From Methanothrix sp. (GTDB lineage: Archaea > Halobacteriota > Methanosarcinia > Methanotrichales > Methanotrichaceae), in NCBI RefSeq assembly GCF_024518575.1, contig NZ_JANIHG010000015.1, positions 1 through 36,200 on the forward strand: a DNA stretch of 36,200 nucleotides, given 5' to 3'. Within the stretch, counting starts at the first letter, position 1, and each line of letters opens with the position of its first letter. The notes below the pieces were generated by a model. That model saw only the letters and a list, made by a program, of their open reading frames with translations. It did not search any database and was not told the DNA's origin. The position numbers were made by a program, and so were the translations under genes. Below are positions 1 to 36,200 of the stretch, piece after piece.

Positions 1-227
1 AAGTACGCCTGTACGTCGTAAAGCGGCTTCTGTCTGAAGTACATCTCAACATCGTACGTATCCCTGGTCCTGACGAACTGCTGTATATCGTAGGTCGGCT
101 TCTGCCTGAAGTACTGATCTACATCATATCCCTGGACAGCCCGCGAATCCTCCTGAGCGGAGGCTGTGAGCATCATTGCAGATAAAACCACCATCAGGAG
201 CAGTGCTTTGCATATAAAAATTCTCAT
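1..227 (-). CDS. Secreted protein with 12-residue tandem repeats (3' end outside window)
   Basis: The gene runs off the left edge, so only the first 75 codons are visible. The start is ATG at 227, with a GGAGG ribosome site about 7 bases before it. Residues 1-24 form a signal peptide (MRIFICK, then a hydrophobic stretch ending TASAQ). The mature part is a run of 12-residue repeats, VDQYFRQKPTYD, IQQFVRTRDTYD, VEMYFRQKPLYD, followed by VQAY at the window edge. Each repeat has a hydrophobic residue at position 1, an aromatic at 4 or 5, Arg at 6 or 7 and Tyr-Asp at the end. I do not recognise a named family; export is inferred from the signal peptide. A TATA box at 304-312 and a palindrome at 263-282 lie upstream. 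Confidence 0.75.
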   Translation of the reverse strand, partial: MRIFICKALLLMVVLSAMMLTASAQEDSRAVQGYDVDQYFRQKPTYDIQQFVRTRDTYDVEMYFRQKPLYDVQAY

Positions 228-262
228 GTCTGGTCCTCCCTGCTACAAGCGCATGTAATCCA

Positions 263-282
263 ACATAACGCTATTGTTATGT
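263..282. promoter_or_regulatory. Perfect palindrome near the start site of the repeat-protein gene
   Basis: ACATAAC, six bases, GTTATGT: a perfect 7-base inverted repeat. On the minus strand it lies about 25-45 bases after a TATA-like element (304-312, GTTATATAC), so it would cover the expected transcription start of the gene beginning at 227. The operator role is inferred. Confidence 0.4.
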
Positions 283-303
283 CACTGATTCATCATGGGT
301 TTT

Positions 304-312
304 GTATATAAC
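304..312 (-). promoter_or_regulatory. TATA box for the repeat-protein gene
   Basis: GTTATATAC on the minus strand, about 80 bases before the ATG at 227, in a locally AT-rich stretch. This would give a leader of about 50 bases containing the GGAGG ribosome site. Confidence 0.4.
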
Positions 313-537
313 TTTAACCCGTGGCGCGGAGGGCCTGAACGTGGATCCTCCAGACTTCAAATATGGAATGAGAAGAGGAGGCGGTGGTCAAATACCCGAA
401 TGGGATCGCTGGAATCGACAGCTATGCACGGAGAAATCCCCTGAGTCCAGACGGACTGAGAGCTGAAGGTTTCGATGATATGTGTCCGATCGAACGCCGC
501 GGATCTCGATGAGGTACACGACGAAAACGGCGCACGT

Positions 538-653
538 TGCTGTATTGGATAAGTCCTAAAATTCGTAACCGGAAGGCCATTAGGGTAAAGATGGAAATTA
601 GCCAAGAATCGATGCCTAGAGATGGAATTCTGAAAAATTTATCCAACACAGCA
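538..653. mobile_element. 116-bp inverted-repeat element, diverged MITE copy
   Basis: The ends are TGCTGTATTGGATAA (538-552) and TTATCCAACACAGCA (639-653), inverted repeats matching at 14 of 15 positions. The ends match those of the element at 11858-11968 (TGCTGTGTTGAATAA). Both copies carry an AATCGAT sequence about 46 bases from the right end, so the two are probably the same family. I see no target duplication, which suggests an old or worn copy. No protein is encoded. Together with the sequence around it, it fills much of the gene-free stretch 228-957. Confidence 0.55.
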
Positions 654-742
654 ATGGTAAAAAATCATGATGCCAATCGAGCTCTTTCATGGTAACTAGC
701 TTGTTACGTCACGCAGAGATCAAGAGCATGTCTCCTCGCAGC

Positions 743-816
743 GTTCATGCGGTATCATCTCAGAGAGCGGTGACCTCTGAGAGGTGGTTCCTAAAGACCG
801 CCTCCTTCGCATGAAC
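743..816. other. Branched fold, possible structured RNA or cruciform
   Basis: Three helices can be drawn by eye. GTTCATGCG (743-751) pairs perfectly with CGCATGAAC (808-816) and encloses two hairpins: TCTCAGAG (758-765) with CTCTGAGA (775-782), and GAGGTGGT (781-788) with ACCGCCTC (797-804) including one G-T pair. The two hairpins compete for two bases. This fits a three-way junction, but the strand, promoter and class are unknown. It is not a tRNA. Confidence 0.3.
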
Positions 817-866
817 TGCTGAACTGCTGGAGGTTCGAGCACTGCGAGATGCAGATGCACACTTTC

Positions 867-905
867 TATAAATATCTACAAGTTTCAAAACAAATTATTT
901 ATATG
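867..905 (+). promoter_or_regulatory. TATA-like elements for the HTH regulator
   Basis: TATAAATA at 867-874 and TTTATATG at 898-905 lie 84 and 53 bases before the ATG at 958, in a local AT-rich stretch. Either could be the promoter; the second gives the more usual leader length. Confidence 0.35.
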
Positions 906-957
906 ATTACGTTATTTCTATTATATGTAAAAGCTCTTTGGTTAATGGTGGTCGTGG

Positions 958-1338
958 ATGAAGGATTACACTGTAAAGGTGCTGGATGATCGGGATCTGG
1001 AGTTCATCGAGGCGCTGAGAAGCCTTGGTGTGCAGAGGAATGTTGCGGCTCTGCTCACGTATCTGTCAAATGCGAAGGAGGTCTCTTCGAGGGAGATCGA
1101 GATGGGCACAGGGCTCAGGCAGCCAGAGGTCAGCATAGGGATGAGGTACCTCAGACAGAATGGGTGGATAGAGGAGCGCGATGTCAAGGGCGAGGGCAAG
1201 GGCAGGCCGATGAAGGTATACACACTTAAGGTCTCGATAGACGAGATCATAAAGCACTTTGAGGATCAGAAGCTTAAGGAGTCTGCAAAGGCGATGGAGT
1301 CGATAAGGAAGCTGAGGGAGCTGACCTCCACGGCCTGA
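958..1338 (+). CDS. Winged-helix transcriptional regulator
   Basis: A 126-residue protein with a winged helix-turn-helix. Residues 25-65 carry the helix-turn-helix (VAALLTYLSNAKEVSSREIE, then TGLRQPEVSIGMRYLR), where the second part is the recognition helix. The basic wing KGEGKGRPMKVYTL follows at about 78-92. The C-terminal helix (about 95-122) is charged and could dimerise. The fold resembles the TrmB/ArsR-type predicted regulators of methanogens (COG3355-like). The target is unknown. The ATG at 958 follows TATA-like elements and a weak GGTGGT ribosome site. The herA-type gene starts 76 bases downstream behind its own TATA-like sequence, so the two need not be one transcript. Confidence 0.8.
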   Translation: MKDYTVKVLDDRDLEFIEALRSLGVQRNVAALLTYLSNAKEVSSREIEMGTGLRQPEVSIGMRYLRQNGWIEERDVKGEGKGRPMKVYTLKVSIDEIIKHFEDQKLKESAKAMESIRKLRELTSTA

Positions 1339-1352
1339 CCTCTTTAGAGGGA

Positions 1353-1360
1353 AAATATAA
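1353..1360 (+). promoter_or_regulatory. TATA-like element before the HerA-type gene
   Basis: AAATATAA, about 55 bases before the TTG start at 1415. It suggests the ATPase gene has its own promoter. Confidence 0.35.
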
Positions 1361-1403
1361 TTAAGTTGGAGCACAGATCAATCATAGGGAGTAGCTGAGC
1401 AGC

Positions 1404-1409
1404 GGTGAT
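1404..1409 (+). promoter_or_regulatory. Ribosome site that fixes a TTG start
   Basis: GGTGAT, five bases before TTG 1415. An in-frame TGA at 1406-1408 rules out any earlier start, so the TTG is the best candidate for initiation. Confidence 0.6.
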
Positions 1410-1414
1410 GGTTC

Positions 1415-2941
1415 TTGCGAGGTTCTGTTGGCGTTATAGTGGGTGAGACAAGCCCACTGCAGTTCAAATTCATGATTCACGGAGCTGTGGGCAGGGGAGA
1501 CTATGTGAAGGTAAGGGGCGATGGCAAGAGCTGGATACTGGCCCAGGTTGAGGAGATAAGAAGATCGAACACCGCGTACAGCATCGCTCACATGGAGAGG
1601 GGCTGCACCCAGACATGCAGGGAGTGGGTCGTCGCAGACGCGCGTGTTATCGGCGTGCCCTCAGATGGTCGCATAAGAGCGCCCGCAACGCCGCCGAGGC
1701 CTGGCGAGGAGGTTTATGCTGCAGATGAGAAGATGATAGCTGCTGCACTTGGGCTTTCAAAGGGCGATATGTACATAGGCATCCTGAAAGGGCACGACCT
1801 CAGGGTGGAGCTGGATGCCAATACCCTTGTGCAGAAGCACTGCAGCGTTCTGGCGAAGACCGGCAGCGGCAAGTCGTACACTGCTGCAGTGATACTGGAG
1901 GAGCTGCTCGATAAGGGCGTGGCGCTTCTTGTGATAGACACGCACGGCGAGTACGGCTCGATGAGGTATCCGAACAGGGAGGGAGAATTCAGCAGGTTTG
2001 GTGTGAAGCCAAAGGGCTACAACATAACAGTGTACACACCAGCGAATCTTGCGGTAAACCCGAGGGCGGACAGGCCGTTCAGATTCGATGGACTGAACCT
2101 CTCCGCCAGGGATATAGCCAGGATGCTCCCCGACGACCCGACCAATGGATCTGTGGCTCTTCTCTACGAGGCGATAGCAGCTCTGAAAGCGGAGAGGGAG
2201 AGCTACGATCTCGAGGATATAATAAAGCAGGTTGAGAGGTCCAGCTCCAAGTCGAAGTGGACGCTGATCGGGCAGCTCGAGCAGCTCCTCGAGATGGGCA
2301 TCTTTTCAGGAGAGCCGACGAGGCCTGAGGAGCTTCTCCAGCGGGGCCATGCCTCTGTGATCGACATGACCGGAGTCCCACAGGAGATGCAGCCGATGAT
2401 AGTTGCAAAGCTGCTCACAGACCTCTTCGAGGCGCGGAAGCTTGGAAGGGTCTGCCCCGGGATGGTTGTCGTAGAGGAGGCCCACAACTACATACCCGAG
2501 AGGGGAACTGGCAAGGCAGCGTCAACATCGATAATAAGAACTATCGCTGCAGAGGGGCGTAAATTCGGCATGGGCCTGATGATAATAAGCCAGAGGCCTG
2601 CGAGGGTCGATAAGAACGTGCTCTCTCAGTGCAACACCCAGATAATAATGCGTGTGACCAATCCAAACGATCTCAAAGCTTTATCGAAAGGGCTGGAGGG
2701 GATGAGCTCCGAGCTGGAGGAGGAGATCAAGAGGCTGCCTCCGGGGACGGCTATGATCGTCAGCAATGAGATCGAGAGGCCCATTGTGGTGAACATCCGG
2801 CCCAGAAGGTCGAGGCATGGCGGCGTCAGCACCCCGATAGTGATGACAGAGCATCCGGTTAAAGGCCCTGCGCCCAGGAAAGAGCAGCAAAGGGGTCCTG
2901 GCCTCTTTCTCAGAAAGGTCCTCGGGCCGAGAGGAGCATGA
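1415..2941 (+). CDS. herA: HerA-type DNA translocase/helicase ATPase (DUF87)
   Basis: A 508-residue FtsK/HerA-superfamily ATPase. The N-terminal 100 residues form the small beta-barrel (HAS) typical of HerA. The Walker A motif AKTGSGKS is at 147-154. GMVVVEEAHNYIPE is the Walker B region with its catalytic Glu, followed by EGRKFGMGLMIISQRPARV with the sensor Gln and an arginine-finger-like segment. The C-terminal NEIERPIVVNIRPRRS is also usual. HerA proteins form hexameric rings that pump DNA and work with NurA nuclease in end resection. No nurA, mre11 or rad50 is adjacent here, so partners must lie elsewhere or this is a stand-alone paralogue. Start: TTG with a GGTGAT ribosome site; ATG codons nearby are out of frame. 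The HAD gene converges on its 3' side. Confidence 0.85.
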   Translation: MRGSVGVIVGETSPLQFKFMIHGAVGRGDYVKVRGDGKSWILAQVEEIRRSNTAYSIAHMERGCTQTCREWVVADARVIGVPSDGRIRAPATPPRPGEEVYAADEKMIAAALGLSKGDMYIGILKGHDLRVELDANTLVQKHCSVLAKTGSGKSYTAAVILEELLDKGVALLVIDTHGEYGSMRYPNREGEFSRFGVKPKGYNITVYTPANLAVNPRADRPFRFDGLNLSARDIARMLPDDPTNGSVALLYEAIAALKAERESYDLEDIIKQVERSSSKSKWTLIGQLEQLLEMGIFSGEPTRPEELLQRGHASVIDMTGVPQEMQPMIVAKLLTDLFEARKLGRVCPGMVVVEEAHNYIPERGTGKAASTSIIRTIAAEGRKFGMGLMIISQRPARVDKNVLSQCNTQIIMRVTNPNDLKALSKGLEGMSSELEEEIKRLPPGTAMIVSNEIERPIVVNIRPRRSRHGGVSTPIVMTEHPVKGPAPRKEQQRGPGLFLRKVLGPRGA

Positions 2942-2955
2942 AGCCTGCCGGTTTG

Positions 2956-2979
2956 GCCTGAGCCCCCCATCGCTCAGGC
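2956..2979. terminator. Hairpin between convergent genes
   Basis: GCCTGAGC and GCTCAGGC form a perfect 8-bp stem with an 8-base loop. It lies in the 46-base gap between the herA-type stop and the HAD gene stop, so it could serve both. There is no T tract, and archaeal termination often does not need a hairpin. Confidence 0.35.
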
Positions 2980-2987
2980 AGCGCCTC

Positions 2988-3764
2988 TCAGAGCCATCTC
3001 ACAAGATCCGCGATCGAGTCCAGAACGCAGTCTGGGGTCACTCCGGAGCTCTCCACAAGCTCGGGCCGGTACTTTCCAGTTCTGACGAGAATGCCGAGCA
3101 TGCCGGCCCTCTGGGCTCCGCCCACGTCTGTGATTATGTCGTCCCCGACCATTGCAGCCTCGCATGCCCTCACGCCCATGTCCCTGAGCGACATGTTGAA
3201 GAAATCCGGCGATGGCTTGCCCACGAGCGTCGCTCTCTTTCCGGTCGCATACTCGAGCGCTGCAACAAACGGCCCAGCTGAGAGGACCAGCCCATCAGAG
3301 TCCCGCCAGTACCGGTCCATCTCAAGAGCTATCATATCAGCGCCCTCCAGGACGTGATTGAATGCAATGTTAAGATGCTCAAATGTGAATCTGCTTCCAG
3401 CATCTCCTACGACCACGAAGTCCACATCCTCATCTGCAAGCACTATACCAGCATCCTCGAAGTCCCTGTGGAGATCCCCGGTTGAGAGGAGATAGCATCT
3501 CCTCTTCCCAGATCGAAGAATCTTTTCGATTGCTGCAACAGATGGCGTGAAGATGCGCTCAGGCTGTATACTGTAGCCCATCTCTGAGAGACGCCTCGCA
3601 ACAGAGGCTCTGCATCTGCGGGTTGAGTTTGAGATGAACCGGAATCTGTACCCCCGCTCCTCCATCAGCTCCAGGCACTCCCTCGCTCCGGGAACCGGGC
3701 TCCTTCCTACATAAAGCACACCATCGAGATCTATTAGAAACGCAGAGGGTCTGATCTCAGACAT
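2988..3764 (-). CDS. HAD-superfamily phosphatase, subfamily IIA (NagD/phosphoglycolate phosphatase-like)
   Basis: A 258-residue soluble phosphatase. Motif I is DLDGVLY with nucleophile D12 and acid D14. Motif II lies in ISNSTRR (about 44-50), motif III is K183 in VGKPSPDFF, and motif IV is GDDIITD (207-213). The GxPxPGA pattern after motif I and the C2 cap between motifs II and III are typical of the NagD/PGP/HDHD2 group. Members remove phosphate from small sugar or nucleotide phosphates; the substrate here cannot be read from sequence. The ATG at 3764 follows a weak GGTG site. The gene is convergent with the HerA-type gene. Confidence 0.85.
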   Translation of the reverse strand: MSEIRPSAFLIDLDGVLYVGRSPVPGARECLELMEERGYRFRFISNSTRRCRASVARRLSEMGYSIQPERIFTPSVAAIEKILRSGKRRCYLLSTGDLHRDFEDAGIVLADEDVDFVVVGDAGSRFTFEHLNIAFNHVLEGADMIALEMDRYWRDSDGLVLSAGPFVAALEYATGKRATLVGKPSPDFFNMSLRDMGVRACEAAMVGDDIITDVGGAQRAGMLGILVRTGKYRPELVESSGVTPDCVLDSIADLVRWL

Positions 3765-4094
3765 CGCACCACTGTGATCATTTTCCGTGGGGTGAACGCT
3801 CCCCGGCCCAAATGCCGGAGCTTCTAGGCCTTCGCCAGAGACTGCGTTCCCAGTCTCATGTTACGTGTGATCGATCCTCAGTCAGCACTTCCAGCCTTCC
3901 CAGATCACATCTTGAAGTGGAATAAGTCGTCCTCAGGTAATATAGGCATCGCTCCGAAGTGGTAGGGCTTCGCTCACTTCCTCAGGCGGGATCTTCTCGC
4001 TTCGCCCTCTCCCACTCCCAGAAAGATAGCTCCCAGCCGCGCTAAGTCCGAGCGTACCACAACCTATTAAAAACCAGGGCATCTTCGGGTTGTT
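3765..4094. other. Gene-free stretch with hairpin and IS605-end-like motif
   Basis: This 330-base gap between divergent genes has no credible coding frame. It holds a bulged hairpin near 3798-3821 (CCGGC, six bases, GCCGG with an outer GCT/AGC) and the motif ATCTTCTCGCTTCGCCC at 3991-4007. The same 17 bases occur on the other strand at 16408-16424. A TATA-like CTATTAAAAA lies at about 4063-4072, about 25 bases before the ATG at 4095. Confidence 0.4.
3985..4007 (+). repeat. IS200/IS605-end-like motif
   Basis: GGCGGG followed by ATCTTCTCGCTTCGCCC. Sequences of this kind lie at the right ends of many archaeal IS200/IS605 elements, after tnpB. No tnpA or tnpB is present, so this is at most an end remnant. 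The 17-base core is repeated exactly, inverted, at 16408-16424. Confidence 0.4.
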
Positions 4095-4574
4095 ATGCGG
4101 CTACTCTTCGGCAGGCCGATTCCGGGCATAGTGAACGCCATAAAGAGCCTCAGATCCAGGGGCTATCTGATCCAGGCCCTGGATGCTGCGATGGTAGTGA
4201 GCGAGAGGCATGTGTTTTATGCAGCCGAGAAGGCCATAGCAGCCTTTCAAGAGGGCAGAAACGTGGCGAAGGACCTCGGCATCGAGATCCTGAGATACGC
4301 ATCCGGCCAGAGACAGATAGAGAAGGCGTTATCTCTTGGTGTATCAGACGCGACAGAGCGTGTGGCCCTGCTCATCGTTGACGATCTCGAGGATGATGAG
4401 GTCAGTAAGATCGCAAAGACGCTCATAGAGCCGGATGATCGAGGGATACGCTTCGATGCTGACCGGGTGAGGAGATTTTACGATATATCAGATGCCGAGA
4501 TGGAGGCCGCTGGAGAGGACAGGATATCCGATCTGGTTCTGGAGAGGGTGGCGCTGGTCGATGCGTACAGATAG
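4095..4574 (+). CDS. cgi121: KEOPS complex subunit Cgi121
   Basis: A 159-residue protein matching the Cgi121 family: an N-terminal part beginning MRLLFGRPIPGIV, the helix pair with QALDAAMVVSERHVFYAAEKAI, then the characteristic NVAKDLGIEILRYASGQRQI segment that contacts Bud32 and tRNA, and VALLIVDD. Cgi121 binds the tRNA 3' end and activates Bud32 in the complex that makes t6A37 on ANN-decoding tRNAs. The other KEOPS genes are not here. The t6A-specific methylthiotransferase at 17365 acts downstream in the same modification. A TATA-like element about 25 bases upstream suggests a leaderless transcript. The DUF2150 gene starts 19 bases after the stop and is probably co-transcribed. Confidence 0.85.
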   Translation: MRLLFGRPIPGIVNAIKSLRSRGYLIQALDAAMVVSERHVFYAAEKAIAAFQEGRNVAKDLGIEILRYASGQRQIEKALSLGVSDATERVALLIVDDLEDDEVSKIAKTLIEPDDRGIRFDADRVRRFYDISDAEMEAAGEDRISDLVLERVALVDAYR

Positions 4575-4593
4575 CATCCAGAAGGAGGATAGC

Positions 4594-5190
4594 ATGAAGG
4601 AGGAGTTCTACACACAGAAGCGCTGGCTGAACTGGATGAACAAGGTAAAGGAGAGCCAGTTCAAGCTCCCCGAGTCTGAGCAGGACGCTGCAGGGGCTGT
4701 CTTTGTGTACATCATGGACGATGTGATACTGGCATGTCTGAAGGTGATAGCCAGATTCGAGAAGGGCATAATCAGCCAGAATGAGGCGCTTGCAGCGATA
4801 AGGGGCATAAGAGACATCGTCCTGGCGGAGCACGAGAGCCTGGGCGAGGATGCGGATATGATGCTCGCCTCTCTGAGAACATCACTGGCTGCAGTCTTCG
4901 AATCTTGCAACAGCTACATCCTGGGGGATTACGACAGAGATCGGAAAATGGGAGAGATGATCAGCGATGCTGTGAAGGCCGAGACCGATGGAAGGCTCGA
5001 GGATGCCCTGGCCGTGGTGGCAAACATAGGCGCCAGGGTTATAGCTGGAGAGAAGCCTCCGGAGATCCCGGATATGGATTACTGCATTGTTGCAGAGCTG
5101 CTCGACGGGATAGATGCGATAGCAGCTGCGATGGTCGGAGACACGAGCTACAAGGAGGAGGACGGAAGCCCGCTCGAGGAGGAGATATGA
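4594..5190 (+). CDS. DUF2150 family protein
   Basis: A 198-residue, mostly helical, acidic soluble protein. The start is ATG 4594 (MKEEFYTQKRW), chosen over an in-frame upstream ATG at 4492 because GAAGGAGGAT lies 5 bases before it and the earlier start would overlap cgi121 by about 80 bases. The opening FYTQKRWLNWMNKVKES and the acidic C-terminus fit the DUF2150 family of methanogens, whose function is unknown. There are no membrane segments or clear metal sites. The position right behind cgi121 suggests shared transcription. The map gene converges, with one base between the two stop codons. Confidence 0.8.
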   Translation: MKEEFYTQKRWLNWMNKVKESQFKLPESEQDAAGAVFVYIMDDVILACLKVIARFEKGIISQNEALAAIRGIRDIVLAEHESLGEDADMMLASLRTSLAAVFESCNSYILGDYDRDRKMGEMISDAVKAETDGRLEDALAVVANIGARVIAGEKPPEIPDMDYCIVAELLDGIDAIAAAMVGDTSYKEEDGSPLEEEI

Positions 5191-5191
5191 G

Positions 5192-6067
5192 CTAACGGGT
5201 TATGATCTCGCATCCGCTCTCCGTCACTATCACGGTATGCTCCGCCTGCGAGACCATCGCGCCCTCGATCTCCCAGAGCACAGGATATGTGTGAACAGCC
5301 CCGGCACGGATCAGTCTTTGGAGGGAATAATCTATGCTCTCCCCCCTCAGCCAGCGCCGGGCGAACGGCAGCCCATCGAACCTCGTCTCGATCTCGGCAA
5401 GCAGCGCCCTTGCCCTCCTGTCCCTGACAGGCCTGCGGGATGTGAATCCAAATATCTCGACCACAGGCGCATCAGATATCCTTCCTGAGCCGTTCGTCGC
5501 AAACGGCTCTATCGCGATCACATCACCAGGCCTGAGCTCCACGCCAGATGTGCAGGACCTGTTGGGCACGGTCGGCTCTGTGTGCGCATTGAACCTGGAT
5601 AGCCCATGGCCGGTCAGGTTCGAGACAGGCCTGAATCCGTATCCCTCGATCGCTGACTCTATGGCCCTCCCTATTTCACATGTGCTCACCCCGGGCGCGA
5701 CCAGCTCAAGAGCCGCATCCAGCGCTGCTCTTGACGCCTCCACGAGCTCCGGATGGCCGCTCAGGTCTACGGTCACAGCTGCATCCGCGATGTAGCCATC
5801 GACATGTACCCCTATGTCAAGCTTTACCATCTCCTCACCGAAGATGGCATCATCATTCGCTTTTGGGGTGTAATGAGCAGCCTCGCGATCTCGAGATATG
5901 TTGCACGGGAATGCAGGCTCCCCGCCCAGCTCCCGTATGCAGTTCTCCACGTAATTCGCGATCTCCAGAAGCGACACGCCGACGTCTATTCGCGCAGAGG
6001 CTCTGCCAATAACATCTGCGAGTATCCTGCCTGCTGTTCTGTATTTTTTTAACACATCCTCGTCCAT
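5192..6067 (-). CDS. map: Methionine aminopeptidase, type II
   Basis: A 291-residue pita-bread-fold peptidase that removes the initiator Met from new proteins. The metal ligands are visible: D84 in KLDIGVHVDG, D95 in YIADAAVTVD, the His in LTGHGLSRF, Glu in AIEPFATNG and the C-terminal Glu in QAEHTVIV. H65 in AAHYTPK is the usual active-site His. The insertion after the LTGHGL segment marks the archaeal/eukaryotic type II form. ATG 6067 has no close ribosome site. A strong GGAGGTGAG about 30 bases upstream is not usable because an in-frame TGA follows it. The gene lies 91 bases after alaS on the same strand and may be read with it. Confidence 0.92.
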   Translation of the reverse strand: MDEDVLKKYRTAGRILADVIGRASARIDVGVSLLEIANYVENCIRELGGEPAFPCNISRDREAAHYTPKANDDAIFGEEMVKLDIGVHVDGYIADAAVTVDLSGHPELVEASRAALDAALELVAPGVSTCEIGRAIESAIEGYGFRPVSNLTGHGLSRFNAHTEPTVPNRSCTSGVELRPGDVIAIEPFATNGSGRISDAPVVEIFGFTSRRPVRDRRARALLAEIETRFDGLPFARRWLRGESIDYSLQRLIRAGAVHTYPVLWEIEGAMVSQAEHTVIVTESGCEIITR

Positions 6068-6158
6068 AGAAGCGGGCGCGTCAGATCTGCGCCCTGCTCA
6101 CCTCCTCAGGAGGATTGATGCGATCTGGCATGCAGATTTCTCTCCAATTCCGGATCGC

Positions 6159-8900
6159 CTAGCACTGGATCACCTTTCGGGCTGCGCTTAGTCCGGCATC
6201 TATAGCCGCCTTCAACCCTCCGACGTTCGGTCCTCCGCCCTGCGCCAGATCCGGCTTCCCTCCTCCCCCTCCGCCGATGTACTTTGCAGCGGCCCTAACG
6301 ATATCAGCAGCGTTCATCCCCCTCTCGATCCCGGACCTTCCCACAGATACCACGATCTTGGCTGCGCCGCCGCTGGCCCCGCCGAGTATCGCGACCATAT
6401 CGCTCTCTGAGAGCATAGTCGCGGCCTTTAGCAGGGTCTCGCCATCTGATTCTCCCAGGTCCCTGGCGACGATCCTCACACCATTCACATCCACAGCCTC
6501 TGCGGAGAGCGTCAGTATCCTGACCCTTGCAATCTCCTCTTTCAGATGCTCTATCTCCTTCTGCTGTTCCTTCCACTCCTCAAAGAACCTGGATACAGTC
6601 TTGGGAAGCTGCTCTATCGGCACCCTCAGAACTGATGCAGCCTCTGCGAGAATATCGTCCCTCTCCTGTATTCTGCGGACAGCTGCCTCTCCAGCTGCGA
6701 ACTCTATCCGCTCCACGCCATCCTGGACCCTTTCTGTCCTGAGTATCTTTATCGGGCCGATCATCCCTGTGTTTGTGACATGTGTGCCGGCGCAGGCCTC
6801 TATGTCAGATCCCACCCTGACGACGCGGATCTCCCTGCCTGGAGGCACGCCTCCCTGGTAGAGCTGGAAGCCGAAGAGCCTCTCGGCCTCCTCGCGCGGC
6901 ATGAACTCTGCGCTCACCGGAATCATCTCCATCACGCGCCGGTTCGCCTCGAGCTCTATCGCCTTCAGCTCCTCATCAGAGATCCTCCTGTAATGGGATA
7001 TGTCCAGCCTGGCCCGGTCCTCGCTCTTCTGAGCGCCGGCCTGCCAGACATGTCTCCCCAGGACACGCTTTGCGGAGTCGTTGATGATATGTGTGGCAGT
7101 GTGGTGCCTAGCGTGCGCCATTCTCCTGCGCATATCGATCCTTCCGGTGACTCTGTCGCCGGGGGAGAGCCCCTCTGGCTCCACCCGATGGAGAACAACG
7201 CCATCGATCATCTGGACATCAGTGACGTTGAAGATCTTCCCATCTTTCTCGAGGACGCCATGATCAGCGGGCTGGCCTCCTCCTTCAGGGTAGAATAGGG
7301 TTCTGTCAAGAACAACAGAGCCCTCGAATACTCCGAGAACTGTCGCCTCGAACTCCTGGTCGAAGGGTTTGTAGTAGAAGAGGCGCTCTGTCCTATCGAA
7401 CGGTGGTGAGCGTGTCTCCACCTCCTTCTGCTCGGCCCTGCTGTGGGTCGATGCGACTATGGAGTAGAAGTTATCCGGAAGCTCCACATCCACGCCGAGC
7501 GCGCCTGCGGTCTCCTTCGCGATCTCTGGAGGAATACCATGGGTATCGTAGAGGGATACGAGCTCTGTGAGTGGTATTCGACCGCCTTTCTTCGAGTAAT
7601 GCGATGCGATCTTCGAGACCATCCGGCTCCCCTTCTCAAGGGTCTCAGCATACCTCTCCTCCTCAAGCGAGAGGATCTCTGAGATCGTCTCCATCCGCTC
7701 CCTCCAGTCATCGTAGTCGAGCCTGGATATCTGCATCTCGACGATCTCTGAAAGCGGGATCTCCAGCTTGAGATCCTTCATCATCCGGAGGGTTCTGCGA
7801 ATCACGAGCCTCGCGAGGTAGCCGGCCTTGACGTTCGACGGTATTATGCCGTCTCCGAGCATGTATGCCAGGCATCTGGTGTGATCCGCGATCGCATAGA
7901 TCCTCTCCATGGGCGCCATTATGCGTTCGAGCCTCTCTGGAGTCGTGTTTATGCTCTCCGCGATCCTCTTTCTCAGATCCCTCAGCGATGCCCCGCTGAG
8001 ATCCATCATTCCTGCGAGCCTGGCGTTTCTCGCGAAGATCTCCGCGTACTCCGGATCCTGGAGATCGTGCTCCAGACCTGCCATATCTGATAGGGATTTC
8101 ACCACATCAGGGAAGACAGCGTCGTATATCGTGGGAGATCCCTTCGACGCCCAGACGAACCTCTCGAGCCCGTAGCCTGTGTCCACGATGTAGTTGTCCA
8201 TGCGGCTGTAGCGCTCACCCTTTATGAGGTACTCTCCCCTGGAATCGAGCCTCAGATTCATGAAGACCAGGGTCGCGAGCTCAAGACCACCAACGAGCAC
8301 CTCAAGGCTCGGTCCCGCGTTGCCACCTCCAGCCCATGGGGACTCTTTGTATGTAATGATCTCAGGATTCACTCCCAGCCCGAGGAGGAGCTCATCACAC
8401 AGCTCCACGGTCCTGTCCTTCCAGTAGATCTCGTGCTCCTTTGTGTTGAAGACGTGATGCGCCATCATCTCAAACGTCGTGAGGTGCCTGCCGCTCCGTC
8501 CCACGGAATCGAGATCGTCCAGCCTGATACAGGGCTGGGAGATGGTGAGAGGGTTGGCTGGCGGCGGGACCTGGCCGGATGTGACAAAGGGCTGGAAGTC
8601 GGCTATCGATGCTATGGTGAGGTAGATATCGTCCCTCCATCTCGCAACCACAGGATACCTCGGTACCCTGGTGTGACCGTGCGCCTCGAAGAATCTCAGG
8701 TAATGCTCGCGCATTGAGTCCAGTCCCATCTCCCTGAAAACAGGAGAGCCTATGAATGAGTACGGATCGCACGGCGGATCCCCACAGGTCCTCCTCGAGG
8801 CATCCCTGGTCCAGAACCTGCCGCCGCAGCTCTCGCACACCTTGCGAACAAACCCCTCTGCCCTGAAGAATTCCAGTTGGTACTCGTCCTCGGGAAACAT
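6159..8900 (-). CDS. alaS: Alanyl-tRNA synthetase, archaeal type
   Basis: A 913-residue class II synthetase that charges tRNA-Ala. The archaeal N-terminal extension has a zinc-binding cluster (CESCGGRFWTRDASRRTCGDPPC, about 18-40). The catalytic core follows (YLRFFEAHGHTRVPRYPVVARW, with class II motif 2 further on). The editing domain carries HTATH (the HxxxH motif in ARHHTATHIIN) and CAGTHV. The C-terminal DHHA1 domain ends with a glycine-rich stretch and KPDLAQGGGPNVGG. The length is normal for archaeal AlaRS. On the minus strand GATAAGATATTC at about 8928-8939 could be the TATA box, giving a near-leaderless message and a divergent promoter shared with the gene at 8964. Confidence 0.95.
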   Translation of the reverse strand: MFPEDEYQLEFFRAEGFVRKVCESCGGRFWTRDASRRTCGDPPCDPYSFIGSPVFREMGLDSMREHYLRFFEAHGHTRVPRYPVVARWRDDIYLTIASIADFQPFVTSGQVPPPANPLTISQPCIRLDDLDSVGRSGRHLTTFEMMAHHVFNTKEHEIYWKDRTVELCDELLLGLGVNPEIITYKESPWAGGGNAGPSLEVLVGGLELATLVFMNLRLDSRGEYLIKGERYSRMDNYIVDTGYGLERFVWASKGSPTIYDAVFPDVVKSLSDMAGLEHDLQDPEYAEIFARNARLAGMMDLSGASLRDLRKRIAESINTTPERLERIMAPMERIYAIADHTRCLAYMLGDGIIPSNVKAGYLARLVIRRTLRMMKDLKLEIPLSEIVEMQISRLDYDDWRERMETISEILSLEEERYAETLEKGSRMVSKIASHYSKKGGRIPLTELVSLYDTHGIPPEIAKETAGALGVDVELPDNFYSIVASTHSRAEQKEVETRSPPFDRTERLFYYKPFDQEFEATVLGVFEGSVVLDRTLFYPEGGGQPADHGVLEKDGKIFNVTDVQMIDGVVLHRVEPEGLSPGDRVTGRIDMRRRMAHARHHTATHIINDSAKRVLGRHVWQAGAQKSEDRARLDISHYRRISDEELKAIELEANRRVMEMIPVSAEFMPREEAERLFGFQLYQGGVPPGREIRVVRVGSDIEACAGTHVTNTGMIGPIKILRTERVQDGVERIEFAAGEAAVRRIQERDDILAEAASVLRVPIEQLPKTVSRFFEEWKEQQKEIEHLKEEIARVRILTLSAEAVDVNGVRIVARDLGESDGETLLKAATMLSESDMVAILGGASGGAAKIVVSVGRSGIERGMNAADIVRAAAKYIGGGGGGKPDLAQGGGPNVGGLKAAIDAGLSAARKVIQC

Positions 8901-8927
8901 ATCAATCTACCAGCGTGATACAGAGCG

Positions 8928-8950
8928 AATATCTTATCAGCTCTAAAAGA
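8928..8950. promoter_or_regulatory. Compact divergent promoter, alaS and MJ1316-domain gene
   Basis: Only 63 bases separate the divergent starts at 8900 and 8964. AATATCTTATC can be read in both directions about 25-35 bases from each start. Confidence 0.35.
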
Positions 8951-8963
8951 CTTTCTGAGCACG

Positions 8964-9245
8964 ATGGATGAGCTGTTTCCATTCGGCAGGCATCCGAAGC
9001 GCGTGCTGAACGAGATGAAATGGCGCGGCCTTGACCTGGCGGATACAGAGATAGAGATACTCCACCGGGGCGCGCCTTCGGACAGGATCCGCGCAAGAGC
9101 GAGCGAGATCACTTTAGGCAGGTCATTCTTCACGTACATGGGCACCGAGATACCGTACCACAGGATCGAGAAGATAGTCTACAGGGGCCGGACGGTATTC
9201 TCCCGCGCGGATATAGTGAAGGGTCAGCAGTCGTCAACCAGCTGA
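8964..9245 (+). CDS. DUF504 / MJ1316 RNA cyclic group end recognition domain protein
   Basis: A 93-residue protein fitting UPF0248 (PF04457). Family hallmarks are visible: RVLNEMKWRG near the start, IEILHRGAPSDRIRARASEI in the middle with the conserved HRG, and TEIPYHRIEKIVYRG near the end with the conserved HRI. The domain is thought to recognise RNA ends carrying cyclic phosphate and to take part in RNA repair or processing; that role comes from family comparisons. It may share a promoter with alaS and is followed by the gene at 9328 after 80 bases. Confidence 0.8.
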   Translation: MDELFPFGRHPKRVLNEMKWRGLDLADTEIEILHRGAPSDRIRARASEITLGRSFFTYMGTEIPYHRIEKIVYRGRTVFSRADIVKGQQSSTS

Positions 9246-9327
9246 ACGCTCTCACTGCTCTTGCATCGCGAACGCTTCGAACGCTTCTGATGTCGTTTCG
9301 GCTCTCCGAGCGTCAAGGGGGTTTGTG

Positions 9328-10206
9328 ATGAACCTGGAAGCGCTGCTGAGGTACATAAACGAGAGGCGTGTGAGAATACATTGGAAAGACAGCTTCATGA
9401 GCGGTTTCTCCTCTGTCAGGGGCACCGAGCCGAGCATTCAGGATACCTTCTTCGCCATGGCATGTCTCAGGATGCTGAACGCTGCATCCCCAGATGATGA
9501 GATCGTCTCTTTCATCTGCAGCCACGATCATCTCGATCTCAGCCGCGCCTATTACGCAGCAGGATGCCTGAGGCTGGCCGGATGCATGCCTGAGCTGAAC
9601 GACGGAAAGCTCGAATGGCGGTACCGGGGAGAGCATCGCGAGATAGAGTGCTTCATTCCCCAGACTTCGCTCATCAGGTACTTCGAGTACGATCTCTACG
9701 GTATGTACGGATCCAGCATCTTCTCGTCCTCCCTGGGCACGCTTCTCAAGCGCCTCGAGCTTGGCGCTGTGAATTCTGATGAAGATATGGAGAGAATCGT
9801 GCGATCTGCGTTTCTGCTCCTGGAAAAGAGCCGTCAGCTCGTTAGAGCCCACATGGCGCTGGAGATACTTGATGCGATCGATAAGAGAGGTTTTCCGGTG
9901 AAGCTCCCGGAATCTCACGTCAAAAACCTCTCAAGGCTGCTTGAGAGCTGCGAAACCGGAAGGGGCTACACACCAACCCCGGAATCCACCACAGAGACGC
10001 TCGAGAGCACATACGCAGGCTGCATGATCGCTAGGCATCTGAAAAAGAGAGAACCCCAGGGGCTCAGATCATTTGTAGATCTTCTCCAGAACGATAATGG
10101 AGGCTTCAGGAGGTCTCCTTTCGGCGGCATATCGACGCTCGAGCACTGCTACCTGGCACTCCGGGTCGCTGGCGGTGGCCGCGATATCACGAATATGGTT
10201 CCGTGA
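9328..10206 (+). CDS. Terpenoid-cyclase/prenyltransferase-fold-like protein
   Basis: A 292-residue soluble protein of helical repeats. The C-terminal DNGGFRRSPFGGISTLEHCYLAL has the GGF...ST.E..Y.AL pattern of squalene-cyclase/protein prenyltransferase beta (alpha/alpha barrel) repeats. Weaker versions appear at SIQDTFFAMACLRML (about 36-50), GRGYTPTPESTTETLESTYAGC and SRAYYAAGCLRLAG. The cyclase DxDD motif and a clear prenyltransferase zinc site are absent, so an enzyme role is not supported; it may be a binding scaffold. Start: ATG 9328 preceded by AAGGGGG; GTG 9325 is also in frame. The gene lies on the same strand 82 bases after the MJ1316-domain gene. Confident as a gene, modest on the family. 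Confidence 0.7.
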   Translation: MNLEALLRYINERRVRIHWKDSFMSGFSSVRGTEPSIQDTFFAMACLRMLNAASPDDEIVSFICSHDHLDLSRAYYAAGCLRLAGCMPELNDGKLEWRYRGEHREIECFIPQTSLIRYFEYDLYGMYGSSIFSSSLGTLLKRLELGAVNSDEDMERIVRSAFLLLEKSRQLVRAHMALEILDAIDKRGFPVKLPESHVKNLSRLLESCETGRGYTPTPESTTETLESTYAGCMIARHLKKREPQGLRSFVDLLQNDNGGFRRSPFGGISTLEHCYLALRVAGGGRDITNMVP

Positions 10207-10280
10207 GAGGCCTCCAGGAATCGATTGTTGCTTGAATCGCCGAACCAGCTGCATGCATTCTATTACATCTCCCAGGATAT

Positions 10281-10805
10281 TCAGCTCGTCCCGGGCGATC
10301 CTGACTCGAAGTAATCGCACCGATCGACACCCTCCAGCTCGATCACCACTGGCGTGCAGGTCCCAGACCTTATCGCCCTGAGGGTGGCCTGAAAGACTGC
10401 GCCTTCGGTTATGTTGTACTTCTCAAGAAATGCCGGCCCCGGGTACCAGGAGTTGCACAGCTGCAACAGCAGACTGCAGTTACCGCTCTGGTTGAGGTGA
10501 TCGGAGACCCACACCGGCAGGTCTTCAGATGGAATGAACGTGTACCTCACCTCGTATCCGGCGTATCCCGGCCCTCCTGTGACCAAGGCCTGGCCTGCCG
10601 ATTCGTTTGTCTGCATCACCGAACAGATCGTGGCAGTCCCGTTGTACATATCGTACTCACAGGGCCCGCCGACCATCACCGGCTCATCTCCTGAAGAACT
10701 GCTGTTCAAAAGAGAAGCGCTTCCCGCCATCGACTCGACGCTGGCAGCATCTGCGATGGCTGCAATCATCAGCAGAAGCAAGAACAGAGTGCTCATGGTT
10801 CTCAT
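10281..10805 (-). CDS. Secreted hypothetical protein
   Basis: A 174-residue exported protein. Residues 1-20 form a signal peptide (MRTMSTLFLLLLMIAAIADA). The mature chain is rich in Gly, Ser and Asn, has several N-glycosylation sequons (NGT, NES, NQS, NCS, NIT) and six cysteines in its second half, suggesting disulphides. There is no membrane anchor at the C-terminus. No named family recognised. A TATA-like AAGATAATAACC at about 10828-10839 lies 25-30 bases before the ATG, so the transcript is probably leaderless. The neighbouring gene at 9328 converges with a 74-base gap. Confidence 0.7.
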   Translation of the reverse strand: MRTMSTLFLLLLMIAAIADAASVESMAGSASLLNSSSSGDEPVMVGGPCEYDMYNGTATICSVMQTNESAGQALVTGGPGYAGYEVRYTFIPSEDLPVWVSDHLNQSGNCSLLLQLCNSWYPGPAFLEKYNITEGAVFQATLRAIRSGTCTPVVIELEGVDRCDYFESGSPGTS

Positions 10806-10937
10806 ATGTGCAATAACGAGCTGATCGGTTATTATCTTTCCTGTATGTGCATCTCATGGCAGGGATTATATGCATCTGAACACGTGGCATATGACCCTTA
10901 TTCCCTGATCAAATTAAGCACTGCAGGAGCCGGAAGG

Positions 10938-10945
10938 TTTAAATA
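10938..10945 (+). promoter_or_regulatory. TATA box of the ADH synthase gene
   Basis: TTTAAATA, with an A/G-rich stretch just before it that could be the BRE. It lies about 70 bases before the ATG at 11013, giving a leader of about 45 bases. Confidence 0.5.
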
Positions 10946-10969
10946 CGGACTTGAAGTACAAGATGATAC

Positions 10970-10998
10970 ATCAATGCATTAAAAATTGCATAATTGAT
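10970..10998. promoter_or_regulatory. Inverted repeat at the expected transcription start
   Basis: ATCAATGCA (10970-10978) faces TGCAT-A-ATTGAT (10987-10998), an inverted repeat with a short insertion in the right arm, centred on TTAAAAAT. It lies 25-50 bases after the TATA box, the right place for a repressor site; the regulator is unknown. Confidence 0.4.
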
Positions 10999-11012
10999 CG
11001 TGGTGTTGCATC

Positions 11013-11822
11013 ATGTACGGAAAGGCTGTCAGGCTTGAGAGGATTGTGAACCGTGCGACCGGGCGTTCTGTCATAGTGCCGATGGACCATGGTGTTACTC
11101 TGGGTCCGGTAAGAGGCATAAGATCTCTGAAGAGCACTGTTGATGCAGTTGCGTCAGCCGGAGCAGATGCGGCCGTTGTTCATAAGGGTGCTGCGATATT
11201 CGGCCACCGTGGGTACGGGCGCGATCTTGGCCTGATAGTTCATCTCTCAGCATCCACATCACTCGGCCCGGATCCAAACAACAAGGTGCTTGTGGCCACT
11301 GTGGAGGAGGCGATAAAGCTCGGAGCAGATGGCGTCAGCGTTCATGTCAATATCGGCGCTGAGGACGAGGCTCAGATGCTATCCCTCCTCGGATCGGTCT
11401 CGAGAAGCTGCCAGGAGTGGGGGATGCCGTTGATTGCGATGATGTATCCGCGCGGGCGCAGGATCTCGAATGAGTACGCGGAGGAGTTCGTCGGACATGC
11501 AGCCAGGGTCGGCGCTGAGCTTGGAGCAGATATGGTCAAAACATCCTACACAGGAGATCCAGACAGCTTCTCCCGGGTCGTGGATGGGTGCCCTGTGCCG
11601 CTGGTCGTGGCTGGCGGGCCCAAGGTCAGCTCTGAGATGGATCTGCTGAGAATGGTCCGGGACGCAATAGACGCCGGAGCGAGCGGCGTCGCCATAGGCA
11701 GAAACATATTCCAGCACGAGAGCCCCTCGCTCATCACGAGAAGGATATGCGCTGTTGTGCACAAGGGTTACACGCCGGAGGAGGCTATGGGCATCGCCGT
11801 CCCTGAGGATGGCGGCAGATAG
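11013..11822 (+). CDS. aroA': 2-amino-3,7-dideoxy-D-threo-hept-6-ulosonate synthase (class I aldolase family)
   Basis: A 269-residue TIM-barrel aldolase of the archaeal FBA/ADH synthase family. [10 protein letters not shown] (23-32) carries the conserved Asp25-His26. Tyr145 in MMYPRG and Lys176 in MVKTSYTGD are the proton donor and the Schiff-base lysine. AGGPK and [13 protein letters not shown] form the phosphate site. In methanogens this group condenses 6-deoxy-5-ketofructose 1-phosphate with aspartate semialdehyde, the first step of the archaeal route to dehydroquinate and aromatic amino acids. True fructose-bisphosphate aldolases are close relatives, but the MDHGVTLGP opening and the length favour ADH synthase. 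The usual partner, dehydroquinate synthase II, is not adjacent here. The regulatory repeat before it suggests control. Confidence 0.85.
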
Positions 11823-11857
11823 TTCTCACGTTTCTGAGAATCAGCGATATCAGCATG

Positions 11858-11968
11858 TGCTGTGTTGAATAATGTTTGAGAATCCGATAGTAGGGATTCA
11901 TACGAATTGCAATTCTAGTAAAAATCGATAGCTCTCGACCTTAGAGCTCTTAATTATTCAACACAGCA
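11858..11968. mobile_element. 111-bp MITE with perfect 16-bp ends and 8-bp target duplication
   Basis: TGCTGTGTTGAATAAT (11858-11873) is the exact reverse complement of ATTATTCAACACAGCA (11953-11968). Both ends are flanked by the direct repeat TCAGCATG (11850-11857 and 11969-11976), a textbook 8-bp target duplication. The 79 internal bases have no coding frame. A diverged relative lies at 538-653. The parent transposase is not in the window. Confidence 0.85.
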
Positions 11969-11978
11969 TCAGCATGAA

Positions 11979-11990
11979 CATATTTTTAAT
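11979..11990 (+). promoter_or_regulatory. TATA box of the diphthine-ammonia ligase gene
   Basis: CATATTTTTAAT, about 25-30 bases before ATG 12013. This points to a leaderless message and to ATG 12013 as the true start. The MITE target duplication ends 2 bases before it. Confidence 0.5.
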
Positions 11991-12012
11991 CAATGCCCGC
12001 TTCGCTCACATC

Positions 12013-12729
12013 ATGAACCTTGGAGTTCTATTCAGCGGCGGCAAGGACTCTGTGTTCGCATGTTACAGGGCGATGGAGAAGGAGGATGTCAAGTGTCTCA
12101 TCACCCTCATCTCTGAGAATGAGGAGAGCTACATGTTCCACACGCCGAATATAGGGCTCGCAGAGCTCGTGGCATCCGCCATTGGTATTGATATCCTCAA
12201 GTGGCGAACGCCTGGGGTGGAGGAGATGGAGCTGGAGGATCTGAGAGATGCGATCATCGAAGCGCGCAGGCTTTACGGTATTGAGGGGATAGTGACTGGC
12301 GCGATCGAGTCTGTCTATCAGTCCTCTAGAATCCAGAGGATCTGCAGCGAGCTCGATCTCTGGTGCTTCAACCCGCTCTGGCAGATAGATCAGCTCGATT
12401 ATCTGAAAATGCTGATAGCCCACGGCTTCAGGGTCATCGTGACGGGCGTATTCGCTTACCCTCTTGATGAGAGCTTTCTGGGCGCGGAGATTGATGATGG
12501 GATGATAGCAAAGCTTGAGATGCTTCAAAAAAGATACGGAATAAGTCCCTCGGGAGAGGGTGGCGAGCTGGAGACGCTGGTCTTGGACGGGCCAATATTC
12601 AGGCGGCGGCTGGAGGTGCTCAGAGCTGCGCGGCTCTTCAGCGGTAATCGGGGGAGGTACGTGATCGAGTCCGCGAGGCTCGCCGAGAAGCCGGGGCATC
12701 CGAACAACAGGGTTGCGCAGAGGAGCTGA
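12013..12729 (+). CDS. dph6: Diphthine-ammonia ligase (PP-loop ATPase)
   Basis: A 238-residue ATP-binding protein of the Dph6 / ATP_bind_4 family. The PP-loop SGGKDS is at residues 8-13 after MNLGVLF. EGIVTGAIESVYQSSRIQRICSEL and the FNPLWQIDQLDYLKMLI segment are family signatures, as is SPSGEGGELETLVLDGP near the C-terminus. The enzyme amidates diphthine on elongation factor 2 to give diphthamide. Start: an earlier in-frame ATG at 11974 lies inside the target duplication of the MITE and before the TATA box, so ATG 12013 is preferred. The glutaminase-like gene follows 7 bases after the stop and is probably in the same operon. Confidence 0.88.
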   Translation: MNLGVLFSGGKDSVFACYRAMEKEDVKCLITLISENEESYMFHTPNIGLAELVASAIGIDILKWRTPGVEEMELEDLRDAIIEARRLYGIEGIVTGAIESVYQSSRIQRICSELDLWCFNPLWQIDQLDYLKMLIAHGFRVIVTGVFAYPLDESFLGAEIDDGMIAKLEMLQKRYGISPSGEGGELETLVLDGPIFRRRLEVLRAARLFSGNRGRYVIESARLAEKPGHPNNRVAQRS

Positions 12730-12736
12730 TGATACG

Positions 12737-13279
12737 GTGATTCTTGTCCTGGACCTCTGCTATCGCGCAGGCTCGCTCTCCAGGTACGAGTTCGTCGAGC
12801 CAGTTGCAGCTGCGCTTCGCAGGGCCGGCGCGGAGATCGATATTCTGCATTACAGAGAGCTTGATGATCCATCTGGTTACGACAAGGTGGTGCTCTGCGG
12901 GACAGCTCTAAAAGACAGGCGCTGTCTTGATGATGCAGAGCAGCTCTCCTGGATACAGGAATGGAAACGCCCGATGCTGGGGATATCCACCGGAGCAGCT
13001 CTCATATGCTCTGTTCTCGGCGGGGGAGTGCTGCCAGGCGTCCACATCGGGATGGATGATGTGAGGATCATCGCTGAGACACGGCTGCTCGGAGAGCCGC
13101 GGAAGATACCTGCGTTCCATCTGCACAGCGTTCGCCTGGCGCTTCCATCTGAACTGATTGAGGTGGCGGAGAAGTGTGAGGCTTTTATGTGCCGCGATCG
13201 CCCCGTCTACGGCCTTTTATTCGATCCGGAGGTCAGAAACCGCTGGATCCTCGATAGGTTTGTGAAGTGCGAGAAGTGA
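12737..13279 (+). CDS. Class I glutamine amidotransferase-like protein with altered active site
   Basis: A 180-residue protein with the GATase1 layout, but the catalytic residues are replaced. The nucleophile elbow reads GISTGAA (82-88), with Ser84 where GxCxG has Cys. The usual FHPE near the C-terminus reads FDPE (162-165), with Asp163 in place of His; the Glu remains. It therefore probably does not hydrolyse glutamine by the standard mechanism. Start: GTG 12737, 7 bases after the dph6 stop; an in-frame TTG at 12713 would overlap dph6. The tight spacing suggests co-expression, but whether it acts with Dph6 is not known. Confidence 0.75.
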   Translation: MILVLDLCYRAGSLSRYEFVEPVAAALRRAGAEIDILHYRELDDPSGYDKVVLCGTALKDRRCLDDAEQLSWIQEWKRPMLGISTGAALICSVLGGGVLPGVHIGMDDVRIIAETRLLGEPRKIPAFHLHSVRLALPSELIEVAEKCEAFMCRDRPVYGLLFDPEVRNRWILDRFVKCEK

Positions 13280-13393
13280 GCCGCATGAATCCATCCAGCA
13301 TAATCGCCATGCTCAAAGATCAGGGTGACAATTAGCTCTCCTGAATCCCCGTACCGCATGTTCGGCCATGGAGATTCACCGGCCGGAAATGCT

Positions 13394-13402
13394 TTTATAA
13401 AA
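13394..13402 (+). promoter_or_regulatory. TATA box of the exported NEW3-like protein
   Basis: TTTATAAAA, 19-27 bases before ATG 13421. It supports that start, with a leaderless message, over an in-frame ATG at 13325. Confidence 0.55.
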
Positions 13403-13420
13403 TTTGACGATGTAACTACC

Positions 13421-13951
13421 ATGAGAAAACTCGCCCTGATTGTGATTATATATGCGGCTCTGAGTGCTGCAGCAGCCACGCCTTACTTCAAGGTCATTGA
13501 CGCGCCTGACGCGATCGTTCAGCCAAACACAACAATAACACTGCCAATAACAATACAGAACATAGGCGGTGATGGAGCGTATGCTAGGCTCGTGTTCAGA
13601 GGCCTGCCCCCTGGCATATCAGTCTCGAATGTGACGAGAGCCAGATGGGTCTATCCTGGCGGCAGGATGACTTTCAATGTGAACCTGTCCGCAGGAGAAA
13701 TCCCTCCCGCGAATCATACGATAGAGGTAGGTGTTGCTGCAAAGGGCTCTCCTCCAAACTACAGGAGCTTCCATCTGATCGTCGAGAACGTGAGCGAGGA
13801 GGGGGAGATTGCTAAAGAGGAGATGGCCGGAGAGCATCCTGAGATAAAGAACGTGAGCGATGGCGCAGAGAGGCAGATTCCAGCAGCTGGTGCGCTATGG
13901 TCGCTGCTCGCGGTGGCTGCAGCGACCATGGTATCCAGGAGAGAGCGTTGA
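13421..13951 (+). CDS. Exported membrane-anchored Ig-like (NEW3/CARDB-like) protein
   Basis: A 176-residue surface protein. Residues 1-19 are a signal peptide (MRKLALIVIIYAALSAAAA). Residues about 20-125 form one beta-sandwich: IVQPNTTITLPITIQNIGG, RLVFRGLPPGISVS, YPGGRMTFNVNLS and NHTIEVGVAAKG are the alternating strands of NEW3/CARDB-type domains. A charged linker rich in Glu follows, then a C-terminal membrane segment (PAAGALWSLLAVAAATMV) ending SRRER. Several N-glycosylation sequons are present. It should face outside, tethered by its C-terminus. The start is set by the TATA box. Ligand unknown. Confidence 0.7.
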   Translation: MRKLALIVIIYAALSAAAATPYFKVIDAPDAIVQPNTTITLPITIQNIGGDGAYARLVFRGLPPGISVSNVTRARWVYPGGRMTFNVNLSAGEIPPANHTIEVGVAAKGSPPNYRSFHLIVENVSEEGEIAKEEMAGEHPEIKNVSDGAERQIPAAGALWSLLAVAAATMVSRRER

Positions 13952-14132
13952 TGTTCATCTGGGACGCTCAATACATGAGCCTGATGTTTGGCGCATGAGG
14001 ATCTCGTGACATTCAGCGGCGCAGCTGTGTGTCTCCGGGAGTTCACATAGTGGACTGCATTTCCTTAATGGAGCGGCTTCCTCATGGAAGCGAATGCCTT
14101 CACCCAGAGGCTATGAGCAACCTTCATCTACC

Positions 14133-14768
14133 ATGAAGCTCATCTCCCATCAGATGTGCAGAACGGCGCTGCTTCTGGTCTTCATGCTTTCTCTTATTCA
14201 GAGCTCATCAGCATGGGCTCACATCTCCTACGGGATTGGAGAAGGGGCGGGCGCATCGCTCCACCCCGCGATGTACGGGTTCAGGACCGATGATATGGTT
14301 GGGGTCTTCTCAATCGAGAAGAAGATCGTCCTTGCGGGCGGTGAGCCGTCGGGTGGTGCAGAGGAGAGCGCATTCTCCTCCCATGACGCCAGGCTCGGAC
14401 CGGATCTGCTGAATCTCACGATCGAGCCGCGCGTGCTGAACGCCACCCTGGATACTCTTAACGTCTCAATCGCGCTATCTGAGATCGGAGCGTCTCCCCC
14501 AGCGATAAAGCTGGTCAGCCCGTCTGGCGGGATGTCGGCTGTGGTGCAGCTCAACCAGACAGCAGGTTCGGGCACCGGCGTGCCCCTCTACCGGGGCGAT
14601 ATCAGGATACCAGCAGACGCAGAGCCTGGGAGATGGCGGATATCATGGCTCAGAGCCTCTGATTCCCAGGGCCACACAGTCCTCCTCGATGCGGATGAGC
14701 TGAATTCGATGGGCTTTCCCACATTTATCGATGTGAAGAGCAGAGGCCGCAGCCCGCTCCAGGGATGA
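14133..14768 (+). CDS. Exported hypothetical protein
   Basis: A 211-residue protein. ATG 14133 begins a good signal peptide (MKLISHQMCRTALLLVFMLS, cleaved near SAWA); the in-frame ATG at 14094 would put 13 polar residues before it. The mature chain is beta-rich, with LLNLTIEPRVLNATLDTLNVSIALSE and IRIPADAEPGRWRISWLRASDSQGH reading like an Ig-type domain, and has sequons NLT, NAT, NVS and NQT. There is no C-terminal anchor. Not recognised as a named family. Same strand as the preceding exported protein, with a gap of about 180 bases. Confidence 0.65.
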   Translation: MKLISHQMCRTALLLVFMLSLIQSSSAWAHISYGIGEGAGASLHPAMYGFRTDDMVGVFSIEKKIVLAGGEPSGGAEESAFSSHDARLGPDLLNLTIEPRVLNATLDTLNVSIALSEIGASPPAIKLVSPSGGMSAVVQLNQTAGSGTGVPLYRGDIRIPADAEPGRWRISWLRASDSQGHTVLLDADELNSMGFPTFIDVKSRGRSPLQG

Positions 14769-14838
14769 GTGATACTCGAACACTCCGGCCTGGATACCAG
14801 AGCCCCCGCCGCCTGTGCCCAAAGAGCTCTGGAGAGGT

Positions 14839-15261
14839 TCAGCGTCTCGCTCTGTGCTTGGAGAGCACAATAAAATCCTCTTCCAGAGATATGCTGACCC
14901 CGCGCATCTCGAGCTCGGAGATCAGAGCCTCGAGGATATCCTCCATGGGGTTTCTTCTTCTTACCGAAACACCCCTCCATGCCTCGAAGAAGCCGGTGAC
15001 CATATTCTCGCTGAACTCCATCTCAGGATGCCTAACTACCAGCTCCTCCTCTAACGGCACGCCCAGCTCCTCTGCCGTACTCTCCAGAAGTTCCAGGCAG
15101 TCTGCAATGCCCCAGCGGCAGGATACATGCGCATCGCTCACCTCGAGCACCCAGCGCCTGCCATTCATCTCATTTGAGATCGTGGGGGCATCCATCGCAG
15201 AGATGATCGGCTCGAGCGCCCTTGCAGCCAGCGCAGCGATGCGATTCGAGATATCTTCCAT
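14839..15261 (-). CDS. Hypothetical protein
   Basis: A 140-residue soluble protein, not recognised. It begins with a helical segment (MEDISNRIAALAARALEPII), followed by a mixed alpha/beta region with WVLEVSDAHVSCRWGIADCLELL and a C-terminal SELEMRGVSISLEEDFIVLSK. No catalytic or metal motif is obvious. The gene call is supported by its codon pattern and by a TATA element on the minus strand (CAAAATATATACC, 15288-15300) placed about 30 bases before the ATG at 15261, which fits a leaderless transcript. Confidence 0.65.
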   Translation of the reverse strand: MEDISNRIAALAARALEPIISAMDAPTISNEMNGRRWVLEVSDAHVSCRWGIADCLELLESTAEELGVPLEEELVVRHPEMEFSENMVTGFFEAWRGVSVRRRNPMEDILEALISELEMRGVSISLEEDFIVLSKHRARR

Positions 15262-15287
15262 GCCTGCTCATAGCAGTGTCTTTTTTC

Positions 15288-15300
15288 GGTATATATTTTG
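15288..15300 (-). promoter_or_regulatory. TATA box of the 140-residue hypothetical gene
   Basis: CAAAATATATACC on the minus strand, about 27-39 bases before ATG 15261. Confidence 0.55.
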
Positions 15301-15482
15301 TGATACAGGCCATCTGTGAACAAGCAGATCGTCAGATCGAAAAGCTGAACGGATTCAAAGGCCTCTGACAGGATTCCGTGGATCCCGCAGGCATCTGACC
15401 TAAATGATGCGTGCTATAACACTCTCACCTTCAAGACATGCGCTAAGGATCGATATGTTCATCACCCATCCGTGAATATCGA

Positions 15483-16286
15483 ATGGCAATGGGCGAGCTG
15501 GCAGTTGTTCTTGATGTCGCAGGCACGCTGCTCCGGATGTACCGCGTGGCCAACGATCTCATCCACAGGAGGATCCTGGAGAGGATAGTGACAGCGCAGC
15601 TAATCATAGAGAGGCCGGGCAGGGCGCTCGTCGTGCCTCAGATGGATCCCGGGAAAATCCGGAGGTGCCCGGAGGAGACGCATCTGCTCAGGCTGATAGA
15701 GCTATGCTCAGAGGGCATAGAGATAAGCTGCTGCAGCACACCGGTCTCGCGTTCGGATGCGCTTGAGGCGATAAGACGCTCAGATGTGACCGTCAGGGAT
15801 CTTCTGGTGGCGCATGATGCCGTCAGGCGGAGATGCCCTGAGACGTACCACACAACTGGAATAATCGTGGACTCTCTGGATATGACAGTCCCGTACATCG
15901 TGAGCACCGGAGGCGTGCCGTTCCCTGGTCTCAAATCTGTCCTGGATGAGCTCCGGGCCATGGGGGCGGATATCTACATAGCGTCCGGCGACAGCCCCAG
16001 GAGTCTGATCCACCTGGTCGATTACGGCATAGATCCTGAAAACATATGCTCTGTTGCCGATCCGTTACGGAAGAAGGGGCTCGTTAAGAGGCTCAAAGAG
16101 AATCACAGAGCTGTGGTGATGGTCGGAGATGGTCTCAACGATCTCTACGCCTTAGAGGAGGCAGATCTGGGGGTGCTCACAGTCCAGCAGAATCCAAACC
16201 CTCATCCCAGGCTGCTGGAGGTTGCGGATATCATAATAAAAGATATCCGTCAGCTTCCAGTTGCAGTGAAAGCACGTATTTTGTGA
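15483..16286 (+). CDS. HAD hydrolase related to P-type ATPase phosphorylation domains
   Basis: A 267-residue protein with no membrane segments. Motif I is DVAGTLL with D11 as the likely nucleophile, close to the DKTGT of P-type ATPases and unlike the DxDxT of ordinary HAD phosphatases. The GADIYIASGDSPRSLIHLVDYGI stretch matches motif II of the P-type family (TGD region). KRLKENHRAVVMVGDGLNDLYALEEADLGV is motif III plus the GDGxND hinge. The first 150 residues differ from the P-type nucleotide-binding domain. It is a soluble stand-alone protein; the substrate is unknown. No ribosome site is evident before ATG 15483. Confidence 0.75.
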   Translation: MAMGELAVVLDVAGTLLRMYRVANDLIHRRILERIVTAQLIIERPGRALVVPQMDPGKIRRCPEETHLLRLIELCSEGIEISCCSTPVSRSDALEAIRRSDVTVRDLLVAHDAVRRRCPETYHTTGIIVDSLDMTVPYIVSTGGVPFPGLKSVLDELRAMGADIYIASGDSPRSLIHLVDYGIDPENICSVADPLRKKGLVKRLKENHRAVVMVGDGLNDLYALEEADLGVLTVQQNPNPHPRLLEVADIIIKDIRQLPVAVKARIL

Positions 16287-16779
16287 ACGGATGTGTGCGA
16301 TGTCGTATTATATGAATTACAGATCAATGGTCCGGACAGATGACCGATCCGGTCTTGGGCACATAGATAGAGCGGGAGCAGATATCTTCTGGTCTTCGGA
16401 GTGAAGCGGGCGAAGCGAGAAGATTCCCCCTTCAGGGCGGGAAGCATTCACGGATTCCGGTCGTGGGTTTGAATCAGCAAAGAGATTGAGCTGAACTGCA
16501 GTGCCCTGAGAAGGTGCGTCATGAACTGACCGTTCACATGCTATGAATTTCAGGCAACAAAGCACGCGAACCCGCGACATGCACATTCCCAGTGGCGGAG
16601 GCTGGCATGAATGCTCTTCTATACGAACTTTGATTGGGCCGTGCAGATCGCTGCAGCCCAGAGATCCCCCAAGGAAACCTAAGAGTGTACATCGAAATCT
16701 ATATATAGTAGCTTCTGTTTAAGAACAAATAATATTTTGCTGCATCCAAACAAACTATATAACTGATAGGTGTAAGCAG
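16287..16779. other. 493-base gap with IS605-like end and a double TATA region
   Basis: No credible complete gene is visible. At 16408-16444 lies an IS200/IS605-end-like motif. The last 100 bases hold two TATA-like elements for the next gene: CTATATATAG near 16700 and ACTATATAAC near 16754-16763. The middle (about 16450-16660) shows no structure I can interpret. Confidence 0.4.
16408..16444 (-). repeat. IS200/IS605-end-like motif with hairpin
   Basis: On the minus strand a hairpin-forming TTCCCGCCCTGAAGGGGGAA is followed by ATCTTCTCGCTTCGCCC. The latter is an exact 17-base match to 3991-4007. The arrangement of a GC hairpin followed by CTTCTCGCTTCGCCC is typical of the right ends of archaeal IS200/IS605 elements. 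No transposase is nearby. Confidence 0.45.
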
Positions 16780-17322
16780 ATGTTCGAAGAGCTTTTGGAG
16801 CTGTATAAAAATAAGGCCGCAGAGACTGAAAGGAAGCTGAAGGAAGAGCAGGCCATGATCGAGCTCATAACTGCCGTAAACAGACTGACGGAGAGCGTTG
16901 GGTCTGGGAAGGATGTTGAGCTGCTCGGCCGGCTGATCGATCAGGTGGACAGATTATCGAAAGAGGTTGCAGATCTGAAGACACAGCTGAGGGCCAGGCA
17001 TGCAAGGGCCTCAAAGGATCTGGTTTACGGCGAAGGGCGTGCTATAGACAAGCATGCCAGGGCGCTGATAGAGATCATGAGCGAGAGGCCCGGGGACTAC
17101 ACCACTGCGGAGCTGGTGGACATGCTGGGGCTCAATAAGACGACAGTGATCACGGTGATGAAGCGTGCCGCCGAACTCGATCCCAGGCATGTCAGGCTCA
17201 CACACGGCAAGCGCAGGAAGCTGACTCTGACATACGTGCCGGACGAATCGCTCGCATCCAACTCCGGATCTGATATGAGCGATCGGGAGCGGATGAAGCT
17301 GGAGCTCATGGCCCTCACGTAG
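16780..17322 (+). CDS. Coiled-coil and helix-turn-helix protein
   Basis: A 180-residue, strongly basic and charged protein. Residues 1-75 are one long helix that should form a coiled coil (LYKNKAAETERKLKEEQAMI, then a stretch ending RLSKEVADLKTQLRAR). Residues about 90-150 form a winged helix: KHARALIEIMSERPGDYTTA, ELVDMLGLNKTTVITVMKRA as the helix-turn-helix, and basic LTHGKRRKLTLTYV as the wing. It probably binds DNA as a dimer. I do not recognise a named family. Two TATA-like elements and AGGTG about 8 bases before the ATG suggest well-expressed, possibly regulated transcription. Confidence 0.7.
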   Translation: MFEELLELYKNKAAETERKLKEEQAMIELITAVNRLTESVGSGKDVELLGRLIDQVDRLSKEVADLKTQLRARHARASKDLVYGEGRAIDKHARALIEIMSERPGDYTTAELVDMLGLNKTTVITVMKRAAELDPRHVRLTHGKRRKLTLTYVPDESLASNSGSDMSDRERMKLELMALT

Positions 17323-17364
17323 AGGGCTGACAGTTGTGCTCCTGTAGACTTTCGGTCAGATCGT

Positions 17365-18600
17365 TCAGAGACTTCCAGTGCATCTGGCCTTTATGTAGAA
17401 GGGCGTTGCATCTGTCGCCCTTGCTCTAACCCATTTTCCAATGTAGCTGGCGCCGTGGACCACAACTCCGGTGTAGTTCCTGGTCCTCCCCTTCATGGTG
17501 CCAGCTCTCCCATGCTCTGTGACCAGCACCTCCAGCTCGTGCCCCACGTGCCGGACGTTCCGGAGGAGAGCGATCTCCTTCCAGAGCTCTGTCATCCTGC
17601 GCGACCTCTCCTTCTTTATCCTGTCCGGCATATCGTACATCATAAATGCGGGGGTGTGTGGTCTCCGTGAGTATCTCGTGACGTTCACCTTATCAGGCTG
17701 CGTTATTCTTATCACCTCCTCCGTCATTCTGAAGTCCTGATCCGTCTCTCCCGGAAAGCCGGTTATGACATCGGTTGTGAGCGAGATCTCCGGAAAGCTC
17801 GATCTGAACACATTAACGATATTAACAAAATCATCGGATGTGTAACCCCTCCCCATCCTTTCCAGAACCCTGTCGGAGCCGGACTGGAGCGGAAGATGGA
17901 GAAATTTGTATATCCTCTCGCTCCTGTACGAATCCAGCAGTTCGTCGAGAATCTTCAAGACAGAGTCTGGGTTCATCATGCCCACCCGTACCATGAACTC
18001 TCCGTCCATGTCGGAGAGCAGATCGAGTAGCTCTGGGAGGGACGTGCCGATGTCACATCCGTAAGCTCCTGCATCCTGTGATGCCAGCTGGATCTCAACA
18101 GCACCGCTGCTTACTAGACTTCTGACTTCGCTCTCTATTTCGCACGGCTCTCTGCTCCTCAACGCCCCCCTGGCCCTCTTCACTATGCAGTACGAACATG
18201 CTCCGAGGCAGCCCTCTGAGATGGTGACAACGCCGCACAGGCTGCCGGGCAGGCACGATGTGGGGCGATCAGGCTTCGGATTCTCTGATCTTCCAAGAGC
18301 ATCGAGGACTCGATCAATACCATCTCTGTTCAGAACGCCCACAGCCTCGAGCCCCTCAATCAGCTCCGGAATGGCAGCAGGCAAACAGCCTGCAACTATC
18401 AGCCTCCTGCCTCTGAGCTCGCCGATCCGCCTGAGCATGTCCCTCTCAGTGCGTGATGTCACCGCGCATGTGTTGAGGATCACAACATCTGAATCATCGA
18501 GATCCCTCTCCTGATGCCCGTGCGCGATCAGCACTCCCCTAAGCTCCATGGAGTTCCCGATGTTCGCTGTGCATCCATAGGTCTCTATGCAGAACCGCAT
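17365..18600 (-). CDS. tRNA t6A methylthiotransferase (MtaB/CDKAL1-like)
   Basis: A 411-residue radical-SAM enzyme that adds a methylthio group to t6A37 of tRNA, giving ms2t6A. The N-terminal domain has three Cys for the second iron-sulphur cluster: C10, C45, C72. The radical-SAM motif is CLGACSYC (C131, C135, C138). LHLPLQSGSDRVLERMGRGY and DVITGFPGETDQDF are typical of the family. A TRAM domain closes the chain (about 350-411). The archaeal/eukaryotic subgroup (TIGR01578) fits best. GAGGTGAAG just before ATG 18600 overlaps the stop region of the upstream membrane gene, so the two are an operon with a 9-base gap. It works after KEOPS, whose Cgi121 subunit is at 4095. Confidence 0.92.
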   Translation of the reverse strand: MRFCIETYGCTANIGNSMELRGVLIAHGHQERDLDDSDVVILNTCAVTSRTERDMLRRIGELRGRRLIVAGCLPAAIPELIEGLEAVGVLNRDGIDRVLDALGRSENPKPDRPTSCLPGSLCGVVTISEGCLGACSYCIVKRARGALRSREPCEIESEVRSLVSSGAVEIQLASQDAGAYGCDIGTSLPELLDLLSDMDGEFMVRVGMMNPDSVLKILDELLDSYRSERIYKFLHLPLQSGSDRVLERMGRGYTSDDFVNIVNVFRSSFPEISLTTDVITGFPGETDQDFRMTEEVIRITQPDKVNVTRYSRRPHTPAFMMYDMPDRIKKERSRRMTELWKEIALLRNVRHVGHELEVLVTEHGRAGTMKGRTRNYTGVVVHGASYIGKWVRARATDATPFYIKARCTGSL

Positions 18601-18609
18601 AACTTCACC

Positions 18610-19635
18610 TCAGAGATCCTGCTCGCTCTGAGTCTCTTTCGCCAGGGCCTGCTCCCTTCTGACCTGATATATGCCCACGATCACGCCCATGATCGCTGGG
18701 GCGAGGAAGAAACCGCCTATTCCGGCCACCATCGCCCCGCCCAGAAAAGACAGTATAACAAGCAGTGGGTGTATGGAGGAGCGTGCTGCCACAAGGTACG
18801 GCCGTATGATCAGCTCAGAGGGGAGATAGATCAGGGCGGATGCGACGGCGAAGAACATGAGAGCCTCGGCCGGACCCAACAGTATGTATCTGTATATCGA
18901 TATCGGGACAATTACAGCCCATGCCGTCAGGACAGGCACCAGACCTGCTATGAAAACCAGGCTAGCCATCGCAAACGGCCTGGGGACATCGAATGCGTAG
19001 AAGACTATGGCCGATATCACGCTTCCAACGATCGCGGTGTACATGCTGCCGAGGAATATGCCGCTCAGGATCCTGTCGATCCTCTCGAAGTATGCCCTGT
19101 ATGTGTCCAGGCTCTCCTCAGGGACTATGGTGAACCAGGACTCAACAAACCGCTCGCCGTCGCAGAGAAGGAAGTAGCATACAGGTATCGATAGTACAAG
19201 GTTTATTGCGAGCAGGATCATCCTCCTGCCGTAATCGAAGAGTGGCATCCTCGCAGCGAGGTCTGCCATGAAGCTGAGAACGTTCTGCAGGCTTCCTGTG
19301 ATGAGCGTGTATATCTCCTCAGGGATCTCGAGGCCTGAAATGGTGCTGCTTATCTCCCTCGCTATGCTGCCCTGGTTCTGGGCAATCCAAATGAACAGGT
19401 TCGCTATCTCCATCACGCCCAGGATCAGAACCAGAGAGATCGGCACTATTATCCATATTGAGGCGATGGCTGAGCCGAGGCGTTTCCGGGCTCCAAACAT
19501 ATCGCGTATCGGCCTTCCTATGTATGCGAAGACCGTGCCGAGGATGATGCCATCCATGAGTGGGAACATGAAGTAGGCTATGGCGATGAGCGCCGCGATA
19601 AGCACAGCCATCATCCAGCCACGCCTGATGTTCAA
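18610..19635 (-). CDS. AI-2E family transporter-like membrane protein
   Basis: A 341-residue integral membrane protein of the AI-2E/UPF0118 family (PF01594). Two hydrophobic hairpins open the chain (MMAVLIAALIAIAYFMFPLM, then a segment with GTVFAYIGRPIRD). A soluble amphipathic region lies at about 75-145, and at least four more helices follow, with LVFIAGLVPVLTAWAVIVPI and FLGGAMVAGIGGFFLAPAIM near the end; the PxxxxxxGxxP-type signature is visible. Substrates vary in the family and cannot be named here. Start: TTG 19635 (MNIRRGWMM) has a TATA-like element about 35 bases upstream; ATG 19614 is an alternative. The methylthiotransferase gene follows 9 bases downstream. Confidence 0.82.
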   Translation of the reverse strand: MNIRRGWMMAVLIAALIAIAYFMFPLMDGIILGTVFAYIGRPIRDMFGARKRLGSAIASIWIIVPISLVLILGVMEIANLFIWIAQNQGSIAREISSTISGLEIPEEIYTLITGSLQNVLSFMADLAARMPLFDYGRRMILLAINLVLSIPVCYFLLCDGERFVESWFTIVPEESLDTYRAYFERIDRILSGIFLGSMYTAIVGSVISAIVFYAFDVPRPFAMASLVFIAGLVPVLTAWAVIVPISIYRYILLGPAEALMFFAVASALIYLPSELIIRPYLVAARSSIHPLLVILSFLGGAMVAGIGGFFLAPAIMGVIVGIYQVRREQALAKETQSEQDL

Positions 19636-19742
19636 GGTCTCACTGCTTTACCCATAATGCCAAACTGTAAAAACCTTTCCAGATGGGGCGCAGAGATTAC
19701 CCCAGTTGCGGCGATTGCATCTCTTGTGATGCAGCTGGAGTC

Positions 19743-20501
19743 TCAGCTGCTCCTGTTGATCGCCATCCTGAATTCGTATGCGCTCGTCTCAGCTCTTCTG
19801 GCATTCATCTCAGCGGACTCTGCCATTGATCTCGCGATGCTCGCGTTCTCTGATGCATAAACCGCCATGAGTTTCGTCAGATTGTGGATAGAGAGGATCT
19901 CAGATCTCACGCTCTCGGTCTCGTTGAGCACCACTCTGCATTCGTGCGCGCTCGTCTCAGCTCTTCTGGCATTCATCTCAGCGGACTCTGCCATTGATCT
20001 CGCGATGCTCGCGTTCTCTGATGCATAAACCGCCATGAGTTTCGTCAGATTGTGGATAGAGAGGATCTCAGATCTCACGCTCTCGGTCTCGTTGAGCACC
20101 ACTCTGCATTCGTGCGCGCTCGTCTCAGCTCTTCTGGCATTCATCTCAGCGGACTCTGCCATTGATCTCGCGATGCTCGCGTTCTCTGATGCATAAACCG
20201 CCATGAGTTTCGTCAGATTGTGGATAGATAGGACTTCATCTCGTGCTCTCTTCGTCTCAGACAACAATGATTCCGCCTGATGGACCATCGCTCCAGGGCT
20301 CAGCGCCATCACCTGAGGGGACACAGGCGCTGCAAATCCCCTGATCCCGAAGGAGGGCACATAACCAGGAGACCTCGCCCCCACGTCGAGATTCACCACA
20401 TCCTCATTGGCGCCGCGACCGAGCCAGAGAGGCTCCTGGGCGTAAGAGACAGGGAGTAGCATCAGAAGCATTAGAACGACCAGGGACAGACGCGCATACA
20501 A
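19743..20501 (-). CDS. Secreted coiled-coil protein with 56-residue tandem repeats
   Basis: About 252 residues: a signal peptide (residues 1-22, ending SYAQ), a Pro/Gly-rich region (23-75), then three copies of a 56-residue unit starting SIHNLTKLMAVYASENASIA and ending NETESVRSEIL. In DNA the unit is 168 bases. Units begin near 19781, 19949 and 20117 on the plus strand and are almost identical at every base, including third positions. 56 is eight heptads and the unit is all-helix, so a continuous coiled coil is likely. Each unit has sequons NLT, NAS and NET. The last unit diverges and the chain ends without an anchor. Start: TTG 20501, with GAGGTGAT four bases before it; the GTG at 20510 lies inside that ribosome site. 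Confidence 0.75.
   Translation of the reverse strand: MYARLSLVVLMLLMLLPVSYAQEPLWLGRGANEDVVNLDVGARSPGYVPSFGIRGFAAPVSPQVMALSPGAMVHQAESLLSETKRARDEVLSIHNLTKLMAVYASENASIARSMAESAEMNARRAETSAHECRVVLNETESVRSEILSIHNLTKLMAVYASENASIARSMAESAEMNARRAETSAHECRVVLNETESVRSEILSIHNLTKLMAVYASENASIARSMAESAEMNARRAETSAYEFRMAINRSS
19781..20284 (-). repeat. 168-bp tandem repeat array, about three units
   Basis: CGCTCGTCTCAGCTCTTCTG begins at 19781, 19949 and 20117, an exact period of 168 bases. The two inner junctions look identical and the outer edges (near 19760 and 20235) diverge. It codes for the 56-residue repeats of the secreted protein. Confidence 0.8.
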
Positions 20502-20505
20502 ACAT

Positions 20506-20513
20506 ATCACCTC
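20506..20513 (-). promoter_or_regulatory. Ribosome site supporting TTG start
   Basis: GAGGTGAT on the minus strand, four bases before TTG 20501. Confidence 0.5.
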
Positions 20514-20647
20514 TATAGTATCACAAAGTAAACCATTGTTTCGCTAATATGTAGCATCATTTAAATATCTTTCCAGCAGACTGGGAGACAGTCAGAATAA
20601 GTGCTGAGGCCAGAAATTGGGGACATCTGCTTGGATATCGGAAGCAC

Positions 20648-20657
20648 TTAATATATC
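20648..20657 (+). promoter_or_regulatory. TATA-like element of the small membrane gene
   Basis: TTAATATATC, about 60 bases before the TTG start at 20715. Confidence 0.35.
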
Positions 20658-20714
20658 GGACTATTGCAGAGTAACCAGTCAGTTGCATCTAAATTCCGAA
20701 AGGAGGGATATGCT

Positions 20715-20936
20715 TTGAGGCTTGGAGATGTTCTGAAGGTGATCATCGGCATTCTGGTGGTCATCGCTGGAATATGGACCATGGCAGACCCGGCATGGTT
20801 TGGGCAAAAAAGCTGGCTGTACGGTCTGAACTGGTGGACGTACACAGCAGACATCATAAGGGGGTCGATCGGTCCGCTTCTGATCCTGGTGGGGATAGTA
20901 ACCGTATGGATCGCGTATGAGGAATCGAAGGTCTAG
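20715..20936 (+). CDS. Small two-helix membrane protein
   Basis: A 73-residue protein ([20 protein letters not shown], then a polar loop [24 protein letters not shown] shortened here to its key part [13 protein letters not shown], then [20 protein letters not shown]). Two membrane helices flank a Trp-rich loop. Start: TTG 20715 has AGGAGG 8 bases before it (20701-20706). An earlier in-frame TTG at 20664 lacks a ribosome site. Not recognised; the function is unknown. Its last 4 bases overlap the end of the convergent SRP54 gene. Confidence 0.65.
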
Positions 20937-22267
20937 ACCTTCGGCTGGCCCAGACGCTTCATGAGCTTCTTCACGTTCATACGCCCCATTCCCCCTCTCA
21001 TTCCTTTTATGGCCTTCTGCATTGCTGCATGTGACTTCAGAAGCTCCTTGACCAGCTCGGGCCGCGTGCCGCTTCCGCGTGCGATTCTCTTTATCCTGCT
21101 GGCGTTTATTATCTTTGGATCCTCGAGCTCCTCCTCGGTCATGGAGTCCATGATGAACCTGTATGCGTCGAGCCTCTCCTTTGTGACCTGATACTCCTTG
21201 TCGGAGAGCTCGATGCCCATTCCGCCGATCGGGAGCATCTGCATTATCTGCTTCAGAGGGCCCATCTTGTTCATGGCCTCGAGCTGCTTGTACATATCCT
21301 TCAGGGTGAACTTGCCCTTCATCATCGCGTCTACATCGACATCGCTCTCGACCTGCACCTCCTGGGCCTTCTCGATCAATCCCTTAATATCGCCCATGCC
21401 GAGAAGGCGTGATATGAACCTGTCAGCCTCGAACTTCTCCAGGTCGGCTGAAGTCTCGCCAACGCCTATAAACGCGACAGATGTCTTGGTCTCCGCGACC
21501 GCGCTCAGCGCTCCACCACCCTTCGCGGTTCCGTCAAGCTTTGTTATTATGACCCCTGTAATTCCAACAGCCTCGTTGAAGGCCCTGGCCTGCTCGCTAG
21601 CCTGCTGGCCGATAGCAGCATCCATGACGAGAAGCTTGTGATCCGCATTCACAACCGCATGGATGTCCTTCATCTCCTGGATCAGATCGCTCTCGAGCGC
21701 GTGCCTGCCGGCCGTATCCACTATGCGCACATCGTATTTCTTTGTCGCCTCAAGGCCGTTCTTTGCGACCTCAGGCGCGTTTTTGTTTCCCTTCTCCCCG
21801 TAGAAGAATATCCCCTGCCGGTCGCAGAGCGCCTTGAGCTGATCGTATGCCCCAGCCCGGAACGTGTCTGCGCATATGACAGCTGTTCTCAAACCCTTCC
21901 TCTGGAAGTATGTCGCGAGCTTTGCAGCTGTTGTGGTCTTGCCGCTGCCCTGGAGGCCAACAAGCATGATCGTCTGCTTCTTGAGCGGGATGTCCGTGCC
22001 CCTGCCGACGAGATTGATAAGCTCCTGGTAGACTATGTTTATCACGTGCTCTCTGGGATTCATCCCTGCAGGGGGCTTTTCGTTGAGCGCACGCTCGCGT
22101 ATCCTGTTCGAGAGGCTCATCACGAGCTTCACATTCACATCAGCCTGGAGCAGGGCGCGCTGGATGTCGCGCACGGCGTCGTCCACAAGAGCTTTATCAA
22201 TACGTGTTGCCGAGGCTATCTTCTTCAGGGCACCTCGAAGCGATCCGCCTAGGTTATCGAGCACCAT
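20933..22267 (-). CDS. srp54: Signal recognition particle protein SRP54
   Basis: A 444-residue GTPase that binds signal peptides and 7S RNA and brings translating ribosomes to the membrane receptor. Order: N domain helices (from [18 protein letters not shown]), G domain with [15 protein letters not shown] (G1), [17 protein letters not shown] (G3), [10 protein letters not shown] (G4), then the methionine-rich M domain ([37 protein letters not shown]). Start: ATG 22267; an in-frame GTG at 22276 is also possible, but the SRP54 N-domain normally opens with M(V)LDNLG. The 3' end overlaps the small membrane gene by 4 bases, tail to tail. Confidence 0.95.
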
Positions 22268-22507
22268 ATTTCTCACGCAGACTTACAGAAGCTTTACCTA
22301 CATGTTCATAACTTTTGGCATTGCTGTGCTGATTGCATTCGAATGAGGTGATGTGCTCGGCTAACTGAGCTCCATAGCATGTGGTCCGGCTTCATGCGCA
22401 TTCTCTTATTGGTATTCATCTCCGATTGACGCAGCCAGGCAGGAGTTTTATGTCAAATAAGATCCGGTGCAGTCGTCCTTCAACCGCATCGTGCCCAGAA
22501 GAGATAA

Positions 22508-22517
22508 CTTAAATATA
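22508..22517 (+). promoter_or_regulatory. TATA box of trpS
   Basis: CTTAAATATA, 24-33 bases before ATG 22541. It supports this ATG (leaderless) over a TTG at 22529. Confidence 0.6.
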
Positions 22518-22540
22518 CGTCCGAATCATTGCCCCCAGCC

Positions 22541-23839
22541 ATGGAAGTGAAGCTGGATCCCTGGGGCTCATCTCAGATCGAAGATTACTCAAAGCTTTTC
22601 GAGGAGTTTGGAATCTCGCGATTCGAGGAGATCCTGCCTGAGATCGACGATCCGCATCCCTACATGAGAAGGCGCATCATATTCGGGCACAGAGATTATG
22701 ATATCGTTCTCAGGGCGATGAAGGAGCGCAGGCCGTTTGCGGTCATGAGCGGCTTCATGCCCAGCGGCAGAGCGCACTTCGGCCACATGATGGTGATGAA
22801 CGAGATCATATGGCACCAGAGGCACGGCGCGGATGCATTCGTGGCCATCGCAAACATGGAGGCGCATGCAGTGCGCGGGATCAGCTGGCAGAGGTGCAGG
22901 GAGCTCGGGATAAACGATTACATCCTGAGCCTCATAGCGCTCGGCTTCGAGCCCACCGGCCACATATACTTCCAGTCGGAGAACTACAGGATGAGGGATC
23001 TCGCATTCGAATTAGCTGCAGAGACGAACTTCTCAGAGGTGAGTGCGATCTACGGTTTCTCCGGAGAGACATCCATCGGCCACATGGAGAGCGTGATGGC
23101 CCAGGGCGCGGATATACTCCATCCGCAGCTTCCAGACTACGGAGGTCCGAAGCCTGTTGTTGTTCCTGTGGGATCTGACCAGGACGCGCACATGCGGCTG
23201 ACTCGAGATCTCGCATACAGGATGCGAAAATTTCTGGTCGAGCAGAGGGAGGGATACATAAGCATCCGGGGGAAGGCGGCAGGCCCGGATCTCATCACAG
23301 CGGCTGCAGATGCTCTGATCGATGCGGGATACAGGATCAGGCAGTACTCAGAGCACATAGATCTCTTCGATGGCGACAGCGCTGAGAGGATCGATGAGAT
23401 CATAAGAGAGGTCGAGGTGAAGAACGGCGAGTTCGGCTTCATCCCCCCGGCATCGATATACCACAGGTTCATGACCGGACTGACAGGCGGAAAGATGTCG
23501 TCCAGCCGGCCGGAGAGCCACATAGCTCTGACAGAGGATCCTGAGGAGGCCGCGAGCAAGATCATGAAGGCGATAACCGGAGGGAAGCAATCTCTGGCCG
23601 AGCAGCGACGCTATGGTGGAGAGCCTGAGAGATGTGCTGTCTACGAATTTCTGCTCTTCCACCTCGCAGAGGATGACAGGGAGCTGGAGGAGCTGTACGA
23701 GGAGTGCAGGAGCGGCAGGCAGATGTGCGGCACCTGCAAGAAGAATGCAGCAGCCAGGATCAGAGAGTTCCTGAGAGAGCATCAGAGCGCCCGCAGGGAT
23801 GCAATTCACAGGCTGCAGGAGTTCGGTCTGAAGCCTTGA
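22541..23839 (+). CDS. trpS: Tryptophanyl-tRNA synthetase, archaeal/eukaryotic type
   Basis: A 432-residue class I synthetase that charges tRNA-Trp. The N-terminal extension and SGFMPSGRAHFGHM with the HIGH-like HFGH (79-82) mark the archaeal/eukaryotic type. VPVGSDQDAHMRLTRDLAYR and GGKMSSSRPES (the KMSKS loop) are clear. The C-terminal part has CGTCKKNAAARIREFLREHQ, as usual for archaeal TrpRS. Start chosen by TATA box distance. It appears monocistronic; upstream 22277-22500 has no gene I can support. Confidence 0.93.
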   Translation: MEVKLDPWGSSQIEDYSKLFEEFGISRFEEILPEIDDPHPYMRRRIIFGHRDYDIVLRAMKERRPFAVMSGFMPSGRAHFGHMMVMNEIIWHQRHGADAFVAIANMEAHAVRGISWQRCRELGINDYILSLIALGFEPTGHIYFQSENYRMRDLAFELAAETNFSEVSAIYGFSGETSIGHMESVMAQGADILHPQLPDYGGPKPVVVPVGSDQDAHMRLTRDLAYRMRKFLVEQREGYISIRGKAAGPDLITAAADALIDAGYRIRQYSEHIDLFDGDSAERIDEIIREVEVKNGEFGFIPPASIYHRFMTGLTGGKMSSSRPESHIALTEDPEEAASKIMKAITGGKQSLAEQRRYGGEPERCAVYEFLLFHLAEDDRELEELYEECRSGRQMCGTCKKNAAARIREFLREHQSARRDAIHRLQEFGLKP

Positions 23840-24200
23840 TCTCAGCCATCCCTCTGGATCGTGCTGCAGGCTCTTCGCGGGGATACAAGCCCAGCTAGAT
23901 CCTGCCCCAGTACCAATTGACTCTATCTCCTCTGTCAGGTATCTGAACTGAGATCATCAGCGCCCATTTCTCGGGTTCATGGATATCCCCCGCCAGAGGC
24001 CGTCGATTCCCTATGTCTCATACAATCTCCTTCAGGTCATGATCCACCGAATCAGGGAATGAATGGCAGCACTTTTGCACCCTATTTGACACCTCCCATC
24101 TTTTCCTGATCTCCTGCAGATTCTCTTCACAGACAAAAGAGAAATAATAAAAGAGGTTAATTGATCAGTTAGGATTCAGGCTTTCATGCTCCGCCATTGA
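23840..24200. other. 361-base gap with a possible small gene remnant
   Basis: No complete gene is visible. On the minus strand, 24018 to about 24135 reads as 30-odd codons of protein-like sequence (EENLQEIRKRWEV, then SNRVQKCCHSFPD and VDHDLKEIV) ending in TGA 24018-24020, but no good start or ribosome site exists. An AT-rich AAATAATAAAA at 24142-24152 is the likely TATA box of the following operon, about 50 bases before ATG 24201. Confidence 0.35.
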
Positions 24201-24890
24201 ATGGGGGCGGTTGGGACGGGACACATAGAGAAGATGCCCACGGGTATCCCGGGGCTGGACGAAATGCTGGAAGGGGGGATACCGGTACCTTCCAGCGTTC
24301 TTATCTCAGGGGAGACAGGCAGCGGAAAGACGACTCTCTGCATGCAGTACCTCTTCAAGGGAGCGGAGCTTGGTGAGCGCGGGATATACTTCATGGCGCT
24401 CAGCGAGCCTGCCGAGCTGATGCTGAGGTTCATCTCCACCTACGAGTTCGTGGATCACAGGCATTTCGGCACCCTGATAAGATACGTTGATCTGGGGGAG
24501 GTCATAGAGAGGGGTGATGAGGACGAGATCCTGGAGCTGATGGATCGCGAGGTCAGGAGCTTTCAGCCCAGAAGAATAGTCATAGACTCACTCCCCTTCC
24601 TCAAGACGGTGTTGAAGGATAACTACAGCAGATTTCTCTTCAGGCTGGGCGCCATGATGAAGAGCTGGAAGGGCGTGGTTCTGATAACAGCCGAGTCCAG
24701 ATCGAGCACTCCCTACCCACAGGATATCGCCTGCATAACAGATGGGGTGATAATACTCTACAACATGGAGATAGGCAGGACCAGGCGGCGATCCCTGGAG
24801 ATCCTCAAGATGATGGGTACATCTCACCGCGCTGGAAAGCATGCTCTTGATATATCGTCAAAGGGCATAACTGTTTACCCGGGACTGTAG
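24201..24890 (+). CDS. KaiC/RAD55-like RecA-fold ATPase
   Basis: A 229-residue single-domain ATPase. Typical KaiC opening PTGIPGLDEMLEGGIP (13-28), Walker A GETGSGKT (37-44), Walker B RRIVIDS (124-130, D129) and an ALSEPAE segment where KaiC has its catalytic Glu pair; only one Glu sits at the expected place. The C-terminal GVIILYNMEIGRTRRRSLEILKM matches the family's last strands. Such stand-alone KaiC-like proteins are common in archaeal signalling. It is the first gene of a tight operon: three bases separate its stop from the small membrane gene, which overlaps the SLC5-DUF835 gene. An ATPase that signals with that sensor is my inference. Confidence 0.82.
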   Translation: MGAVGTGHIEKMPTGIPGLDEMLEGGIPVPSSVLISGETGSGKTTLCMQYLFKGAELGERGIYFMALSEPAELMLRFISTYEFVDHRHFGTLIRYVDLGEVIERGDEDEILELMDREVRSFQPRRIVIDSLPFLKTVLKDNYSRFLFRLGAMMKSWKGVVLITAESRSSTPYPQDIACITDGVIILYNMEIGRTRRRSLEILKMMGTSHRAGKHALDISSKGITVYPGL

Positions 24891-24893
24891 GCC

Positions 24894-25106
24894 ATGACCA
24901 TATCGACGAAGGGACTCTTCGAGCAGATCGAGCTCTGGGTGCTTGCGTTTGTACTAGCTGTGGCTCTATTCAACTGGCCGATCCTCTCGATACCCAGCCC
25001 CACCGAGAAGATTTTCGGATTTCCAGAACGGCTCATCTATATATTTGTGGCCTGGATACTTGTGATACTCTGCGCATACATCTTCGACAGGAGGGGTGCG
25101 AGATGA
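24894..25106 (+). CDS. Small two-helix membrane protein, CbrX-like partner of the SLC5 sensor
   Basis: A 70-residue protein with a polar start (MTISTKGLFEQIE), helix 1 (LWVLAFVLAVALFNWP), a loop SIPSPTEKIFGFPE, helix 2 (RLIYIFVAWILVILCAYIF) and a basic tail DRRGAR. The layout, with a G-F/I-P loop and a (L/I)YIFVAW helix, resembles the small proteins encoded before SLC5-type sensor kinases such as CbrA (CbrX-type). That family likeness is from memory. Its stop overlaps the start of the next gene as ATGA (25103-25106), which implies translational coupling and probable pairing of the two products. Confidence 0.7.
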   Translation: MTISTKGLFEQIELWVLAFVLAVALFNWPILSIPSPTEKIFGFPERLIYIFVAWILVILCAYIFDRRGAR

Positions 25107-28100
25107 GCGCACCGATTTTTGCATTCGCCCTGCTGGTCTCATACCTCCTCCTGCTGAGCCTGGTGGCATACTATGCAGACAGGCAGAGGCAGGCCGGCAG
25201 GAGCATAGTCTCAAATCCATATGTCTATGCGTTATCCCTGGCGGTATACTGCACAGCATGGACATTCTATGGAAGCATCGGGAGAGCTGCGACAAGCGGG
25301 CTGGAGTTTCTCACGATATACATAGGCCCGACATTTTTGATGCTACTCGGATGGGTGATGATACGCAAGATCGTCCGCATATCAAAGGAGTACCGTCTCA
25401 CATCTGTCAGCGATTTCATAAGCTTCAGGTACGGCAGAAGCTACGCCATAGGAGCAATAGTGACTATTGTGAGCCTGATGGTCGTCATACCGTATGTCGC
25501 ACTCCAGCTCATAGCCATATCCAGCTCGATACAGATAATAAGCGGCGGAGAGACTTTCTGGGGCACAAAGCTTGTCGTGGCAGTCCTGCTCGGCATATTC
25601 GCAATAATCTTCGGAGCGCGACACCTCGATCCGATGGAAAGACACGAGGGGCTTGTAGCAGCGGTCGCATTTGAGTCCATAGTCAAGCTGACCGCGTTCG
25701 TCGCAGCGGGAGCATACATAACCTGGGGCATCTTCGGTGGTTACTCTGAGATAATAGATCGTGTGCTGTCCACGGAGGAGTTCGCCCATCTCATAACAAT
25801 AGAGTATACCTCCTGGTTCACCCTCACGCTGATATCTTTCTTCGCGGCGTTTCTTCTCCCGAGGCAGTTTCATGTCATGGTTGTCGAGAACTCTGATGAG
25901 TCTCACATAAGAAAGGCCATGTGGTTGTTTCCCCTGTATCTGCTTCTGATAAATCTCTTCGTTCCAGCGATAGCTGGAGCCGGCCTGATCCTGAATGTAC
26001 CCGGGGTCAAGGATATGTTCGTTATAGAGATCCCGTACTCAATGGGCAACATACCTCTCGCTGTGCTCGTCTTCATAGGAGGCGCATCTGCAGCCACTGC
26101 GATGGTGCTCGTCGACAGCGTCGCAGTTGGCCATATGATGCTGAATGAGCTCGAGCTGCCGCATCTCATGAGATACATAGGCAAGGGCAGGGGTCTCCCG
26201 GGTCTTCTGCTCAATGCCAAGCGCATCAACATACTTCTCGTGGTGATCCTCGGCTACCTCTACTCCAGGGCTGTCGAGTACCAGAGCCTGGTGGATATCG
26301 GCCTCATATCCTTCGTGGCTGCGAGCCAGATGGGTCCGGTTGTGATAGGTGGTCTGTACTGGAGGAAGGGCAGCAGGGAGGGTGCGATCGCAGGTATGAG
26401 CGCTGGCTTCGTGCTATGGGTGTACACAGCATTGATCCCGACAATGGTCAAGGCTGGCTGGCTATCGCGCTCGATTCTGGACGAAGGCCCATTCGGTATA
26501 CAAGCACTCAGACCGACGAACCTCTTTGGCGTGGATCTGGACCCATGGACGAACTCTGTCTTCTGGAGTCTTCTTATTAACGTGAGCCTTTATGTGCTAA
26601 TCTCTTTGATGAGCAGCCAGACGCCTGAGGAGAGGGTCGAGGCAGAGGGATTTGTCGAGATATTCAGCGAGAGGAGGGGTGCGATTCCGATCGAGCGGCC
26701 GGCAATAAGGTTGGGGACTGTTGATGAGGTCGAGTCGATGCTGGCCAGATACATCGGGGCGGAGAAGGCCAGGCTTCTGATAGACGCGGATCTTGCAAGG
26801 CTTGGCGTCTCCAGGGATAGGGTTGATGCCAGGCACCTCCTGGATCTCTGGGATCATGCGGAGAGGATCCTCACAGGCTCGCTGGGGACCTCCACAACAA
26901 GGATCATCGTTGAGGAGCAGACCATACCAAGGCCGGTGGTCGAGAGAAAGGGGGAGGTCCCGCCGAAGTTCAGGCTCGAGCCCGGCAGGATATATTTTTC
27001 GGCGGAGAGGGCATACGAGATCTTCACAGATCAGGTGACGCATGGCTTTGAGGGGCTCTGTGTTACACACAGACATCCAGATGAGGTCAGGAGCAGGTTC
27101 GGGCTCACAGAGACGCCGATTATATGGCTCAATCCCAAAAAGGAGGGGCGAGAGAAGCATATCTCCCCTGCGAACCTGCCGCTCTTATTTCTCACAATAA
27201 AGACGTTCGTCGAGTCCAGCAAAAACAGCGTGATACTTCTTGATAGTCTGGAGCATCTTGTGAGTGTAAATGAGAATGTCACACAGGAAGAGGATATGCT
27301 GGACTTTGTCAATCAGCTGGAGGGTCTCGTTCGCAGGACCGGCACGAGGCTGCTCCTGGCTGATTCCTCGGATTTCGTGGGCTTCTGCGGTGTATCCAAG
27401 ACGGAGCCGGTCGATGTGAAGGGGCTGATATTCACCGCAGGCCCGCTGCCATCCTATCTTCTCAGGGTGTTCATACTTGCCATAATTGCAAGCACAAGAT
27501 CTCCTGAAGCTGCCATGGATATCGCAAACTCGGTTCTCAGGGAGCAATCGGGCATCTCTGAGGAGACATCATGCGACCCTGACATGCGTGGCAGGGGTCT
27601 GATCGAGATCGATACCAGGTGCAAGATCACCAGGAGGCATTTCTTCACGATAATCAGGCGGATATCCGCGGGCGTGAGCAGGATCGATCCTGGCTTCGAT
27701 GCTGCAAAGGTCCTCAGACCCCTCATCGACAAGTTCGGCTTCAGCATATACGAGCTGGTCCTCAACCCGGGCACAACATATGCGATAGAGGAGGATAAGC
27801 CTGCTCGCTGCTTTGAGATATTCAGCGAGCTGATTCACGCAGGCCTAGATGGTTTGTCCATATCGAGGTACAACCCTGAGACCCTGCGCGAGAAGTACGG
27901 AATCTCGCCTGAGTGGGTCATATGGCTGACGCAGAAGACAGAGGAGGGCAAGTTCAGATCTGTGGATCCCACGAACTTCCCCAGGCTCAGCTCGATGATA
28001 TCGGATTTCCTGAGGAGAGCGGAGTATCCGGTGATACTCCTGGAGGGCATAGGCTATCTGATCACGCAGAGCAACTACGAGACCGTTCTCAGATTCATAC

Positions 28101-28222
28101 AGTCGCAGAGGGATGAGGTATCCCTGCGAGGAGCGGTGATGCTCGTGCATATAGATCCTCTCTCCCTGGACACTAAGGAGCTGCACAGGCTTGAGGGCGA
28201 GATGGAGCAGCTGAAGCTTTGA
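25103..28222 (+). CDS. SLC5 transporter-like sensor with STAC-like linker and two DUF835 domains
   Basis: A 1039-residue fusion. Residues 1-500: sodium:solute symporter (SLC5) membrane part of about 13 helices, with YCTAWTFYGSIGRAATSGLE, TSVSDFISFRYGRSYAIGAI and IPYVALQLIAISSSIQ, the forms seen in the CbrA type. Residues about 506-606: a soluble segment (PEERVEAEGFVEIF, then ARYIGAEKARLL, AERILTGSLGTSTTRII) like the STAC linker of SLC5-histidine kinases. Residues about 624-757 and 886-1039: two DUF835 domains, each with a G(L)SxxxxxP(E)xxR..(Y/F)G core, an IWL turn and a VILL(D/E) strand. No kinase, HAMP or phospho-acceptor region is present. It may take up or sense a small solute and pass the signal through DUF835; the ligand is unknown. 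Confidence 0.85.
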   Translation: MSAPIFAFALLVSYLLLLSLVAYYADRQRQAGRSIVSNPYVYALSLAVYCTAWTFYGSIGRAATSGLEFLTIYIGPTFLMLLGWVMIRKIVRISKEYRLTSVSDFISFRYGRSYAIGAIVTIVSLMVVIPYVALQLIAISSSIQIISGGETFWGTKLVVAVLLGIFAIIFGARHLDPMERHEGLVAAVAFESIVKLTAFVAAGAYITWGIFGGYSEIIDRVLSTEEFAHLITIEYTSWFTLTLISFFAAFLLPRQFHVMVVENSDESHIRKAMWLFPLYLLLINLFVPAIAGAGLILNVPGVKDMFVIEIPYSMGNIPLAVLVFIGGASAATAMVLVDSVAVGHMMLNELELPHLMRYIGKGRGLPGLLLNAKRINILLVVILGYLYSRAVEYQSLVDIGLISFVAASQMGPVVIGGLYWRKGSREGAIAGMSAGFVLWVYTALIPTMVKAGWLSRSILDEGPFGIQALRPTNLFGVDLDPWTNSVFWSLLINVSLYVLISLMSSQTPEERVEAEGFVEIFSERRGAIPIERPAIRLGTVDEVESMLARYIGAEKARLLIDADLARLGVSRDRVDARHLLDLWDHAERILTGSLGTSTTRIIVEEQTIPRPVVERKGEVPPKFRLEPGRIYFSAERAYEIFTDQVTHGFEGLCVTHRHPDEVRSRFGLTETPIIWLNPKKEGREKHISPANLPLLFLTIKTFVESSKNSVILLDSLEHLVSVNENVTQEEDMLDFVNQLEGLVRRTGTRLLLADSSDFVGFCGVSKTEPVDVKGLIFTAGPLPSYLLRVFILAIIASTRSPEAAMDIANSVLREQSGISEETSCDPDMRGRGLIEIDTRCKITRRHFFTIIRRISAGVSRIDPGFDAAKVLRPLIDKFGFSIYELVLNPGTTYAIEEDKPARCFEIFSELIHAGLDGLSISRYNPETLREKYGISPEWVIWLTQKTEEGKFRSVDPTNFPRLSSMISDFLRRAEYPVILLEGIGYLITQSNYETVLRFIQSQRDEVSLRGAVMLVHIDPLSLDTKELHRLEGEMEQLKL

Positions 28223-28247
28223 ATCTCTCTATAGGAAGTGACTTCCT

Positions 28248-28322
28248 CCCCGCCATGAAGTGCGGGGCTTCCTGCGTTTCGACCTGTTGTCGAAGCCCTT
28301 CGACGTCAAGTCGAAGGCTTCG
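28248..28322. repeat. IS605-like hairpin with alternating GTCGAAG palindromes
   Basis: CCCCGC (28248-28253) pairs with GCGGGG (28262-28267), followed by CTTCCTGCGTTTCGACC, the right-end style of IS200/IS605 elements. Behind it GTCGAAG (28289-28295), CTTCGAC (28298-28304), GTCGAAG (28310-28316) and CTTCG (28318-28322) alternate, so several competing hairpins are possible. The SLC5-DUF835 gene ends 26 bases before it, so it may also act as a terminator. Confidence 0.45.
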
Positions 28323-28440
28323 TAGATCTGGTTATCCAGTATTACCCCTCTCCAACATAGCATTTTTTTAAAATACATAAATTCCAGTTATCTTTGGATT
28401 TTGTTTCTTATTTTCGACTAAATTTCAGATAAAGTTTGTG

Positions 28441-28478
28441 GTATCATTTATTTTATTTATTAGATGGTTAAATGATAC
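28441..28478. repeat. Inverted repeat in the AT-rich island
   Basis: GTATCATTTA (28441-28450) and TAAATGATAC (28469-28478) are exact reverse complements with an 18-base AT-rich spacer. Confidence 0.45.
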
Positions 28479-28491
28479 TTTAAAGTAATTT

Positions 28492-28570
28492 GGATGCTTA
28501 ATATATACTAAAAAAGGAAAATATTGAGAATAAACATGAGATCTACGTTAATATTCGATACTAAGCATCC
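28492..28570. repeat. Wider inverted repeat in the AT-rich island
   Basis: GGATGCTTA (28492-28500) and TAAGCATCC (28562-28570) are exact reverse complements 61 bases apart, and flanking bases continue the match partly. It may be another small inverted-repeat element. Confidence 0.35.
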
Positions 28571-28617
28571 GAAATGGATGATAGCCATTAAAATACTTCA
28601 AATTATCGGTTCAGCAC

Positions 28618-29279
28618 GTGAACCTGTCCGAATAACACTATCACCCCTCGCGAAGTTATAGTAAAAGATAAACATTTTATATAAGTTGTTCCAGCATTCT
28701 ATAGCTCTTGTCCATCTCAGGCTTCCGGTTTTATGCGTTTGAAGTTCACAGTTATTGAGCAGAAGAATATTTTTGCCCGTTGCTTGAACGAGGAGAATAC
28801 AGATTCCACGAGGCTTCGATCCCCAAATGATTCGTATCTGACTTTTACGAAGTCGGCAGAGTGCGTCTCTGTACCATGGACCCTCTTAGATGAATTATTT
28901 TATTTCTTTCAAGATCATTTGCAGCAAAAAAGTAACATTTCCTACCATTATATTTCAGAATAGTTTCGTCTACACCGAACCTCACTATGCCAAGCGACTT
29001 TACATTCTCGGGTTTATAATCAAGAGACTCCTTGAACCGTGTGATCCAGTAATGTACACTCGACTTGCCCACACCAAGAACTGACGCCGTCCTCCTCACA
29101 CTGGATGAGACCATATAATATCGCGAAAAGCTTGATTTCTAAAGGCACCTTATTCCTGCTGAAGAGGGGTATGCTGGATAACACAGAAATCAAAGATGTA
29201 GATGTCATCGCCTCTTTAAATTTCATTGAAGTAACCTTATACTCGGCTCTGGCTTTTATCTTATTCGGACAGGTCCCAC
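28618..29279 (-). mobile_element. Degenerate IS6-like insertion sequence with intact inverted ends
   Basis: The left end GTGAACCTGTCCGAATAA (28618-28635) matches, inverted, the right end TTATTCGGACAGGTCCCAC (29261-29279), apart from one base missing near the tip. The roughly 660 bases between hold one transposase reading frame on the minus strand broken by frameshifts. I see no target duplication. GC content here is far below the neighbouring genes. Confidence 0.75.
28727..29226 (-). pseudogene. IS6-like transposase, frameshifted
   Basis: Three minus-strand pieces in different frames join into one DDE transposase. Piece 1 (from 29226) ends in NKVPLEIKLFAILY. Piece 2 (from about 29114) carries a helix-turn-helix (TASVLGVGKSSVHYWITRF) and the first Asp in FGVDETILKYNGRKCYFFAA. 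After another shift near 28860, DRGPWYRDAL supplies the second Asp in one frame and YESFGDRSLVESVFSSFKQR, with the catalytic Glu, in another, ending at TGA near 28727. The order and motifs match archaeal IS6-like (ISC-type) transposases. With at least two frameshifts it cannot make an active enzyme. Confidence 0.75.
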
Positions 29280-29321
29280 AAGAGAAAAGTAAACTTCATT
29301 TATTTCTTACCGGCAAATAAA

Positions 29322-29406
29322 TGCGGGGGAAGGGATTTGAACCCTTGAACTCCTGCGAGAATAGATCTTGAGTCTATCACCGTTGGCCTGGCTTGGTTAC
29401 CCCCGC
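29322..29406 (-). tRNA. tRNA-Leu (anticodon CAA)
   Basis: An 85-base type II tRNA. The acceptor stem GCGGGGG pairs with CCCCCGC at 29323-29329, with discriminator A and no encoded CCA. The anticodon stem ATAGA/TCTAT holds loop CTCAAGA, giving anticodon CAA, which reads the Leu codon UUG. A long variable arm (TCTCGCAGGAGTT region) identifies leucine, and the T arm GGGTTCAAATCCC is regular. No intron is visible. The broken IS ends 42 bases beyond its 3' end. Confidence 0.93.
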
Positions 29407-29500
29407 GTTCTGTATTCAGTAGCGGATTCGATCCATATAAGGATTTCTGGTACCGCTGCCAGCGCGCAGCTCTGATCACGCCTGAAGAGCCATTCTCCCA

Positions 29501-29638
29501 TCAGCAGCAGCGTTTCAGCTCCAGTAGCCTGTCGATCTCACGCTTGTAGCACTTCTCGCATATCCTTCTCGGCCCGAGCTCTCTGTGCATGACCTTGAGG
29601 AGGTGCACTCCATCAGCGCCGCAAATCTCGCATCTCAT
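29501..29638 (-). CDS. 45-residue zinc-ribbon-like protein
   Basis: Reading the minus strand from ATG 29638 gives MRCEICGADGVHLLKVMHRE, then LGPRRICEKCYKREIDRLLE and LKRCC, stop at 29501. Cys3-Cys6 and Cys27-Cys30 form two CxxC knuckles, the spacing of a zinc ribbon, and the rest is basic and helical. It is divergent from the L10e gene, with a TATA-like TTTATAAG in the shared 120-base gap (near 29703-29710). Function unknown; RNA or ribosome binding is a guess from size, charge and neighbours. Confidence 0.6.
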   Translation of the reverse strand: MRCEICGADGVHLLKVMHRELGPRRICEKCYKREIDRLLELKRCC

Positions 29639-29703
29639 ATGCCACGCTCTGAGCTGGCTGGCTCTTATTGTTGACGCCAGAAGCGCACCTCGGATACTAA
29701 GAC

Positions 29704-29710
29704 TTATAAA
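29704..29710 (+). promoter_or_regulatory. TATA box of the L10e operon
   Basis: TTATAAA, about 50 bases before the TTG start at 29759. It reads nearly the same in reverse (TTTATAA), so it may also serve the divergent zinc-protein gene. Confidence 0.5.
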
Positions 29711-29745
29711 CTAGTGGATGGCAGGTAGCAGGTATCAAGCTCATC

Positions 29746-29750
29746 GGAGG
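29746..29750 (+). promoter_or_regulatory. Ribosome site for the TTG start of L10e
   Basis: GGAGG, eight bases before TTG 29759. No ATG lies in frame before residue 8, supporting TTG. Confidence 0.6.
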
Positions 29751-29758
29751 AGTGTTAT

Positions 29759-30256
29759 TTGACGCGAAAACCAGGAAGCATGTACAGAAGGATCGAGCGG
29801 CCTTACACCCGCAGGGAGTACATAGGAGGCGTCCCTGGAAGCAAGGTCGTTCACTATGACATGGGGAATCTCACCGCAGAATTCCCTGTGAAGCTATCTC
29901 TTGTGGTGAGAGAACCATGCCAGATCAGGCACACTGCACTTGAGGCGGCAAGGGTTGCTGCAAACCGTTATCTCCTTAAAACACTTGGAAGGAACGATTT
30001 CCATCTTAAGCTGAGGGTCTACCCTCACCATGTCATAAGGGAGAACAAGCAGGCTACAGGCGCAGGCGCTGACCGAGTCTCCAGCGGTATGCGTCGCGCA
30101 TTCGGGAAGCCTGTCGGCACAGCGGCCCAGGTTTACCCCGGACAGCGGATATTCACGCTGGGTGTGCACCCTGAGCATATCGAGGAGGCCAAGACGGCTC
30201 TGCGAAGGGCTGGACACAAGCTGCCCTCGCCGGTCCAGATCATCGTAGGCTCCTGA
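29759..30256 (+). CDS. rpl10e: Ribosomal protein L10e (uL16)
   Basis: A 165-residue ribosomal protein of the large subunit, at the A-site/P-site tRNA channel. It begins [20 protein letters not shown], and contains [19 protein letters not shown] and [20 protein letters not shown], the strongly conserved core, and ends with [20 protein letters not shown]. The length is normal. Start: TTG 29759 with GGAGG eight bases before it. The aIF2-beta gene follows 13 bases after the stop, so this is probably a translation operon. Confidence 0.95.
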
Positions 30257-30269
30257 ATGGTGACCAGGC

Positions 30270-30896
30270 TTGGAGGACTATCTAGCTGGACTCGAGCGGG
30301 CGATGAGGTCCATGCCCGCCACCAAGGGCACGAAGGAACGCTTCCAGATCCCCGTGCCCAAGATCTTCTACGAGGGCAAGACTACGGTGCTCGACAACTT
30401 CGCATCCATAGCGGATGCTTTAAACAGGGATCCTGATCACCTGATGAAGTTCCTTCTCCAGGAGCTCGGCACCGCAGGAAAGATCGAGGGGCACCGTGGC
30501 ATCTTCCAGGGCAAGTTCACAGAGCAGGCGATCCAGAACCAGATCGAGGCCTATGTGGATGAATATGTGATATGCTCAGAGTGCAAGCTCCCTGACACAC
30601 ATCTCATAAAGAGCGATCGAGTTCTCATGCTGAAATGCGACGCTTGCGGAGCCCACAGGCCGGTCAGGAAGCGGAAGGCCAGGGCGGTTGTGGCCAAGGA
30701 CGTCATAGAGGAGGGCGAGACCTACGAGCTCAGAATCGAGTCTGTGGGGAGCAAGGGCGATGGCATAGCCAAGGTGGACAAGTACCTGATCTTTGTGCCG
30801 AACACATCTAAGGGCGAGATCGTCAAGGCGAAGGTGAAGAAGATAAGCGGAACTCTTGCTTTTGCGGAGATCGTTGAGCGGAAGGGCAAGGCATGA
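30270..30896 (+). CDS. eif2b: Translation initiation factor aIF2-beta with C-terminal TRAM domain
   Basis: A 208-residue subunit of the heterotrimeric aIF2 that brings initiator tRNA to the ribosome. Residues 1-135: aIF2-beta core with [32 protein letters not shown], and the zinc ribbon CSEC...CDAC (about 103-127). Residues about 145-205: a TRAM domain ([20 protein letters not shown], then [20 protein letters not shown]), a nucleic-acid-binding fold. The fusion is known in some methanogens. Start: TTG 30270 after GGTGACC; no better ATG is near. It overlaps the next gene by 4 bases (ATGA). Confidence 0.92.
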
Positions 30897-31126
30897 GTGA
30901 TAAGAGGATACAGCTGAGCTTTACAGACAGGCATAAATACAGGATGGAGTTCGAACCTGCTGAGTTCTGGAGGCCTCTGGCGGATGTGTATGAAGGGGTC
31001 GAGTGGTCCATAGGCGATGACAGCATCTCTGTGGTTGCAGAGAACTACTCGTACCTACTGGATCTGCTGGTTCATGCCAGGCAGTTCTACCTCAGGTCGA
31101 TGCCGTTTGAGGAGCGATTTCGTTAG
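30893..31126 (+). CDS. Small hypothetical protein in the aIF2-beta operon
   Basis: A 77-residue soluble protein with a high charge ([20 protein letters not shown], then [18 protein letters not shown], ending MPFEERFR). No domain recognised; the alpha/beta pattern fits a small single-domain fold. Its start ATGA overlaps the aIF2-beta stop, so translation should be coupled and expression shared with the translation genes. Confidence 0.7.
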
Positions 31127-31469
31127 GATCGCATCAGAAGCAGACGACCCGGATCTTCTGACGCTACTGCCAGAGCGGTTCCTGGCAGGCCTGTGCAGTG
31201 GTAAGATGCCAAAGCCCCAGCGGCCCATCTCTTCAGAGCCGATGGCGCATTTCCCGCCTGCATTCAGTCGGCCTGTCAGGCTGCGCTTCATAAAACCCCT
31301 GGGATGGCAGGGTAGCGTAAGCTCTGGTCTTCAGGCCGGAGTTGCTGACGTGTTTTTCCACTGAAGACTGCGCCTAGAATAAACTCGGGCCCGGCGGGAT
31401 AGGTATATTACCCAGCAGATTCACAAGCCGGCATGGCCTGTGGTCTTACACTTCATATGTGGGGATACC
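31127..31469. other. 343-base gap before gatC, with a hairpin
   Basis: No gene is seen. GTCTTCAG (31327-31334) and CTGAAGAC (31361-31368) form an 8-bp stem around a 26-base loop that contains a run of five T, perhaps a terminator or processed RNA. GGTATATTA at about 31403-31411 is a TATA-like element for the gat operon, about 60 bases before ATG 31470. Confidence 0.4.
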
Positions 31470-31751
31470 ATGATCACCATCAAGGATGTCGAGCACATAA
31501 GCTGGCTTGCCAGCATCAGGATCTCTGATGAGGAGCGGGAGGAGCTTGTTGCGCAGTTCAACACCATCCTGGAGTACTTCCAGCAGATGGATGAGGTTGA
31601 TACTGAGGGCGTGGAGCCGACATACAGGGTTGTCGATCTGGCGAACGTCTTCAGGGATGATCTGCCCAGGGAGTCGCTCTCTCAGGAGGACGCCCTGAGA
31701 AACGCGCCCAGAAGGGAAGAAGGATACTTCAGGAGTCCGAGGATAGTGTGA
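31470..31751 (+). CDS. gatC: Asp/Glu-tRNA amidotransferase subunit C
   Basis: A 93-residue helical subunit that clamps GatA to GatB. ITIKDVEHISWLASIRISDE and EELVAQFNTILEYFQQMDEV are the usual opening helices, and the C-terminal RREEGYFRSPRIV is also typical. Start: ATG 31470 rather than an upstream in-frame GTG at 31440, because the family starts at this point and GTGGGGATACC precedes it. It is the first gene of gatCAB. In archaea this complex amidates Asp-tRNA(Asn), while GatDE serves Gln. Confidence 0.9.
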   Translation: MITIKDVEHISWLASIRISDEEREELVAQFNTILEYFQQMDEVDTEGVEPTYRVVDLANVFRDDLPRESLSQEDALRNAPRREEGYFRSPRIV

Positions 31752-31753
31752 TC

Positions 31754-33169
31754 ATGCTCACCCAACTTAAAGAAGAGATCTTATCCGGATCCGCTGAGGA
31801 ATATCTTCACAAAATCTTCGAGAGGATAGAGCGCAGCAGGCTGAACGCGTTCACAACGCTTGCGAGGGAGAGCGCCCTGGAAGCGGCAAGGGAGTTCGAT
31901 GCCAGGCCCTGGAAGGGCGCGCTCGCTGGGATTCCGATCGCGATCAAGGACAACATCTGCACAAAGGGAATAGAGACAACATGCAGCTCCCGGATTCTCA
32001 GAGGATTCGTCCCGCCATATGATGCGCATGTCATAGAGCGACTCAAGGCAGAGGGCGCCATAATAATGGGAAAGACGAACATGGATGAGTTTGCCATGGG
32101 TACATCGACGGAGACAAGCTGTTTCGGCCCCACGAGGAACCCGTGGGATCTGGAGAGGGTGCCCGGCGGCTCTAGCGGGGGATCCGCGGCTGCCGTGGCT
32201 GCCGGCGAGGCTCCGTGTGCTCTGGGATCGGACACTGGCGGATCTGTCAGATGTCCAGCCTCATTCTGCGGCATCGTTGGGCTGAAGCCAACATACGGGC
32301 TGGTCTCACGCTACGGGCTGATCGCATACGCGAACTCGCTCGAGCAGATAGGCCCGCTCACAAAGACCGTGGAGGATGCGGCTCTTCTCCTCGATGTCAT
32401 AGGTGGCCACGATCCGAGGGATTCCACATCTGTTGCATCTGAAAAGAACTATCTCAACAGCATCTTTGGGGATGTCAGAGGCACACGCATCGGCGTGCCA
32501 CAGGAGTACTTCGGCGAGGGAGTCGATCCTGGAGTTGAAAGGGCAGTTTGGGACGCGATATCAGTTCTGGAAGGTCTTGGTGCGAGCTGGAAGATGATCA
32601 GCCTGCCGCACACGAAGTACGCGCTTCCAGCGTATTACATAATAGCGATGTCTGAGGCATCCTCAAATCTTGCCAGATTTGATGGATTGAGGTATGGGTT
32701 GAGGGTCGGCGAGGACAGGGACTGGCATACGACCTTCTCTGAGATAAGGGCAATGGGGTTCGGGAAGGAGACCAAACGCAGGATCCTGCTTGGTACGTAT
32801 GCTCTCTCTGCCGGGTATTACGGGAGATACTACCTGAAGGCTCTGAAGGTCAGAACTCTGATAAGAAGGGACTTCGAGCATGCGCTGAAGGAGGTCGATA
32901 TAATCGCATCCCCCACGATGCCATTCCCTGCGTTCAGGATCGGGGAGAGGATAACAGATCCGCTCTCTCTTTACATGTCAGATGTCTTCACAGTGCCCAT
33001 AAACCTGGCAGGAATTCCAGCGATATCCCTGCCATGCGGATTCTCGGATGGCCTTCCTGTGGGGCTGCAGCTCATGTCAAGGCCGTTTGAGGAGGGGCTC
33101 CTGCTCAGGGTCGCGAATGCCTACGAGAAAGCCACTCCGTACCATCTGAGATCCCCTGAGGTGGTCTGA
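31754..33169 (+). CDS. gatA: Asp/Glu-tRNA amidotransferase subunit A
   Basis: A 471-residue amidase that releases ammonia from glutamine for tRNA amidation. The Ser-cisSer-Lys triad is visible: Lys65 in IPIAIKDN, the cis-Ser in VPGGSSGGS (Ser140/141) and nucleophile Ser164 in SDTGGSVR. The amidase signature runs from about 110 to 175. Start: ATG 31754; GTG 31748, which overlaps the gatC stop, is an alternative, but GAGGATAG is better spaced for the ATG. It overlaps gatB by one base (TGATG). Confidence 0.95.
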   Translation: MLTQLKEEILSGSAEEYLHKIFERIERSRLNAFTTLARESALEAAREFDARPWKGALAGIPIAIKDNICTKGIETTCSSRILRGFVPPYDAHVIERLKAEGAIIMGKTNMDEFAMGTSTETSCFGPTRNPWDLERVPGGSSGGSAAAVAAGEAPCALGSDTGGSVRCPASFCGIVGLKPTYGLVSRYGLIAYANSLEQIGPLTKTVEDAALLLDVIGGHDPRDSTSVASEKNYLNSIFGDVRGTRIGVPQEYFGEGVDPGVERAVWDAISVLEGLGASWKMISLPHTKYALPAYYIIAMSEASSNLARFDGLRYGLRVGEDRDWHTTFSEIRAMGFGKETKRRILLGTYALSAGYYGRYYLKALKVRTLIRRDFEHALKEVDIIASPTMPFPAFRIGERITDPLSLYMSDVFTVPINLAGIPAISLPCGFSDGLPVGLQLMSRPFEEGLLLRVANAYEKATPYHLRSPEVV

Positions 33170-34587
33170 TGGACGACGTGATTATCGGGCTGGAGATTCA
33201 CGTCCAGCTCAACAAGCTCAGATCCAAGATGTTCTGCGGGTGCTCCACCAGCTACCACGACGCTCCACCAAATACGCACACATGTCCGGTATGTCTCGGC
33301 CTCCCGGGGTCGCTCCCCGTTCTGAACAGAAGGGCCGTGGAGTTCGGGATAAAGGTCGCCCTGGCGCTTAACTGCAGAATAGCAGAGGAGACGATGTTCT
33401 ACAGGAAGAACTACTACTACCCGGACCTTCCGAAGGGTTTCCAGATAAGCCAGTACGATTATCCGCTGGCAACCGGCGGGCACGTCCTCATCAAAGGCGA
33501 TGACGGGCAGGAGCGGAGAATAAGGATAACCAGAGTCCATATGGAGGAGGACCCGGGGAGACTGGTACACGCAGGCACCATCGATAAAGCGAAGTATACG
33601 CTGGTCGACTACAACCGCTGCGGAATGCCGCTTCTCGAGGTCGTCACAGAGCCAGATCTCAGATCTCCCAAGGAGGCCAGGCTCTTTCTGGACAAGCTCA
33701 GAACGATCTTGGAGTACCTGGACGTCTTCGATGGCAACCTGGAGGGCGCTCTGAGGGTGGACTCGAACGTATCGCTTGCAGGCGGGGACAGGGTTGAGGT
33801 GAAGAACATCTCAAGCCACAAGGGCGTCGAGAAGGCGTTATCTTATGAGATAACCAGACAGAGGAACCTGAAGCGCAGAGGCATAGAGGTGGTCCAGGAG
33901 ACCAGGCACTACGACGAGCTTCGCGGCGTGACAGTATCGATAAGAACAAAGGAGGAGGCTCACGACTACAGATACTTCCCGGAGATGGATCTCGTTCCTC
34001 TCAGGATCGCCGACTGGGTTCCCAGGATAAAGGCTGAGCTTCCAGAGCTGCCGGATGCGAAGAGGGAGAGGTTCAGGGAGCAGTACGGCATAACCGATGA
34101 TCACGCGAAGTCGCTGACATCTGAGATAAAGGTCGCCGACTTCTACGAGTGGGTTGCTGCTCGATCCGATCCGAAGCTCGCTGCTGTATGGATCGCCGAT
34201 GTACTCAAAGGGGAGCTGAACTACAGGGATCTGACGATAGATAGCTTCAGCAGAGATCACATGCTCGAGATAGTGAGAATGCTATCCGAGAGGGAGATCA
34301 CAGATGAGATCGCGGTCACTCTTATAAGAACCATACTCGACAGGGGTGGCTCGCCGAGGGAGATCGCCGAGAGCATGGGCCTGAAGAGAGCGGATGATGA
34401 TTATGTCGTTCAGGCTGTCAGGGAGGCGGTTGCCGATTCACAGGAGGCGGTGAGGGACTACCTCAGCGGCAACGCCAGAGCGATAAACTACATCGTCGGC
34501 CAGGTGATGAAGAGGACGAAGGGCCGGGCGGATCCGTCGGTCGCCCACAGGCTTGTGAAGGAGGAGATCGAGCGGCAGTCGTCCTGA
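33169..34587 (+). CDS. gatB: Asp/Glu-tRNA amidotransferase subunit B
   Basis: A 472-residue subunit that binds the misacylated tRNA, activates its side chain with ATP and receives ammonia from GatA. GLEIHVQLNKLRSKMFCGCS and CPVCLGLPGSLPVLN (zinc-ligating Cys pairs) open the chain. HMEEDPGRLVH and NRCGMPLLEVVTEPDLRSP are signature stretches. The C-terminal YqeY-like tail (about 330-472) ends RADPSVAHRLVKEEIERQSS. The operon order C-A-B and one-base overlap are normal. It converges with the sorbosone-dehydrogenase-like gene after 45 bases. Confidence 0.95.
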   Translation: MDDVIIGLEIHVQLNKLRSKMFCGCSTSYHDAPPNTHTCPVCLGLPGSLPVLNRRAVEFGIKVALALNCRIAEETMFYRKNYYYPDLPKGFQISQYDYPLATGGHVLIKGDDGQERRIRITRVHMEEDPGRLVHAGTIDKAKYTLVDYNRCGMPLLEVVTEPDLRSPKEARLFLDKLRTILEYLDVFDGNLEGALRVDSNVSLAGGDRVEVKNISSHKGVEKALSYEITRQRNLKRRGIEVVQETRHYDELRGVTVSIRTKEEAHDYRYFPEMDLVPLRIADWVPRIKAELPELPDAKRERFREQYGITDDHAKSLTSEIKVADFYEWVAARSDPKLAAVWIADVLKGELNYRDLTIDSFSRDHMLEIVRMLSEREITDEIAVTLIRTILDRGGSPREIAESMGLKRADDDYVVQAVREAVADSQEAVRDYLSGNARAINYIVGQVMKRTKGRADPSVAHRLVKEEIERQSS

Positions 34588-34632
34588 TCAGCTCGCCCTT
34601 CGAGATAAAATATTTTAAACACATCCTGTAAA

Positions 34633-36145
34633 TTAGATCATATAGATCACCTGTGCCAGTCGCGATATCCACGAATGCCCAGGGACACTGGCTTCTGTGA
34701 AGTAGATCCTATAGACAACCTGTGCCAGGTCATCTGAGACCAGGAGCGATCCGTCCTTTGCTACCTCTACATCTACCGGTCTTCCCCACGCGATCCCGTT
34801 CTCGAGCCATCCCTCTGCAAAGATCTCATGGCCGATGGCAGTGTTGTTATCTATCCTCACTGCAGCCACGCGGTATCCTATCGGTGTGTCCCTGTTCCAG
34901 GATCCGTGCTCTGCTATGAAGACACAGTTCTGGTACTCAGATGGGAACATAGAGCTGGTGTAGAACCTCATGCCCAGCGGTGCGACGTGCGGTCCAAGAC
35001 ACCATGCAGGGGGTACCTTTTCATGGCAAACATAGCTCTCATCTGATCCGAGGTCAGGGTCAGGAATGCTTCCAGAGTGGCAGTAAGGGAATCCGAAGTC
35101 AAGTCCTGGAACCGGGGCGTGGTTCAGCTCGTCCGAGGGCACGTCGTTACCCAGCTCATCGCGGCCGTTGTCCGTGAACCATAGCTCGCCTGTACGCGGG
35201 TCCCAGTCCATGCCGACCGAGTTTCTGACTCCGCGTGCATAGACCTCCATTCCTGTGCCGTCTGGATTCATTCTTACGATTGTGGCATTCAGGGGATCAT
35301 CGTGAGTGCAGACGTTGCAGTTAGCGCCCATGGCAATGTATAGCTTGCCGTCAGGTCCAAACCTGATGTACCTCCAGCCATGCAGGATGTAGTACGGCAG
35401 CTCCTTGACAACTGCAGGTTCTGGTGGGCTGTCAAGCCTGGACTCGATACCGTCGTACCGAAGTATCCGGTCTATCTCTGCGACATAGAGTGCCCCGTCG
35501 TGGAAGGCAACACCATTTGGATTTTTGAGCATATCAACGATCCGTATCTCCCCAGGCTCTGCCTTACCATTTCCGTTTTCGTCCTTGATAGCATAGACTG
35601 GAGAGAGCTCACCGGAGTCCAAAAGCTCAAAGGGCTGTCTTGTGCCGATAAAGAGTGTACCGTTCGGGCTCATTGTCATGGACCGAGGATATGTAAGGTT
35701 CTCGGCATAGATTTCGATCTTGAATCCAGGTGGGAGCTTTATCTTGTCCAGAGGAAGGGATGATGCTGACTGGATTGCGAGTCTCTTCTCTGCAACCGTG
35801 ATCTCTGCGGACCTGCTGCCGGCGATAACACATGTAGCCTTAGCTGCGATCACATCACCCGCAGTAGCGTTCAGCTGGTAGCTCCTTGTGAATGTGGCCA
35901 GAGTAGGCTGGGATGTATAGTCCTCTGATAGAATCTTCTGTCCGTTCTTGAACAGATCGACCGTCTTGATGTAGTGTCTTGCTGGATCTGATACTGTGTG
36001 GGTTATTGTCACATTCAGGGTGCTGTTACCCTGGTCGTAGCTAAGAGAAACGCTCGAAGGAGGATGGGGCAGCGGGGTTCATTAAAAGGAGCAGAGCTAG
36101 GACCACAGCAAGAAAGCCGGATTTGAGGGTGCTAGAGTTTTGCAT
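34633..36145 (-). pseudogene. Exported sorbosone/glucose dehydrogenase-like beta-propeller, frameshifted near its start
   Basis: The main frame (from about 36070 to the stop at 34633) encodes an N-terminal Ig-like domain resembling SOR/desulfoferrodoxin-like modules (VTITHTVSDPARHYIKTVDL), then a six-bladed propeller of the L-sorbosone/glucose dehydrogenase type (KLPPGFKIEIYAENL, RSMTMSPNGTLFIGTR, GPDGKLYIAMGANCNVC, FTDNGRDELGNDVPSDELN, EHGSWNRDTPIGYRVA). The signal peptide starts at ATG 36145 (MQNSSTLKSGFLAVVLALLL) with GGTGAT six bases before it, but it is one base out of frame. Removing one C from CCCC (36066-36069) gives AAHPPSSVSLSYDQG without a stop. It could be a true mutation, a phase-variable switch or a sequence error. 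The last 26 codons hold a duplicated tail. Confidence 0.7.
36066..36069 (-). other. Frameshift site in the propeller gene
   Basis: A CCCC run on the minus strand. The signal-peptide frame continues to TAG at 36041-36043. The propeller frame is reached if one C is dropped. Confidence 0.65.
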
Positions 36146-36151
36146 ATCTTT

Positions 36152-36157
36152 ATCACC
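36152..36157 (-). promoter_or_regulatory. Ribosome site before the exported propeller gene
   Basis: GGTGAT on the minus strand, six bases before ATG 36145. It shows the signal-peptide start is the real beginning of the gene. Confidence 0.6.
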
Positions 36158-36200
36158 TTTTTAAGAATATCAATTACATTCTCATTGGTATAAACATTCT

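Follow-up and report, generated by a model that had tools for sequence, protein, structure and literature searches.

An SLC5-STAC-DUF835 fusion and a CbrX-like small protein form a conserved gene pair in Methanotrichaceae

The window, i.e., the whole 36,200-nucleotide stretch of Methanothrix sp. DNA analysed here, contains three genes encoding a KaiC-like ATPase, a small two-helix membrane protein and a fusion of an SLC5 transporter part, a STAC linker and two DUF835 domains (Table 1). These genes are tightly packed, as the first-pass annotation had described: 3 bases separate the ATPase gene from the small gene, which then overlaps the fusion gene by 4 bases. No receiver or kinase gene was present in the three-gene operon. 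Inspection by eye of part of the ORFs around the operon revealed no response regulator, a distant gene being possible, and no neighbour of response-regulator type was conserved across the related loci. Elsewhere in the window, a gene on the - strand (19743-20510) contained a tandem array (19768-20233) in which a 168-base unit occurs 2.8 times (98% alike), and its protein was made up of near-identical 56-residue repeats. A short ORF near a tRNA-Leu (28845-29114, - strand) looked by eye like a transposase remnant and gave weak helix-turn-helix matches in Pfam.

Table 1 Features of the operon and the evidence used to assign them.
Feature	Position in window	Strand	Evidence
KaiC-like single-domain P-loop ATPase (229 aa)	24201..24890	+	PF06745, KaiC structure matches, family orthologs
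Walker A motif GETGSGKT of ATPase	24309..24332	+	Alignment of 19 orthologs
Two-helix membrane protein, putative CbrX-like small subunit (70 aa)	24894..25106	+	Family conservation, bacterial profile match
ATGA overlap, small gene stop/fusion start	25103..25106	+	4-base overlap in 34/38 family loci
SLC5-STAC-DUF835-DUF835 fusion (1039 aa)	25103..28222	+	Pfam, phmmer
SLC5 transporter part (residues 1-505)	25103..26617	+	phmmer to 10ed_A; full-length model vs SLC5 structures
Lys195, equivalent of CbrA Lys196 (Na2 site)	25685..25687	+	Alignment of archaeal and bacterial rows
STAC domain (about residues 538-607), four predicted helices	26714..26923	+	STAC profiles, model
First DUF835 domain (about residues 622-760)	26966..27382	+	PF05763, model
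Second DUF835 domain (residues 884-1039)	27752..28219	+	PF05763, conservation

The SLC5 assignment of the fusion was borne out by a match to SSF in Pfam (PF00474, E 7e-7) and by phmmer, which aligned residues 11-604 in one stretch, through STAC, to the solved CbrA chain 10ed_A (E 3e-84). Confidence in the full-length model was low (pLDDT 72, pTM 0.45), and its use was hence limited to helices and fold class; it matched SLC5 structures and had four helices in the STAC region. The STAC match, chosen beforehand as the point on which the first-pass reading could fail, was found twice. A profile of 13 archaeal segments alone had CbrA residues 527-588 as its best PDB match (E 6e-4), and its comparison with a second profile, built from 14 bacterial STAC segments, gave 98.6% (E 1e-15). 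The archaeal Af1502 (5A1Q) was not picked up by HMMER. An LGPx(x)A motif has been described for STAC (PMC4834066), and an LGPxxA-like motif lies at residues 550-556 of the fusion, the motif being present in relaxed form (e.g., FIGPEKA, YIGAEKA).

In CbrA, which served as the residue guide for comparison, Lys196 occupies the sodium site (PMC13022988). This position was a lysine in 39/39 archaeal and 76/77 bacterial rows. The CbrA pocket residues Y51, W55, F71, Y75 and F406 were also kept in archaeal SLC5, F248 was replaced by serine and A56 mostly by threonine. Because a lysine takes up the sodium site, just as it does in CbrA, the SLC5 part is predicted from the alignment to handle a small solute, probably without sodium. 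Methanotrichaceae live on acetate and CrbS regulates acetate use. Acetate as the substrate was rejected as unsupported: the SLC5 part was slightly closer to CrbS-/RpuS-like plasmid-borne relatives (37-40% identity; typed by look, not against a reference sequence) than to CbrA (34%), its pocket matched that of the bacterial majority, and acetate uptake in Methanotrichaceae is assigned to a separate permease, AceP (PMC10598746).

Both DUF835 domains of the first-pass annotation were recovered (PF05763 matched twice, E 4e-51 for the protein), and its statement that the kinase is missing stood for the window fusion, in which Pfam detected no HisKA or HATPase domain. Neither DUF835 domain of the window protein has a Walker A motif or P-loop, and DUF835 is listed as an inactivated KaiC, or iKaiC (PMC5847659). 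A weak FlaH match (NCBIfam), along with the predicted fold, pointed to a KaiC link. Modelled as a pair at fair confidence (pLDDT 85, pTM 0.83), the domains had double-domain KaiC as nearly all of their best PDB matches (E 6e-7, probability 1.00). Whole-chain TM-scores were low (0.22-0.26), probably due to a different placement of the two domains in the model. The pair gave no match to its own neighbour KaiC by hhalign and none in a PDB profile search. From the model, we predict for the DUF835 pair a fold resembling double-domain KaiC, minus the P-loop. The earlier proposal that DUF835 takes the kinase's place was correct with respect to position; its separation of DUF835 from the ATPase was not, as DUF835 appears to be a degenerate KaiC-like domain itself (model; PMC5847659).

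The first gene matched KaiC in Pfam (PF06745, E 1e-41), its profile matched KaiC structures, and the Walker A motif was kept in all aligned rows that include that region. Of the catalytic glutamate pair, assessed by eye, one is present in the window ATPase (ALSEP) and none in several relatives (FGGP). As the pair is reduced or lost, ATP binding seems likelier than fast hydrolysis for these glutamate-poor ATPases.

The small protein gave nothing significant in Pfam and has no family there. CbrX has been described as conserved in Pseudomonas and Azotobacter (PMC6591292), and in the CbrA structure it is attached to the SLC5 part (PMC13022988). A hydrophobic small ORF was found just upstream of the SLC5-STAC gene at 75/79 bacterial loci, compared to 31/790 in a random-position control. 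The archaeal and bacterial small proteins have in common an N-(Y/F/W)-P ... G-x-P ... Y ... W pattern, and comparison of their profiles gave a match of 98% (E 1.6e-13). The match of the bacterial profile to the CbrX chain 10ed_X was weak (E 0.094). Judged by these profiles, the archaeal small protein and its counterparts from bacterial SLC5-STAC kinase loci are homologous, and the likeness to CbrX-CbrA originally noted holds. The protein also has the size (about 60-90 aa), the two helices and the position immediately upstream of the SLC5-STAC gene that define a small subunit of this kind. This suggests a CbrX-like small subunit for a large SLC5-STAC branch, beyond Pseudomonas and its kin. In Paracoccus, the overlap between the small gene and the SLC5-STAC kinase gene is also 4 bases.

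The fusion was found in 50/50 Methanotrichaceae genomes, full length in 45 and in pieces on small contigs in 5; that of Methanothrix sp. SKW87 was 90% identical to the window fusion. In a sample of 393 genomes from the phylum, the SLC5-STAC part had no match at E 1e-20 in the 379 others. The small gene preceded the fusion in 38/38 family loci having upstream sequence, with an overlap of exactly 4 bases in 34 (starts were picked among ATG, GTG and TTG, favouring one that yielded the 4-base overlap where present), which rules out a chance arrangement. An ortholog of the operon KaiC gene was present in 29/50 genomes, directly upstream of the small gene and fusion in the loci examined, and absent in 21/50. 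Mapped on the tree, its presence changed state at least five times, most simply through losses. With about five such losses, the core unit is the small gene plus the fusion and the KaiC gene is accessory. The survey upheld only part of the conserved three-gene order expected by the first-pass annotation, and the KaiC-like ATPase, although correctly identified, is not a constant member of the unit. The DUF835 domains were equally conserved in genomes without the operon KaiC, showing no relaxation.

In the tree, a single branch (SH-aLRT 94) separated the archaeal rows from the remaining ones; as CbrA is a very long outgroup, the direction of transfer is read from the distribution rather than from the tree. 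Most simply, the ancestor of the family would have acquired the gene once from bacteria and DUF835 would have taken the place of the kinase, a history that the tree allows but does not prove. No description of an SLC5-STAC-DUF835 fusion was found in the literature searched (Korycinski 2015 and Makarova 2017 were outside its reach). Each of the parts is known, and their joining is unusual, real and conserved.

CbrA/CbrX of Pseudomonas (SLC5-STAC-PAS-histidine kinase) resembles the archaeal pair in SLC5-STAC from end to end, in the Na2-site lysine and in having an overlapping gene for a small two-helix protein immediately upstream, whereas the archaeal fusion has no PAS, DHp or CA and ends in DUF835. 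Closest in sequence (about 42-47% in SLC5-STAC) were PAS-less bacterial SLC5-STAC-histidine kinases of about 910 aa, found in Desulfobacterota, Chloroflexota, Bacteroidota, Paracoccus and others. These share the pocket residues and the small upstream gene but, unlike the archaeal fusion, have a kinase tail and often a nearby receiver gene. CrbS/MxtR and RpuS, which are acetate and pyruvate sensors, follow the same SLC5-STAC sensor plan. The upstream small ORF was absent from 4/4 plasmid-borne relatives checked (hybrid-kinase or RpuS-like type), the CrbS-like ones being hybrid kinases. Around the bacterial loci (L035-L113, L144, L145), tblastn with Paracoccus neighbours as queries detected a receiver in 64/79, an exonuclease-like gene in 45/79 and a DUF294-type nucleotidyltransferase in 35/79. 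On the archaeal side, the Methanosarcinaceae iKaiC proteins (REC-PAS-DUF835, PAS-DUF835) have DUF835 and an adjacent KaiC-like ATPase gene in common with the fusion; their input is a receiver/PAS with one DUF835, in contrast to a transporter with two.

Across 16 genomes of the phylum, a KaiC gene lay within 3 kb of 14/17 DUF835 genes over the Pfam cut-off, the 14 cases representing few orthologous loci, all in Methanosarcinaceae, rather than independent events. A second locus, found in 13 Methanotrichaceae genomes, places one DUF835 gene near a KaiC gene, in the order REC, PAS-kinase, DUF835, PadR, KaiC where read. Such neighbourhoods favour a general partnership between DUF835 and KaiC-like ATPases, and the repeated loss of the operon KaiC means that the partner need not be the neighbouring ATPase. 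The second locus, comprising a receiver, PAS-histidine kinase, single DUF835, PadR regulator and KaiC-like ATPase, was seen in L150 (2365-7735), where gas vesicle genes (GvpA-type, GvpK) follow, and in L151-L154 and L160. In the window's own genome (L155), ~8 kb separates its DUF835 part from its KaiC part, and the two are on opposite strands. In another family of the phylum (G141, L169 1891-3824), two KaiC-like stretches directly follow a DUF835 gene.

Our best reading, with a probability of about 0.5, is a kinase-free, CbrA-like SLC5-STAC transceptor that signals via inactive KaiC-like domains to KaiC-family ATPases. The alignment of SLC5-STAC to CbrA, the conserved pocket, the small subunit, the DUF835 fold, the DUF835-KaiC neighbourhoods and the conservation of the second DUF835 domain all led to it. 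The SLC5 part would bind, and perhaps carry, a small solute, probably without sodium, and the small two-helix protein, produced through translational coupling, would be its subunit in the membrane. The conformational state of the transporter would be relayed through the STAC bundle to the two P-loop-less KaiC-like DUF835 domains, which may act as a scaffold controlling KaiC-family ATPases: the adjacent one where present or, in genomes lacking it, others in trans. The domains, the order of the genes and their conservation, the homology of the small protein and the lysine were observed directly in the sequences, whereas complex formation, the direction of signalling, the partner and the substrate are what we infer within this scheme. 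The neighbouring KaiC as obligate output was rejected after its repeated gene loss, which together with the missing catalytic glutamates means that it cannot be the sole output. Its absence from 21/50 genomes in which DUF835 is unrelaxed likewise argues against an obligate partner and counts against the best reading, as do the glutamate loss, the null hhalign result and the low TM-scores. The more specific proposal is of a kinase-free transceptor class, fixed in Methanotrichaceae, whose inactive KaiC-like domains read carrier occupancy and hand it on to KaiC-type ATPases, directly linking a nutrient sensor in the membrane to the archaeal KaiC network; it is tentative and somewhat doubtful.

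The signal could also run in reverse, in a protein that is mainly a transporter gated by its KaiC-like domains according to cell energy or nucleotide state. In CbrA, the docking place of STAC is the cytosolic cleft of the transporter part (PMC13022988), the SLC5 residues of the pocket and ion site show the conservation expected of a functional carrier, and the accessory ATPase was lost without loss of the transporter. However, sensor kinases are the nearest relatives, Methanotrichaceae have a separate acetate permease (PMC10598746) and there are SLC5 transporters lacking STAC for bulk uptake, and we consider such a reversal unlikely. A carrier whose tail is an inert relic would fit the missing P-loops, yet it is very improbable given that invariant columns make up 35% of the second DUF835 domain across the family versus 26% of the transporter part, and was already disfavoured. 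Alternatively, DUF835 may bind receiver or kinase proteins encoded elsewhere, so that the fusion would act in trans on a conventional two-component network, leaving phosphotransfer one step removed. Methanosarcinaceae have fusions of DUF835 with REC and PAS (PMC5847659), and the single DUF835 gene of Methanotrichaceae lies beside REC and PAS-kinase genes; these loci also have a KaiC gene, however, and the receiver may act upstream of DUF835 instead of being its target. The operon itself has no receiver or kinase gene, which makes this quite improbable. The original claim of signalling without phosphotransfer fits the operon but stays provisional, given these associations of DUF835 elsewhere.

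Methanotrichaceae are major acetate-using methane producers, and the exchange of a kinase for DUF835, together with its fixation across the family, would surprise specialists. Under the best reading, the fusion points to a nutrient sensor of bacterial origin that was redirected to serve archaeal signalling. As STAC is retained at the junction between the bacterial sensor module and an output of archaeal type, the fusion also provides a natural test of how STAC relays transporter state. An archaeal KaiC network has been proposed as a signalling hub (as cited in PMC5847659). If the best reading is true, the fusion would give this network a nutrient input at the membrane.
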